Shown here: positions 1 through 64,000 of the stretch, one piece after another
How the letters are laid out: every line of letters begins with the position of its first letter
Position numbering within the stretch: the first letter of the stretch is position 1
Source: Lucinisca nassula
Lineage: Eukaryota > Mollusca > Bivalvia > Lucinida > Lucinidae
DNA length: 64,000 bases
Assembly (NCBI GenBank): GCA_963580285.1
Contig: OY757026.1
Coordinates: 81,137,817-81,201,816, forward strand
Direction of reading: 5' to 3'
The notes under the pieces: generated by a model
The model's database searches: none
Told to the model about the DNA's origin: nothing
What the model saw: the letters and a program-made list of their open reading frames with translations, nothing else
Program-made: the position numbers and the translations under genes

Positions 1-433
1 TATATTTTTCCACTGTAAAGAGCCGGGGTTACTGCTTTGTTTATGAGTACGTTCCACTATAATCATTGCCCTCTGTTGTAAAAGGAAAGGAAAATTTACT
101 TTTTTCGGCGGATAACAAAAATATTCTATCTCGTGTTCTGAAAAAAATCCGGTGTTTTCATTACACTAGATGAAATATGTTTGGTATCCACCGAGGCACT
201 CGTGAAATTTCGGATGTTTTCAGCCTAGGAATCCTAGAATCCTAGGATTTTTCCTTTTTAGGTTGATACCATAAATATTTTACCTAGGCAGTGTTATGTA
301 TAAGAATGTATTTCTCTGATCCTCACTTTCACCCAACTGGGTGACCAATAATGATATTAATATCTTGTCGAAGATTATTCTGGAAATGAGTCATATATTT
401 TGTAAACAACTTGTTTACTAGGAAAAGTACTTT

Positions 434-453
434 GGAATCTCCAAGAAAGTTCG
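434..453 (+). promoter_or_regulatory. Heat shock element array (distal)
   Basis: Four contiguous 5-bp units alternate as nGAAn/nTTCn: gGAAt cTCCa aGAAa gTTCg. Only one base departs from the HSF1 consensus. Such an array would bind trimeric heat shock factor. Confidence 0.6.
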
Positions 454-502
454 GGGTTGCATTATTTTTAGAAAATTGCCTAATCTTATTCCACAGCCCT
501 CT

Positions 503-522
503 GGAACGTTCTAGAGAAATCT
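503..522 (+). promoter_or_regulatory. Heat shock element array (proximal)
   Basis: Units gGAAc gTTCt aGAGa aATCt end about 8 bp before the TATA box, the classic placement in hsp70-type promoters. The preceding unit cCTCt extends the pattern with one mismatch. Confidence 0.6.
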
Positions 523-529
523 TGGGGTC

Positions 530-538
530 TATAAAAAG
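530..538 (+). promoter_or_regulatory. TATA box
   Basis: TATAAAAAG lies just downstream of the two heat-shock arrays. A start site would be expected near 560. Confidence 0.6.
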
Positions 539-847
539 GCTTGATTTTTCTCTTTGAGTCAGAATTTGGAGTTTGAAGTTTGGATTTATAAGAACAGTTA
601 TTTCACAATTCTGTGTTGGATTGTCAAATGATATTATATTTCATTTCGGACTGTGAATTATGTGGGATCAAGGAAAATAGATTCATTCAAGGATATTTCA
701 TAACAGAGCTAAGTACATTTAATCTTCTTACTTCTACAGGTTAAAGATAGTTCGCAAATAAATTTGTTATATTTTCGCAAATGAATTTGTTATATTTTTC
801 CATAAAGCTTGTTTCCTTTTTATTTCTGCTACGCCTGGCTCGTAACA

Positions 848-1237
848 GAAATTGTTCGGCGAAATAAGTAGTAGTAAGAGGAACGAATACCCCTTTATGT
901 TAATGATCTACCATGACAATAGAAGTGGAGGCATAACACATTTTCTCCTTTGATCAGAGACCTTTCTAAGAAAGCTTTAAATCTTTCTAGCTTCTTTTTA
1001 CTCCACCGCAGCTGGTGTATAGTGATGTGGTGTGGCGGCAGAAGGCATCCGTCTACATGTGTATTTAACATAGTGCATCTTTTAGGGTTGACCCAAAGTT
1101 ACCATGCAAACAATTTTTCAGTGCTGATGTCCACGTGACCATCACTAATCTGTAGGAAGTCTAGGCAAAGGTTTTTATAAAAAGAAAATGCCGCGCTATT
1201 CTTATCGCTGTGAGGTAGGAGATGTGTATCGAAATAG
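848..1237. other. No gene seen
   Basis: No coding exon or known repeat was recognised. A short match to the 3' tip of the PLE tail (gaagtggaggca) lies near 924-935. Confidence 0.5.
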
Positions 1238-1530
1238 TCTTGTTTGTTTGTTTGATTTGAGGTTTAACGTTCCCGTCAACACTGTAAAGGTCATTTTAGA
1301 GACGTTGCTTCCAATTTCGCGGGACTTTTACCCGACATTGAGATGAAATGACATCTCAAGCCCTGTCGCCCAATGAAACCAATAGGGTTATTAGCATGGA
1401 CGGTCCGACTCGCACCGCGGTTCCTGGACAGGCGTAGATCCTCTAAGCGGTTTACCATTACTTGTGTGCGGGCCAGATTCAGCTCTGCGTGGAAGCATCA
1501 TGCAGCCCATATATTTCTTCAAGCCCCTAT
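1238..1530 (-). repeat. SINE family S2, copy 1
   Basis: Short interspersed element read on the minus strand. Its A-rich tail (complement of gtttgtttgtttgattt) is at the left and its head, near the sequence CCGCCCATAGGGGC, is at the right. The same sequence recurs at 1626, 22488, 25957, 54226 and, on the plus strand, 60163. No A/B-box pair is obvious, so the head may be truncated or not tRNA-derived. Confidence 0.8.
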
Positions 1531-1570
1531 GGGCGGTAGACTGCAATCTTGCATTGGGTTTTCCAAACAG

Positions 1571-1618
1571 TATAGCCCCAGATCAGACGCCGCAGAATGC
1601 GGCATCTGATCGGGGTCT
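1571..1618. repeat. Short palindromic element (GATCAGACGCCGC family)
   Basis: Near-perfect hairpin around gatcagacgccgcagaa and its complement. The same family is at 28088, 29077, 38510, 50646 and 52573, with fragments elsewhere. Confidence 0.75.
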
Positions 1619-1625
1619 TCGTTTA

Positions 1626-1893
1626 GTTTGATTTGAGGTTTAACGTCCCCGTCAACAATGTGAAGGTCATTTTGGAGACGTTGCTTCAAATTTGTGGGAC
1701 TTTTACCGACAATGAGATGGAACCAATAGGGTTTATAAGTATGGACGCACCGACTCGCACCGCTTTGCCTTTGCAGGCTTAGATCCTCTAAGCAGTTTAC
1801 CAGTACTCGTGTGCGGATCGGTTTCAGCTCTGCGTGGAAGCATCATGCAGCCCATCCATTTCTTCAAGTCCCGATGTGCAGGGGCAGACGGGG
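1626..1893 (-). repeat. SINE family S2, copy 2
   Basis: Second, separate S2 copy in the same orientation as copy 1, more diverged and ending where the PLE-A 3' tail flank begins. Confidence 0.8.
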
Positions 1894-1942
1894 CCTTTAC
1901 TGGTTGCTTATAGAACAAAAACCTAAAAGTTAAACAAAGCAA

Positions 1943-2542
1943 TCTAAAGTAGAACAAAGATCAGGAATCGATACAATTAACTTACTCCACCCATCAAAGA
2001 CACCAAAGGGAAAGAAACACAAACATTAAGCGACCAGACCATAATGGAAACCTAAACAAAGGAAGGCCATAAGGACAGTTACTTTCCCACAAAATGGCCA
2101 TATGGCCATCCAAAATAAAAAGACACAAGTGATACACACAGTAAATAACAAACAACACCATAAATAAACCGCCACAGAAGAACCGCCTTGGAACGGTCAG
2201 TGGAATGATTTCCACGGGGGGGGGGGGGGGGGGGGGGGGGGCTTAAATCGATTTTACGTGGCCACAATCCTCGCCCTTACTTCCGTCGCGATTTAGACAA
2301 ATAGTTTGTTCAGTCCGCATGAAGGCCTCCTAACTCATCAGTGCAACAACATCTCCGTGAACACAAAAAATCATAGAACCACAGAGGTGCGACAACGGTG
2401 TGGACTCGACAGCAAGAAACCACTGAAATGCTGGAGCAAAAGAAAACCAACAGTTAGATTCCGATGGGCCCGACCAGAGACAGAGCATCAGGCACCAACC
2501 AACATTACCTTGAATTAGATCTCTCTAATTCTCAATAAGCCT
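1943..2542 (-). repeat. PLE-A 3' tail
   Basis: Non-coding tail following the reverse transcriptase of PLE-A. It carries the blocks shared by all copies: a tgatgagttaggaggcc block, a homopolymer G:C tract before aatcgattttacgtgg, tttgtgggaaagtaactgtcc, and a terminal tctctgatgggagctgtg / cgattcctgatcattgcc block. Solo copies of this tail are scattered through the window. Confidence 0.85.
2217..2241. repeat. Poly-G tract inside PLE tail
   Basis: An uninterrupted G run of over 20 bases at the fixed homopolymer position of the PLE tail. Other copies have shorter or mixed G/C runs at the same place. Confidence 0.9.
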
Positions 2543-4042
2543 TTACGTTGGAGCCGTCATAGAATCTGAGGCCTGACCCAACGGCATGCAATTAAAGAGG
2601 GAAGCAAAGTTGCCGACCGTGATTGGGTTAACTACCATGCATGCAGTATGTCGTATAACATCCATGTTGTACCCAATCTTTTTATAGCGAAGAATGATTT
2701 TACGAAATTGGGTGCTGAAGTCATTGCGGCAATATATTTTTCTGAATTTATATACTCAGTCACCATAAAATTCGGGTTCAGATAGACCTTGTTGCAGAAG
2801 AGATTTAAGTCCAATATTGAATTTTGAAATTAAATCAGAATGGCGTCTATAAAATTTTGAAAAGGCTTTGCGTAGTTTATGGTACCGATAACCCTGATTA
2901 AGGAGTTTAGCCGTTAATAATTTATTACGAGTGTTGAAGTCAGTTACATGACTACACACTCTAGCAAATCGAATTAATTGCGAAATATAAACGCCATAGG
3001 ATGGTGCACGAGGAACATCACCATCCAAAAAAGGAAACTTTACAATCTCAAAATCAAAGTCATCGCGTTTATCATAAATTTTGCAAGGAACAAATCCATC
3101 TACAATAGATAGATGTAAATCCAAAAACGGGGCCTCGGTATCAGAAGAATTTGCTTTATTTAACTGAAGTTCTGGGGGGTAAATCTGACTGATCAAACCA
3201 TCGAAATAGGTATTATCAATATTTAATAAATCATCTAAATATCTAGAAGTGGAGCTAAAAGCTTCAATAATTTCAGATTGGTTATCAATGGAAAGCGACA
3301 ACATGAAGTCTCTTTCATAACAATACAAGAACAGATCAGCCACAAGAGGTGCGCAATTCGTACCCATCGGAATACCCACAATTTGTCTAAATAACTTAGT
3401 ACCGAATCTAATATAAATATTGTCAAGTAGAAAGGTGAGGGCATCACACACTTTCTGACATGACCAAAGTGTATAATTCTTATGCTGTTTAGAAGTGAAA
3501 AATGCATTTCTGACATTACATGCAAGATAGAGAGAATCTTCTCTGTGAAAAGCCCATTCAATTAAATCATTAAGCTTTTCTTTTATAAGATTATGAGGAA
3601 GTGTAGTGTAAAGAGTGGAAAAATCGTAAGTAGACAGACTTGAAGCACGAAAATGTTTGGATTTCAATTTATTTGAAACCTCATTCGAATTTTTCATAGA
3701 CCAAAACAGATTTCTTCCTGATCTTTCAAAGACTTTATCACAATATTTAATCACATGAGTTTTAATAGCAGTACGACAGGAAGTTAATAATTTAGAAAGT
3801 TCAGTGGTAGTGCAAGAGCTAGAATTTGCAATAAACCGTGCTTTGTAAGGTCTTTTATGAAGTTTTGGTAACCAGTATAGCGTAGGAAGCTTGTCTTGGC
3901 CTTCGTTAACACACACAGCAAACTTGGTGGCTGAATGACAAACATGTTTATCTACTATAGCTCTCTCTTCAGCTAGAGGCTGAAGTTCATAGGCCTTAGT
4001 ACTACCAAGCTCCTGCTTAAGCGTGTTAACATAGTGGAGCCG
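2543..4042 (-). pseudogene. Penelope-like reverse transcriptase (PLE-A), one stop
   Basis: RNA-dependent DNA polymerase of a retroelement. Read from 4042 downward the frame is open to a TGA at 2756-2758, then continues in the same frame to TAA at 2543-2545, about 500 codons in all. Motifs in order: LYWLPKLHKRP near the N end, YDFSTLYTTLPH (first catalytic Asp), GIPMGTNCAPLVADLF, SRYLDDLLNI (catalytic YLDD), FLDLHL, then a basic region ending in a conserved NPITV block. The internal TGA replaces a Leu codon (GDLVYKF in other copies), a single nonsense change. No ATG is evident at the start; an in-frame TGA at 4043-4045 closes the frame, so the 5' end is probably truncated. The pattern fits Penelope-like RTs, but no GIY-YIG endonuclease domain is visible downstream. 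A related RT clade is possible. Confidence 0.8.
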
Positions 4043-4167
4043 TCACGCAACGACGAGTCGCCGTTCAGACTACATTCAAGCTACCCGCCAGTGCTGTCCG
4101 TGTTTTAATTTGGATTTCCTATTGGATTGTTTCGGGTCGGGAAAAAGTATGTAAAGGTCACTGGTAT

Positions 4168-4525
4168 ATAGAGGATCTTACATGAGTGTTTATGTATTAA
4201 TGAATTTCTTTAACGATTTTAGGAAAATCGATAAAATGCGAGGCTCTGCCGAGCATTTTATCCCTTTTCCTCGACGAGTTTAACAAATACAAAAGCACAT
4301 CAGTGCGAATGCAAGATTCTATTTATCATGTGACATTTAAAACGTATTTTATTCACGATTGTTCTACAAAAATGTCAGTATACCGCCATAAGAACGCGAC
4401 GTTGTTAAGAACATCGTACATGTAACGTTACGGGGCATATCTAACTAATGTGCATATTTAATCCACCAGTGGGTCATCGAATTTATTGCACGCTGTTATT
4501 AAATTCTCATACGCGACGTCATTTG
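4168..4525 (+). repeat. Foldback element FB2, copy 1
   Basis: Miniature element with an inverted repeat (gataaaatgcgaggct / gccgagcattttatccc) followed by a conserved arm with gacgtcgt, ggggcatatctaactaa and a terminal tctcatacgcgacgtc. Copies at 41815, 46085, 46965, 48874/49428 and 53588. Confidence 0.8.
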
Positions 4526-4552
4526 ATAAAAAGAGGGTTCTTTGCCATTCGT

Positions 4553-4616
4553 GTCTCTGATGGGAGCTGTGGGTTAATTGTATCGATTCCTGATCATTGC
4601 CTCTACTTCTATTTCA
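4553..4616 (+). repeat. PLE tail fragment
   Basis: Only the terminal block (tctctgatgggagctgtg through cgattcctgatcattgcc) is present, directly after FB2. Confidence 0.75.
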
Positions 4617-4761
4617 CTCTTATTTATTAAATGAGCCCCGCCAAGCGAATTTGTGTCTTCGAGCATTCCGTCATGACAAATTTTAACTGCGCATGCCCAG
4701 CCATTCAGAGGGGCCAGGAATATGGCTTTCTGCCTGAAGGTTCCTCTTGATTCACTGCTTG

Positions 4762-4838
4762 TATGAGCGAGCAGCGAAGGTTCTGGCGAGACTGCGCGGA
4801 TGCGCAGGCTCGCCTGAACCTTCGTTGCTCGCATAGGC
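4762..4838. repeat. Palindrome with GCGCGGATGCGC tip, copy 1
   Basis: Arms of about 25 bp flank the tip actgcgcggatgcgcagg. The same tip occurs at 59783-59845 with different but self-complementary arms. Confidence 0.8.
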
Positions 4839-4873
4839 GATAAGTACCAAAATCGCTTGACGGGGCCCAAATA

Positions 4874-5078
4874 AGAGCGCTGTGGTGCAGTGGTAAAGCA
4901 TCAGATTTGAGTTCGAGAGGTAGCAGGTTCGATCCCTGCAAGCGACACGTGTTGTTTCCTTGAGCAAGAAATTTTATCCACATTGCTTAGTACTGGTGTC
5001 TTCCCAGGAAGAGAGGGCCACATGAAAGATTAGTAGTAGTACTAGATGTGTTACCCTCTATAAATATAAATAAGGTCG

Positions 5079-5082
<4 letters not shown>
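4874..5082 (+). repeat. tRNA-derived SINE S8
   Basis: Head resembles a tRNA gene, with an A-box-like tggtgcagtggtaaagc and a B-box ggttcgatccct. It is followed by a body and an ATT-repeat tail. The tRNA-like promoter would be internal and read by RNA polymerase III. Confidence 0.75.

Positions 5083-5128
<46 letters not shown>
5083..5128. repeat. (ATT)n microsatellite, SINE tail
   Basis: About 15 uninterrupted ATT units forming the 3' tail of the preceding SINE. Confidence 0.9.
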
Positions 5129-5129
<1 letters not shown>

Positions 5130-5218
5130 AATGAATCTGAGTTATGTTGCTATTATGCATGCAACCGTTATACTGGTCGACAAGTTAATGTGTGTAAGAA
5201 ATTAATTTATTGGTTATT

Positions 5219-7340
5219 AGCTCACCTGAGCCGAAGGCTCATGTGAGATAAAAGTATGCCAATGCTCCGTCGTCCGTCGTGCGTTCACATATTCAAATAA
5301 GTATATTTTAAAGTTAGCCAATGTTGACTAAATGTCATGTGAAGCATTACTAGGTAGCGGGAAAAGATGCATAATGCTTTGGGGCAGATCAGATGGAAAC
5401 CATTGTTGTTATGGCAACATATAACTACAATAGACTTACAATGGGGATAAAAAACTTACAAAATCTTCTTCTCTGAAACCACAAGTCCCAGAGCTTAGAT
5501 ATTTGCTATATAGCAACGACAAGTTGTCCACTACATGAATCCTGCCAGTCATGTCCCGGGGGTCCAAATTGGCCACGCCCCGGGGCTCCTTTGCTTCCAT
5601 AGACTTATAGTGGAATAAAGGTTCAAAAACCTGATATTTAGTATGTAACAACGTAAAATGGTCACCTACACATATCTTGCCGGTCATTCCCCTGTGATCA
5701 GAATAGGCCACGCCCCGGGACTCATAAGCTCCCATACGCAAGGCCCAGTGCTTAGATATTAAGTATGTAACAACATCTAATGGGGTCCGACATAAATCCT
5801 CCCATCCATGCTCCTGGGATCCAAATTTGACTCACGCTGGGGCTTTTTAGCCCCCATAGACTCATAGTGGGATAAACGTCAAACCACAAGGCCAAGACTT
5901 CAGATATTTAGCATGTAGCAAAGTCGAGTGGTCCCCTACATAACTCCTGCTTATCATGCCCCTGGGGTCCAAGTGGGCTGCGCTCCAGGGCTCATATGTA
6001 ACAGAAATACATTTGTTCAAAAAAGGGCTATCCTTTGGAAGCAAGGACTACGCCACAGGACTAGAAAATATGGAGTGAACAGGTTTTCTGGGCCATACTA
6101 GCTAGTTTCGGCCATTTAGGCCTCATCAGTAACCCTCAAATATTTCCAAAATTCTACAATGGAATTAATGATCCCAAAGGACAAGAAAATATAAACTACA
6201 ATATGATGTATGGCAGGGAGACTTTTTGAGGCCGCCACGCATTCCCAGACACCAACCGTAGTGACGTTAAATATGTTCTAGAAATGGTTATCCTATTGAA
6301 GTATGGAATACACCAAAGAACTGGAAAAGATGGAGTGTATATGTTTTCTGGGCCAGACTATCTAGTTTTGGCCATTTAGGCCTCATTAGTGACCCTCAAA
6401 TATTTCCAAAATTCCACAATGGAACCAATGATCACAAAGGACAAGAAAATATAATATATGATGTAGGGCAGTGAGACTTTTTACTACCGCCACACATTCC
6501 CAGACATCTGTTGTAGTGACGTTAAATATGTTCTAGAAAGGGTTATCCTTTGGAAGCAAGAGATACACCAAAGAGTTGGAAAATATGGAGTGTATATGTT
6601 ATCTGGGTCAGACTAACTAGTTTCGGCTTCGTCAGTGCCCTCATATATTTCTAAAATTCCACAATGGAATCAATGATTTCAAAGGACAAACAAAATATAA
6701 ACTACACTATGATGTAGGGCAGGGAGACTTTTTACTGCCGCCACACATTCCCAGACACCAGCTGTAGTGACATTAAATATGATCTAGAAAGGGTTATCCT
6801 TTGAAAGCAAGGCATACTCCACAGAACTGGAAAATATGGAGTGCACATGTTTTCTGGGTCGGACTAGCTTCAAAAATCTTCTTTTCTGAAGTCATAAGAC
6901 CAAGAGATTGGATAGTTAGTATGTATCAACGTCAAGTCGTCACCAACAAAAATCCTGCCAATCATGCCCCTGGGATCCAAAATAGCCATGCCCCAGGGCT
7001 CATTAGCTCCCATGGACTCATGAAGGAAAAAGCTTCAAAAGTCTTCTCTGAAACCATAAGGCTCTGGGCTTGGATATTTCATATGTTACAATGCTATGTG
7101 GTCACCTATATGAATCCTGCCATTGATGCCCCTGTGTTCGAGTTGGCCGCGCCCCAGGACTTAATGGTAATAATATTATTATTATTAATAATAATAATAA
7201 ACTTAAAAAAATCATCTTTTCTGATTTTCTGAAACCATAAGGTCCAGAGCTTAGATATTTAGTAAGTAGCACCATTAAGTGGTCGACTACATACATCCAA
7301 CCAATCATGCACCCAGGGTCCAAATGGGGCCCATTAGCTC
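5219..7340. repeat. Degenerate tandem-repeat complex
   Basis: Opens with a ctcacctgagccgaaggctc hairpin. It then repeats a unit of roughly 150 bp containing catgcccctggggtcca, ggccacgcccc and catagactcatag near 5450-5960 and again at 6930-7340. A different unit of about 255 bp occupies the middle. ORFs in it are by-products of the repeats. Confidence 0.8.
6018..6830. repeat. About 255-bp tandem repeat, three-plus units
   Basis: Each unit contains gggttatcctttgg, tctgggccagactagc, ggccatttaggcctcat and ttcccagacacc. Starts are near 6018, 6281, 6536 and 6786. Fragments of it recur at 20490-20640 (inverted) and as a 31-nt patch in PLE-D near 32372. Confidence 0.8.
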
Positions 7341-7348
7341 CTGTAGAG

Positions 7349-7470
7349 GCCTCTGCGGTGTAGTGGTTATGCTATGCGCCTGATAAGCCAGGGATTGCAG
7401 GATAGATCCCGGGCTTCCCCAGACTTACGGTAAAGAACACAGTTTAATATAAAGCTACGGCATCATCGTT
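7349..7470 (+). repeat. SINE S3, 5' part
   Basis: tRNA-like head with gcggtgtagtggttatgct and a decayed B-box, matching the fuller copy at 20701. Confidence 0.65.
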
Positions 7471-7502
7471 AAAGCTACACAATCAGAATAGAAATTAAAA
7501 CA

Positions 7503-8025
7503 ATGATCAGGAATCGATGCGATTAACCCAAAGCTCCCATCAGAGACACCAAAGGGAAAGAAACACAAACATGAAATAACTAGACCCTTATGGAAACATT
7601 AATAGCTGAAAGCCAAAAGGACAGTTACTTTCCCACAAAATGGCCTATTGGCTATCCGAAAACAAAAATATAAGTGATACACACACTCAAAGACAAACAA
7701 GAACAAAACTACACCGCGACAGAAGAACCGCCTTGAAACGGTCACTGAAACGAATCCCACTGTTGGGGAGAGGGGGGGGGGCGTTTAAATCGATTTTTCG
7801 CGCCCACAATCCTCGCCCTTACTTCCGTCGCGATATAGACAAATAATTTGTTCAGTCCACATGAAGGCTCTCTACCTCATCAGTGCAATATCTCCTAGAA
7901 CACAAAAAACAAACAACCACAGAGATAAAACAACGGTGAGGACTTGACAGCTAGAAACCAGTGAAATACTGAAGCAAAAGAAAACCAACAGTTATACTCC
8001 AATGGGCCCGACCATCAAAGCACTG
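7503..8025 (-). repeat. Solo PLE 3' tail
   Basis: Complete tail blocks in minus orientation without an adjoining RT; the right edge stops at the gggcccgacca block. The homopolymer site reads mostly G. Confidence 0.85.
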
Positions 8026-8337
8026 AGATGAGAGTGTCAAAAATATCACATTTTGTATGAGAAGCATTTCTGTATTAAAGAGATAGATAATAGGGGAATG
8101 TTGTCTCTATGAAAATTATTGGGGAGAGGATTTACACTATTCAATATATGTCAACACACTCTCTTCAAAAAGTCTATCCAATCTTCTGTTTGCAGTCTTT
8201 ATGTTTCATTTTTAATAGTGAAAGTATAAGATAGATGATTTTTCTTCACAAGCCAATCGACAAAAACAATTAAGACATAGTTATAACAACTATTTTATTC
8301 CATAACATGTATCACTTATACTTTTTTGATATTTTAG
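8026..8337. other. Probable intron sequence
   Basis: AT-rich, no repeat recognised. It ends in a pyrimidine-rich tract and the acceptor tattttag at 8330-8337 that opens the next exon. Confidence 0.45.
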
Positions 8338-9159
8338 GGACAATGTAGACCTGTTTTCTGCCCAGTCGGTGAGTTTTGGATTAAGTGCCACTGTGTAAAG
8401 CCCTTCAAGAATCTGTCTGGTATGCCTGTCCTCGTCAAGCTAAAGGTAAATGTCGACAATGGTCAAAACAGCAAGACATCTGATACAACACACAAACCAG
8501 ACATAAATAAAGTTCTCCCGACAGATGTCGAGATCAGGAAATTTAATACAAAGCTGAAATCCTTCCTACAATCGACATTTGATAATATAACAGTCTACCC
8601 GTTTGCAACATTCATACACGATGAACAGCCGTTCTTTGTAGTTTTAGAAATAGTTCGTTCAAACTGGAACAATGATACAAAGGAAACAATGAAGTCGCTG
8701 ATGGATTATCTCGACAGCTCTCAGCGCTTGGCCATTCGGAGTAGGACAGCTACCTATTCGATTCAATTCACAAGCAAGGTGTTTGTGTGGCATGAAGAGA
8801 CCGGAGGTACTCCACATGCTAAAGACTTAGAAAGTGACGGCAGTGAACTGAAGCTTATTTATATCAGTTTGGAGGACCGTAGGATAATGTTTGGTCATTA
8901 CCAGATGCTCTCGCCACTCATGTACTGCAAACAAATACAACTTAATGGAACCGAATTTGTTGGGGACGCCGGTATCATCAAAGTCAATACGACCATACCA
9001 AACTTTTCAACTTCGGACTTCTATCATGTTACCCAAGACCAAGTTCGAATCTGTCTTAATCAGTATTTGCAAAGATCCACATCACAGGGGACAACGATTC
9101 TGGTTGAATCATACACAATAACTAGTTTGTGCTATGTGGCCTTCATATCGTTATTGTAG
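8338..9159 (+). CDS. Exon of a glycosylated receptor-like ectodomain
   Basis: Seen: a splice acceptor (tttgatattttag) is followed by an open frame of 273 codons ending in TAG at 9157-9159. Starting at the acceptor adds 28 residues before the first Met (8422). Those residues hold four Cys (positions 3, 8, 17, 19) and are open without a stop, so the real exon probably starts at 8338 in phase 0. Six N-glycosylation sequons (NLS, NIT, NDT, NGT, NTT, NFS) and Cys near 196 and 239 suggest an extracellular region. The last residues (ITSLCYVAFISLL) are hydrophobic, like the start of a membrane helix cut by the stop. Codons look unlike the flanking repeats. Inference: ectodomain exon just before the first membrane helix of an adhesion/secretin-type GPCR as expanded in molluscs, either truncated or spliced shortly before the stop. 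The family call is from memory only. Confidence 0.55.
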   Translation, partial: GQCRPVFCPVGEFWIKCHCVKPFKNLSGMPVLVKLKVNVDNGQNSKTSDTTHKPDINKVLPTDVEIRKFNTKLKSFLQSTFDNITVYPFATFIHDEQPFFVVLEIVRSNWNNDTKETMKSLMDYLDSSQRLAIRSRTATYSIQFTSKVFVWHEETGGTPHAKDLESDGSELKLIYISLEDRRIMFGHYQMLSPLMYCKQIQLNGTEFVGDAGIIKVNTTIPNFSTSDFYHVTQDQVRICLNQYLQRSTSQGTTILVESYTITSLCYVAFISLL

Positions 9160-9281
9160 TTAAGGACTGAGTCACTTGAAGCAAAAGAGTCTGTTCGAAC
9201 GAGAAATCTCTGCGACTTATAGTCAGCCGAGTTTTACCTCATTTAAAATACGAAAAATTCTCTCATGTCGGGAATGGTTAG

Positions 9282-9668
9282 GTGAGACGAAGGTGTCGTG
9301 TATCTTGCATCACTGGGCGTCCAACTGATATCCCAGCAGGCTCATGACGTAATAGTGACGTCACACCAACGTCGTTGCAACGTCATTACTTTAATGCAAC
9401 GTCACATCCACGTCGGTGCAACGTCGTGACGTTGCACCGACGTTGATTTGACGGTGCCCTTGCGACGTGTGCCTGCTGGGATTACTGCCCTTGCAGCCGG
9501 TAACGTCAGAAGGGGAATAGTGTTACTTCTTCAGTTTCTACACTTCCATTCCTTTCCCTGATGTTTCCTGTCCTTCATTTATCATCTCTACTGTATCTTC
9601 TATCTCTTCTCTCTTTTTCTGGGAGACGACACAAATAGACGCACTATGGTTGACATGTCGTTAAAACC
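9282..9668 (+). repeat. SINE S6, split by a MITE
   Basis: Left part (cttgcatcactgggcgtcc) and right part (ttctgggagacgacac, gacatgtcgttaaa) match the continuous copies at 51575 and 61132. A 149-bp MITE sits between them. Confidence 0.75.
9332..9480. mobile_element. 149-bp MITE with CCCAGCAGG termini
   Basis: Terminal inverted repeats cccagcaggc / gcctgctggg enclose repeated (c)aacgtc motifs in both orientations. A possible AT duplication flanks it. A second copy of the same length is at 37191-37339. Confidence 0.8.
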
Positions 9669-9861
9669 CAACTGAATCAATCTGTCAAATCCTTTAACAT
9701 CAGTTGTAGAAGTCCGTCTAATGAATATTTTTGTAAAGGAAACACTGGGACTAACAAGAAAGATAAATAATAATAAGCTTTCTTACATGCTTTTCAGTGA
9801 AATACGGAGAGTTCTATTGATTGTCACCATTTCTAACAGGGAAAATACCATTTCTAGTTAT

Positions 9862-9935
9862 GTCCCCAACTTTGAAAAAGTTGGGGGGGGGCATATTGGT
9901 TCTGGTTCGTTCGTCCGTTCGTCCGTCCGTTACGC
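9862..9935. repeat. Hairpin plus (GTCC)n run
   Basis: ccccaactttg / aaaaagttgggg forms a hairpin, followed by tcgtccgttcgtccgtccg. A similar layout, hairpin beside a GGAC run, occurs at 44505-44595. Confidence 0.8.
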
Positions 9936-9940
9936 TTTTG

Positions 9941-11800
9941 ATGCATAGCATAACTAAAGAACCGTGTATGCTAGGGTTTTGAAATTTCATATATGGATTC
10001 CTCATGGAAAATTAGCTGACGCGTGTTTTTTTTTCTCGTCCGGATTATGCCCCCCTTCAAGAGTTATTGCCCTTTGAATTTTTTTTTTAATAAAATCTTG
10101 TCAGCAAAATATCTCAAACACTACTGGAGCTAGAGCCTTGAAAGTTGTTGAGTATATTGGTGGTGATGAGTATATGAACTGATTAACTTGTGACAAAATT
10201 CCGAAAATACTTTGTGAGTTATGGCCCTTTGTCATTTTGGTAATTTGTGCCCATTGTAATGAATGCTAAAAGTGATGCATAGCATAACTTAAGAACCGTG
10301 TATGCTAGGGTTTTGAAATTTCACATATGGATTCCTCATGGAAAATTAGCTGACGCGTATTTTTTTTCTCGTCCGGATTATGCCCCCCTTCAAGAGTTAT
10401 TGCCCTTTGATTTTTTTTTAATAAAATCATGTCTCAAACACTATTGGAGCTAGAGTCTTGAAATTTGTTGAGTATATTGGTGGTGATGAGTATATGAACT
10501 GATTAACTTTTGACAAAATTCCGAAAATACATTGTGAGTTATGGCCCTTTGTCATTTTGGTAATTTGTGCCCATTGTAATGAATGCTAAAAGTCATGCAT
10601 AACATAACTTTAGAACTGTGTATGCTATGGTTTTGAAATTTCATATATGCATTACTAATGGAAAATAAGCTGACGCGTATTTTTTCTCATCTGGATTATG
10701 CCCCTTTCAAGAGTTATTGCCGTTTGAATTTTTTTAATAAAATCTTGTCAGCAAGATATCTCAAAAAGTGTTGGAGCTAGAGCCTTGTAAGTTGGTGAAC
10801 ATATTGGTTGTGATGAGTAGATGGGCTGATTAACTTTTGACAAAATTCCGAAAAACACTTTGTGAGTTATGGCCCTTTGTCATTTTGGTAATTTTGCCCA
10901 TTGTAATATATGCTAAAAGTGATGCATAGCATAACTTTAGAACCGTGTATGCTATGGTTTTGAAATTTCATATATGCATTTCTGATGGTAACACGTATTT
11001 TTTTCTCATCCGGATTATGCCCCCTTCAAGAATTATTGCCATTTGAAGTTTTTTTAATAAAATCTTGTCAGCAAAATATCTCAAAAACTATTATAGCTAG
11101 AGCCTTGAATGTTGGTGAGTACACGTAGATTGGTGTTGGTGAGTAGATGACCTGCTTAACTTTTGACAAAATTCCGAAAAATACTTTGTGAGTTATGGCC
11201 CTTTGTCATTTTGGTAATTTGTGCCCATTACAATGTATGCTAAAAGTGATGCATAGCATAACTTTAGAACCGTATATGCTATTGTTTTGAAATTTCATAT
11301 ATGCATTCCTGATGGAAAATAAGCTGACACGTATTTTTTTTCTCATCCGGATTATTCCTCTTTCCAGAGTTATTGCCCTTTGAAGGTTTTTTAATATAAT
11401 CTTGTCAGCAAGATATCTCAAAAACTGTTATAGCTAGAGTCTTGAAAGTTGATGAAAAGATCGGTGGTGATGAGTAGATGACCTGATTAACTTTGACAAA
11501 ATTTGAGTTATGGCCCTTTGTCATTTTGGTAATTTGTGTCTATTGTAATATATGCTAAAAGTGATGCATTCCATAACTTTAGAACTGTGTATGCTATGGT
11601 TTTGAAATTTCATATATGCGTTCCTGATGGAAAATAAACCTGACTCGTATTTTTTTTCATCTGGATTAACTTAAGAACCGTGTAAGCTAGGGTTTTGAAA
11701 TTTCATATATGGATTCGCTGTGGAAAATTAGCTGACACATATTTTTTTCTCATCCGCATTATGCCCCTTTCACAAGTTATTGTCCTTTGATTTATTTGTT
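9941..11800. repeat. About 325-bp tandem repeat array
   Basis: Units start at the atgcatagcataact block at 9941, 10275, 10595, 10922, 11249 and 11564 (spacings 334, 320, 327, 327, 315), plus a partial unit near 11660. Each unit carries gttttgaaatttcatatatg, tcatccggattatgcccc and gagttatggccctttgtca. No coding potential. Confidence 0.9.
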
Positions 11801-12048
11801 AGCATAACCTTGGGGCCAAGGCCACACACTTTGAATTATTATTGTAATCATGGTAATTTTCGGTTTTATTGGACGGGTTTTTCAAAAATTCCGTCCTTTA
11901 AAATAGCGATGTCCGGTTGGGTGGTTGGGCAGGTGGATGGGCATTTTTTATTATATTTTTGTGTTGTTTTTTTCTACATAAACACATATAAACAGAGATT
12001 ATACCCCTACACAAAAGTTGATATGGGGTGGGGATATGCCATTTGTCC

Positions 12049-13885
12049 TGTACATACATAAATATATGCATGCATACATCGCTACCCTACCCTACCCCAC
12101 GCTTCCCCACTCAAACTCACCCACCCCACCCCACCACACTACACCCCACCCTAACCAACCCCACCATGCCCCACCCTACAACACCCCACCACACCCTGCC
12201 CCACCCCACACACACATGCATGCAGTCATGCACAAATCCTTTGTTGACTAGGAATATTTTTTTTGTCTTTTTCTTCATAAACACATAACACAGAAATTAA
12301 ACCCCTACACAAAAGTTGATAGTGGGTGGTGATATGCCATTTGTCCTGTACATACATAAATACATGCATGCATATATTCCTACCCTACCCTACTCCACAC
12401 CACCCCACCCCACCCAGCCCATCACATGACACCCTACCCCACAACACCCCACCCCTAGACAACACACCTCAACTCGGCCCACTCCAATTACACATGCATG
12501 CATGCACACACACATGCATTTACACTCAAACATGCATGCTCATACACAATCACTCATTTATGCTTGCACACCCGCATACAAACACACATGCATGCATGCA
12601 CACACACACTGATGCTTGCATGCATACATGCAGGTACTCACAAATGCATGTATGCATGTACACAAATATGCATGCATGCACACTTATGGACCCACACAAT
12701 GTCATGCACACACATGCATGCACATGCAGGCATGCACACTTATGCACTCACACATGCACACAAACACACACACACACAAACAAACACACACACACACACA
12801 CAAACATGCATAAATACATGCATGCATATATTCCTACCCTACCCCACCCCACCCCACCGACCCTACCACATGACATCCTACCCCACAACACCCCACCCCA
12901 CGACAACCCACCTCAACCCGGCCCACAACACTTACACATGCATGCATGCACACACACATGCACTTACACTCAAGCATGTATGCTCATACACAATCACTCA
13001 TTTATGCGTGCACATCCACATACAAACGCACATGCATGCATGCACACACTGATGCTTGCATGCATACATGCAGGTACTTACACATGCATGCACACTTATG
13101 GATCACACAGGCCCACACACACATGCATGCACATGCAGGCATGCACACTTATGCACTTACACATGCACACACACAAACATGCATGCACATGAAGGCATGC
13201 ACTCACGCATTAATGCATGCCATAAGAAAACATGCATCCACACATGCACTCAGGCATGCACCCATGAAATGCACTCACAATCACACATGCATGCGCTCAT
13301 GCATGTACACATGCATACACTCACAAACACGCACATACACATGTATGCTTTCATGCATGCATGTACGCCCACATACAAACATGCATGCACTCACGCATGC
13401 ATGCACTCACACATGCATGTATGTGTACCCACATGCAAACATACATGCACACATGTATGCGCTCACAGATGCATACATGCACCCATAAATGCTTACACAC
13501 ATGCATGCACTCATGCATGAAGACACACATGCATGCATGCATGCATACACACATGCATGGTTTTATGTATGCATGCAAACATGCAAGCACACATGCACTT
13601 ATACATGCATACACAAATTCATGTATTCACAGTTGCATGCATGTACATACATGCATGCATGCTCTCATGCATGAACACTCACATGCATCCATCCATCCAT
13701 GCACACACATGCATGCATCCATGCACACACATGCATGCATGCACATGCATGCCTGCATCCATGCATACATGCACTCCCACATGCAAACATGCATGTACTC
13801 ATGCATGCATATACACATGCATGCATATATATACACACAAACATGCAATCCCAACACAAACACACACACACACATGTATATTTTC
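12049..13885. repeat. TGCA-rich minisatellite with CCACC blocks
   Basis: Dominated by alternating purine-pyrimidine octamers (tgcatgca, acacacac, catgcatg), favourable for Z-DNA and cruciforms. Larger blocks repeat: a tacataaatacatgcatgc / ctaccctaccc / caccccacc segment occurs near 12050, 12355 and 12810. Long ORFs here encode only His/Cys/Thr/Ala repeats and are not genes. Confidence 0.9.
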
Positions 13886-14527
13886 ATCAATCATTTAGGA
13901 ATTGAAACTTCAATGCAAGTATCCATTTCTGACCTTGACCCACATTTTATGGTTCACTGACTTTGTAAAATAGTGTCACAACTCTAACGTTCACCCTGAT
14001 GTAAGAGTCTGTTTTTAAGAGTTTCATTGATGATACTTGGTACATGCTTGCAACTAGGAGTGAAATTTTTATGCAGGCATCCATGTTTGACCTTGACCTA
14101 GATTACATGGTTTGGTGACTTAGCGCCCCCACATGCGCGACATAGCCTTCGGCGGAGTTCTTGTTGTATGTTTTTGAGTCTTTAACAATATTTGTGGAAT
14201 ATTTTGCCATCTAGGGACAAGCAAAGGTTGGGGGCATTGTGTTTTACAAACACCATTTCTAGTTTCTATTTTTAAATACGATTTTTATTTTCACCTTTTG
14301 TGAATTCAGCGTATCATCGAAAAATAACAATTAATCTCTATTTGTTAGATGTCAATTATTTTCTTATTGGTTTTGGTTTTACGGCTCTTTCAAGAAATTT
14401 TCACTTATATTGAGCCTATCGTTAATAACCGGAGTACCCGGAGATGTTTGTCAGAAAGTCGTGCACGTTTTTATGTCATTCAGACGTTGATGACGTCACC
14501 TTCAGCAACGTTAATAAAGCATTCGAA

Positions 14528-16112
14528 GCCAGACCATACAAAGCACGGTTTATTGCAAACCGTCACTGAACTACCAAATTATTAACTTCATGGTTTACTG
14601 CCGTAAAAAAAACATGTGATTAAATATTGAATTATCAGGGATAAATATGTTTTAGCCTATAAAAATCTATTGAAGTTTTAAATTAATTGAAATCCAGACG
14701 TTTTCATGCTTCAATTATGCCTACTTATGGTTTTTCCACTCTCTACACTACACTTCATCGTCATACTATAAAACAAAAATTTAAATATTTAATTAAATGG
14801 GCATTTCATAGAGAAGATTCCCTCTATCTTGCATGTCATGTAAGGAATGTTTTTGTTGTTTTTTTTTTACTTCTGCAGAGCATACAAAATATACTTTATG
14901 GTCATATCAGAAAGTGTGTGAAGCTCTCACCTTTCTACTTGACAATATAAACATAAATTTTGGTACTAAGTTATTTAGACAAATTGTGGGTTTTCCAATG
15001 GGTACGAACTGTGCATCTCTTGTGGCTGATTTGTTGTTTTGTTTTTGTTTTTTGTTTCTATGAAAGAGGCCCGCCTCGGAAGCTCAGTCGGATGCGCGTC
15101 TGACTGGTGACCAGGAGAACGCGGGTTCGATACCTGCCGGGGTCGGCAACATTCTTTCGTGGAGATTAATCATGAAATCTTTTCTCTACGGTCATTCTCC
15201 CCCTTCAACTGATTTAAGAAGGGCAGTTGCCAGTTTCTGGCGAAAAAATGTGCACTGTACTGGTTAACCGCTTACGTATAAGCTTGCCCAGGAAAAGTGT
15301 AGATAGGTAAACTGACCGGCTCAAAACTGACCTAAAATAGTGTTGACTGGGCCGTTAAACTCCAAAACAAAACAAACAAATCAATGGAATAGACTTCATG
15401 GTGCGTCTTTCAGTTGAAAACCAATCTGAGGCCTATATCTCGACTTCTAGATATCTGGATGATTGATTAAATATTGACAATACCTGTTTCGATGGTTTGA
15501 TCAATCAAATTTAGCATCCCCGCCCCCGAGAACTTCAGTTAAACAAAGCAACTTCTTCTGATACCGCGGCCACGTATTTGAATTTACATCTGTCGTCTAT
15601 TGTAGATGTTTTTGTTTCCCGCAAAATGTATGATACGCATGATGGGTTTGATTTTGTGATTGTAAATTTTCTTTTTTAGGGGGTGGTGATGTTCCTCGCG
15701 CGGCATCCTATGGTGATTATGTTTCGCATTTAATTCGATTTCCCAGAGTGTCTAGTCATGTAACTGACTTTAACTTCGTAATAAATTGTTAACTGCTAAA
15801 CTTCTTAATCATGGTCATGGGTATCATGAACTACGCAAAGCCTTTTCTAAATTTTATAGACATCATTCCGATTTAATATCGAAATTCAATGATAGACATA
15901 AATCTCTTCTGCAACCAAGGTCTATCGGAGCCCGAATTTTATGGTGACTAAGTATATAAATTCAGAAAAATACATACATGCAAACTTGCAATGATTTCAG
16001 TACCCAATTTCGTAAAACCATTATTCGATTTAAAAAATCGGATACAACCTAAATGTTATACAACAGACTGCATGTATGGTAGCTAACCCAGTCACGGTTG
16101 ATAATAGTTTAT
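14528..16112 (+). pseudogene. PLE-B reverse transcriptase remnant
   Basis: Decayed plus-strand copy of the same RT as PLE-A. Recognisable pieces are a fingers-region fragment near 14528-14680, STLYTTLH near 14740, the VGFPMGTNCASLVADL block near 14985-15035, a decayed YLDD region near 15450, and the closing KFYRHHSD / NPVTV region. A full-length SINE (15068-15384) splits it between the PMGTNC motif and the YLDD region. Several frameshifts and a T-rich expansion are present. A second SINE lies in its tail. Confidence 0.8.
15068..15384 (+). repeat. tRNA-derived SINE S1, full length
   Basis: Head cggaagctcagtcggatgcg (A-box) and gcgggttcgatacctgcc (B-box), a body with catgaaatcttttctc, and a tail of gttaaactccaaaacaaaac. 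It interrupts PLE-B. The flanks atgaaagag / atggaatag could be a decayed target duplication (7 of 9). Confidence 0.85.
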
Positions 16113-16134
16113 ACTCGATTGCGATGAAAGCTCC

Positions 16135-16357
16135 AAGCTTATTGAAGCGCTCTCGAACACTCGTTTAGGGTGTTATCATGGGCGCGAGAGAGAGGCAGTG
16201 AATTGTACGCCACTGCTACCCATTTACACCTGGGTCGAGTGGGGCATTGTCATAACGTGTCTTGCCAAGGACACACCGCGCCTCCGGTGGCCGGATTCGA
16301 ACCCACAACCTATTGATCATAAATCCAACGCGCTAACCACTGACCTATCGAGGCTGA
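16135..16357 (-). repeat. tRNA-derived SINE S7
   Basis: On the minus strand the head reads gataggtcagtggttagcgc with the B-box gggttcgaatccg. A conserved body follows (gtgtccttggcaagacac, gtgtaaatgggtagcag). It is inserted in the tail of PLE-B, which resumes at 16358. Confidence 0.8.
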
Positions 16358-16415
16358 CTCTTTAATTGCACGCCGGTGGGTCAGGTCTCTGATTCTTTGA
16401 TGGTGCCAGTGCAAT
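16358..16415 (+). repeat. PLE-B tail continuation
   Basis: ctctttaattgcacgccggt and gggtcagg follow the SINE and complete the PLE-B tail start. Confidence 0.7.
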
Positions 16416-16716
16416 GTCTCCCCATGATTCATCATAGTGCATATTATATTTCTTGTACACCAGACAAGGAAATCCGTGATTTTACCCTGGGATAGAAATT
16501 TATGTTCTGACCCCAAAATCGAATATAATCTCGTGTTTGATAAATGCACTGGTTGATTACGACCTCGTATGCGCCGTCGTTAAGGTTGATGTCAAAGCAC
16601 GTTACGTGACGTCACTAAACATTCCTGCAGTGTGATCACAATATGGCGGACGTCGGTAACCGAAGTGACTGCAGCATTAAAAATCCGCGCTAAGAAATGG
16701 TAGGTATGCAAGAAAC

Positions 16717-16855
16717 AGAATCCTATATGGGTGTGAGGGATGGATAGAAAAATTCGTCCCTCGGGATCACTGTCCGGCATCACTCGGCAAGCTTCGTGAT
16801 GCCGGACAGTGATCCTCGGGACGGATTTTTCCATCCACCCCTCACACCCATATAA
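16717..16855. repeat. Long hairpin with CTCGGCAAGC tip, copy 1
   Basis: Arms of about 55-60 bp (tatgggtgtgaggg ... and complement) meet at atcactcggcaagcttcgtg. The tip is shared with the hairpin at 18456, whose arms are unrelated. Confidence 0.85.
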
Positions 16856-17064
16856 GATTGTTATATTCTACGGAATCATTGAGGCCATTCTGGTTACTTT
16901 GAAAATCGAATATCACTTAAGCCGATGCTAGCAGGCGTATGCAGCCTTGCAAACTATATTGCTATGTATGAAAAGACCCAATAAAACCGAGACTCCGATT
17001 TTCATTCTTTTAAGTGCCCTTTTTTCCAAAGGTAATCTTCCAGCTTTTTATTTTATATATGTAA

Positions 17065-17222
17065 TTTTGGTTGGGGCCTGGAGCTGTGTCTCCGGATGGG
17101 CCCATCGGAGTCTAACTGTTGGTATTCTTTTGCTCCAGTTTTTCATTGGTTAATTGCTGTCGAGTAATCTCTGTGGTTGCTTGATTTTTGTGTTCTCGGA
17201 GATGTTGCACTGATGAGTTAGG
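17065..17222 (+). repeat. PLE tail fragment
   Basis: Contains the gggcccatcggagtctaact, tcttttgctccag and gatgttgcactgatgagtta blocks in plus orientation, abutting an opposite-strand tail. Confidence 0.75.
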
Positions 17223-17230
17223 AAATAGAA

Positions 17231-17800
17231 GTGAAGTCAATGATCAGGAATCGATATAATTAACCCACAGCTCCCATCTGAGACTCTCAAGGGAAAGAAA
17301 CACAAACATTAAGGGGAATGGGAACACCTGGCAGAATTTTCCGCCATTTTTTAAAGGGAGACAACTTTCGGGACTTCCTGTTTGCTTTTCTATAAGCTCT
17401 GACACACAGAAAAAGGGGTCAACTTTTAAAGAAATTCTTTCCTTTAATAGTTGGCTCCTATTGACATCGGAGACAAAAATACTTTTGCAGGAGTTGCCTC
17501 CCCTGAAGGTGTACCCATTCCCCTTAAATGGAAACATCAGAAAGACAAGGCCAAAAAGACGGTCACTTTCCCACAAAATGGCCAATTGGCAATCCAAAAC
17601 AAAAAGATATATTAATCGATACACACACTCAAAGTTAAACCATAACAAAAATAAACCGCGGCAGAAGAAACACATTGGAACGGTCAGCGAAAAGAATTTC
17701 ACTGGGGGTGGGGGTGGACTTAAATCGATTTTACGTGGTCACAGTCCTCGACCTTGATTCCGTCGCGATTTAGACAAACTGTTTGTTCAGTCCGCATGAA
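17231..17800 (-). repeat. Solo PLE 3' tail with nested MITE
   Basis: Complete tail in minus orientation, interrupted at a TTAA by a 211-bp MITE and ending near the tccgcatgaaggcttccta block. Confidence 0.85.
17313..17523. mobile_element. 211-bp MITE with TTAA duplication (piggyBac-like)
   Basis: Termini ggggaatgggaacacct and the complement of aggtgtacccattcccc (one mismatch in 17). TTAA lies at 17309-17312 and 17524-17527. The TTAA target is the hallmark of piggyBac-type elements. No transposase. Confidence 0.85.
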
Positions 17801-18129
17801 GGCTTCCTAACTCTTTATTTAGCCTCCGTGCTGACTTAACAGAAACAAGGGGGGGTGACTGCATAAAATCGATTATAGCCCCCTCCCCGCTTCCCCCCCC
17901 CCCCCCAGCGCCCCTTAAAATTCATTTTTAATGAACGTTCCAAGGCTGTTGTTCTGTTTTGGTTATTATTGTTATAGTTTGTCTTTAAGATACATGCGTT
18001 GCTGGTATCTTCTAATTTTGGATAGCCGTTTACCATGGCTTGCCAGTTATGACGTTTTCATTATAGTGAAAAAATAAAAGTGTAGCCCATGATCAGATAT
18101 CAATACAATTTTATCAGTTACCCCTTATA

Positions 18130-18215
18130 TAAATTGTATTGTAACACGTTGACCTGATAAAGACATGCTATCTCAGGACAAGGGAGCTTTATCAGGTCAA
18201 CGTGACGTTGCACTT
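18130..18215. repeat. Hairpin TTTATCAGGTCAACGTG
   Basis: cacgttgacctgataaa and tttatcaggtcaacgtg are perfect inverted repeats separated by about 28 bp. Confidence 0.8.
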
Positions 18216-18455
18216 TTACGAATGACCCGTACTACTGGAAATATTGGCAAAAATGTTTTAAATACTGGAAAAACTGGAGAAAAAAATACATAAAAATATC
18301 ATAGGAAAAATTACGATCGGATGATACTAAATATATGGACCGATGAATGTTGGGACGAACTGAGGACTATCGATAACCTATCGTACATTGCATATTTAAA
18401 GAGTGTACAAGGGGTTAAACTTATAAATAGAATACTAGATTTGTGTTATTTGATA

Positions 18456-18562
18456 TCAAGTTTATCAGGCTCGGCTTCGAGAACGCGTGTAGGATCGCTC
18501 GGCAAGCCTCGTGATTCTACACGCGTTCTCGATGCCTTGTCTGATAAACTTGATATCAAAAA
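18456..18562. repeat. Long hairpin with CTCGGCAAGC tip, copy 2
   Basis: Arms tgatatcaagtttatcagg ... cgagaacgcgtgta and complement meet at gatcgctcggcaagcctcgt. The tip matches that at 16.8 kb; the arms do not. Confidence 0.85.
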
Positions 18563-18597
18563 ACACAAACCTGGTATTCTCTATACCTCACACCTCC

Positions 18598-18800
18598 TAT
18601 TAGAGACGCCAAAGGGAAAGAAACACGAACCTGAAGTGACTAAACCTCGATGAAAAAATCACTAGCGGATAACCGAAGGGACAGTTACTTTCCCGCAAAA
18701 TGGGCAAACGGCTATCCAAAATATAAAAATATTGCAAAGACAAACTATAACTAATAATAATAAAGCACAGCAGAAGAACCACCTTGGAACGGTCAGAAAA
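18598..18800 (-). repeat. Solo PLE tail, partial
   Basis: Contains the terminal gacgccaaagggaaagaaac block through the ccttggaacggtca block, minus orientation, truncated before the homopolymer tract. Confidence 0.75.
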
Positions 18801-19250
18801 AAATACTAGGTGGGGCCTTTATGTTGGCGTATCTTGCCCTTCGTCGTCGTGGATGCGGGGTGTGAGATATTTGTATAGATTTCTGATAATTGCCATGACC
18901 TCTGTTTTTCAACTCATGATAACTCCTGGTGGCTTGACATAAAAGACATTTTAGCCAATCTGTGCTAAGCAACATGGTCTTTCCTGTTACAACCCTCACA
19001 GTACTACCGGTCCTATTTGCATTGCTACCTCGATCAGCAAATTGTTTGGTGTTTGTGATTTACGTGCCACATGTATATATTCCCCAACTTGGGCTAATAG
19101 GGAGGAGCTGGAGCAAAATATTCGGTGAATGACGGCATTGTGAAATACTTTGCAGAGAGAGAGAGAGAGAGATCATTTACAACCTGTAAGAAGGAGATGG
19201 AATCCTCTTTAATTATATAGGACAAACATCAGTAAAAGGAAGTACATTTT

Positions 19251-19553
19251 TTTGTTTGTATTGGAGTTTTACGGCCCAGTCAACACTATTTAGGTCATTT
19301 TTGAGCCTGTCAGTTTACCTATCAACACTTTCCTGGGCAGGCTTATACGTAAGCGGTTAACCAGTTCAGTGCACATTCTTTCGCCAGAAACTGACAACTG
19401 CCCTTCTTGAATCAGCGGAAGGGAGAGAATGACAGTAGAAAAGATTTCAGGATCAATCTCCACGAAAGAATGTTGCCGACCCCGGCGGGAGTCGAACCCG
19501 CGACCTCCTGATCACTAGTCAGACGCGCATCCGACTGAGCCACTGAGGCCGGC
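19251..19553 (-). repeat. tRNA-derived SINE S1, copy 2
   Basis: Near full length, minus orientation: B-box complement gggagtcgaacccgcgac, head at the right end, T-rich complement of the tail at the left. Confidence 0.85.
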
Positions 19554-20489
19554 AAAAGGAAGTACAACTTATTCAGTTTGTGACAAGAGACACAGGATAA
19601 TTAAGAGCTAATGGTGAATAGTTGGTCACGGTAGTCGAAAGCATGTCGCCCAATGAACAGGTAGACATGCAGTAAGTGTAGGTGACATCTTTAGATGCCA
19701 TTTACAGATTATACCACTACTCTTGGCAAAGGGAAAAAGAAAAAATGACGAAGGCGTGGCCATACAGGGGTCTTTACACTACATTAAACCTCATTAAAAA
19801 GCATCGTAAATTATTTTTATAGCTCAGTACAGATTAACCCATTTTGTACCGGGAACACCAAAACGGGTAATTGGCAAACAGTGCAGGCCAAGATCAGTCG
19901 CCGCAGAACGTTTAGCCTTTTTCCAAAGAAGGTTTGCAGAAAATACAACCTGACATCCCTATAGCAGTCGCATCATTTATAAATAAACTAGGGGAGAACA
20001 ATCAAAAATATCGATGACGTTGCGGGTGAGCCCGGGTATAACCCCTGACTACCGCGGTAACTGGACATTTCGTCCGGAAGATCATCACAAAACCGGGACG
20101 ATTCGTCCTTGTCAATCCCGTTTTTACTCTACGAGTATATGGTTGTCCTAAGTAGGGATAGGAAACGGAGAATTAAATGGCAACCATTTTATTGATACGT
20201 TGTTAATTAGCTGCCACTTTTGAATAGAAACATTTTTACAACAGATACTGGTCGTTTTGTTTAAACGATGAAAACAATTTTTGGTGACCATACAGGCCCT
20301 TAATACCCTTGACTTACGCTGATAATGTACAAATGTACAAAATCTAGGTACCGGTTGTTTATACTGTAGCATGGATAGAAGCCTCCCTGTGACGTTAGAA
20401 GGCAGTGTAAAACATCTGGACTGTGCTCGTGCACTGGGGCATTGGCAAACAGTGGTTATATACTGAGACACCGCATAACGCGGTGCTGA

Positions 20490-20640
20490 TCAGGTTAGGC
20501 TCACTGATGAGGCCTAATTGGCCGAAACGAGCTAGTCCGGCCCAGAAAACATGTACACTTCATATTATCCAGTTCTTTGGTGTATTCCAAAGTGGTGCTT
20601 CCAAAGGATAACTCTTTTATAGAACATATTTTACACTGCT
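20490..20640 (-). repeat. Fragment of the 255-bp repeat
   Basis: Inverted match to the unit at 6.0-6.8 kb: ggcctaattggccgaaac, tggtgtattccaaag, aaaggataactcttttatag. Confidence 0.75.
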
Positions 20641-20700
20641 TGGTTAAAAATATTGAAACTAAAGTTTAACCGAACAGATCAATTCTCAGTTCAGGGAGAC

Positions 20701-20872
20701 GCCTCCGAGGTGCAGTGGTTACGCTACTCGCCTTTTAAACCAGGGTCGCAGGATCGATCCTGGGCTTCTCCAGACTTTCGGATGAGTCTTTAAATCGAGG
20801 TCCCGTCTCCGTATGACCTTAGCTGTTGGTGGGACGTAAAACTCAAACACTCACTCACTCAGTTCAGGACCC
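20701..20872 (+). repeat. tRNA-derived SINE S3
   Basis: A-box ggtgcagtggttacgct, B-box ggatcgatcctgg, short body and a (CACT)n tail. Confidence 0.8.
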
Positions 20873-20968
20873 TTCTCCCAACCTACACACAGAAACAACC
20901 GATTTACCAGTTCAGAGAAATTCGGCTATTTAGACCACCTAAAATTAAGACTGATTCTACTTTAAAAT

Positions 20969-21262
20969 GCTCCGGGAACGGGAGGTCACGGGTTCGATCC
21001 CGGGCTGCGACATACCAAAGTCGTTTAGAATGGTACTAGCTGCTCCTCGCTTGGCACTCAGACTTACGGGGTAGAGCTAGGACTGGCCGACCCAGTGTCA
21101 GGATAATGTGACTGGGTGTGGTATCATGCAATGTGTCCGGGGCATGATACTTCAGTAAGCCAGCACTATAAAAGTGAGCATTGAGCCGTCTGTCGCAACC
21201 AGACACCGTCGTGATATGACTGAAAATTTTTTGAAAGCGACGTTAAACCCGAATTCACACAC
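20969..21262 (+). repeat. tRNA-derived SINE S4
   Basis: B-box cgggttcgatcccgg at the head and tail gcgacgttaaacccgaattc. Its 3' end (caccgtcgtgatatgactga) is also fused into the tandem array at 37.6-38.2 kb. Confidence 0.75.
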
Positions 21263-21270
21263 ATACTACT

Positions 21271-21484
21271 AGTACAGTGAATTTCCGCTATTAAGACCAC
21301 CTAAAATTAAGACTAATTCTACTATAAAATGCTTAGTTTGACGGGTGCACTTAATCTTTCTTTGCGTTTTCTGCCCACAGTATCCTCTTGCCAGGGACCA
21401 CCTTTGGGACTGTTCAAAAGTGGTCTTAAAGACCACTTTTGAACAGTCCCAAAGGTGGTCTTAATATAGGAATTTTACTGTACT
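21271..21484. mobile_element. 214-bp MITE, AGTACAGT termini
   Basis: Long imperfect terminal repeats (agtacagtgaatttccgc / complement of taggaattttactgtact), plus an internal perfect hairpin ggactgttcaaaagtggtc. A truncated head of the same element lies at 20905-20962, directly before SINE S4. Confidence 0.8.
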
Positions 21485-21489
21485 CTCAT

Positions 21490-21680
21490 TTCTTTGATTA
21501 TTGTTCTTGTTCGTCTTTACTTGTGTGTGTTGTTAATATCTTATTATTTTGGATAGCCGTTTGGCATTTTTGTGGGAAAGTGACTGTCCTTTTGGTTTTC
21601 TGCCTGTGGCGTTTTCGTTATAGTGGCGCTAATTTAAATTCGTGTTTCTCTCCCTTGATGTCTTAGATGGAGGCGTGAGG
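21490..21680 (+). repeat. Solo PLE tail, decayed
   Basis: Matches ttattttggatagccgtttg, tgtgggaaagtgactgtcc and tctctcccttgatgtctta of the tail. Confidence 0.7.
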
Positions 21681-22487
21681 TTATTGCATTTTGCGTGGCG
21701 TGGGCCTATTAGGCCCACGCAGGTAAGGATATGGACGAGATTGGACAATGTCTATAGTACAGCATCAAGGTTTGCAAGACGCTTCTCAGCCACGCAATCA
21801 AGCGTCTGCTTCAGGTGGATCAATAGATTGGTTCCCTCGTCGTTATCTTAGACTGGTTCCCTCACCCTATAGCTCTCTGGCTTTCGCATATATATTTTCG
21901 ATAGAACACAGGCATCCAGGCATCCAGTTAAGTCGTTATCTCCGCTAGATGGCTACTGACTGCAACACTGACCATCTCATTAGTAGATAATGTGTTTATA
22001 ATTAAAACGGGTTTCCCACTGAACTGTAAATAACCCATTAATGCCAAGCGCTTCACTGTCAGTCGGAAGAATTGTCGTCTGCTCGCTGCATGTATTTTGA
22101 CAAAAGCAGCAAAAACCCTGACCAGAATGTGCATATGCGCAGGCTGATTTCTGTCTCTTCGCAAAATTAGTTCAATATTTCTTTGTGCCTTTTATGGAAC
22201 GCTAGGCAAATGGGGGTAGTCATTTCCAAAACCGTTTTGGAGTTAATAACCTGAAAATATTAGATCAGTGCATACGCTGAATTTATTCATGGGGCTTTTC
22301 AAAAATGCATGGTTTCGCAAGGGTGAATGCAACTTCCTTACTACTGCTATAGCATTGAGTAGATCAGTATGTATTTATTAAAACTGCCTCGTCGAGGCGA
22401 TTCTAACGAGTATCCTTATTATCTAAATCTATGTTTGGTCTGAAAAGAAGGAATATTTTAGCAACAGTGTTTTATGGCCCTGATTGA

Positions 22488-22727
22488 TTGATTGGATGAT
22501 TGATTGATTTAAGATTTAGCGTTCCCGTCAACACTATAAAGGTCATTTTGGAGACGTTGCTTCCAATTTGTGGGACTTTTACCTTCATCTCAATCCCTGC
22601 CGTCCAATGAAACCAATAGAGTTTATTAGCATGGATGAGCCGACTCGCGCCGCTTTGCCTGGGCAGGCTTACATTCTCTAAGCTGTTTACCAGTACTCGT
22701 GTGCGGGTCGGTTTCAGCTCTTTTATG
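22488..22727 (-). repeat. SINE S2, copy 3
   Basis: Minus-strand S2 copy with its tail complement (gattgattgattgg-type) at the left and head truncated at the right. Confidence 0.75.
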
Positions 22728-23267
22728 GCCCTGACAAATCACATTAGGTTTGCAAGACTTTTTAAAGTAAGAAGAACACACAGGGAAACTAATTAGGACT
22801 GAACTAACCTCTTATATCTAGCTAGGTACATTTCCATGTAGAGTTATGTCTACAAAATTGTTTAAGATTTATTTGGTTGATTTGCAGGATCGTTTGGCAC
22901 AGGGAGAAGACTTAACACTGCTGCCTGGGTTTTGTTGATAGCCAGCGATAGTCACGCGGACAAAAACAACCAACAGAAACACTGCTTTATAACGTAGATT
23001 GTGGGTACTCGTTAAATCGCTTCATTATAAGAAAAGTATACAGTGAAAAAAAAAATAAATGACGTTCTTGGTGTTGTACTGGAAGCATTTTCCTTCAAGA
23101 TTTTCCAAATTATTAACTTATCATTTGTTAATATGTTTATTTCCCTTCTGTATATACTTATATCCAATCATCTCAACAGATTAAAAATTTCATTGATAAT
23201 GCTTAGCCTCATACGCAAGACAATACGCACTGATATGTGCTCGAAAAGTTATTACATGTACATGTAG
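22728..23267. other. No gene seen
   Basis: AT-rich. A foldback FB1 remnant (gattgtgggtactcgtt) lies near 22998. A 74-codon ORF at 23043 has no recognisable feature. Confidence 0.4.
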
Positions 23268-23401
23268 ATCTCCTATTTGAAATACCGAGGGAGGTAGAAC
23301 AATCCGATAAAGAAACGAGTGCGTAGCACAAGTTTGTTTAACGGATTTTACACACACCCCCGCCCCCCGATGTTTATTAATCCCACATTTCAAATAGGAG
23401 A
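23268..23401. repeat. Small inverted-repeat element
   Basis: atctcctatttgaaat and atttcaaataggagaa flank a 100-bp interior; a MITE-like structure seen once here. Confidence 0.6.
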
Positions 23402-24186
23402 AATGAATAATCTATAAGTACAAGCATTTCCATAGACTTTAAGGACCGAATTGCTCTTGAATTTCGGGTCTGAATTTCCGTTCAGTTGACTGTTTACAGC
23501 TCATGTTAACGGTTCAATCAGCGTAGTGTTACAGAAGCTGGGTGGAAGAAAAACTGGTTGGCCGCCATTGTGAAAGCGCTTTCTACAGTTTTGAACATAA
23601 ATAGAAGAAACAAAGTGTTTCAGTGATAAAACAAGTATAATGTGAGAGTAAATAAAGCAAAACGTACAGCCTATTCAATGGTCATGTCCATGTTTTCCTT
23701 TGTTTAAGGGTTGAATCCGACTCAAACGTCACGCTTTCTGAACATCTGTTGATATCTTCCCAGACACCATTGCAATGACGTCATGAATGACGCCGACGTG
23801 ACTGAAACTTTCCCGCGTTTGAATATAACGGTTTCACTGCAAAAGCGGTATCTTGTATCTTGTACATAAATAGTTCTAGCTAAAGAGTTTTATTTCTCCG
23901 GCTAAGAGGAAATATTTCTTCTCAGCAAAAAAGAAAAATACCAAGATTATGTCTGGTAGAAATCATATTTCTCTGTTGTGCATGTAATATAACATTTTAT
24001 CCAACTTCTCCTTTGCAAACAGTGTAGATCCATCGAATGCTTCTGCTGATCAGGATCCACACTGCCATAGTTTCTCCTCTCTCGCTTTTTCTCGCTCAGT
24101 CCCACCACTGCATCCCAGCTACTGAATATCAGTGATTTCAGTGCAATGTTTTTAAACAAAGTAATTTGTTCATTCTACCTGTTAAT
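23402..24186. other. No gene seen
   Basis: Apparently low-copy sequence; contains a fragment of the GATCAGACGCC palindrome near 24010-24060. No supported exon. Confidence 0.4.
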
Positions 24187-24333
24187 GCAGGCCCGTACGC
24201 AGGAGTGACAACCCCCACCCACCCCTCCTAATTTGGAAAATTTTCTCAAATTCATGCAGTATTTTGCATTCTGCAAATTACCCGGAATTCGCACCCTCCC
24301 CACGTTTTATAGAGTCTGCGTACGGACCTGAAT
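24187..24333. mobile_element. MITE with CCGTACGCAG termini
   Basis: caggcccgtacgcag at the left and the complement ctgcgtacggacctg at the right, with AC-rich strings inside. One copy in the window. Confidence 0.6.
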
Positions 24334-25299
24334 CATGTTTTAAAATGAAAATGCTGCTGTATGTAGGGCGAACAGTGCTGACCCTGATCAGACGCGATGT
24401 ACTGTCTATCCGATCTGGGTCTATGCTGTATGTCTAATAACGATACCACCTTTAAAAGTTTTGCTCTAAAATAATCCTAGGTTCTAAGGTATGTTATAAG
24501 CAGAAGTGCGAAAAGTAACGTTATATTGTCTTTTTTTTTTTCGGCTAAGCATACATATGTGCAAACGTCCATTTCTTTCTAACAGTTTTATTAATAGTAT
24601 TTTCCGAAAGTCGTCGCGTGAGAGCGCGGGCTATATTAAGATACTGTTTTTGTTTTCCTTTCATGACGTAGGCAGCCTGGCATTGGCCTGACCTATTTCG
24701 TTTGATCTTTAAATGCCAGTATATAAGCAAACAGTGTAGTCCTGAGCAGCCGGCTGGGCAGACGCCACATTCCGCGCCACATTCTGATCTGGGTATTCAG
24801 TGTTTGCGAAACCCAGCATACGATTCCTGACCAGACTCTATAGATAGCTATGACTTGCATGTAACATCGACAAAAATAGCGCGACGTTTTCTATTTATAA
24901 TGATAATATTGGTTTCCCCAAATCAGTGATTGTGACATGGGCAACAGCAATATTTTTGATTTGCCTTTTAGTAACTTTTGGTCGACCCACAAACAGGTGT
25001 TGAATCTTTACATTTCTGATACAGGTTTAAAACTATGTTAATTAACATACAAATGCGATAAAAAAGTAAGAGTGGCATGTTTTAGAATTCGTCTTCTTTT
25101 CCTTATTCTTGATCCTTGAAGGTTCGCTAGAACCGCCTCAGTGAAGCCATTCTAAACCTTTTTTAGCAGAGTTACAATACTAATCTTTATCTCTGCAATC
25201 CCCAGTTTTATTATATAAATCATTGCCTTCTCTTCTACATAAAAACAGTGCTCACTGCTAGGGTGTAAGTGTAATGTACGCACTATAACAAAAATGAAA
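24334..25299. other. No gene seen
   Basis: Fragments of the GATCAGACGCC palindrome (about 24366 and 24740) and an FB1 remnant near 25120. No exon supported. Confidence 0.4.
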
Positions 25300-25311
25300 A
25301 GTGCGTGAAAT

Positions 25312-25565
25312 GAACACTCCCTCAACCCCACTTTATATAGAGAAAACTGGGGTTATAGGGGTACACATTATTTTCTTATTTCTGCTCCAAGACATAGGTT
25401 GTGGGTAAGAATCGCCTAGCAGAGGTGGTCCTAAGGAGTGCCCACAACCTAAGTTTGCAGTATAAATAAGAAAAAAATATCAAGGATTTTCATTAGAAAA
25501 GAAGCCATTTTGGAGATGTGAAGGAATGCACTGTGTCGCACGGGTGTATTATCGTAATGTTTTGA
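25312..25565. repeat. Foldback element FB1b, copy 1
   Basis: Contains ccccactttatatag, actggggttataggggta, cttatttctgctccaagaca and a decayed hairpin. The left terminus is unclear. A subfamily of FB1, also at 44990 and 52675. Confidence 0.65.
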
Positions 25566-25956
25566 GGAATAATACCCCTTGCACACCCCACATTTTCTCT
25601 CAGTAGAGTAATGTTTGCAGGGGTGTATATTACTTTGACTTTGTAACGTGATGGGGATGTCAAGGAATAAACTTTTTGTTTTTAAGAAAAATACAAGGTC
25701 TGCATAAAACCGATCAGAAAAAGCAGACTGCGGTAAAATTTCACTCCTTTATTATAAGCTGCATGTATTACGATGATTCACATATTAGGTGAAAGTAGAT
25801 TCATGTTGGTATTTGGATTATTATCCCTGTCGGTGTTGCAGAGTAATTTTCTATAAATAAACGAAGAGAATCCATCAGACAGCTTTACAATTCTGTGATG
25901 TATATTCATTGACCTACAGTACCGCTCGGACAAATCACGTGATCAGCCATCCACAA

Positions 25957-26235
25957 CAATCCCCATCAACACTGTAAAGGTCATTTTGGAGACGCTGCTT
26001 CCAATTTTGTGGGACTTTTACCTGACATTGAGATGAAATGACATAGCAAGCCCTGTCGCAAAATGAAACCAATAGGGTTTATAAGGCATGGACGGGCCGA
26101 ATCGCACCGCTTTGCCTGTGCAGGCTTAGATCCTCTAAGCTTTTTACCAGTACTCGTGTGCGGGTCGGTTTCAGCTCTGCGTGGAAGCATCATGCAGACC
26201 ATCTATTTTTTCAAGAACCGATGGGCGGGGGCCGT
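25957..26235 (-). repeat. SINE S2, copy 4
   Basis: Minus orientation; head at the right ends in gaaccgatgggcgg, tail truncated at the left. Confidence 0.8.
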
Positions 26236-26978
26236 GTAACTGTGTGTAAAAACTTTAAGTAAAACATGTAACTAAAACTCCGTTCTACGCTTTTGGTAAA
26301 ACATGAAACCAAATCTTCGGATTTGAGACGTCTGTATATGTATATTTATATATAATGTAATAGACAAATGTCAAATGTAGATTGAAGCTGGATACATGTA
26401 GTATTCATTCACCAATGGGCAGAAAAGGTTTGGGAATTCGTAGGCACTAATACTACTAATACATTGAGACTATTCAACCGCATAGGAAAACTGACGTAAA
26501 AATAAACATTTACATTAGTTTAGCCTAAGTCAGACTTTGAAACAGCTCTCAAACGATGCACAAAATAAGTCACATAATGGACTGATCGGTACAGAGCAGT
26601 TAAGTTTAATTTGAAACTATTTCAAATACACGAAGGTTTAAACGATTGAAATGTTTTCATGAGACTTAAGCAAATTTTAGTATTTTATAATGTGCAGATA
26701 TTCTTGCCATTTGCTTGTGTGTTTTTTTTTTTATAAATTACAGAAAAAATGGTGGCTATTTTTTATATTTAGCTTCGCGAGAATCCTATCCTTCATTATT
26801 ATAACCACCCAAGTGAATCATTTTTCGTGACAGATCTAGTATTAGTAAGTACTCACTACGTTAAAGCTAACCAAAAGACACTTTTGTGTTAAGACAAAAT
26901 CTAGTCTATAACAATAAAATCCAATCAAAATACACTTTAGCATGTAATAAGTCATTCAGTTTAAAGAATTATCTACAT
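26236..26978. other. No gene seen
   Basis: AT-rich, low-copy in this window; no exon or repeat recognised. Confidence 0.4.
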
Positions 26979-27255
26979 CACGAAAACACGCCTATATAAG
27001 TTTGACCCCCTGGAACCCTACTTTTATATTGTAAAACAAGGGTTTACAGGGAGTAAATCTTATTTTTCTTATTTCTGCTCTAAAATATAGATTGTGGGTA
27101 TTCGTTAGAACCGCCTCGAGGGGGCGGTTCCAACGAGTACCCACAATCTATATTCTCAGCAGAAATAAGAAAAATATTACATTTTTTCATCTGAAAATTT
27201 TCCTTTTCACTGCAGTAAAGTTTACAATACATTTGTATAGGCGTGTTTACGTAAC
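26979..27255. repeat. Foldback element FB1, copy 1
   Basis: Termini cacgaaaacacgcctatata and complement (tataggcgtgttta); central hairpin gtattcgttagaaccgcctc and its complement. About 275 bp. Confidence 0.85.
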
Positions 27256-27653
27256 GAGAAGCAACTTCTAAAACATTTTAAATCGTATATGACTGCACAT
27301 CTCTCAACGAATCATGCTTTAGTATTGCTATTGTAACAATGTGATTATTATTGCTTAATAAGAGTACCAATAAGCTATTCTAAAAAGCTTTGCTTTTCTT
27401 TTAATTGCAGACAAATAAAAAAGTTTCAATATTTTTGTATTTATTTATTTTTTTCTACAAATAAACTGCTGGTGCATTGATTATCTTACGTGTTTTAAAA
27501 TAATCCAAAACCCAAAGTTTAGAAAAATTGCCAGCCCACGTATTGGATTCCTTTTTTGAAGGAAGCCAACTTGTTCTCTATTTCTTTATCTGGAATTGAG
27601 CGCTGGTTACACCCGCTTAATCTGTTAACTATACAGGAGAAACAGCTGTTTAC

Positions 27654-27829
27654 CTGTCAAGCAGAAAGTCGTCTAATAATTTTGCAAGTCTCACTACTTT
27701 GGACATCTCCTTCCTGATGCCCGGGACTTCCGTGGAGGGTGGGCCATGTCTGCTGATGTTGGCTCGGTGGGGGACGCCTATTAGTCCTGATGTAGGCGTC
27801 TCTTGCCTGATGCCTCCAGTTGACCTGTC
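27654..27829 (-). CDS. Candidate exon, unknown product
   Basis: A GC-rich island in AT-rich surroundings. Read on the minus strand, one frame is open from an in-frame TGA (27830-27832) to a strong donor (GACAG|gtaaac, exon end 27654). It ends with an amphipathic stretch near EMSKVVRLAKLLDDFLLDR. A second frame on the same strand is open for 91 codons (27932 to 27657) and is Gln/Pro/Thr-rich. Only one can be right, unless a frameshift joins them. No acceptor was identified, and I do not recognise the product. It could also be a retroelement fragment. Confidence 0.3.
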
Positions 27830-28087
27830 TCATGATCTGCGTCGGTCGGTGTGTGCTCGGAGGGGGATGTGCTGTGTTTGCCGGGACTTGTCCATCATCC
27901 GTTTCGGTTTCAGAACTTTGGGATTGAGACACAACGATGAAGATTAAATATCAGAAAGGCCTCTGTGTCACTAAATTTGGTATAGTTACGCCTTAATTGA
28001 ATAGATCTCTCTTCCTTATATGGAAGAGTAGTCCAAGTCGATATTGACCCATTGCATGCGGGAATGCCCTAAAGGGGTACCTTGTCA

Positions 28088-28145
28088 AACAGTGCAGGCC
28101 CAGATCAGACGCCGCAGACCGCGGCGTCTGATCAGGGCCTGAACT
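28088..28145. repeat. GATCAGACGCCGC palindrome
   Basis: agatcagacgccgcagacc with its complement, flanked by caaacagtgcaggccc. A paired ggggtacc / ggtacccc context suggests it is the core of a longer element. Confidence 0.8.
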
Positions 28146-28189
28146 ATTTGCTAACATAATTTTCCGTCAAAAATAGAATGACAAGAGGG

Positions 28190-28990
28190 CCATGACGGTC
28201 CTGGATCGCTCACATGATCCATAGGGTAACAGGTGGGCCCATGGGAGAGCCATTATTGGCAACAAGGCTATAATTTGAATGATATTGGTAGTGGTCTAAA
28301 AGGTGAAGCTTCATACCAAATATCAAAGACCGGAGCCTTCTGGTTTCAGACAAGAAGATTTTTACAGGTTTTCCTTATATGAGTCCATATAAAACCTGCG
28401 GGCCCCGGGGCTGGGCCATTTTTGGCCCCTTGGCTATAATTTGAACAAACTTGGTAGAAATCAAAAAAGACGAAGCTTCATACCAAATATCAAAGACCTT
28501 TGCCTTCTGGTTTCAGACAAGAAGATTATCAAAGGTTTCCATTGCCTTCACTTCTATTTCCCAATATAAGTCTATGTAAAACAAGTGGGCCTCGGGTTGG
28601 GTTCATTTTTGGCCCCAGGGCTATAATTTGAACAATTTTGGTAGAGGTTCACTACATGAAGCGTCATTCCAAATATCAAAGACCTTGGCCTTCTTGTTTC
28701 AGACAAGAACATTTTCAAAGGTTTTCCCTATATAAGTCTATGTTAAACCAGTGGGCACCGGGATCGGCGCATTTTTTTTTTTTTTTTTTTTTTTTTTTGC
28801 GCCAGGGCTATAATTTGAACAATCCCGGTAGAGCTCTACTAGACAAAGCTTCATACCAAATATCAAAGACCTGAACTTTCTGGTTTCAGACAAGAAGATT
28901 TTTTAAAGGGACGTTAAACCTCAAATCAAACAAACAAAAAAACTATATAAGTCTATGTAAAACCAGTGTGTCCCGGGGTAAACAGGTCTA
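28190..28990. repeat. Tandem repeat, four units of about 180-200 bp
   Basis: Each unit has ggctataatttgaac, gaagcttcataccaaatatc, ttctggtttcagacaagaag and a tataagtctatgtaaa block. A T30 run (about 28769-28798) interrupts the fourth and a SINE S2 tail fragment lies at 28907-28940. Confidence 0.8.
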
Positions 28991-29076
28991 ATTAACCCTT
29001 TTTGTACCAAATGGATTCTTCTTCCTTATATATAGCAGGAGTTCATTTCAAAATTTAGGGGTATCAGATTGTGTTT

Positions 29077-29140
29077 TGCAAACAGTGTAGGCCCTGATCA
29101 GACGCGCGTTCAGCGGCGTCAGAATTTGGCCTGTACTATT
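29077..29140. repeat. GATCAGACGC palindrome, decayed
   Basis: caaacagtgtaggccctgat with a mutated right arm. Confidence 0.7.
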
Positions 29141-29311
29141 TGCCAAGGTACCCCTTAAGGGGTTTCTTGTACTAAATGGGGTATAACTGCTTGGAACTAA
29201 TTAATTAGGTATGACATATTCTAAAGAAAACACATGTTTCTGATTAAATACGATAGATAAGGTGTTTGTTAATCATGATTCTAAAAGACGCTGTTCAGTT
29301 CGGCTTTTCAG

Positions 29312-29406
29312 GTTTTTGTTTGTTTGTATTGGAGTTTAACGGCCCAGTCTACACTATTAAGGTCATTTTGAGCCGGTCAGTTTGCCTATCCACACTTTCC
29401 TGGGTA
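29312..29406 (-). repeat. SINE S1 3' fragment
   Basis: Only the 3' part (complement tttgtttgtattggagttta to cctgggtaggct) remains; it abuts the left part of PLE-D. Confidence 0.75.
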
Positions 29407-29572
29407 GGCTGAACTCTCCAAATTATTAACTTCATGTTTTACTGCCATCAAAAAACATGTGATAAAATATTGCGACAAAGTCTTCAAAAGATCAAGTAGA
29501 AATCTGTTTTGGTCTATAAAATATTATAATGAAGTTTTAAATAAATTGAAATCCAGGCGTTTTCGTGCTTCA
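29407..29572 (+). pseudogene. PLE-D reverse transcriptase, left part
   Basis: Plus-strand RT fragment, from the KLLTSC region to the KLKSRRFRAS region. Its last bases (cgtgcttca) are exactly what precedes the first bases of the right part at about 31616 (tctgtctacttatg) in intact copies. This half and the 31616-32693 half are therefore one element split by PLE-C. Confidence 0.75.
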
Positions 29573-30313
29573 AAATAGAAGTGGGCCAATGATCAGGAAT
29601 CGAAAAAAATAACCCACAGCTCCCATCAGAGACACCAAAGGGAAAGAAACACAAACATGAAGCAACAGACCACAACGGAAACACCAACAGCGGAAAGGCA
29701 AAAGGACAGTTACTTTCCCACAAAATGGCCAATAGGCTATCCAAAATAAAATAATATAAGCAACACAAACACCCAAAGACAAACAATTACAAAAATAAAC
29801 CGCGACAGAAGAACCGCCTCGGAACTGTCAGTGGAAACGAATTCAACTGGGGGGGGGGGGGCTTAAATCGATTTTACGTGGCCACAATCTTTGCCCTTAC
29901 TTCCGTCGCGATTAAGACAAATAATTTGTTAAGTCCGCATGGAGGCCTCCTAACTCATCAGCGCATTATCTGCGTGAACACAAAAATCAAACAACCACAG
30001 AGATGAAACAAGGACTCGACAGCAAGAAACCACTGAAATGCTGCAGCACAAGAAACCAACAGTTAGACTCCGATTGGCCCGACCAGAGACAGAGCATCAG
30101 GTACAAACCAACATAAGCCTTTACGTTGGAACCGTCATAGAATCTGAGGCCTGACCCACCGGCGTGCAATTAGAGAGTTAAGCAAAGTTGTCAACCGTGA
30201 TGGGGTTACCTACCATGCATTTAGTCTGTCGTATAACATTTATGTTGTACCCAATCTTTTTATATCGAAGAATGATTTTACGAAATTGGGTGCCGAAGTC
30301 ATTGCGGTTGTAA
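29573..30313 (-). repeat. PLE-C 3' tail, unedited
   Basis: Complete tail in minus orientation, from the 3' tip (aatagaagtgggccaatgat) through the G tract near 29848-29860 to the end of the RT. It matches other tails normally, without the A-to-G excess seen upstream. Confidence 0.85.
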
Positions 30314-31612
30314 ATTTTCCCCGAACACACACACCAAGCCACCACAAAAACCCGGGCTCCGACAGACCCCGCCGCAGAAGAGACCCAAGCCCAACACCGA
30401 ACCCTGAAACCAAACCAGAATGACGTCTATAAAATTTTGAAAAGGCCCTGCGCAGCCCACTGCACCGATAACCCTGATTAAGAAGTTCAGCCGTTAACAA
30501 TCGACTACGAGTGTCGAAGTCAGCTACATGACTACACACTCTGGCAAATCGAATATATCGCGAAACACAAACGCCACAGGACGGCGCACGAGGAACACCA
30601 CCGCCCAAAAAAGGAAAGTTTACATCCCCAAAACCAAAACCACCGCGTCCACCACAAACCCCGCAAAAAACAAACCCATCCACAACAGACAGATGCAAAC
30701 CCAAAAAACGGGGCCTCGGCCCCAGAAGAACCCGCCCTACTCAAACGAAGTCCTGGGGGCAAATTTGACTGATCAACCCATCGAAATAGGTATTATCAAC
30801 ACCCAACAAACCATCCAAACATCCAGAAGTGGAGCTAAAAGCCCCAACGACCACAGACCGGCCATCAGCAGAAAGGGACATCATGAAGTTTCTCTCTCAA
30901 CAAAACAAAAACAGACCAACCACAAGCGGCGCGCAACCAGCACCCACCGGAACACCCACAACCCGCCCAAACAACCCAGTACCAAATCGTATGTAAATAT
31001 TGTCGAGAGCCTCACACACTCTCTGACGTGACCACAAAGTACAGCTTTTATGCTCTTCAGAAGTGAAAAATGCACCCCACACACTACATGCAAGACAGAG
31101 GGAGCCCTCCCCACGAAACGCCTACCCAACCAAACCATCAAGCCTCTCCCCCACAAGACCACGAGGAAGTGTAGTGTAACGGTTGGAAAAATCAGAAGCA
31201 GAAAGACTTGAAGCACGAAAACGCCCGAATCCCAACCCATCCAAAACCCCATTAGAATTTTCTAAAGACCAAAAACGACCTCCACCCGATCTTTCGAAAA
31301 CTTTGTCTCATCACCCTACCACACTTCCTTTGATGGCAGTAAAACATGAAGTCAACAACTCGGAGAGCCCAGAGGCGACACAAGAGCCCGAACCTGCAAC
31401 AAACCGCGCTCCGCATGGTCCCTCACGAAGCTTAGGTAACCAACACAACGCAGAAAGCCTGTCCTGGCCCTCTGCAACACAGACAGCAAACCCGGTGGCC
31501 GAACGACAAACGCTGTCAGAAACCAAAGCCGTCTCCGCAGCCAAAGGCTGAAGTTCATAGGTCCCAGCACCACCAAGTTCCCGCCGAAGAGCGCCAACAC
31601 AGCGAAGCCGCC
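30314..31612 (-). pseudogene. PLE-C reverse transcriptase, A-to-G hypermutated
   Basis: Same RT as PLE-A, read on the minus strand from about 31612 to 30314, covering the N-terminal region to the end of the RT. Its sense strand carries dense A-to-G changes (T-to-C on the plus strand). These give Asp/Glu to Gly, Lys to Arg/Gly, Asn to Ser/Asp, Tyr to Cys, Ile to Val and Gln to Arg throughout. The region homologous to 2801-2838 is 30381-30418: 13 of 14 plus-strand T are C, with no other change. Over 30791-30830 against 3211-3250, 9 of 16 T are C and nothing else differs. Unedited patches (for example 30427-30446) alternate with saturated ones. The protein cannot be functional. The element lies inside PLE-D, whose flanks are normal. 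Confidence 0.85.
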
Positions 31613-31615
31613 AAA

Positions 31616-32693
31616 TAAGTCCAGTCTGTCTACTTATGATTTTTCCACCCTTTACACTACACTTCATCATAATCTTATAAAAGAAAAACTTAATGATTTA
31701 TTTGAATGGACATTCCATAAGGAAGACGCCCTCTATCTTGCATGTAATGTAATAAATGCTTTTTTCACTTCTGAAGAGAATAAAAAGAATACATTATGGT
31801 CATGTCAGAAAGTGTGTGAAGCTCTCACTTTTTTTCTTGACAATATTTACATAAGATTTGGTACTAAGTTATTTAGACAAGCTGTGGGTATTCCGATGGG
31901 TACTAATTGCGCATCACTTGTGGCTAATCTGTTTTTGTTTTGTTATGAGAGATACTTCATGATGTCCCTTTCTGCTGAAAACCAGTCTGAAATCATTGAA
32001 GCTTTTAGCTCAACTTCTAGATATTTGGATGATTTATTAAATATTGATAATACCTATTTGATGGTTTGATCAGTCAAATTTACCCCCCAGAACTTCAGTT
32101 AAATAAAGAAAATTCTTCTGATACCGAGGCCCCGTTCTTGGATTTACATCTATCTATTGTAGATGGGTTTATTTCTTGCAAAATTTATGATGAACACGAT
32201 GATTTTGATTTTGAGTTTGTAAATTTTCCTTTTTTGGATGATAATGTTCCTCGTGCGCCATCCTATGGCGTTTATATTTCGCAATTAATTCGATTTGCCA
32301 GAGTGTGTCGTTATGTCACTGACTTCAACACTCGTAATAAATTGTTTACAGCTAAACTTATAAATTAGGGTAACCAAAGGATAACCCTTTCCAGAACATA
32401 TTATCGGTACCATAAACTAGGCAGGGCCTTTTCAAAATTTTATAGACGTCATTCTTATTTAATTTCAAAATTCAATATTGGACTTAAATCTCTTCTGCAA
32501 CAAGGTCTTTCGGAACCCGAATTTTATGGTGACTTAATATATAAAATCAGAAAAATATATAACCGCAATGACTTCAGCACCCAATTTCGTAAAGTCATTC
32601 TTCGATATAAAAAGATTGGATATAACATAAATGTTATACGACAGACTGCATGCATGGTAGTTAACCCAATCACGGTTGACAACTTTGCTTAAC
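31616..32693 (+). pseudogene. PLE-D reverse transcriptase, right part
   Basis: Continues from TYDFSTLYTTL through AVGIPMGTNCASLVANLF and SRYLDDLLNIDN. A one-base deletion near 32056 shifts the frame; the next frame carries FLDLHLSIVDGF to RNKLFTAKL. A 31-nt foreign patch near 32372-32402 then interrupts it before the KFYRRHS region. The end matches NPITV near 32670. Confidence 0.85.
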
Positions 32694-33285
32694 TCTTTAA
32701 TTGCATGCCGGTGGGTCAGGCCTCAGCTTCTTTGACGGTTACAGCGTAAAGGCTTATGTTGGTTGGTACCTGATGCTCTATCTCTGGTCGGGCCCATCGG
32801 AGTCTAACTGTTTGTTTTCTTTTGCTCGAGCATTTCAGTGGCTTCTTGCTGTCGAGTCCTCTCCGTTGTCTCACCTCTGTGGTTGTTTGATTTTTTGTGT
32901 TCAGGAAGATGTTGCACTGATGAGTTAGGAGGCCTTCATGCGGACTGAACAAATTATTTGTCTTAATCGCGATGGAAGTAAGGGCGAGGATTGTGGCCAC
33001 GAAAAATCGATTTAAGCCCCACAGTGGAATTCGTTTCCGCTGACAGTTCCATCGCGGTTTATTTTGTTATTGTTTGTCTTTAGGTGTTTGTGTCGCTTAC
33101 ATTATTTTATTTTGGATAGCCTATTGGCCATTTTGTGGGAAAGTAACTGTCCTTTTGGCTTTCCGCTATTGATGTTTCCATTAGGGTCTGTTGTTTCATG
33201 TTTGTGTTTCTTTCCCTTTGGTGTCTCTGATGGGAGCTGTGGGTTAATTGTATCTATTCCTGATCATTGCCTCCACTTCTATTAT
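32694..33285 (+). repeat. PLE-D 3' tail
   Basis: Complete plus-strand tail ending cattgcctccacttctatt, followed immediately by a SINE S1 fragment. Confidence 0.85.
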
Positions 33286-33488
33286 ACGTAGGCGGTTAAC
33301 CAGTACAGTGCACATCTTTTCGCCAGAAACAACTGCCCTTCTTGAATCAGCGGAAGGGAGAGAATGGCGCTAGAAAAATATTCATGATTAATCTCCACGA
33401 AAGAATGCTGCCGACCCCCGCAGGTATCGAACCCGCGTCCTCCTGATCACCAGTCAGACGCGTATCCGACTGAGCTACCGAGGCCGGC
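33286..33488 (-). repeat. SINE S1, 3'-truncated copy
   Basis: Minus orientation, head at 33488 (gaggccggc complement) and B-box complement gtatcgaacccgcg. The 3' half is missing at the junction with the PLE-D tail. Confidence 0.8.
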
Positions 33489-34001
33489 TCGGCTTTTCAG
33501 GTTATTGTTCCTATAAATCAATGCTTTAAACTAAACATGATACAAGATTAAATAGGTTTGGAGGATGCAGTATTTTTATATACTCGTGTTTCTGGAAATA
33601 TTTTTGTCATGCACTTGAGTGTTTGTTTCTTTGTTCTCAATGAAAACATATTTAGATTGTTGGCACTCGTTATAACGACTGCGCACAATCTATATAGACC
33701 AAAACTAACTCGGGATATAGTATATGCTCTGTAAAACAAAATTGTATTATTCTAATTCTCCAATAATATGTACATTTCGAGCGATTTGATTAGTTGAAAT
33801 AAATGTTTTATAATTCGATAAATTCCATGAGCAAGGATCGCAGGTAGTAATAATATAACATGACGTCAAAAAGCACCTTTAGAGCCCGCGCATTGCGTCA
33901 TTGAATATGAAGCGATGTCAACCGCGTTGGTTTAAAAGGTGGGAACTGTTGAAAACGCAAATATCAGAAGACAAATAATCTGAATTCAAAGACTTGACTT
34001 T

Positions 34002-34036
<35 letters not shown>

Positions 34037-34295
34037 TTTTTTTTTTTGTTGTTGTTGTTTGCAGGGATTTTTTTCAAAGGGGGCAGCTTCTACTTGAATA
34101 ATCATTCAATCGTGGCCGTTGGTATATGTAAGTGAATTCTTACGTTTTCGAAAGAGTTCCTAAAATGTACCGTTTTGGTGGCATTTTTAAACATTTCGAT
34201 CACAACGTTGGAATTATAAGTAATGGATTGTCATTTCTGTGGATTTTGTCGATGTGTAAACTCCGGCGAATCACTCACAAACTTAGCCTAAATCC
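33489..34295. other. No gene seen
   Basis: AT-rich, FB1 hairpin remnant near 33655-33700 and a T-rich tract at 34013-34060. No exon supported. Confidence 0.4.
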
Positions 34296-34299
34296 TTCG

Positions 34300-34680
34300 G
34301 GCTTCATTCGGGCTTCGGACTGAAAAAATTATTTGTCTAAATCGCGACGGAAGTAAGGGCGAGGATTGTGGCAACGTAAATTCGATGTAAGCCCCCCCCC
34401 CCCCCACCCCCCAGTGTAATTCGTTTCCATTGACCATTCCAAAGCGGTTCTTCTGTCGCGGTTTATTTTTGTTATGGTTTGTCTTTGGGTGTTTGTGTCG
34501 CTGATGTTATTTTATTTTGGATAGCCTTTTGACCATTTTGTGGGAAAGAAACTGTCCTTTTGGCTTTCCGCTATTGATGTTTCCATTAGGGTCTGTTGTT
34601 TCCTGTTTGTGGTTCTTTCCCTTTGGTGTCTCTGATGGGAGCTGTGGGTTAATATTATCGATTCCTGATCATTGCCCCCC
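34300..34680 (+). repeat. Solo PLE 3' tail
   Basis: Runs from the actgaaaaaattatttgtcta block to cgattcctgatcattgcc. C-runs occur at the homopolymer site (34393-34412) and again just beyond its end (34675-34715). Confidence 0.85.
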
Positions 34681-35204
34681 ACCCCCCCCCCCCCACCCCC
34701 ACCCCCCCCCCCAACCCCGCTATTTAATGCATTTGTCTGTGATTCGCCGTAGTTTACACATCGATAAAATCTACAACAATGAAATACATTTCTATAATAA
34801 ATTAGAATTTACAAAAGTTGGAATTCAGAAACTTGTTAACGTTTGTGTGTTTGTTTGTATTGGATTTTAACGGGGAAAGGTCATTAAAATATGGATTCTA
34901 TTCATTCGATGACTTAAGACATCCTTTCGTGTACGCAAAACAAACATTTTTGAGAAACTTTGTGATGTATTTTTTTCTTATTTATGCTCTAAATATCGGC
35001 AGTGTGTGCTCGCTAAAACCACCTCAATCATGGACGAGTTAATGTGATGAAAAAACATACTAATATTAATCTGATCAGAGTTTTCAATGACACATGACTC
35101 GTAGTATTTTTCAAAACCTTTCCCCATCTTCCCCAACCACATTGTTTGCTCTTCAACATGTTTTTGAAAGCAATGATATGTTATGGGGCAAAACGAGTTT
35201 GAAA

Positions 35205-35332
35205 CAAGTTTGTGGGATAGTAAATGTCTTCTTAGCCGTTTCCTCTAGTGATGTTTTAATTAGGGTCTAGTTATTTCAGGTTCGTGTTTCTTTCCCTTTG
35301 GTGTCTCTGATGGGAGGTGTGGGTAAATTCAT
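35205..35332 (+). repeat. Solo PLE tail fragment
   Basis: Contains tttgtgggatagtaaatgtc and ctctgatgggaggtgtggg; cut off by the FB1 element that follows. Confidence 0.75.
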
Positions 35333-35601
35333 CACGAAAACACACCTTTATAATTCTGGCCCCCTTGAACCCCACTTTTATATAGTAAAACTGGGGTTTA
35401 TAGGGGTAAACCATATTTTTCTTATTTCTGCTCTAAAATATGGGCTGTGGGTACTCGTTAGAACCGCCTCGATGAGGCGGTTCTAACGTGTACCTACAGT
35501 CTATATTTTGAGCAGAAATAAGAAAAAATTGTTTCATCTTAAAAGGTTCGTATTTGCGGCGGTAAAATTGACAATATATTTGTATAGGCGCGTTTTCGTA
35601 A
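35333..35601. repeat. Foldback element FB1, copy 2
   Basis: Termini cacgaaaacacacc and ggcgcgttttcgt; perfect central hairpin ctcgttagaaccgcctcgat. Confidence 0.85.
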
Positions 35602-36285
35602 TGTGTATCGATTTTCTTATCATTGCTATTTTGAACGATACTATAGTCTTTCAAAACGCAGTGAGACGTGGCTGCACTTTGAATTTTGGACTAGTCCGTG
35701 TTTTAGGTAAGTCGCCTTCAGTTGGGATTTTACATTGGGAGATAGTTTTACTGAGATTCGTACTGCATCATACTACCCACTTGGCCACGATTTCCACATA
35801 ATGGCATTATCAAAAAACTTATTTATAATTTTAAAATCCTGTGGAAAAAACGAAATCCGAAAGCTGCTTCCCCTAAAACATGGAATAGTCTTGCCACGCT
35901 TGAACGTTGAACTCTCAAAGGTCGTTGATAAACTATATTGTAACTATGAAAACAAACTTTGTTGTTATCTTGAATTTGTTGTATATGACAACCAACCATG
36001 CAGGCCGTTAAACCCGACCATTAGAGATGTCGGATAAGGTTTGATCATCATGTTCAACTTGTGACTGAATTCTGAACAATTCCTACTTCCACCGATTTTT
36101 TCCCTCTTTAAATAATGACAAGGTGACAGCCCCTTTATTCCAAAACAAACCCAAGTCTTTTCTTTGTTTTGTCCATGATGTGTTCTTTATTTCCTTATTT
36201 CCAAAGGTACCTTTATAGCTTTTTGTTTACCATGCCACTCAACCACAATCAATCAGACTTGACTAGAGGCAACCTGTAACTTCCT
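35602..36285. other. No supported gene
   Basis: A 100-codon ORF (35735-36037) exists but shows no domain, splice sites or codon signal I can defend. The rest is AT-rich. Confidence 0.4.
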
Positions 36286-36436
36286 AGTAGCATTCAAGTC
36301 GCCATTTGTTCAAAACTAACGATGTCGTTTGTTAAACAAATAACAGTTAGTATATCTAATATGACCAATGTGAGCACTGGACCACAACTTATCTGACTTG
36401 ACAACATATAACCTATGGCTTCCTAGTAGTACTCAA

Positions 36437-36680
36437 GGGGCCAATTGTTCAAAACTAATGTTGTCATTAATTAATATATCAGTAAAACTGAACTTTCTGT
36501 ATGACTGAAATGCTAATAGTTTTGCAGAAACAATGTGGGCAGCTTTTGCATTATGCAAAAGCTGCTCACATTTTTTCAGCAAAAATACAAATGTTATTAG
36601 ATATTGTACTTGCTAGAATAGTCATCAATTTGAACACTAACGAGCTAGTTAAGCTTACGATGCATTGAACAACTGGACCC
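36437..36680. mobile_element. GGGGCCAGTTGTTCAA-type MITE, copy 1
   Basis: Left ggggccaattgttcaaaact, right cattgaacaactggaccc. An internal hairpin (gcagcttttgcat) is present. A left-end fragment of a second copy is at 36298-36350. Confidence 0.7.
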
Positions 36681-36755
36681 AGAGCAAAAAATTAGGTGAG
36701 AAATTTACTATAGGAATGAATTTCATCTTTATAGATTTTATTGACAGGTAAGCAC

Positions 36756-37012
36756 GGGCCTCCGTGGCCTAGTGGATAAGAGCGCTAATTCTTTATTATT
36801 AGGTCTCTCATTGCTGTGGTACGGGCCTGGGTCGGGTCACATGTGACACGCCAAGTTCTGCAACGAAAAGTCGGGTGTTTTTTCTCCGGTTTTCGCCCAT
36901 TTCTGATTAACGATAAAACGATTTCATGATCAATCTCCACCTAAGAATGTTGCCGACCCCGGCGGGTATCGAACCCACAACCTCCTGATTACCAATCAGA
37001 CGCTGCCAAAGC
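36756..37012. repeat. Chimeric tRNA-SINE
   Basis: A plus-strand tRNA-like head (gggcctccgtggcctagtgg, ataagagcgct) is followed by the S1 head region in minus orientation (cggcgggtatcgaacccaca). Two SINE heads face each other. Confidence 0.65.
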
Positions 37013-37190
37013 TGACTTCTTCATAAGTGACATCTCCTCTTTCGAATTTTATGGGGTATAGTGTTACGACTAATTAACAGGGCGCTTCCAGCTGGAGCCC
37101 AACGAAATTATTTAAAAACTAAAATTCAATCGCGTCGAATGAAAATGAATTTTCTACAAAAGTGTTACACACGGCTAATCAAAGCAGTGA

Positions 37191-37339
37191 CTCAGCAGGC
37201 ACATGTCGCTAGGGCAACGTCAAATCAGCGTCGGTGCATCGTCAAGACGTTGCACCGACGTAGATGTGACGTTGCATAAACGTCATGACGTTTCATCGAT
37301 GTCGATGTGCCGTCACAATTACGTCATGTACCTGCTGGG
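37191..37339. mobile_element. 149-bp MITE with CAGCAGG termini, copy 2
   Basis: Same length and architecture as 9332-9480; termini ctcagcagg / cctgctggg, possible GA duplication. SINE S6-like sequence follows (gcatcactggggcgtc). Confidence 0.8.
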
Positions 37340-37610
37340 GACAGTCGTTTCTGAGGGTAGGCGAAGATGTCGTGTTTTGCATCACTGGGGCGTCTTATAG
37401 ATGGGGTTTAGATGGGTGTTCATTTCACGGGCTTGTTTACGTGATGAATTGAAAGTTTAATCATATATTCAATTTCAACGTTCGTAAAAGTTTTCCACAG
37501 TTTAATTAAATATATCACCCATTTCGTTAATAACATGATGATCAATCTACTTGGAAATTTTATTAAACAAAATCAGAAATCACAGCTGAGACTGTTTACA
37601 ATCAACTTTT

Positions 37611-38180
37611 TGTGTTCCCGCCAACCAAACGTCGCCTTTTACCACAATTTAACTGTTGTTTCATGTGTGTGTTTCTTTCCCTTTGATGTCTCTGATGGGA
37701 GCTGTGGGTTAATTGTATCGATTCCTGATCATTGCCTTCACTTCTGTTATGAACAACATTGCCGCAACCAGACACCGTCGTGATATGACTGAAAAATTTT
37801 TGTGTTCCCGCCAACCAAACGTCGCCTTTTACCACAATTTAACTGTTGTTTCATGTGTGTGTTTCTTTCCCTTTGATGTCTCTGATGGGAGCTGTGGGTC
37901 AATTGTATCGATTCCTGATCATTGCCTTCACTTCTGTTATGAACAACATTGCCGCAACCAGACACCGTCGTGATATGACTGAAAATTTTTTGTGTTCCCG
38001 CCAACCAAACGTCGCCTTTTACCACAATTTAACTGTTGTTTCATGTGTGTGTTTCTTTCCCTTTGATGTCTCTGATGGGAGCTGTGAGTTAATTGTATCG
38101 ATTCCTGATCATTGCCTTCACTTCTGTTATGAACAACATTGCCGCAACCAGACACCGTCGTGATATGACTGAAAAATTGT
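37611..38180. repeat. Tandem array of a 190-bp chimeric unit, three copies
   Basis: Units begin tgtgttcccgccaaccaaac at 37611, 37801 and 37991 (exactly 190 bp apart) and are nearly identical. Each contains the PLE tail terminal block (tctctgatgggagctgtg, cgattcctgatcattgcc) joined to the S4 SINE 3' region (caccgtcgtgatatgactga). The last unit alone continues into the S4 tail (gcgacgttaaacccgaattc), followed by a partial fourth unit at 38215-38258. Confidence 0.9.
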
Positions 38181-38509
38181 TGAGAGCGACGTTAAACCCG
38201 AATTCACACACACACATGAACAACATTGCGCCCCAAACGTCGCCTTTTACCACAATTTATCACTATAGATTGTAGCTTTATCCCTACCTTTTTCATAATA
38301 TGCCGTTTCAATTTAAGAAAGGAATGCATTTTAACATTCATTGCAGTTTGACAAACAACTGTTGTTCATTCTTAAATGAGCGCTATATTAACCCATATAT
38401 GACAATGGAATCTTCCACCTAGTTAGTTTGGAGTGGTCCATTTCCAATTATAGGGGTGTCATGTTTGGTTTTCTTTGTGGCAAATTTTACAAAAACGAAT
38501 GTTCCTTAA

Positions 38510-38576
38510 GCAAACAGTGTAGATCCAGATCAGACGCCGCGTTCTGCGGCGTCTGATCTGGATCTACACTGTTTGC
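38510..38576. repeat. GATCAGACGCCGC palindrome, intact
   Basis: Perfect hairpin: gcaaacagtgtagatccaga, tcagacgccgc, loop gttct, and complement. Confidence 0.9.
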
Positions 38577-38774
38577 CAATGTCCCAGAAAAGGGCCGCTA
38601 GGCATATATGGGTTAATTACCAATACTGCTTACATATTTACATTATTTTCTATCTATTCGTATGTGACGAAAATTCTGGTTAAATTGTAACAAGAATCAA
38701 CGGTGGAAGAGCGGTTACGATGTGATAAGGTCGGAGCATAACTTCCCCTAACGGTGATAAACAGCGGAAGGGGC

Positions 38775-39000
38775 AGCAATGAACAGGAATCGATACAATT
38801 ACTTTTTTGAAACCTTCCGTCCAAGAAACCAACGGGAATAAAAGGCGCACATACAGCATAATTGTTGTAGCATTACACGGAGAAAGCCAGAAGGACAGTT
38901 TGCCCTCGTACATGACAATGATAACCACATTGGCAAAACAAAAACAATAGAAGCACCGGTTTGAAACGGTCAGTATTTTAATGGGGGGTGGTGGATGAAT
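38775..39000 (-). repeat. Old PLE tail
   Basis: Diverged tail: aggaatcgatacaatta, agccagaaggacagtt and ggtttgaaacggtcagt, with a G-rich homopolymer site (atggggggtggtgg). Confidence 0.65.
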
Positions 39001-39724
39001 AAATCCCATATTTACTATTATACTGAAATTTTTTAACATCTTTCGGCAATCAATTTCGGTTTTAAAATCGTCATTTGATACACAGAATCTTACAATCGTG
39101 GCCATTCCATGTGACATTTACGAAACCCACAGGAGGCTGGTTTCATAAATTTCATACAAACTGACCATCCGTGTGTGATCCTTTATGTACATCGTTTATG
39201 TTTTGTTTTGTTTTTTGGCTATTGCTGCTTCATAAATTTCACCATATTTATCGGCCAAAGAACGAAAGCGAATGGAAAATAGTTGGCACGTAATCACGTA
39301 AGTCATATCAGATATTGTGTGCTAGTTGTACTGGCTAAAGTAGGTCATAACGTTGTCTGCCTACGTGCTGGCTTTAAGCTACTCTGGATATATATGGAAC
39401 ACTGGTAAGCAATGAAAACAGGGGCGCATTACAACTGCGCAGATTTTTATGTAGTTTCTTCCTTTAAAATGTTTGTTGAACGGGTGATTTGTTTTCCCTC
39501 ATTATGTATGTTGTTCCGTTTTAGTTACGTTTGGATTATCTGTGTCACCACCTGTTTGAGAAAGAGCTGCTGCTCCCTATTTTGTTTACTTCGTAACTCT
39601 ATATTTCGATTTTTATACCATAACAGAGTTAATAACCTCGACCCTTTTTTTTTTCTTTATAACCACTGAGAACCAGCTTTTTAAAAGATAAACATGGGAC
39701 GACTGAGACTTGTGAGAAGTTCTC
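39001..39724. other. No gene seen
   Basis: Low-copy AT-rich sequence; no exon supported. Confidence 0.4.
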
Positions 39725-39838
39725 TTCTTCCTTAGTACAGACATTGAGATGAAATGACATCTCGTGCACTACTGCCCATAGAAACCGATAGAATTTAAGG
39801 AGCGGTACGGCACGCATCACTTTTCCTTGGCAGGCTTA
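39725..39838 (-). repeat. SINE S2 fragment
   Basis: cattgagatgaaatgacatc through cttggcaggctta; cut at the PLE-E junction. Confidence 0.7.
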
Positions 39839-40680
39839 GTTCTCACCTTTCTACTTGACAATATTTACATAAGATTTGATACTAAGTTATTTAGACAAGT
39901 TGTGGGTATTCCGATGGATACTAATTGCGCACCACTTGTGGCTGAATGTTTTTGTTTTGTCATGAGATAGACTTCATGATGTCCCTTTCTGCTGAAAACC
40001 AGTCTGAAATCATTGAAGCTTTAAGCTCCACTTCTAGATATTTGGATGATTTATTAAATATTGATAATACATATTTCGATGGTTTTATCAGTCAAATTTA
40101 CACCCCCCCCCCCCCCCGAACTTCAGTTAAATAAAGCTAATTCTTCTGATATCGAGGCCCGTTTCTGGATTTGCATCTATCTATTGTAGATGGGTTTGTT
40201 TCGTGCAAAATGTATGATAGACGCGATGATTTTGATTTTGAGATTGTAAATTTTCCTCTTTTGGATGGTGATGTTACTCGTGCGCCATCCTATGGCGTTT
40301 ATATTTCGCAATTAATTCGATTTGCCAGAGTGTGTAGTCATGTAACTGACTTGCACACTCGTAATAAATTGTTAACGGCTTAACTTCTTAATCAGTGTTA
40401 TCGGTACCATAAACTACGCAAAGCCTTTTCAAAATTTTATGGACGTCATTCTGATTTAATTTCAAAATTCAATGTTGGACTTAAATCTCTTCTGCAACAA
40501 GGTCTATCGGAACCCGAATTTTATGGTGACTTAGTATATAAATTCAGAAAAATATATAACCGCAATGACTTCACCACCCAATTTCGTAAAATCATTCTTC
40601 GATATAAAAAGGATTGGGTACAACATAAATGTTATACGACATACTGCATGCATGGTAGTTAACCCAATCACGGCTTCCCT
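39839..40680 (+). pseudogene. PLE-E reverse transcriptase, 5'-truncated
   Basis: Starts inside the palm domain (ALTFLLDNIYIRF equivalent). It carries VVGIPMDTNCAPLVAE (Gly to Asp in PMGT) and SRYLDDLLNIDN. The frame is broken by a C-run near 40104-40117, another lost base near 40160, and TAA at about 40381. Beyond that the KFYGRHSD and NPITA-type end is recognisable. Confidence 0.85.
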
Positions 40681-41335
40681 CTTTAATTGCACACCGGTGG
40701 GTCAGGCCTCAGATTCTATGACGGTTCCAGCGTAAAGGGTTATTGAAAATTAGAGAGATCTAATTCAAGGTAATGTTGGTTGGTGCCTGATGCTCTATCT
40801 CTGGTTGGGCCCATCGGAGTCTAACTGCTGGTCTTCTTTTGCTCCAGCATTTCAGTGGTTTCTTGCTGTCGAGTCCTCACCGTTGTTTCATCTTTGTGGT
40901 TGTTTGATTATTTGTGTTCACGGAGATGTTGCACTGATGAGTTAGGAGGCCTTCATGCGGACTGAACAAATTATTTATCTAAATCGCTACGGAAGTAAGG
41001 GCGAGGATTGTGGTCACGTAAAATCGATTTAAGCCCCCACCCCCACCCCCCCCACACACACATGGAATTCGTTTCCATTGATCGTTCCAAGGCGGTTCTT
41101 CTGTCGCGGTTTATTTTTGTCATGGTTTGTCTTTGGGTGTTTGTGTCACTTATGTTATTTTATTTTGGGTAGCCAATTGGCCATTTTGTGGGAATGTAAC
41201 TGTCCTTTTGACTTTCCGCTATTGATGTTTCCATTAGGTCTGTTGTTTCATGTTTGTGTTTCTTTCCCTTTGGTGTCTCTGATGGGAGCTGTGGGTTGAT
41301 TGTATCGATTTCTGATCATTGCCTCCACTTCTATT
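40681..41335 (+). repeat. PLE-E 3' tail
   Basis: Complete tail ending cattgcctccacttctattt; the homopolymer site reads C-rich with CA repeats (41034-41062). Confidence 0.85.
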
Positions 41336-41369
41336 TTAGACCTAAGCTGTTTAATATTACTCAAGTTCG

Positions 41370-41475
41370 GTCGGTTGCAACTCTGCACGGAAGCACTATG
41401 CAGCCCATCCCATTTCTCCAAGCCCCGGTGGGCGGCGCGGCTTTCTCCAAGCCCCGATGGGCGGCGCGGCTTTTT
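41370..41475 (-). repeat. SINE S2 head fragment, duplicated
   Basis: Contains agccccggtgggcggcgcgg followed by a direct duplicate of the same block. Confidence 0.65.
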
Positions 41476-41580
41476 TTTATCTCTTAACTCGATACAAGTG
41501 AAATGGCATGAAAGCAGGGTCAAGCCACGGGTCAATAGCTAAGCTGGGAAAAGACATAATGCCAAACACTTAAGAAAAAA

Positions 41581-41693
41581 ATGGCAAAAGTTACAAGTTA
41601 CTGTGGATTAACAGGAGCACTTCCAAAATGGTCTGGTGTTCAATTCGAAAGTTACAGTAAATTCAATCTTTTCACACCTGTTTGCTTTGCTGG
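41581..41693 (+). CDS. Candidate first coding exon, unknown product
   Basis: ATG in a good context (aaaaATGG) opens 37 codons plus two bases to a strong donor, GG|GTGAGT at 41693/41694. An in-frame TAA lies upstream at 41557-41559. Peptide features: starts MAKVTSYCGLTGALPKW, ends FNLFTPVCFAG, mixed composition unlike repeat-encoded ORFs. No repeat family covers this segment. A downstream partner exon could not be identified: a weak candidate near 41790 has a poor pyrimidine tract. Product not recognised. Confidence 0.4.
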
Positions 41694-41814
41694 GTGAGTA
41701 TTTCAAGAAACAGAAAAAAAAAACAATGATGCACATAGAGAAATGAGGAAGAAAAAGAATTTAAAGAAAGCTGAAGAGTATTATTGCAGAAGCTTGAAAA
41801 GTTCTGACGATAAG

Positions 41815-42205
41815 TGATTATACAGAGAATCTTACATGTGTGTCCATGTATTATTGAATTTATTAAACTCGTTGAGGAAAAAAGTCGAGCATTTTATCCA
41901 TTTTCCTTAACGATTTGTCGAGCATTTTATCCCTTTTCCTCAACGAGTTTAATAAATTCAATAATACATGAGCACGAATGGAAGATTCTATTTATCATGT
42001 ATGACATTTAAAACGCATTTTATTCACCATTGTTTTGTAAAAACAAATGCCAATATTCGCCATTAGTAAACCCGACGTCGTTAAGGACGTCGTACATGTA
42101 ACGGGGCATATCTAACTAATTTGCATATTTAATTCACTGGTGGATTATCGAATTTATTACACGGCGTTATTGCACTCTCAGACGCGTCGTCATATGATGA
42201 AAAAA
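41815..42205 (+). repeat. Foldback element FB2, copy 2
   Basis: Two hairpin arms (cgttgaggaaaaaagtcgag / cctcaacgagtttaataaat), the gtcgttaaggacgtcgtaca block and the end ctctcagacgcgtcgtcata. Confidence 0.8.
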
Positions 42206-42267
42206 GTGTGTTGGCCATATGAAAGTGAAAACTGTGAAGAATTCATATTAATAGAACATGCATTTCG

Positions 42268-42800
42268 TCCGGGAGATAGAATTAAGAATCAGATCAGCTC
42301 TAATTTTGATTTCAGAGCAATAAATCAAAGTTGGTGTTAGTTGTAAAGTAGATCAAATCATGAATGTGTAGCACGAGTGATTTGTCTACTTACTTAATAT
42401 GATCGACGCACTGTGACTTATTACTCAATGAATCACATACTAGAGCTGATGTAGTTCGATTCTAACACGTCGAATCGGCAATAATGGTGTTGATTCCTTA
42501 AAATTGTACCAACCTTTCGCCATTGTAAGAAGAAATCCGGGCATAATTTTGACTGTAACATATGTATTTTAGAACTTTTACAACTTTTTAGATGCGAGAA
42601 AATGACGTAACACCGTCTAACACCAAATAATCTAAGAGTGGCGACAATAAGGCGGCTTTGCTCGTCACACCAAACTTCCTTGAATAAATTACAGTTCCTT
42701 TCCATTGCCGTGCAATAATATTTATTTGAAAACGATAACACACCCGTGCTAAATGGCGACTTTTTCACATTTCCAAACCGACTTCTTTTCTGATGAAAGT
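42268..42800 (+). repeat. Foldback element FB3, diverged copy
   Basis: gatcagctctaattttgat and its inverted partner atcacatactagagctgat, then ttcgccattgtaagaagaa and gatgcgagaaaatgacgta. Older than the 45-46 and 55 kb copies. Confidence 0.75.
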
Positions 42801-43136
42801 CTGTGATATTTTTGTTATTTACCCGCAACCTATATCTTGGAGTAGAAATAAGAAAATTAACGTAAGCCCCCATAAATCCCAGTTTTCTATATATAAAGTG
42901 GGGTTAAGTGGGGTGTTCATGCCATGGACTTTTTCACGTAATATAAGACCAAGATGGCTCGAAACAGATTTTGTCTATGCAAAGAAGAATATTCAAAGTG
43001 TTATATAACCCAGAAGCAAATGAAGGACTATTTTCACATGCGGGTTTTTATATATAAATCAAAAATTAGATCGTCTTCTTGACTGTCCATAAACTATTTT
43101 TAGATAGATGGAGGTAGTCCTAATCGAGAAAATGGA

Positions 43137-44122
43137 AGTGAAGGCAATGATCAGGAATCGATACAATTAACCCACACCATTCATCAGTGACACCAAAGGG
43201 AAAGAAACACAAACATGAAATAACTAGACCCTAATGAAAACTTAAAGGGAAACACCCACAAAAATTAACTGTCTCTTTAAAATAATGCCTTTGATGAGGC
43301 GAACATTTTGGTACAAATTTTATGAAAATCGGTTGAGCGGTTTTGAAATTATGACCTTTTGAACATTTTACAATTGCTGTCTATGAGGGCCGCCATTTTG
43401 TTAATCTAGTCACGTGACCAAAATAAAAAAAATAATAATTTACAGCATACTTTTCAGATTTTGTACTTAAAAACAGTAAATTATCATCGCATTGAATAAA
43501 TGGAATACATACTGAACTATTTATTGCTGTTTTATTGTACGAGAATCACTGTAATTCAAAGTTTTCCAATTGTGAGTTTATGATGTCATTTACTCACAGC
43601 CTCGTTCTGGACTAACAAAACCAGAATTTGTGAAATGTTCGAAAGGTCAACTTCTAAACCACTCAGTCAATTTTCATAAAACTTGTACCAAAATGTTTGT
43701 CTCCTCAAAACCTTTGTTCTGAAGTGAAAGTTAATTTTTGTGGTTCTTTTCCTTTAAATCGAGTTAACGCGGCCGCAATTCTGGTCCTTACTTCCGCCGT
43801 GATTAAGTCAAATAATTTGTTCATTTCGAATGAAGGCTTCCTACATCATCAGTGCAACACAAAATCAAACAACCACAGAGCAGAAACAACGGTGAATATT
43901 CGACAGTAAGAAATAACTGAAATGATGGAGCAAAAGAAAATCCAACAGTTAGACTCCGACGGGCCCGACCGACGCTAAGCATCAGGTACCAACCAACATT
44001 ACATAACATTAAAATGTATTTCTTAGAGAGCCTTTTTTCGCTGGAACCCTCATAATATCTTTAGGCCTGACCCACCGGCGTGCAATTAAAGAGGGAAGCA
44101 AAGTAATCAACCGTGGTTGGGT
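43137..44122 (-). repeat. Solo PLE tail split by a TTAA MITE
   Basis: Left part 43137-43245, right part from 43754 to ggttgggt at about 44122. Some tail sequence between the two parts is missing. Confidence 0.8.
43246..43753. mobile_element. 508-bp MITE with TTAA duplication
   Basis: TTAA at 43242-43245 and 43754-43757. Termini agggaaacacccacaaaaat and complement (gtggttcttttcct). The interior is a long imperfect inverted repeat (ggtacaaattttatgaaaat ... attttcataaaacttgtacc). No transposase. Confidence 0.8.
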
Positions 44123-44504
44123 AAAAGTTTCCTTTAAAATCATGTGTACATGTATCTTATAGAAAACAGGGAAACAGTCGACGTAATGACGTTACATCGG
44201 TTCCTAAGTTTCATTATCTATAACTGTTGAGTAGAATTTTAACACAACTTGTATTATAACAAACATTTCTTGGGTTATTACAGGGACATTAAGCACATAT
44301 GGTTATAAAGGTAAAGCCCCCCCCCCACCACCACCACCACCACCACCACCACCCAAGCGTACTGTACAGGGTACATGTATTGGTTAGACGGAAACATTCG
44401 TCGTCCACGATCAGGACCATTTTTTCCATCTACGGGGAAATCAACACAACACTGCTATCAACTAGAGCTGTCAGTGAAACTGACTAGGGCCCCGGCAGCG
44501 CTAT

Positions 44505-44600
44505 CAGAAATTTGTGGACGGACAGACGGACAGATAGACGGACGGACAGAGTGATTACTATAGGGCACCCACACTTTCAGTGCGGGGCCCTAATTAGGGT
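44505..44600. repeat. (GGAC)n run plus hairpin
   Basis: gacggacagacggacagata is followed by a GGGCACC...CACTGAAAG-type hairpin (gggcacccacactttcagtg, cggggccc). Confidence 0.7.
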
Positions 44601-44989
44601 ATAACTAAATTCAAATTCGTAATTTACGGTGGGTCAATTGACGCATTTACGGCTGGAAATTTCGTTATACCACGTCGCGCCAGCGGAGCCGTATAACGGA
44701 ATTTGCGATAGTAAAACAACGATTTACCTCCCCAAATTACAATACATGTATCACCATTCTACTGCAATTCTACATTTGTTCTGTTAAAAATTGTTTTATC
44801 CACAAGAGCTGTCGGCTGCGTAAAAACAAATGCCAGCCAATGAAATGTTACGTTACGTGATGATGTCGGATTTCCGTCAAAATATACCGCGGAATATACA
44901 TTCGCATAATTTTACATTATCCAATCAAACGTCGCGTTATATTCGCATAGAATGTCACATGTTAACAAGTCCGTTAAACGAACACCCTT
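44601..44989. other. No gene seen
   Basis: Contains a partial inverted repeat (tttcgttatac / gtataacggaa) at 44660-44706. Confidence 0.4.
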
Positions 44990-45137
44990 CTTAACACCAC
45001 TCTATGTAGAAAAAAGTTGGATTTACATAGGTATACATCATGTTGCTTATTTATGCTCCAAGGCATAGGATGTGGTATTCGTTAGAACAACCTCAATGAG
45101 GCGGGTCTAATAAGCATCCACAACCTATGTTATGAAT
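44990..45137. repeat. Foldback element FB1b, copy 2
   Basis: aacaccactctatgtag, aaggcataggatgtgg, and a decayed hairpin cgttagaacaacctcaatga. Confidence 0.65.
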
Positions 45138-45146
45138 CTAATTAAG

Positions 45147-45571
45147 AAATAGATCAGCTCTAGCTGTGATTTGTTGAGTAATAAATCACAGTTTGGTGGT
45201 CAGTTGTACAGTAGACAAATTCTACTTACAACTGACCGGCAAACTGTGATTTATTACTTAGCAAATCACAAACTAGGTCTGATCTATTTCGATTCTAACA
45301 GGCTGAAAATCGGCAATAATACTGTTGTTTCCTTCAAACTCTCACACATTTTCGCCATTGTTAGAAGAAATCCCGCTAAAATTATATCCTTTTTTAACGT
45401 TTTCGATGCGAAAAATGACGTTAGAAGGTCTAACGTCAAGGAAATCGACTAGTGACGTCATAAATTGGCAGTTTTTAATGACGTCACTCGTCACGCTCTT
45501 CCGAGCCGTGATTTGTTGCAGAATAAAACACAGTTATTTTCCATTGGCTATATAGGCGCGCTGTGTCAGAA
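45147..45571 (+). repeat. Foldback element FB3, copy 2
   Basis: Long inverted repeat from gatcagctctagctgtgatt to its complement ctgatctatttcgattctaa. A conserved 3' arm follows (gatgcgaaaaatgacgtta, tataggcgcgctgtgtcaga). Confidence 0.85.
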
Positions 45572-46053
45572 TTAAGAAATAGATCAGCTCTAACTGCGAT
45601 TTGTTGTGTAATAAATCACAGTTTGGAGGTCAGTTGTAAAGTAGAAAAATCACGAGCGCGTAGCGCGCGTGATTTGTCTACTTTCAACTGACCGACAAAC
45701 TGTGATTTATTACCCAAAAAATCACTGGCTAGAGCTGATCTATTTCGATTCTAACACGCTGAAAATCGGCAATAATGTTGTCGTTTCCTTCAAAATCTCA
45801 GAACTTTTCGCCATTGTTATCAGAAATCCCGCTAAAATTATCGACTGAAACACATGCATTTATATCCTTTTCTAATGTTTTCGATGCGAGAAAATGACGC
45901 TACGCCGTCCAACGTCAAGGAAATCGACTAGTGACGTCATATATTTGCAGTTTTTTATGACGTCATTCGTCACGCTCCTCCTTGCCGTGATTTGTTGTAG
46001 AATAAAACACAGTTGTTTTCTATTGCCTATATAGGCGCGCTGTGTCAGAATAA
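45572..46053 (+). repeat. Foldback element FB3, copy 3, tandem
   Basis: Follows the previous copy with no spacer: the 3' end cgctgtgtcagaat runs straight into taagaaatagatcagctc. Confidence 0.85.
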
Positions 46054-46084
46054 GAAATATATCACAATTTTTCATCGAAAAGGG

Positions 46085-46470
46085 TATGAAAGAATGCACT
46101 TTATCATATGACGTCGCGTCTGAGAGTGTATTAACGCCATGTAAGTTCGATAATCCACTAGTGGATTAAATATTCAAATTAGCTAGATACGTCCCGTAAC
46201 GTTACATGCACGACGTCCTTAACGGCGTCGCGTTTACTAATGGCGGAATATTTACATTTTTTTTTTGTAAAAGATCGAGCATAAAATGCGTTTTAAATGT
46301 CATATGATAAATAGAATCTTGCACTCGTGCTCATGTATTATTGAATTTATTAAACGAGTTGAGGAAAAGGGATAAAATGAGAGGCTTTTGCATCGCATTT
46401 TAACCCTTTTCCTCAACTCGTTTAATAAATTGAATAATGCATGAACACTCACATGGGTTTTATCGTAGAG
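46085..46470 (-). repeat. Foldback element FB2, copy 3
   Basis: Minus orientation; hairpin gttgaggaaaagggataaaa and complement near 46360-46430. Confidence 0.8.
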
Positions 46471-46548
46471 GAATTTGTGTTCTCTATTGCTTTACAACGC
46501 TGATCTTTAGACAACGTGTCATGACATGCGTATAGCATCGTCTTCTTC

Positions 46549-46716
46549 CTAATCCATATATGTGATTATATCAGTGACATGGGACGGGCGTGGTCCCGGT
46601 ATTGTCATATGCATTAACTTCTTTTGTTTCACAATTTCAATCGTTGCTTTTCCAGCATCTCCCCAACTTTTCATTATTATGCCTCTGTCCCCAACTATTC
46701 CCACTTTGCCTTGAAC
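46549..46716 (-). CDS. Last exon of a three-exon gene end
   Basis: Acceptor attttgcag|gttcaagg (exon begins at 46716, phase 0), 55 codons, then TAG at 46549-46551. It contains GKVGIVGDRGIIMKSWGDAG, a strand-rich glycine-punctuated stretch, and ends PGPRPSHVTDIITYMD. The upstream exon at 50894-51069 ends in phase 0, so the two join without a shift. Product not recognised. Codon choice and absence of repeat similarity argue for a real gene. Confidence 0.55.
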   Translation of the reverse strand, partial: VQGKVGIVGDRGIIMKSWGDAGKATIEIVKQKKLMHMTIPGPRPSHVTDIITYMD

Positions 46717-46964
46717 CTGCAAAATAGTAATGTTCATTTATTTTTAAAATTTTGGTTTTACGATCCTTTAAAGATAATTTCACATATTCGATCCAATCAT
46801 TAATCAGAGGTAGGCGAAGCCAGAGTAACAGAAGAAAAATCAACTGCCCTTCCGTTGAAAAGCTTGGCGTTTTACTTGCGATCCGAGAGAGACTCGAATG
46901 ATGAGAGACCTACTAGGTCAAAGAGGCGATGGTGGTGGTTGCAACTACATGTACATACATTATA

Positions 46965-47290
46965 TAATAAAATTCATTTTATCATAGGACATCGTGTCTG
47001 AGAATGTAATAGCGCCATGTATTTAATTCGATTATCCACTAGTGGATTAAATATGCAAATCCCGTAACGGTACACGTACGTCGTCCTTATCAACGTCGCG
47101 TTTACTAATGGCGGAATAGTTTCAGTTCCGATATGTTTTAAATATCATATGATAAATAGAATCTTGCATTCGTGCTCATGTATAATTAAATTAAACTCTT
47201 TGAGAAAAAAGGGATAAAATGCTTGGCGAAATGCTTTTCCTCAACTCGTTTAATAAATTCAATAATACATTAACTCTCATGTAAGATCCT
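46965..47290 (-). repeat. Foldback element FB2, copy 4
   Basis: Shorter copy: ctagtggattaaatatgcaa through ttaataaattcaataatac; the hairpin is decayed. Confidence 0.75.
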
Positions 47291-47350
47291 CTATTTTAGC
47301 CACAAATCCTACAAAAGCCACAGCAGCACTGACTAGTCTAGCGTTGTAAC

Positions 47351-47517
47351 AACGCTTAAGTGTCCATACGTCGCTTAGCGTCCATATGAACACTAAGCGC
47401 GTTGCGACTGCAACGCTTAGTGTCCAAGTCGCAACGCTTATAGTCCAACATGGACACTAAGCGTTGCTGTTCATATGGACAGCTGGACACTAAGCGTCGT
47501 GTGGACACCTAGCGATG
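47351..47517. repeat. Cluster of GGACACTAAGCGTTG motifs in both orientations
   Basis: At least eight matches to the 15-mer or its complement in 167 bp (47351, 47371, 47388, 47411, 47431, 47452, 47485, 47503), mixed in orientation and partly paired as inverted repeats. Lies in the last intron of the minus-strand gene. Confidence 0.75.
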
Positions 47518-47735
47518 TTACATAGCGTTACTGTCCAGAAGAAGACTTCTTGAAGGTTTTTGCATTTACGCCTTAGTATATACATGTACTCTTTGACTGT
47601 ACTGAATAACGTAAAGGCAATACTCACTAAGCCATAAAGACTGCAGATTGGCACAAATGTGTTGTACTTTTGATTATTTAAACAAAACATTCCTATGGGT
47701 GTGTCTTAACCCTCTCCATGCTGCGCCCGAAAATA

Positions 47736-47985
47736 TACGAAAACGCGCCTATACAAATACATTTTAAATGTTAACGCTGAAAATCGAAAATTTTAAGATG
47801 ACAAATTGTGATATTTTTCTTATTTCTGCTCAAAATATAGATTGTGGGTACACGTTAGAACCGCCTCGTCGAGGCGGTTCTAACGAGTAACCACAATCTA
47901 TATTTTAGACCAGAACTAAGAAAAAATAAGGTTATAGATAAGTGGGGTTCGAGGGGATCAGAATTATATAGTCGTGTTTTCGTGT
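47736..47985 (-). repeat. Foldback element FB1, copy 3
   Basis: Reverse orientation: left tacgaaaacgcgcctata, right gtcgtgttttcgtg; perfect core acaccgcctc-type hairpin (gttagaaccgcctcgtcgag). Confidence 0.85.
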
Positions 47986-48483
47986 TGATATCCTGTTTTG
48001 AAACAGTAAATTTCCAGATCAACTGGAAGCCAGCTAATCAGAATCTAAGCAGTAAGAGTATATCCAGCTCAGCTGGTTTATATCTTTTCCCATTCTGCTT
48101 CTAAAGCCATGGAAAATAAATAAAACCATGCAACACAAATAACTGAAAATCTGAGATGAGTGAAGCATACTGAATTACACAGCATGGTTAGGGTTAAGGA
48201 GATGTTTCTCTTATCATTTTAAACCCTGTACATGTTACATGCACCTATCCAAAGTAGTTTAGGTCGTAGTACCAAAGCGTTAATCCAAAAACGTTAATCC
48301 ATAGACAAAATGGCAAATATCAATGTTCAGATCAATAGACATGGACTCCAGAAGAGTGTAATTAGGCGTCCGCGGATATTAAGCATTACTTGGTAAGCTA
48401 GCTTCGCCCACCATGCCCATCGACCCGAACGAAGAAAAGGTGTAAATGCCGGAAAGGGTATGTGCGAGATTTTGGAAGTCTTC

Positions 48484-48870
48484 CTATGGCTTTCCATTGG
48501 CAAATATATCAGAAATATTTCTGGAAATGGTCACATTGTACGGATCCACAAGATCATGGTGCCTCCCATAAAACTTCTTTAGTGTTGATACCAGTTTGGT
48601 TTTTTGATACCCCTGGCATAACAACCTGGTAGTGAGCACCTACCCACGTTCCATAAAGCCCTGATACTTTGAACAGGCTCTAGCATAACGGATTAACTGA
48701 GAAACATAAACTCCATATGCTGATGCAGACGGGATATTACTGCTCCGGAAGGGAAAGTTAACAATGGGAAAATTGAAGTCATCTCGTTTATCGTACAGCC
48801 TAGAAGTAAGCTTCCCGTTATTAATATAGAGATAGCAATCCAAGTATGAGGAGTGGAGATTCAGACATTT
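48484..48870 (-). pseudogene. Second reverse-transcriptase family, C-terminal fragment
   Basis: Read from 48870 down: SSYLDCYLYINNGKL, then RLYDKRDDFNFPIVNFPF, SAYGVYVSQLIRYARACSKY, an in-frame TAG at 48640-48642, then TRLLCQGYQKTKL and KKFYGRHHDLVDPYN to TAG at 48484. Clearly related to PLE-A (YGVYISQLIRFAR, KFYRRHSDL) but a distinct family. Only the region after the YLDD motif remains. Lies in the last intron of the minus-strand gene. Confidence 0.8.
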
Positions 48871-49760
48871 TCTAGAGGATCTTACATGAGTGTTCTTGCA
48901 TAACTACCTATGCGCATGGCTGTTTGAAGCCATTGTCGAATGGACCGAAAGCCGTGCTCAAACAGCAAAAACCATGTTCAAATCATGAAATTCGCGTGCC
49001 GTTTGAACATGGATTTTGAGCTTTTGACATCACAAGACGGGCCTTGCTTGGTTTACGTTACGTTGAGCGGCGTAACGTTATTGCCCTGAACGTAGCGTTT
49101 TAGGGTTCTATGATGACGTCAGATGGTTACTGCGTAACAACGTCATTGTAAACAACATTCTGAAATGGCCGCCATGTTGGTTCGCCGGTCGCATTTCAAG
49201 AGTATAGATGGGGTTTATATGGAGTTTTTTGGCGTTTTCATCAAAATTTGCTGTCGGAATCGTAAGTTATGCAAGAACAACGATCACCCATGGTTATTTC
49301 ATGCATTAACATTTGCCGGATCCCTCGGAAGATATTTGAACATTCGGCCTGGCGGCCTCATGTTCAAACAGCTTCCTCGGGACCCGGCGAATGTTAATGC
49401 ATGAAAAACCATGATTGATCCTTATATTCATATATTGTTGAATTTATTTAACGAGTTGAGTAAAAGGGACAAAATGCGAGGCTTTGCTGAGCATTTTGTC
49501 CCTTTTCCTCGACGAGTTAAATAAATTCAATAATACATGAGCACGAACACAAGTTTCTATTTATCATATGACATTTAAAATGCATTTAATTCACAATTTT
49601 TGTACATAAATGTTAATATTCCACCGGTAGTAAACGCGACGTCGTACATGTAACGTTACGGAGCCTGTCTAACTAATTTGCATATTTAATCCACTAGTGG
49701 ATTATCGAATTTATTACATGGCGTTATAACATTCTCAGACGCGACGTCATATGATAAATA
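48871..49760 (-). repeat. FB2 copy 5 with an inserted hairpin element
   Basis: The FB2 edge (ggatcttacatgagtgttct) at 48874-48902 is separated from the rest of FB2 (49428-49760, ttgttgaatttatttaacga onward) by about 525 bp. That insert ends in a long hairpin, 49285-49420 (catgcattaacatttgccgg / cggcgaatgttaatgcatga). The insert repeats ctgtttgaa / gtttgaacatg motifs. Confidence 0.65.
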
Positions 49761-49997
49761 CAGTTATTTCTTGGCAACTTGGGATATATTCAGAATTTTT
49801 GCCTCTCGGTGCTGTGGACGACCTGATGTACTTTTGACCGCAGCCAAAGACCGTCCACCTCAGCGATGGGCAATATTTTAACTGTACCCAAAGCTGCCGT
49901 GAAAAAAACTGTTTTATTACCCAATCCGTTGCTAAATCTTCTTCGTTCACCGAAGAAAACTTCCCAAAAGACGCACTCGACTCTATCAGTGGAGCGT

Positions 49998-50311
49998 GAT
50001 AGCTCAGTGGTTAGTGCACTCGCCTCTGATGCTACAGGTCCCGGGTTCGATCCCCGGCAGCGGCGATAAAATTTCGGTGTCCGAACACGCTCCATTGGCA
50101 TCATTTGCAGGGATGAATGTCATAAAGTGCACCGTCCTTCGGATCGGGACGTTAACTGGAGGCCCCCTGTGCAGGGAGAACCATCCCCTGTGCAGGTTAA
50201 AGATCCCTACCGTAATTACATGATTACTGTGTAGGCTTTCATCCTGCAAAACCTGGAGTGTATGTAATATACACCTGCGGTAATGGTCACATGTGACCGA
50301 CGCAGTATCAG
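49998..50311 (+). repeat. tRNA-derived SINE S5
   Basis: Head tgatagctcagtggttagtg and B-box cccgggttcgatccccgg. Body includes cggatcgggacgttaactgg and cctgtgcagg repeats. The tail is the GATA run that follows. The head is close to a real tRNA but has the SINE body attached. Confidence 0.85.

Positions 50312-50408
<97 letters not shown>
50312..50408. repeat. (GATA)n microsatellite
   Basis: About 24 uninterrupted units, tail of SINE S5. Confidence 0.95.
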
Positions 50409-50645
50409 CGACGTCATTGCTGTTAACTGTGACGAAAGTCGCGTGAGCTGGGTTCCGGCTTTTATTATTACAACACCTAAAACTGTAACCATACTGACCG
50501 GCCAAACAAACCGACCAATCGTCATAACACTATATAAGAGACTGGGTAAAAAAACAATAATAAACTGCATTCATTGACTGTCTGTTTAATTGGAAAGAAT
50601 TAACTTTTAAGTCTTATCCTGCTGTTCACGACAACCCTTTTCTTT

Positions 50646-50712
50646 GCAAACAGTGTAGTTCCAGATCAGATGGCTTCTGAAGAAGCCATCTGATCAGGAT
50701 CTACACTGTTTG
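50646..50712. repeat. GATCAGA palindrome with changed inner stem
   Basis: Same outer stem as 38510-38576 (caaacagtgtag, agatcaga), but the inner stem is tggcttc / gaagcca instead of cgccgc / gcggcg. Confidence 0.85.
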
Positions 50713-50893
50713 ACATTCAGTTTACGAATTTGTAAGAATAAATTACATCGAGTAATCTGCTTGGTTTAAAGTCAGAAATGGGTGTGGTTAAACTGAAAAT
50801 TCAGCAAGAGAAGGGTTAAGCTGAAACGTACTATTTTGACCGTTTCATAACTGAAAGAAATAAGGAAAAAATCGTACAAGTCATGTAACTTAC

Positions 50894-51069
50894 CCCTCGC
50901 CAGCCGAAGTCACTGACGTGTTGCGGCTTAACAGAGTTAAAATCTCTGAGGGCCCTGTCTAGGCCCCCGGACTTCTTAAACGTTCTAAAGTATTTACTCA
51001 AGGACTCCGTTTCCTCTGCCCCTTCCAGGATTGCGTCTACTGCTGATCTGCCCATGCGGGCTGCTAAAC
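50894..51069 (-). CDS. Middle exon of the three-exon gene end
   Basis: Acceptor attttgtag|gttt (exon start 51069) and donor gaggg|gtaagt (end 50894). It is 176 nt, entering with two bases of a split Gly codon and leaving in phase 0. The peptide includes MGRSAVDAILEGAEETESLS, then KYFRTFKKSGGLDRALRDFN and VKPQHVSDFGWRG: helical, charged. Both splice phases fit the neighbours at 54872-54925 and 46549-46716. No transposon similarity. Family unknown. Confidence 0.6.
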
Positions 51070-51173
51070 CTACAAAATAATATGAAATAAAGGCACTGCC
51101 TTTTGAGCAAACACACTCAGTTAACCCCTTAAGTAGTTAATGGTGGTGTAGGATATCCAAACAACCGATAGTG

Positions 51174-51495
51174 CTAGTGTGGTAGCTAAGTGGTGAGTGC
51201 ACTTGCCTCTGATGCTAGAGGCCTCCGTCCCCCCCCCCCTCCCCCCACCCCAAGCAGCGACATCATTTGCAGGATAAATTCCATAAAGAAAGTGCACCGT
51301 CCTTCAGATCGGGACGTTTACTGGAGCCCGCACCCCCACCCCCCCCCCCCGCTCCCCCGTGCAGGGAGAATCATCCCCTATCCTTACCGTAATATGATTA
51401 TAGAGAAGGCGTTCGTCCTGTAAATCCCGAGTGTGTGTACACCTGCGAGTAATGGTTGAATGTGGCCTACCACAATAAAAGAAGAAAGATACATA
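51174..51495 (+). repeat. SINE S5, degenerate copy
   Basis: agctaagtggtgagtgcact head with a C-tract where the B-box should be, and a decayed GAAGATA tail. Confidence 0.75.
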
Positions 51496-51574
51496 GAAGT
51501 CCTTGGAAAACCGCCTATATACAGGTACAGATACGTTAAAACTGTTTTTAAAAATTTTAATTTGTTCTGTTTAG

Positions 51575-51842
51575 AGGCAAAGGTGACGTGTATCTTGCAT
51601 CACTGGGGAGTCCAAATGACATTTACTAACAGGCAAGGGCTGCTGGCCTTACAACAGGTAGGGGTAGAGGGGGCGTTGTTATTTCTTCTGTTTCTACCCT
51701 TTTATTAATTTTCCCCTTTCTCCCCTGTCCCTCCCTCTCTTGTCCTGTACTACCTCTTCTATCTCTTTTTGTCCCTTTCTCTGGAAGATGACACAAAATC
51801 ATGACTCACCAAGGTTGACGTGTCGTTAATTCCAAAACAATT
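51575..51842 (+). repeat. SINE S6, copy 2
   Basis: cttgcatcactggggagtcc through ttgacgtgtcgttaattcc, a pyrimidine-rich centre. Confidence 0.75.
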
Positions 51843-52560
51843 GTTTGGGGTTCACCTCCGCCTTGCACATAGTCTTAGTACGACAATGCTCCAGTGTTGG
51901 TCCTGTGTGCACTTCATGGGAAGAAAATTAGATAAGGTGACTCAAAGTTAGTTTGCAGCAAGGACATTTTAAAGTATCCTGAAGCAGTAGCCAATTGCTA
52001 AGGGATTTGGGGTTCATCATCACTTTGTAAATCTTGGGAAGGTAGCAATCCACCAGGTAGCCAGATAGCTAATTGTGTCTCTTATTAAATATTCCCAGGT
52101 CTTTATTATATTACCCCTGAGTAATAGTTTGTGAAAAGTTTTAATTGCTTGGCCAGACGAGAAGCGCTTTCCACCCTACCGAGAAGCTCCGGTAAACGCT
52201 TCGGTAAATGCTCTGGTAACTCGTTGGTCCAAGCGCAGTGCTGGGTTTTACCGGCTAATTGCGGTACGTAGTTTCGAAACTTTCCGCGATCAAACTTAAG
52301 CGTTTGATGGAACGGTCTTCGAAAATATCTTTTTTAAAATTATTTCGACGCTTGTTGTGTTTCTGTTGTACTGGGACTTGACTTTTTTTGGTTTTGGGAA
52401 GCAATGTTTGGGTGTGAATACGATTCTCATGAACTCTATAAAGATGGCGGATTATCGCGAGAAATTGAACGAGATTCCAGGCGAGATTTAGGTGCCTAAC
52501 TTTAAAAATGTCATATATAGGGCGACAGGCATATTTTTCGTTTTTATTCTATTTTGGACG
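51843..52560. other. No gene seen
   Basis: Low-copy sequence within the first visible intron of the minus-strand gene; no exon supported. Confidence 0.4.
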
Positions 52561-52572
52561 GAAAATTATGTC

Positions 52573-52640
52573 AGCAAATAGTGCAGGCCCTGACCAGACG
52601 CAGCGTCTGATCTGGATATCCACTGTTTGCCAATGTACCC
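52573..52640. repeat. GATCAGACGC palindrome, collapsed
   Basis: agcaaatagtgcaggccctg and actgtttgccaatg flank a shortened centre (accagacgcagcgtctgatc). Confidence 0.75.
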
Positions 52641-52674
52641 CTGCTGGTGAAGCTTTTAATTATCAGGCAAACAA

Positions 52675-52930
52675 ATGCGTGTAATAAGCACCCCACAAAA
52701 TCGAGAACTGGGGTTTACGGGGGTACACACTATTTTGCTTATTTCTGCTCCAAAACATAAGTTGTGGGTACTCGTTAGAACCGCCATAATGAGACGGCTC
52801 TAACGAGCTCGTACAATTTATGTTTCGAGTATAAATAAGAAGATTATCGCAAATTTTCAAGGGAAATGTAGTCATTTCGGAGACACGAAATAATGCACTA
52901 TGCCACACGGGTGAGTAATCGTAATGTGAA
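52675..52930. repeat. Foldback element FB1b, copy 3
   Basis: aactggggtttacgggggta, gcttatttctgctccaaaac, hairpin actcgttagaaccgccataa. Confidence 0.75.
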
Positions 52931-53169
52931 TCCCCGAGAAAATATAATCAAAGCACTGAGAGTACTGGTAGGTCGATTGTCTCCGAGTGTAGATTTGGAA
53001 CGAGGACTTACACTTAGACATTTATTTAACCCTTAAATTCCTGTGCTGTAAGCAAACCATGTAAGCCCTGATCAGACGCTGCGGTTGTTTTGGTGGCTCA
53101 TCTTTAAATTCCTGAACTGTAAGCAAACAGTGCAGACCCTGATCAGACGCCGCACAAAATTGGAAGCAA

Positions 53170-53245
53170 AGTCTCCAAAAGTCTCCAAAATAACCTTTAC
53201 AGTGTTGACGGGGACGTTAAACCTCACATCAAACAAACATGAACG
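53170..53245 (+). repeat. SINE S2 tail fragment
   Basis: gtctccaaaataacctttac through acctcacatcaaacaaac. Confidence 0.7.
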
Positions 53246-53587
53246 CATCGAGTTACATGATTTTCAGTGACGTCAAGTGACATCAGTTGGTTCTCTACGG
53301 GTGTGGATGACGTCACCGTTGTTCCGCTCTTCGTAGAAAAACGGCGTGTAAATGTGTTTTTTTTTTTTGTTCTGTTTTGTTTTTGTTTTTTGTTTGTTTG
53401 TTTTTTTTTGTTTTTTTTTTGTTTTGTTTTTTAGCTTTAAAAGTTTCCCCCATAAGCAGTTTTTTGCCCACTGACGAGGGGCAAAGAATGAAAATGTAAG
53501 AAATAAAGTTTTCAATGAACTCGAGCTAGTCAGATAAAAACCCACATCCTCGGCTTTGAATTACGATATACCGATTTACGATATACC

Positions 53588-53699
53588 TTTTTATCATATG
53601 ACGTCGCATCTGGGAATGTTATACCGTCATGTAATAAAATTTTATGCTGTAATTTAGTAGTACATTATATATGCAAATTAGTTAGATACGCCTCGTAAC
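53588..53699 (-). repeat. FB2 fragment
   Basis: ttatcatatgacgtcgcatc through atgcaaattagttagatacg; abuts the mariner remnant. Confidence 0.7.
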
Positions 53700-54145
53700 G
53701 TGGCCCTGCCCACTGGCAACTTTGAGTCATATTCCCTGGCTCATACATTGTAATAATGGACCCGGGTCTCATCTACAGTCACCAGACGTGAAGGACGTCT
53801 TCTTCCTTAGACCTAAATCGCTTCAACAATGCGCTGCATACCGATGCACTAGTTGTCGTTTGCTCGTCGCTAAGGGATTTTTGGACCAAACGGGCTGTTA
53901 GCTTGTCATACCAAAGCAATCATATAAAGTTGTTGAAACCCTACCATGTGAAATGGGTAATGCATTCGCTATTCCTTCCACCTTACTTCGCCTATCAGAA
54001 TACACTAGATCCCGTACTTTGTTACACATTTTTTCATCGTTGGCATCTGATGGCTGTCCAGACCTGGTTTCGTCTACCGCGTTGGAATTCCCCAACCCAG
54101 AATTTAACTTGTGCACACGATGATACAGAAGACTGATAAACATTG
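53700..54145 (-). pseudogene. Dead mariner-type transposase fragment
   Basis: DDE-superfamily transposase remnant in two frames. From 54145 down: NAVDETRSGQPSDANDEK, then KVRDLVYSDRRSKVEGIANA and LPISHGRVSTTLYDCFGM, a helix-turn-helix resembling mariner. After a frameshift: KLTARLVQKSLSDEQ and LLKRFRSKEEDVLHVW. Then, in another frame, RLVTVDETRVHYY, containing the first catalytic Asp (codon at 53771-53773) in a VDETR context where mariners usually have GDETW. An in-frame stop follows. The remaining catalytic residues are absent. No terminal repeats found. Confidence 0.75.
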
Positions 54146-54225
54146 GTAAACTAGCAATGTTTTTCCTTGCCTGTTTTCCCTTTCAAATACAAGTACCAAA
54201 TTACAGCCATGACGATTTTTTTTGA

Positions 54226-54528
54226 TTGAATGATTTGAGGTTTAACGTCCCCGTCAACACGGTAAAGGTCATTTTGGAGACGTTGCTTCCAATTTTGTGG
54301 GACTTTTACCCGACATTGAGATGAAATGACATCTCAAGCCCTGTGGCCCAATGAAACCAATATGGCTTATTAGCATGGACGGTCCGCCTCGCACCGCGGT
54401 TCCTGGACAGGCTTAGATCCTCTAAGCGGTTTACCAGTACTAGTGTGCGGGTCAGTTTCAGCTCTGCGTGGAAGCATCATGCAGCCCATATATTTCTTCA
54501 AGCCCCTATCGGCGGGGGCTGTACAGCT
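54226..54528 (-). repeat. SINE S2, copy 5, near full length
   Basis: Minus orientation, tail complement gattgaatgatttgaggttt at the left and head ccgccgataggggc complement at the right. Confidence 0.8.
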
Positions 54529-54871
54529 ATGACGAAAATTTTGCTTTTACATCGCTAGCCATGTTTGACGTTCAGTATCTTATGAGTGAATGGCACGATA
54601 AGGGTGTGCCTAAAGCATGTATTGAAACCATGCATGAAAATCATGGTTGTCTCGGTCAGTTGGAAATACTTATTGACTTGCCCTCGTATTTTCTCTAAGA
54701 TATAAATATAAAACTTTGTTTGTATCTATTTTTGTATCTTGCACCCCACATCGGCGATCGTTTGATTCTCAAGCTCTCCAGCTCTTGACAGTTATCACCA
54801 ATAACCTTATAAATATTTAGTTTTGCCCTTTCTCAAATCAAATCGAATTTCCCTTATTTAGACATACTCAC

Positions 54872-54925
54872 CAATTGCAGTATACGCTGATCGGGCCCGG
54901 CGTATCCTTTCTCTTATTTCAACAC
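54872..54925 (-). CDS. First visible exon of the three-exon gene end
   Basis: A 54-nt exon between acceptor acattacag|gtgttg (start 54925) and donor attg|gtgagt (end 54872). It enters with two bases and leaves with one, so its final G plus the next exon's GT makes a Gly codon. The 17 full codons read VEIRERIRRARSAYTAI. Consensus splice signals at both ends and a compatible phase make this convincing despite its length. Upstream exons lie further right; a weak candidate at 60746-60784 has the right phase. Confidence 0.55.
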
Positions 54926-55047
54926 CTGTAATGTAACAACCGAATCATTTGCAGCATATAAACAAAAGCTTTGGTGGGCGCCCATGTCCTAAGTCCATTT
55001 TTGCTTGTCAGAGCTTATTTGGAATCCCGGTTTCAGTGAGACTTTTA

Positions 55048-55497
55048 ATTAAGAAATAGATCAGCTCTAGCTGTGATTTGTTGAGTAATAAATCACAGTT
55101 TGGAGGTCAGTTGTAAAGTAGACAAATCACGAGCGCGTAGCGCGCGTGATTTGTCTACTTACAACTGACCGACACTAGAGCTGATCTATTTCGATTCTAA
55201 CAGGCTGAAAATCGGCAATAATGCTGTTGTTTCCTTCAAAATCTCACAACTTTTCGCCATTGTTAGAAGACATCTCGCTTAAATTATCGACTGAAAAACA
55301 TGCATTTATATCCTTTTCTAACGTTTTCGATGCGAGAAAATGACGTTACACCGTCCAACGTCAAGGAAATCGATTAGTGACGTCATAAATTTGCAGTTTT
55401 TAATGACGTCACTCGTCACGTTCTTCATTGTCGTGATTTGTTGTAGAATAAAACACAGTTATTTTCCATTGCCTATATAGGCGCGCTGTGTTAGAAT
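55048..55497 (+). repeat. Foldback element FB3, copy 4
   Basis: Long hairpin around aatcacgagcgcgtagcgcg and the conserved 3' arm ending tataggcgcgctgtgttaga. Lies in the intron upstream of the 54-nt exon. Confidence 0.85.
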
Positions 55498-55732
55498 ATA
55501 CCGTACAAAGATTGACACATTGCGGCACTGAATGGTTACCAAACTGGCGTTTCTTTTGCAGAGTTAAAATAAGGAATAAATACAACTTTTAACACAAAAT
55601 GGCTGTGATAGTATATCAGCAAACGAAATTAAATGAGTAAAGCTTCTTCAGGAACTGTTCAAAAAAACCTAAAGCCTAACCTAGACATCTGTAACGCAGT
55701 TAAGTGGGCATGTGATCTTAATGAACCAAATA

Positions 55733-56078
55733 CAGTCAAACTTTAATGGCTCGAACACCTTTGGGACCTCGAAAATCTGTTCGAGACAGGGGTAGTTCGA
55801 GCCACTGAGGGAGACTGCCAGGAGGTATACAATATACTTTTGGATATCTTTTCGGTGTTTTACAATGAAAATGTATGTTGTGTGTACTCATTAGAATCGC
55901 CTCATCGAGGCGATTCTAATGAGTACACACAGCAAACATTTGCAAGATAAAAGTCTAAAATCTCCTTAATTATCCCCCACTATTTCTTATGTAGAGGATT
56001 TCGCTAGGGGCTCAAGAATGGGTTAGACGCATCCATGGTAAACGAGCCATCGGTGTTCGAGCCATCGAAGTTCTACTG
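55733..56078. mobile_element. 346-bp MITE with TA duplication (pogo/Tigger-like ends)
   Basis: TA at 55731-55732 and 56079-56080. Termini cagtcaaactttaatggctc and complement (gagccatcgaagttctactg). The TIR style and TA target are typical of pogo/Tigger elements. An FB1 hairpin core is nested at 55863-55945. Confidence 0.75.
55863..55945. repeat. FB1 hairpin core with paired substitutions
   Basis: gtgtgtactcattagaatcg and its exact complement. Relative to other FB1 cores, both arms carry the same two changes (cgttagaacc to cattagaatc). Confidence 0.85.
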
Positions 56079-56080
56079 TA

Positions 56081-57180
56081 GTGTTAATGGATTGTGAACG
56101 CTGCACTTTTTATTACACAGCCATGTTACACGAATAGCTGAAACAAAACCAACGTTGACCAGTAGTAAGAACTCCATATGACTAATATGCTGTTGAATGG
56201 GTCTGTATTTGGGATTATGTTGATTGGGCTGTGAAACATTATAAGCGTTTACACTTCTTTGCCCCCACTTCTATTTTACAGTTAGAAAGTCGAAACGTTT
56301 GTTACTTTTCACATATTTTAATCCATTCCTTCTATAAAATCGCAATGTGGACTTGAAAGCCATAGTATACATTGCGATGTTCACTTGGAGCATATTTGAA
56401 TCCACTGATATTTAAATTTGTCCTTTCAATTATGCATTTCATAGATAACATGTGCTGTTGTTTAAATTATATTTGGCGGGAGAAAACAAGTGCAGCTTTC
56501 ATAAAAGTTAAAATGTTTCTACTTAACGTCAATCATATGGGTGCAAGTATCTGTTTTTTCCAATTATGTCGGCATTAGCAATTGTCCAAGTGCATAGTAC
56601 CCTGTATATGTGGGCTCAGGTGGTCAACAGATGTTGAAATACTTTTAACATTTTAGTTAATGATAGACATTTGGTATAAACAGAAACTGTGTTAACGTGA
56701 GAACAAAAGCCTGTGGAATGCTCTGAAACGAATAAAACGTCCAGTTTGATCATGTCAAGTCAGTCAGGTTCTCAGTTATGTAGCAGTCAGGTTTTCAGTT
56801 ATGTTCGGTGTGCATCTCGGGCTAGATCTAGCCCTCAACACTACCTGTCTCAAAAGCTTTCGATTTTCAATATGTAACATTAAAATTAAAAAAAACAACA
56901 TTTTACTTGGTAAGAAAATAAAAAGAAAAACAGAAACTTTCTGGCTCTAATTATTTGCGATGTACTAACTTTCATAATGTTAAACTATACGTTCGTAGTT
57001 AAACCCCTCTTTTGGCGTGGCTAACGTCATACTTCAAAGGGAAAGATGAAACATCCTTCTTAAAAAAAAAAAAATCACAGGCGACAAGCCAATTAGCGGC
57101 TCTTTCCCCACAGTCACCTTAAATGAACTATATAATTTGGACGCACTTTAAATGAAAACATTTAAAACTGAACAACGCCG
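56081..57180. other. No gene seen
   Basis: Low-copy AT-rich sequence; no exon or repeat recognised. Confidence 0.4.
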
Positions 57181-57224
57181 AATATAAAACAAATGAAACC
57201 GAAACGAAAGTATCGCCTTGGGAA

Positions 57225-57969
57225 AGAAAGATCAGGAATCGATACAATTAACTTACTCCACCCATCAAAGACACCAAAGGGAAAGAAACACCGACATGAA
57301 GCGACCAGACCAAAATGGAAACCTAAACAAAGGAAGGCCATAAGGACAGTTACTTTCCCACAAAATGGCCATCCAAAATAAAAAGACACAAGTGAAACTC
57401 ACTGTAAGTAACAAACAGCAACACAAATAAACCGCCACAGAAGAACCGCCTTGGAACGGTCAGTGGAAAGAATTCCACTGGTGGGCTTAAATCGATTTTA
57501 CATGGCCATAATCCTCGCCCTTACCTCTTTCGCGGTATACACTAACTTTGTTTAGTCCGCATGAAGGTTTCCTAACTCATCAGTGTAACATACAAATCAA
57601 AAAACTACAGAGATGAAACAAGGTTGAGGACTCGACAGCATACAACAACATAATTGCTGGAGCAAAAGAAAACAAACAGTTAAACTCCGAGGGGCCCGAC
57701 CAAAGACGGAGCATCAGGCGCCAACCAACATAAAGAATACTGAAATAAAAAAATTCCATTTATGCTTTTACGCTGGAACCGTCATATAATCTTACGCCCG
57801 ACCCACCGGTGTGCAATAAAAGAGGGAAGCAAAGTTGCCAACCGTGACTTGGTTAACCACCATGCATGCAGTCTGTTTTATAACACTTATGTTGTACCCA
57901 ATCTTTATATATCGACGAACGATTTTACGAAATTGGGTACTAAAGTCATTACAGGCATGTATTTTTCTA
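57225..57969 (-). repeat. PLE-F 3' tail
   Basis: Complete tail in minus orientation. Its homopolymer G tract is almost absent (ccactggtgggcttaaatc). It continues to the KIILRYKK-equivalent end of the RT before the MITE. Confidence 0.85.
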
Positions 57970-58908
57970 AAGGACTTCGGAAACTATGGGGGGTTTTATG
58001 CCTCAATTTTGAAAGCTTCTGCAAGCGTCTGTAGTGTGTATATATGGAATTGACCTAATGTATACTAAAAACTGACGTATGTCGAACATCATGGCATTTA
58101 CCAAATGTAGAAGGATGGCACACTAGTAGAAAAATTCCACATTGAAGTGGGCGGGGTTGATAATTTTTGAAAAAAATATAAGGTAAAAAAATGACAATTC
58201 CATGTTTCATTTTCAAGTTGATATCAAGTTAGGGCTATTACAACTCAAAATTTTAACATATAGTGCTATGCACACATAAAACGCAGATGCACTACTTCAA
58301 TGCATTTTACACCAGGAGGTACAGTGCTCATCACAATTGGACACACCTGTACATAAATAATAATATTAGATATACACCTGTTATTTATAGAAGACAGGTA
58401 GCCTGCTCATTCAGGTATAACATACCTGTATTCTGTATGTACACTATATATGTTCAGCCAGGCATAAATATGTCCTTAGTTTAAAAATAAACCCTACTGT
58501 ATAATGATACAGTATAGTTCCAAACCCTGTGAAGTTTTTCAATGATAGCGCTAAGCATGCATGTTGGTTTTTAGGATTTTTCACAGCCTCCCCCCCCCTT
58601 GCCCAAACACGACAGTTGGTCAGAGGATGTATAAGTTAAAAATACAAATGTATGCCAAATTGTTTTATTGGGCAAGGGGGGGAACATATACTTATTTAAA
58701 AGTTTCTGTTTCCTATGCAACTTTATAGAAACTTGACTCAATTAAGCCAAAAATCAACAAAATTAATATTTGAGCTGTAGACCAAAATGCATATCATAAT
58801 AGAACAAAGTGTTACCTTTAAGTTGCCTCTGTGATGAGTTCGTTTGGTTAAATTTGAGAATTTTATAATTTCCGGGGCAAATGTCTTAACAAAGTTTCCG
58901 AAGTCCTT
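57970..58908. mobile_element. 939-bp non-autonomous element, TA duplication
   Basis: Perfect 16-bp termini aaggacttcggaaact / agtttccgaagtcctt, flanked by TA (57968-57969 and 58909-58910). It splits PLE-F. The interior holds an inverted pair cccccccttgcccaa / ttgggcaaggggggg (about 58590 and 58668). A 73-codon ORF at 58263 has no recognisable domain. No transposase motif seen. Confidence 0.8.
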
Positions 58909-58910
58909 TA

Positions 58911-59664
58911 TATACTAAGTCACCATAGAATTCGGGTTCCGATAGGGCATGCTGCAGAAGTGTTTTAAGTCCAACATTGAATTTTGAAACCAAATCAGAA
59001 TGACGTCTATAAAACTTAGAAAATGCTTTACGTAGCTTATGATACCGATACCCCTGATTAAGAAGTTTAGCGGTTAATAATTTATTACGGGTGTTGAAGT
59101 CGGATACATGACTAGACACTCTAGCGAATCGAATTAACTGCGAAATATAAACCCCGTACGATGTCGCACGAGGAACATCACCGTCCAAAAAAGGAAAATT
59201 TACAATCTCGAAATCAAAATCATCACGTTCATCATAAATTTTGCAAGAAACAAATCCATCTACAATAGATAAATGTAAATCCAAAAAGGGGGCCTCGGTA
59301 TCAGAGGATATTGCCTTGTTTAACTGAAGTTCTAGGGGTTAAACCTGACTGATCAAACCATCAATATTTAATAAATCATCTAAATATCTAGAAGTAGAAC
59401 TAAAAACTTCAATAATTTCAGATTGGTTATCAATGGAAACATGAAGTCTCTTTCATAACAATACAAGAACAGATCAGCCACAAGAGGTACGCAATTTGTA
59501 CCCATCGGAATACCCACAATTTGTCTAAATAACTTAGTACCGAATCTAATATAAATATTGTCAAGTAGAAAGGTGAGAGCATCACACACTTTCTGACATG
59601 ATCAAAGTGTATAATTCTTATGCTCTTTAGAAGTGAAAAATGCATTTCTGACATTACATGCAAA
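58911..59664 (-). pseudogene. PLE-F reverse transcriptase, 5'-truncated
   Basis: From 59664 down: NVRNAFFTS, then QIVGIPMGTNCVPLVADLFL, a small deletion in the FMLSLS region that shifts the frame, SRYLDDLLNID, another deletion after it, and an intact stretch FLDLHLSIVDGF to LSEPEFYGDLVYK. The 3' end continues past the MITE at 57969. The 5' half is missing. Confidence 0.85.
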
Positions 59665-59782
59665 ACCTACAATTTACATGTGTACCCAGCGAAGTATAAG
59701 ATCAGCCTGCGCATCCATATAGTCTAACCACAGACTTCTCATGCTGCATGAAGGAGTAATGGGTCTTTAGCTATCCTTAGAG

Positions 59783-59845
59783 CGCACAGCGAAGAATCTG
59801 ATCAGACTGCGCGGATGCGCAGGCTGATCTGAGTCTTCACTGGGC
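59783..59845. repeat. Palindrome with GCGCGGATGCGC tip, copy 2
   Basis: Arms gcgaagaatctgatcag / ctgatctgagtcttc around actgcgcggatgcgcagg. The tip is identical to that at 4791-4808. Confidence 0.85.
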
Positions 59846-60162
59846 GCATATGTCTTATTGAAGGTTTTGTCGTGCGCTGGCTCAATTTAGTTCGCTATAA
59901 GAAAGATTTCAAGGTCCATGTAAAGCAAGTGAGAAACGATTGACTAGGTCATCAGTCTATGGCATTGTGGCATACAAAAGGTTGAGATTAGCATGCAGAG
60001 ATATGGCTAATTAAAGATGCTATTAGAGGAATGGAAGGATGGACTGACCCATAAACATAATACAGATGGCCAACAACAATGTTTTGGCCACTGCCCACCT
60101 TCTCTCCAAGTTTCATAAAGAACTGATCAAAACTAAAAATGTTATACTGATAAAACAAAGGT

Positions 60163-60470
60163 CCCCGCCCATATGGGCTTGAAGAAATATATGGGCTGCA
60201 TGATGCTTCCACGCAGAGCTGAATCCGGCCCGCACACTAGTACTGGTAAACCGCTTAGAGGATCTAAGCCTGTCCAGGAACCGCGGTACGAGGCGAACCA
60301 TACATGCTAATAAACCCTATTGGTTTCATTGGGCGAAAGGGCTTGAGATGTCATTTCATCTCAATGTTGGGTAAAAGTCTCACAAAATTGGAAGCAACGT
60401 CTCCAAAATGACAATTACAGTGTTGACAGGGACGTTAAACCTCAAATCAAACAAACAAACAAACTGATAA
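60163..60470 (+). repeat. SINE S2, copy 6, full length
   Basis: Plus orientation: head ccgcccatatgggcttgaag, tail gttaaacctcaaatcaaaca. Confidence 0.85.
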
Positions 60471-61131
60471 AACAAGATGGATAAAGCATAAAAATAGCTG
60501 TGTTTCTACTAACATGCTGAAAAAATATCGATGGGTAGGAGAATTTTTTTTTATTATTATCTTATTTTTTCTCTCGAAAAAAAACAAAAAAAAAAAAAAA
60601 AAAAAAAACAAGGTCGAGCCTGTACTTTTATGTGTTTTTGTTGTTGTACATGCTTTTTGTTAATAATAATGTCACCTGACACTGTATATCATAATTCATT
60701 TTAAATGATCCAAAAAGTCAGCTTTGTATGTTGGAAGGTACTTACTGCCAAAAACTACAAAACTGTACTTAAAACTCGATATCACTATGAGAAAATGCAA
60801 AGAAGACACTGGGTAGGGACGAAAATTGAAAATAGTAGGGTCGGTGTTTAAGTACTTATTTTGTTATTTTGATGATAAAAATTGTAGTGTCGGGGTCTGA
60901 AGCACGGTCTATCGGGTTAGCGGAAACACGGCTATTTGCCAGTTCAGCAACCAATGGGCATATAATGCTCAGACAATTCATTGTAGCCAGTTTTTCAACT
61001 CGTTTAATGAGCAAACAAAAGGTAAGGCATAAATAGACACTTTCAGCTATCAAGAGAACATACATGTGACTACAACTAATAGGCCGACATAACAAGTTTT
61101 CAAACTCATCCCAGCTTTTATCAAAGAGGGC
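60471..61131. other. No supported gene
   Basis: An A/T homopolymer patch at 60541-60612. A possible 39-nt minus-strand exon at 60746-60784 is discussed in the findings. Confidence 0.4.
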
Positions 61132-61425
61132 TGTTAGGTGAGGCAAAGATGGAGTGTATATTGCGTCACTAGGGCGTCCAATTGATATTGGCTTACAGCT
61201 GGACAAGGTCTGCTGTCCTTGAAGTAGGTAAGGGTAGAGGGTAGTGTTGTTGTTTCTTCGGTTTCTACACCTCCATTCATTTTCCACTTTCTCCTCTGAC
61301 CCTCACTTTCATCTCCTCTAATACTCTCTTCTATATCTTTTCTCCCTTTCTCTGGGAGACGACAAAAATGGCACATAGGGGTTCACGTCTCGTTAAACAC
61401 AAAACAATCAATCAATCAAAACCAG
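61132..61425 (+). repeat. SINE S6, copy 3
   Basis: ttgcgtcactagggcgtcca, tctctgggagacgacaaa and an (AATC)n tail. Confidence 0.8.
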
Positions 61426-61468
61426 CTTATATCCCCAGTCCACGTATATGTAAGTTTTAGGAAGATCT

Positions 61469-61661
61469 GGGGCCAGTTGTTCAAAGCATCGTTAGCTAAA
61501 CGAGCTCGTTAGTGGTGAAATTGTTAACTGTTCTAGGAAGTACAATATCTAATATAGTGTGATTTTTGCAGTAAAAATTTAAGTATATTTCCCATATTGA
61601 ATTATCAAAATTTTAACGATACGTTAACTAACGATGTCGTTAGTTTTGAACAACTGGCCCC
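61469..61661. mobile_element. GGGGCCAGTTGTTCAAA MITE, copy 2
   Basis: Perfect 17-bp termini ggggccagttgttcaaa / tttgaacaactggcccc, 193 bp in all. Confidence 0.85.
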
Positions 61662-63166
61662 TGGTTTCAGAAAGTGCTGACCTATGCTGATGATGAGGTC
61701 GAAACTAGGCATTTTTAGTCATCAAAGGTAACGCCATCATTAATCCGTATCGTACAAATTACTTGATATAATGGTTAAGTTCAGTTCTCAAAATGCATGA
61801 CAAACAATGTAGATCCTGATCAGTTTTTTTTTGTTGTTGTTGTTTTTTTTTTTTTTTCTTTTGTTTTCATTTTTTTTTCAGAATATAATAATCTGATATA
61901 TCCGAATGATTTTGAGCTAATGATTCGTTCCATTGGGTTGGTTAAGGACGGTCGATAGTGAAAACATTGAGCTGCAAATAAAAAAAATACGCAGTTTTGT
62001 TCTACGCCAGCAGCCTAATCATTTCTGACAACGTGAAGCTCTCGTTTTCGCTTTTTTCATAATTATGACGTATATCTCTGTTCTCAATGGAAGTCAGATG
62101 TGTGTTATCACATCTGCGGCCCTGTCTAAGAGGCAAAAGAAGTACTGTGTACTATGTTTTTGCACACTAGAAAAGGAAATCCGTACTTTTAGCAGTGATA
62201 GATATTCTGTCCTTACGCTAGTGTTCTTACCCTGGCAAACTACATGAGTAGTGCGCGTCAAATAAAACGACAAATAAAGTAAAGTGAAACTTTTCGGTGG
62301 TGTTGTACAATAAAAAGAATTTAACATGGTGGTCTGTGATTGACGAGCTTTTCCAATACTCGCGATGACCATGCTGGGCGGAACTTCGGCATAACATTGT
62401 TTCCGCTGAGCAGGCCGGTCATGCCTCGGGTCGGAAACGCTCATCTACAACAGAACCCCATATTAGATTATATTATCTGCAATCAAGTGGCCACGTTTTC
62501 AGTTGTTTGTTTCTGTTACACAACAGCATACCCAGCCAGTACGACGACATTGATACGACGTGGCAGCATTTATATCATCCGATGAATACATCTGGCATAC
62601 AACTGATAGTCTTTTAATTAAAAATACAACCCGAAAGGGCTTTGGCCCATTTCGGATGATGCGGTGTCTGGCCAATGTCTGGCCGGCATCTATTCGACGT
62701 CATTTCGTTGCCCGCCCGACGCTGGAACCCTGTTATGTGCTTCCCACGACTTATCGATGTCTGCATACGGCTGGTCCGCTGATTTGTGCTGCGTTAGTTT
62801 CAAGTTGAATTAAGTCCCACCTTGTTCATATAGTCGGTCGTCATCTTGACCCCCTTCAGCTTCCGAAAACACTTTACATGTAACCAGAACAAGAATGCAA
62901 AAGCCAGTGAGTAAATTCATCCTTTCTATTCAAAAATAGCGAACATCAACATTCTCACCATGAGATCAACGTCTACCTATTTCCTTCTCATGTTACATGG
63001 AGACACTCAAGCAGTGCATAGTATTGTAATATAATCATATAGGGTTTAAAACAATGATGTTGCTGTTTAAATAGTCGCGTGAAACGAGAAGCAAGCAACA
63101 AGTGAAGATCATATTTTTATAGTTGATAATGTGTCATTTTTATCACTCTCTATGTAGAGTACGCAC
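61662..63166. other. No supported gene
   Basis: T-rich tract 61826-61880. A more GC-rich patch at 62340-62860 has ORFs on both strands, none with splice sites or domains I can defend. Confidence 0.4.
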
Positions 63167-63441
63167 CACGAAAACACGCCTATATAATTTTGACCCCCTC
63201 TAACCCCACTTTTATATAGTGAAACTGGGGTTTGCAGGGGTAAACCTTATTTTTCTTGTTTCTGCTCTGAGATAAAGATTGTTGGTACTCGTTAGAACCG
63301 CCTCAATGAGGCGGTTCTAACGAGTACCCACAATCTATATTTTGAGCAAAAATAAGAAAATTATCACAATTTTTCATCTGAAAATTTTCAATTTTTCGGC
63401 GATAAATGTGTCAATGTATTTGTATAGGCGTGTTTTCGTAA
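63167..63441. repeat. Foldback element FB1, copy 4
   Basis: Termini cacgaaaacacgcctatata / tataggcgtgttttcgt; core ctcgttagaaccgcctcaat and complement. Confidence 0.85.
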
Positions 63442-64000
63442 TGGGCTTAGGATGTGAGTAAGACGTAAAACAAGAAAAATAAAGAAAGGAAGCAACTTTG
63501 AGGACGCACGGTCTATTTAAAACTCAATGGTTAATCCCATAGACCAGATTCTCATTTTTAATTTTAGCCCATAGAATGCTGTGATGGGGTCATGTATTTA
63601 TGGAGCCCTGGATGGGACATGCAATTTATTTTAATATGTTGAGCGACTTGTGCGAGCGACATCCTGTTCGCACAACATATTAGAAAAGAAAATGCATGCA
63701 TGTCCCTTCCCGGGTTCCGTTTTTCGTTTCTTTGAAAAAAAAGACTTTGACGGTTTCTGCCTTCCATAGAATGATGCAGAGATATGAAAGTTGGATGGTG
63801 ATACCCTATATCCTCAAGCGAGCAAAACACGGAAAAATTACATTCCAAAAGCCATATAGGTAGCATTACACTAAATACTGGGAGGTGCCGGGTTTTATCA
63901 CTTTGGGACAGAGCTTTTAGTTGCGTTCTAAATACCAGACTTGCTTCGATTGGATATATATCCCATGTTTTATTTCAATGTGAGAAAATGATAGGTATAA
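63442..64000. other. No gene seen
   Basis: One small inverted repeat (gagcgacttgtgcgagcgac-type near 63642); no exon supported. Confidence 0.4.

What the first reader, a model, noticed from the sequence alone, without database searches (positions are those of the whole stretch)
30314..31612. A Penelope-like copy that looks ADAR-hyperedited before insertion
Seen: in two stretches compared base by base with PLE-A (30381-30418 against 2801-2838; 30791-30830 against 3211-3250), 22 of 30 plus-strand T are C and no other base differs in 78 nt. Four other copies (A, D, E, F) agree on the unedited state where they overlap. On the sense strand this is A-to-G only, clustered, with untouched patches between. 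Known: ADAR deaminates A to I in double-stranded RNA, and reverse transcription reads I as G. Inference: the PLE RNA was hyperedited, then copied into the genome. The 3' tail of the same copy and the flanking PLE-D are normal, which excludes a regional DNA mutation process and dates the change to before insertion. This would be a genomic fossil of RNA editing acting on a retroelement.
Basis: partly seen in the sequence, partly recalled or inferred. Interest (0 to 1): 0.92.

Follow-up and report, generated by a model that had tools for sequence, protein, structure and literature searches.

The report
Retroelement copies carrying fossil RNA editing
One copy of a mobile element in this genome (likely an animal's) carries about 220 one-way A-to-G changes on its coding strand, most likely because the RNA-editing enzyme ADAR rewrote its RNA before that RNA was copied back into DNA, and two dozen other copies in the same genome show the same mark at largely different sites.

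Summary
In 30314-31613, 219 of 390 coding-strand A are G (T to C 18/456, G to A 6/221), stopping abruptly at 30314 (9/143 beyond). The copy is inserted antisense inside an unedited copy, PLE-D. It is not alone: in the window's own 2.9-Gb genome, 25 of 36 fetched relatives are A-to-G dominated, a share enriched by the edited query. The cleanest have 178 A-to-G against 4 changes at 1517 non-A sites, or 217 against 6. Patterns differ between copies (median correlation 0.13), so this is not one G-rich subfamily. Neighbour preference over 23 pieces is ADAR's: 5' T .42 > A .38 > C .31 > G .24. None of 100 pieces is T-to-C or G-to-A dominated. Of 163 public proteins, apparently from other assemblies, 29 show the signature; a mirrored T-to-C query found none. 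The genome encodes ADAR-type deaminase domains. Best reading: recurrent ADAR hyperediting of retroelement RNA, then reverse transcription into the genome. Among copies chosen by an unedited 3' tail, 1 of 27 pieces is edited.

The parts
29574..31613 (-). the whole inserted retroelement copy (ED), coding strand minus, 5' end at 31613, 3' end at about 29574
   Evidence: aligned to copy A 1947-4045 over 2103 columns; shares the 3' end ...ACTTCTATT with D, E, I
30314..31613 (-). hyperedited part: coding-strand A-to-G at 219 of 390 A, in clusters with untouched patches
29574..30313 (-). unedited 3' part of the same copy (end of ORF and 3' tail), A-to-G 9/143
29409..29573 (+). host copy PLE-D, piece upstream of the insertion, unedited (A 3804-3640 equivalent)
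   Evidence: 84.8% to A 3804-3640; 31 of 41 mismatches to ED are A-to-G
31614..33286 (+). host copy PLE-D, piece downstream of the insertion (continues from about A 3643), unedited; apparent inexact short target duplication TCAA / TCCA at the two edges
1947..4045 (-). copy PLE-A, unedited reference, ORF open but for one stop; about 3% at non-A sites from the young edited copies elsewhere in the genome
39838..41338 (+). copy PLE-E, unedited reference
57227..59666 (-). copy PLE-F, unedited reference, with an insert at 57972-58906 bounded by inverted repeats
14531..16110 (+). copy G (two pieces), unedited; the second piece used as reference
34316..34679 (+). copy H, 3' fragment, unedited reference
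7487..8014 (-). copy I, 3' fragment, unedited reference

Best explanation
This is a retroelement copy whose coding-strand RNA was most likely hyperedited from A to inosine by a host ADAR while paired in double-stranded RNA, then likely reverse transcribed (inosine read as G) and inserted into the genome. Shown: the change is A-to-G on the coding strand only, clustered, confined to the inserted copy, recurrent at other sites in other copies, and has ADAR's neighbour preference. Inferred: the enzyme, the duplex (probably with antisense or inverted-repeat transcripts of the same family), and that damaged RNAs were mobilised in trans by reverse transcriptase from another copy, since 13 of 26 readable edited pieces have lost an aspartate codon of the YLDD motif (catalytic role recalled).
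For: Strand-specific spectrum in the window. Same genome: 36 of the 40 main hits were fetched (the four left out lie in a tandem array with L010); 25 of the 36 loci hold A-to-G-dominated copies. Pooled over the 23 pieces that pass a strict rule, against copy A: A-to-G 3649/10647, T-to-C 152/14557, G-to-A 167/7809, C-to-T 252/7644, A-to-C 26, A-to-T 152. For 23 young pieces against their own per-column majority (A preferred where copies are mixed A/G), A-to-G is 3613 of 4101 substitutions; L010 has 178 A-to-G and 4 of 1517 non-A sites changed, L002 217 and 6 of 1517, L033 101 and 4 of 1192. Context: 5' T .419 A .380 C .308 G .244 (p 9e-43); inside edited stretches 3' G .755 C .674 A .662 T .630 (p 3e-6); best triplet TAG .49, worst GAA .19. 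Positions -2 and +2 also give p 5e-9 and 1e-6, so clustering inflates these p values; the -1 effect is by far the largest. It is the preference reported for metazoan editing: 5' U and A favoured, G disfavoured; 3' G favoured, U disfavoured in most species (PMC9989829, passages). Edited copies nested in unedited copies: L001, L016, L021, L026, probably L017. Codon positions equally hit (.381.379.400). ADAR-type deaminase domains in the genome (PF02137, 20 matches over the cut-off, best E 1.5e-62; one exon with HAE, PCG and ESGEGTIP). Hyperedited Penelope RNA has been seen in lizard, over 40 thousand sites (PMC5625713, section 7). Control: 29 of 163 proteins A-to-G type, 0 T-to-C type, also with a mirrored T-to-C query.
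Against: No RNA was examined; no editing of present-day transcripts is shown. The second strand of the duplex was not found: the unedited patches correlate with mismatches to copies A, E and F (-0.13 to -0.29; 0.3 to 7% of shifted tracks as low) but not with D or G, which names no partner. For the single window copy the 3' neighbour shows no preference (p 0.71) and the 5' effect is modest (p 0.011); with the young-copy majority the 3' effect is weak too (p 0.04). The DNA version of the T-to-C control in this genome was asked four times and never answered.
Confidence: 0.93

Rival explanations
1. The G-rich sequence is an inherited subfamily: one edited (or GC-rich) master copy spread, and all such copies descend from it.
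For: Two tandem units in L006 share 34 edited sites (phi 0.82), and five hits on C2 are spaced 4.21 kb (only one of them, L010, was read), so edited DNA seems to be duplicated now and then. Some positions are hot or cold in many copies (p 0.0003 over 14 copies), and pairwise correlations are positive on average.
Against: All other pairs are at most 0.43 (median 0.126 of 351 pairs); edited segments start and stop at different places; non-A sites place the edited copies in at least two groups, 23 pieces at about 3-4% and 4 pieces at 10-13% from A.
Confidence: 0.03
2. DNA-level hypermutation after insertion (error-prone polymerase at WA sites, a DNA adenine deaminase, or biased gene conversion).
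For: Polymerase-eta-type mutation also prefers A after A or T (recalled).
Against: The change stops at the edges of the insert while the host copy on both sides is unedited; only the coding strand is affected whatever the orientation on the chromosome; gene conversion would raise T-to-C as well, which is 152/14557.
Confidence: 0.02
3. Mutagenic reverse transcription: the element's own enzyme misreads template A, as in diversity-generating retroelements.
For: It would also be limited to the insert and to template A.
Against: A-to-C and A-to-T are not raised in edited pieces (0.0024 and 0.0143 per A against 0.0116 and 0.0335 in the remaining, older pieces; 0.0021 and 0.0061 against the young majority); patches, ADAR-type neighbours, and unedited sibling copies of the same age group.
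Confidence: 0.02
4. Sequencing or assembly artefact, for instance poor base calls in one arm of an inverted repeat.
For: In the window the edited copy and its host form a long inverted repeat.
Against: Edited copies also lie in direct orientation inside a host (L026) and without another copy in the fetched flanks (L002, L003, L008); non-A sites are nearly unchanged; proteins apparently of other assemblies carry the same signature.
Confidence: 0.01

Closest known systems
ADAR hyperediting of repeat transcripts (Porath 2017, PMC5625713; passages and section 7 seen)
   Same: clustered A-to-G, G disfavoured 5' of the site, repeats that form duplexes; Penelope RNA is a massively edited element in lizard
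   Different: there the change is in RNA over an unchanged genome; here it is fixed in the genome of a new insertion
APOBEC footprints in genomic retroelements (Zaranek 2010, PMC2873906; passages seen)
   Same: strand-specific clusters of one mismatch type fixed by retrotransposition
   Different: that is C deamination of cDNA giving G-to-A; here A-to-G on the sense strand; in the passages seen, retroelement clusters were more often G-to-A/C-to-T than A-to-G/T-to-C (114 against 49 and 247 against 129)
ADAR hypermutation of viral RNA (Drosophila sigma virus, PMC2790459, listing and start of abstract; avian retrovirus cases recalled)
   Same: A-to-G hypermutated genomes after editing of duplex RNA
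   Different: viral replication intermediates, not germline insertions of a cellular retroelement
Penelope-like retroelements (Frangieh 2024, PMC11167929, abstract seen; tandem partial copies recalled)
   Same: a retroelement family with long 3' tails and, by recall, tandem partial copies
   Different: the abstract reports start of reverse transcription at two adjacent internal sites and says nothing of editing; assignment of this family to PLEs rests on recall

Membership tests
ADAR hyperediting | A-to-G only, on one RNA sense | tested here: met
   27 of 100 pieces A-to-G dominated, 0 T-to-C, 0 G-to-A, 1 marginal C-to-T (20 changes)
ADAR hyperediting | clusters of edited A with untouched patches | tested here: met
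   runs test for the window copy, segmentation of 27 pieces
ADAR hyperediting | 5' neighbour U, A favoured and G disfavoured; weaker 3' G preference | tested here: met
   for the window copy alone the 5' order is met and the 3' preference is not seen
ADAR hyperediting | host encodes a catalytically complete ADAR | tested here: met
   PF02137 matches over the cut-off on C12 (two places), C15, C16, C130, C9; one exon with HAE and PCG motifs (motifs recalled); whole genes were not assembled
ADAR hyperediting | substrate was double-stranded RNA | tested here: inconclusive
   partner not identified; mismatch test weak; recurrent hot and cold patches
ADAR hyperediting | editing visible in RNA | not testable with these tools
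   no RNA reads
retrotransposed copy | common 3' end, variable 5' truncation, short target duplications | tested here: met
   many copies reach A 2099 and begin at different 5' points; junction overlaps of about 2-4 bp read by eye, inexact in the window copy
Penelope-like element | PLE reverse transcriptase | tested here: inconclusive
   no Pfam family for copy A; RVT_1 weakly in 6 of 30 homologues, best E 0.0042; no solved relative; YLDD motif by eye
Penelope-like element | GIY-YIG endonuclease domain | not tested
   copies are 5' truncated; no GIY-YIG family was listed, which were not aimed at it

The most novel reading that the evidence does not exclude
Host ADAR acts as a standing restriction factor on germline retroelement RNA in many animals, and its failures are archived: hundreds of edited, catalytically dead RNAs per genome have been rescued in trans and returned to DNA, each with its own editing barcode that can track a single RNA molecule through reverse transcription.
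Probability: 0.6. Interest if true: 0.92.

Novelty: new variant of a known kind. Interest (0 to 1): 0.88.

Why it matters
Genomic footprints of cytidine deaminases on retroelements are known; an archive of adenosine deaminase action on retroelement insertions was not found in nine searches of the held library. Such copies make three questions testable from genome sequence: whether ADARs met retroelement RNA in the germline, what duplexes were formed, and whether retroelement enzymes copy RNAs in trans. Because copies largely differ in pattern, edits can mark single RNA molecules: the two tandem units of L006 share 34 edits, which suggests one template copied twice. Repeat libraries and gene predictions are also affected, since editing removes stop codons and gives long false ORFs: 29 of 163 listed proteins are of this kind.

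Tried and rejected
Foldback or inverted-repeat sequencing artefact: considered because ED and D form an inverted repeat; rejected (see rivals). PLE-F as the antisense partner: its two small deletions fall in unedited patches and its insert sits where editing stops in ED; the formal test was no better for F than for A or E, editing extends beyond F's 5' end, and other copies stop elsewhere, so this was dropped. Intramolecular folding as the cause of the pattern: correlation of pairing probability with edited fraction is weak (0.08, p 0.11; local mean 0.16, p 0.001). The microsatellite at 12.9-13.8 kb, next in the scan for one-way transitions, is a TGCA/CA repeat. Rfam at gathering thresholds: one tRNA and nothing else in the window. 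Prokaryote and viral contig scans with the protein gave no relative. A search meant to tell whether the host is a mollusc (PF14830) did not complete.

Full report
What was checked. On the coding strand (minus), 30314-31613 has 219 of 390 A changed to G, against T-to-C 18 of 456, G-to-A 6 of 221 and C-to-T 19 of 230; the rest of the same copy, 29574-30313, has 9 of 143. Edited sites are clustered (112 runs, 179 expected). In the window 1 of 11 pieces of this family of 250 bp or more is affected, the reference copy A not counted.

Anatomy. The edited copy spans 29574-31613, coding strand minus. To its left, 29409-29573 is a coding-strand piece of another copy (PLE-D) that corresponds to A 3804-3640, and to its right PLE-D goes on from about A 3643. 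The edited copy is therefore inserted, antisense, inside PLE-D. The two edges carry what looks like an inexact short duplication, TCAA and TCCA. PLE-D is unedited up to both edges: its left piece differs from the edited copy at 41 of 165 bases, of which 31 are A-to-G, 2 C-to-T, none T-to-C or G-to-A. So the change came with the insert.

The same genome holds many more. The window lies on C20 of a genome of 2.93 Gb in 696 contigs. The edited stretch was used as query; 36 of the 40 main hits were fetched (the four left out lie in a 4.21-kb tandem array with L010). Of the 36 loci, 25 hold A-to-G-dominated copies, in 27 pieces, and 11 do not. The query is itself edited, so this share is enriched and is not a frequency. 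Under a strict rule 23 pieces pass; pooled against copy A they show A-to-G 3649/10647, T-to-C 152/14557, G-to-A 167/7809, C-to-T 252/7644. The other 32 pieces of that call include four edited ones that missed the strict rule, which is part of why their pooled A-to-G is 842/9752. Among 100 pieces of 250 bp or more from the fetched loci and the window, 27 are A-to-G dominated (at least 20 changes and 2.5 times any other transition rate), none T-to-C, none G-to-A, and one marginally C-to-T with 20 changes (L001 and L037 were left out as duplicates of the window, and L061, described below, falls just short of the rule).

The cleanest cases are striking. Against the per-column majority of the 23 young pieces (with A preferred where copies are mixed A/G), L010 has 178 A-to-G and changes at 4 of 1517 non-A sites, L002 217 and 6 of 1517, L033 101 and 4 of 1192; A-to-G makes up 3613 of 4101 substitutions. 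The median divergence at non-A sites is about 1%, the highest 3.6%, so many of these insertions are recent. The window copy, L022, L004 and one piece of L009 are about 10-13% from A at non-A sites, so editing has hit more than one subfamily.

Enzyme signature. Pooled over 23 pieces, the edited fraction by 5' neighbour is T .419, A .380, C .308, G .244 (p 9e-43); inside edited stretches the 3' neighbour order is G .755, C .674, A .662, T .630 (p 3e-6); the best triplet is TAG and the worst GAA. Sites in one copy are not independent: positions -2 and +2 also give p values of 5e-9 and 1e-6 in the same call, so the p values are nominal; the -1 effect is much the largest. With the young-copy majority the 5' order is the same and the 3' effect is weak (p 0.04). 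A survey of 22 species reports 5' U and A favoured and G disfavoured across metazoans, and 3' G favoured and U disfavoured in most species (PMC9989829, passages). Another survey reports a downstream A preference for invertebrates and amphibians and a downstream G preference for mammals and reptiles (PMC5625713, passages); the 3' order here is of the latter kind, which I cannot interpret without knowing the species. For the window copy alone the 5' order is T .704, A .610, C .516, G .472 (p .011) and the 3' neighbour shows nothing (p .71). Codon positions are hit equally.

Independence. Over 351 pairs of edited pieces the median correlation of edited sites is 0.126; the highest after L006 is 0.43. 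Segment starts and ends differ. The exception is informative: the two tandem units of L006 share 34 edited sites, with 1 private to the first and 8 to the second, 6 of these 8 in one cluster at A 1290-1299. I read this as one edited RNA copied twice in one event; the private cluster is unexplained. Positions are hot or cold in many copies more than shifted tracks would give (14 copies, p 0.0003), as expected if the duplex geometry recurs.

The 3' end is spared. In 23 young pieces the edited share falls from 2876/7685 in A 1-1310 to 526/1879 in 1311-1700, 177/1049 in 1701-1950 and 34/499 in 1951-2099. Either the duplex rarely covers the 3' end, or RNAs edited there are less well accepted by the reverse transcriptase; [quoted passage not shown] The second idea is inference. 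At the YLDD motif 17 of 26 readable edited pieces are changed, 13 of them in an aspartate codon, and 9 are intact; the RNAs of the 13 could hardly have coded an active enzyme after editing, so mobilisation in trans is inferred.

Frequency. A second search used the unedited 3' tail of copy A, which says nothing about the coding part: 32 loci (12 returned, 20 fetched, of 40 scored hits; 8 not fetched) gave 27 pieces with at least 100 nt of coding sequence besides A itself, of which one, L061, has 20 or more A-to-G: 34, of which 28 lie in A 1222-1436. This sample is limited to copies with a tail close to A's.

Elsewhere. Searches of public proteins with copy A's translation and with the edited copy's listed 144 proteins; with the control search, 163; each search lists only its best 120. 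Of the 163, 29 have at least 20 A-to-G-only amino acid changes against the family majority and few of other single-transition kinds, up to 112 against 1, 1 and 1. Their patterns are mostly distinct. A control query with the mirrored T-to-C pattern returned no T-to-C-type protein (0 of 163, 0 of its 19 new ones), whereas 20 of the 24 new ones of the edited query are A-to-G type.

Host. PF02137 (adenosine deaminase domain) has 20 matches over its cut-off, on C12 (two places), C15, C16, C130 and C9, and none in the tool's 14 control genomes; one exon reads through HAE, PCG and ESGEGTIP (meaning of the motifs recalled). The genome thus encodes ADAR-type enzymes. I take it to be an animal, perhaps a mollusc because two homologous proteins come from MAGs of Candidatus Thiodiazotropha, which I recall as clam symbionts; this is inference.

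What is not settled. No RNA was seen. The duplex partner is unknown. The DNA form of the mirrored control did not complete. In nine literature searches on this question I found hyperedited repeat RNAs, including Penelope in lizard, and genomic APOBEC footprints, but in the listings no report of retroelement insertions fixed after ADAR editing; most subscription papers are not in that library.

Verdict.

Noticed in passing
G000:C2:159442190-159460323 (L010 is one unit): Five matches to the edited stretch spaced 4.21 kb in one orientation, three with identical scores, as in a tandem array; only L010 was read.
   Followed up: partly
L006:1500-3915: Two tandem partial units (A 1-1322 and A 991-2099) share 34 edited sites, but the second has an extra cluster of six at A 1290-1299 that the first lacks.
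   Followed up: partly
window 57972-58906: Insert of 935 bp in copy F with terminal inverted repeats GGACTTCGGAAACT, at the same place in the element where editing stops in the window copy.
   Followed up: partly
L001, L016, L021, L026: Edited copies inserted inside other copies of the same family, at sites that look like CTT.
   Followed up: no
window 12500-13850: Long TGCA/CA-rich microsatellite region.
   Followed up: no
window 19477-19549: tRNA gene or pseudogene on the minus strand (Rfam RF00005, 39.8 bits).
   Followed up: no
L047:2940-3505: A neighbouring copy has 28 of 101 A-to-G in its 3' part (G-to-A 9/141, T-to-C 8/212, C-to-T 13/102), possibly another edited copy.
   Followed up: no
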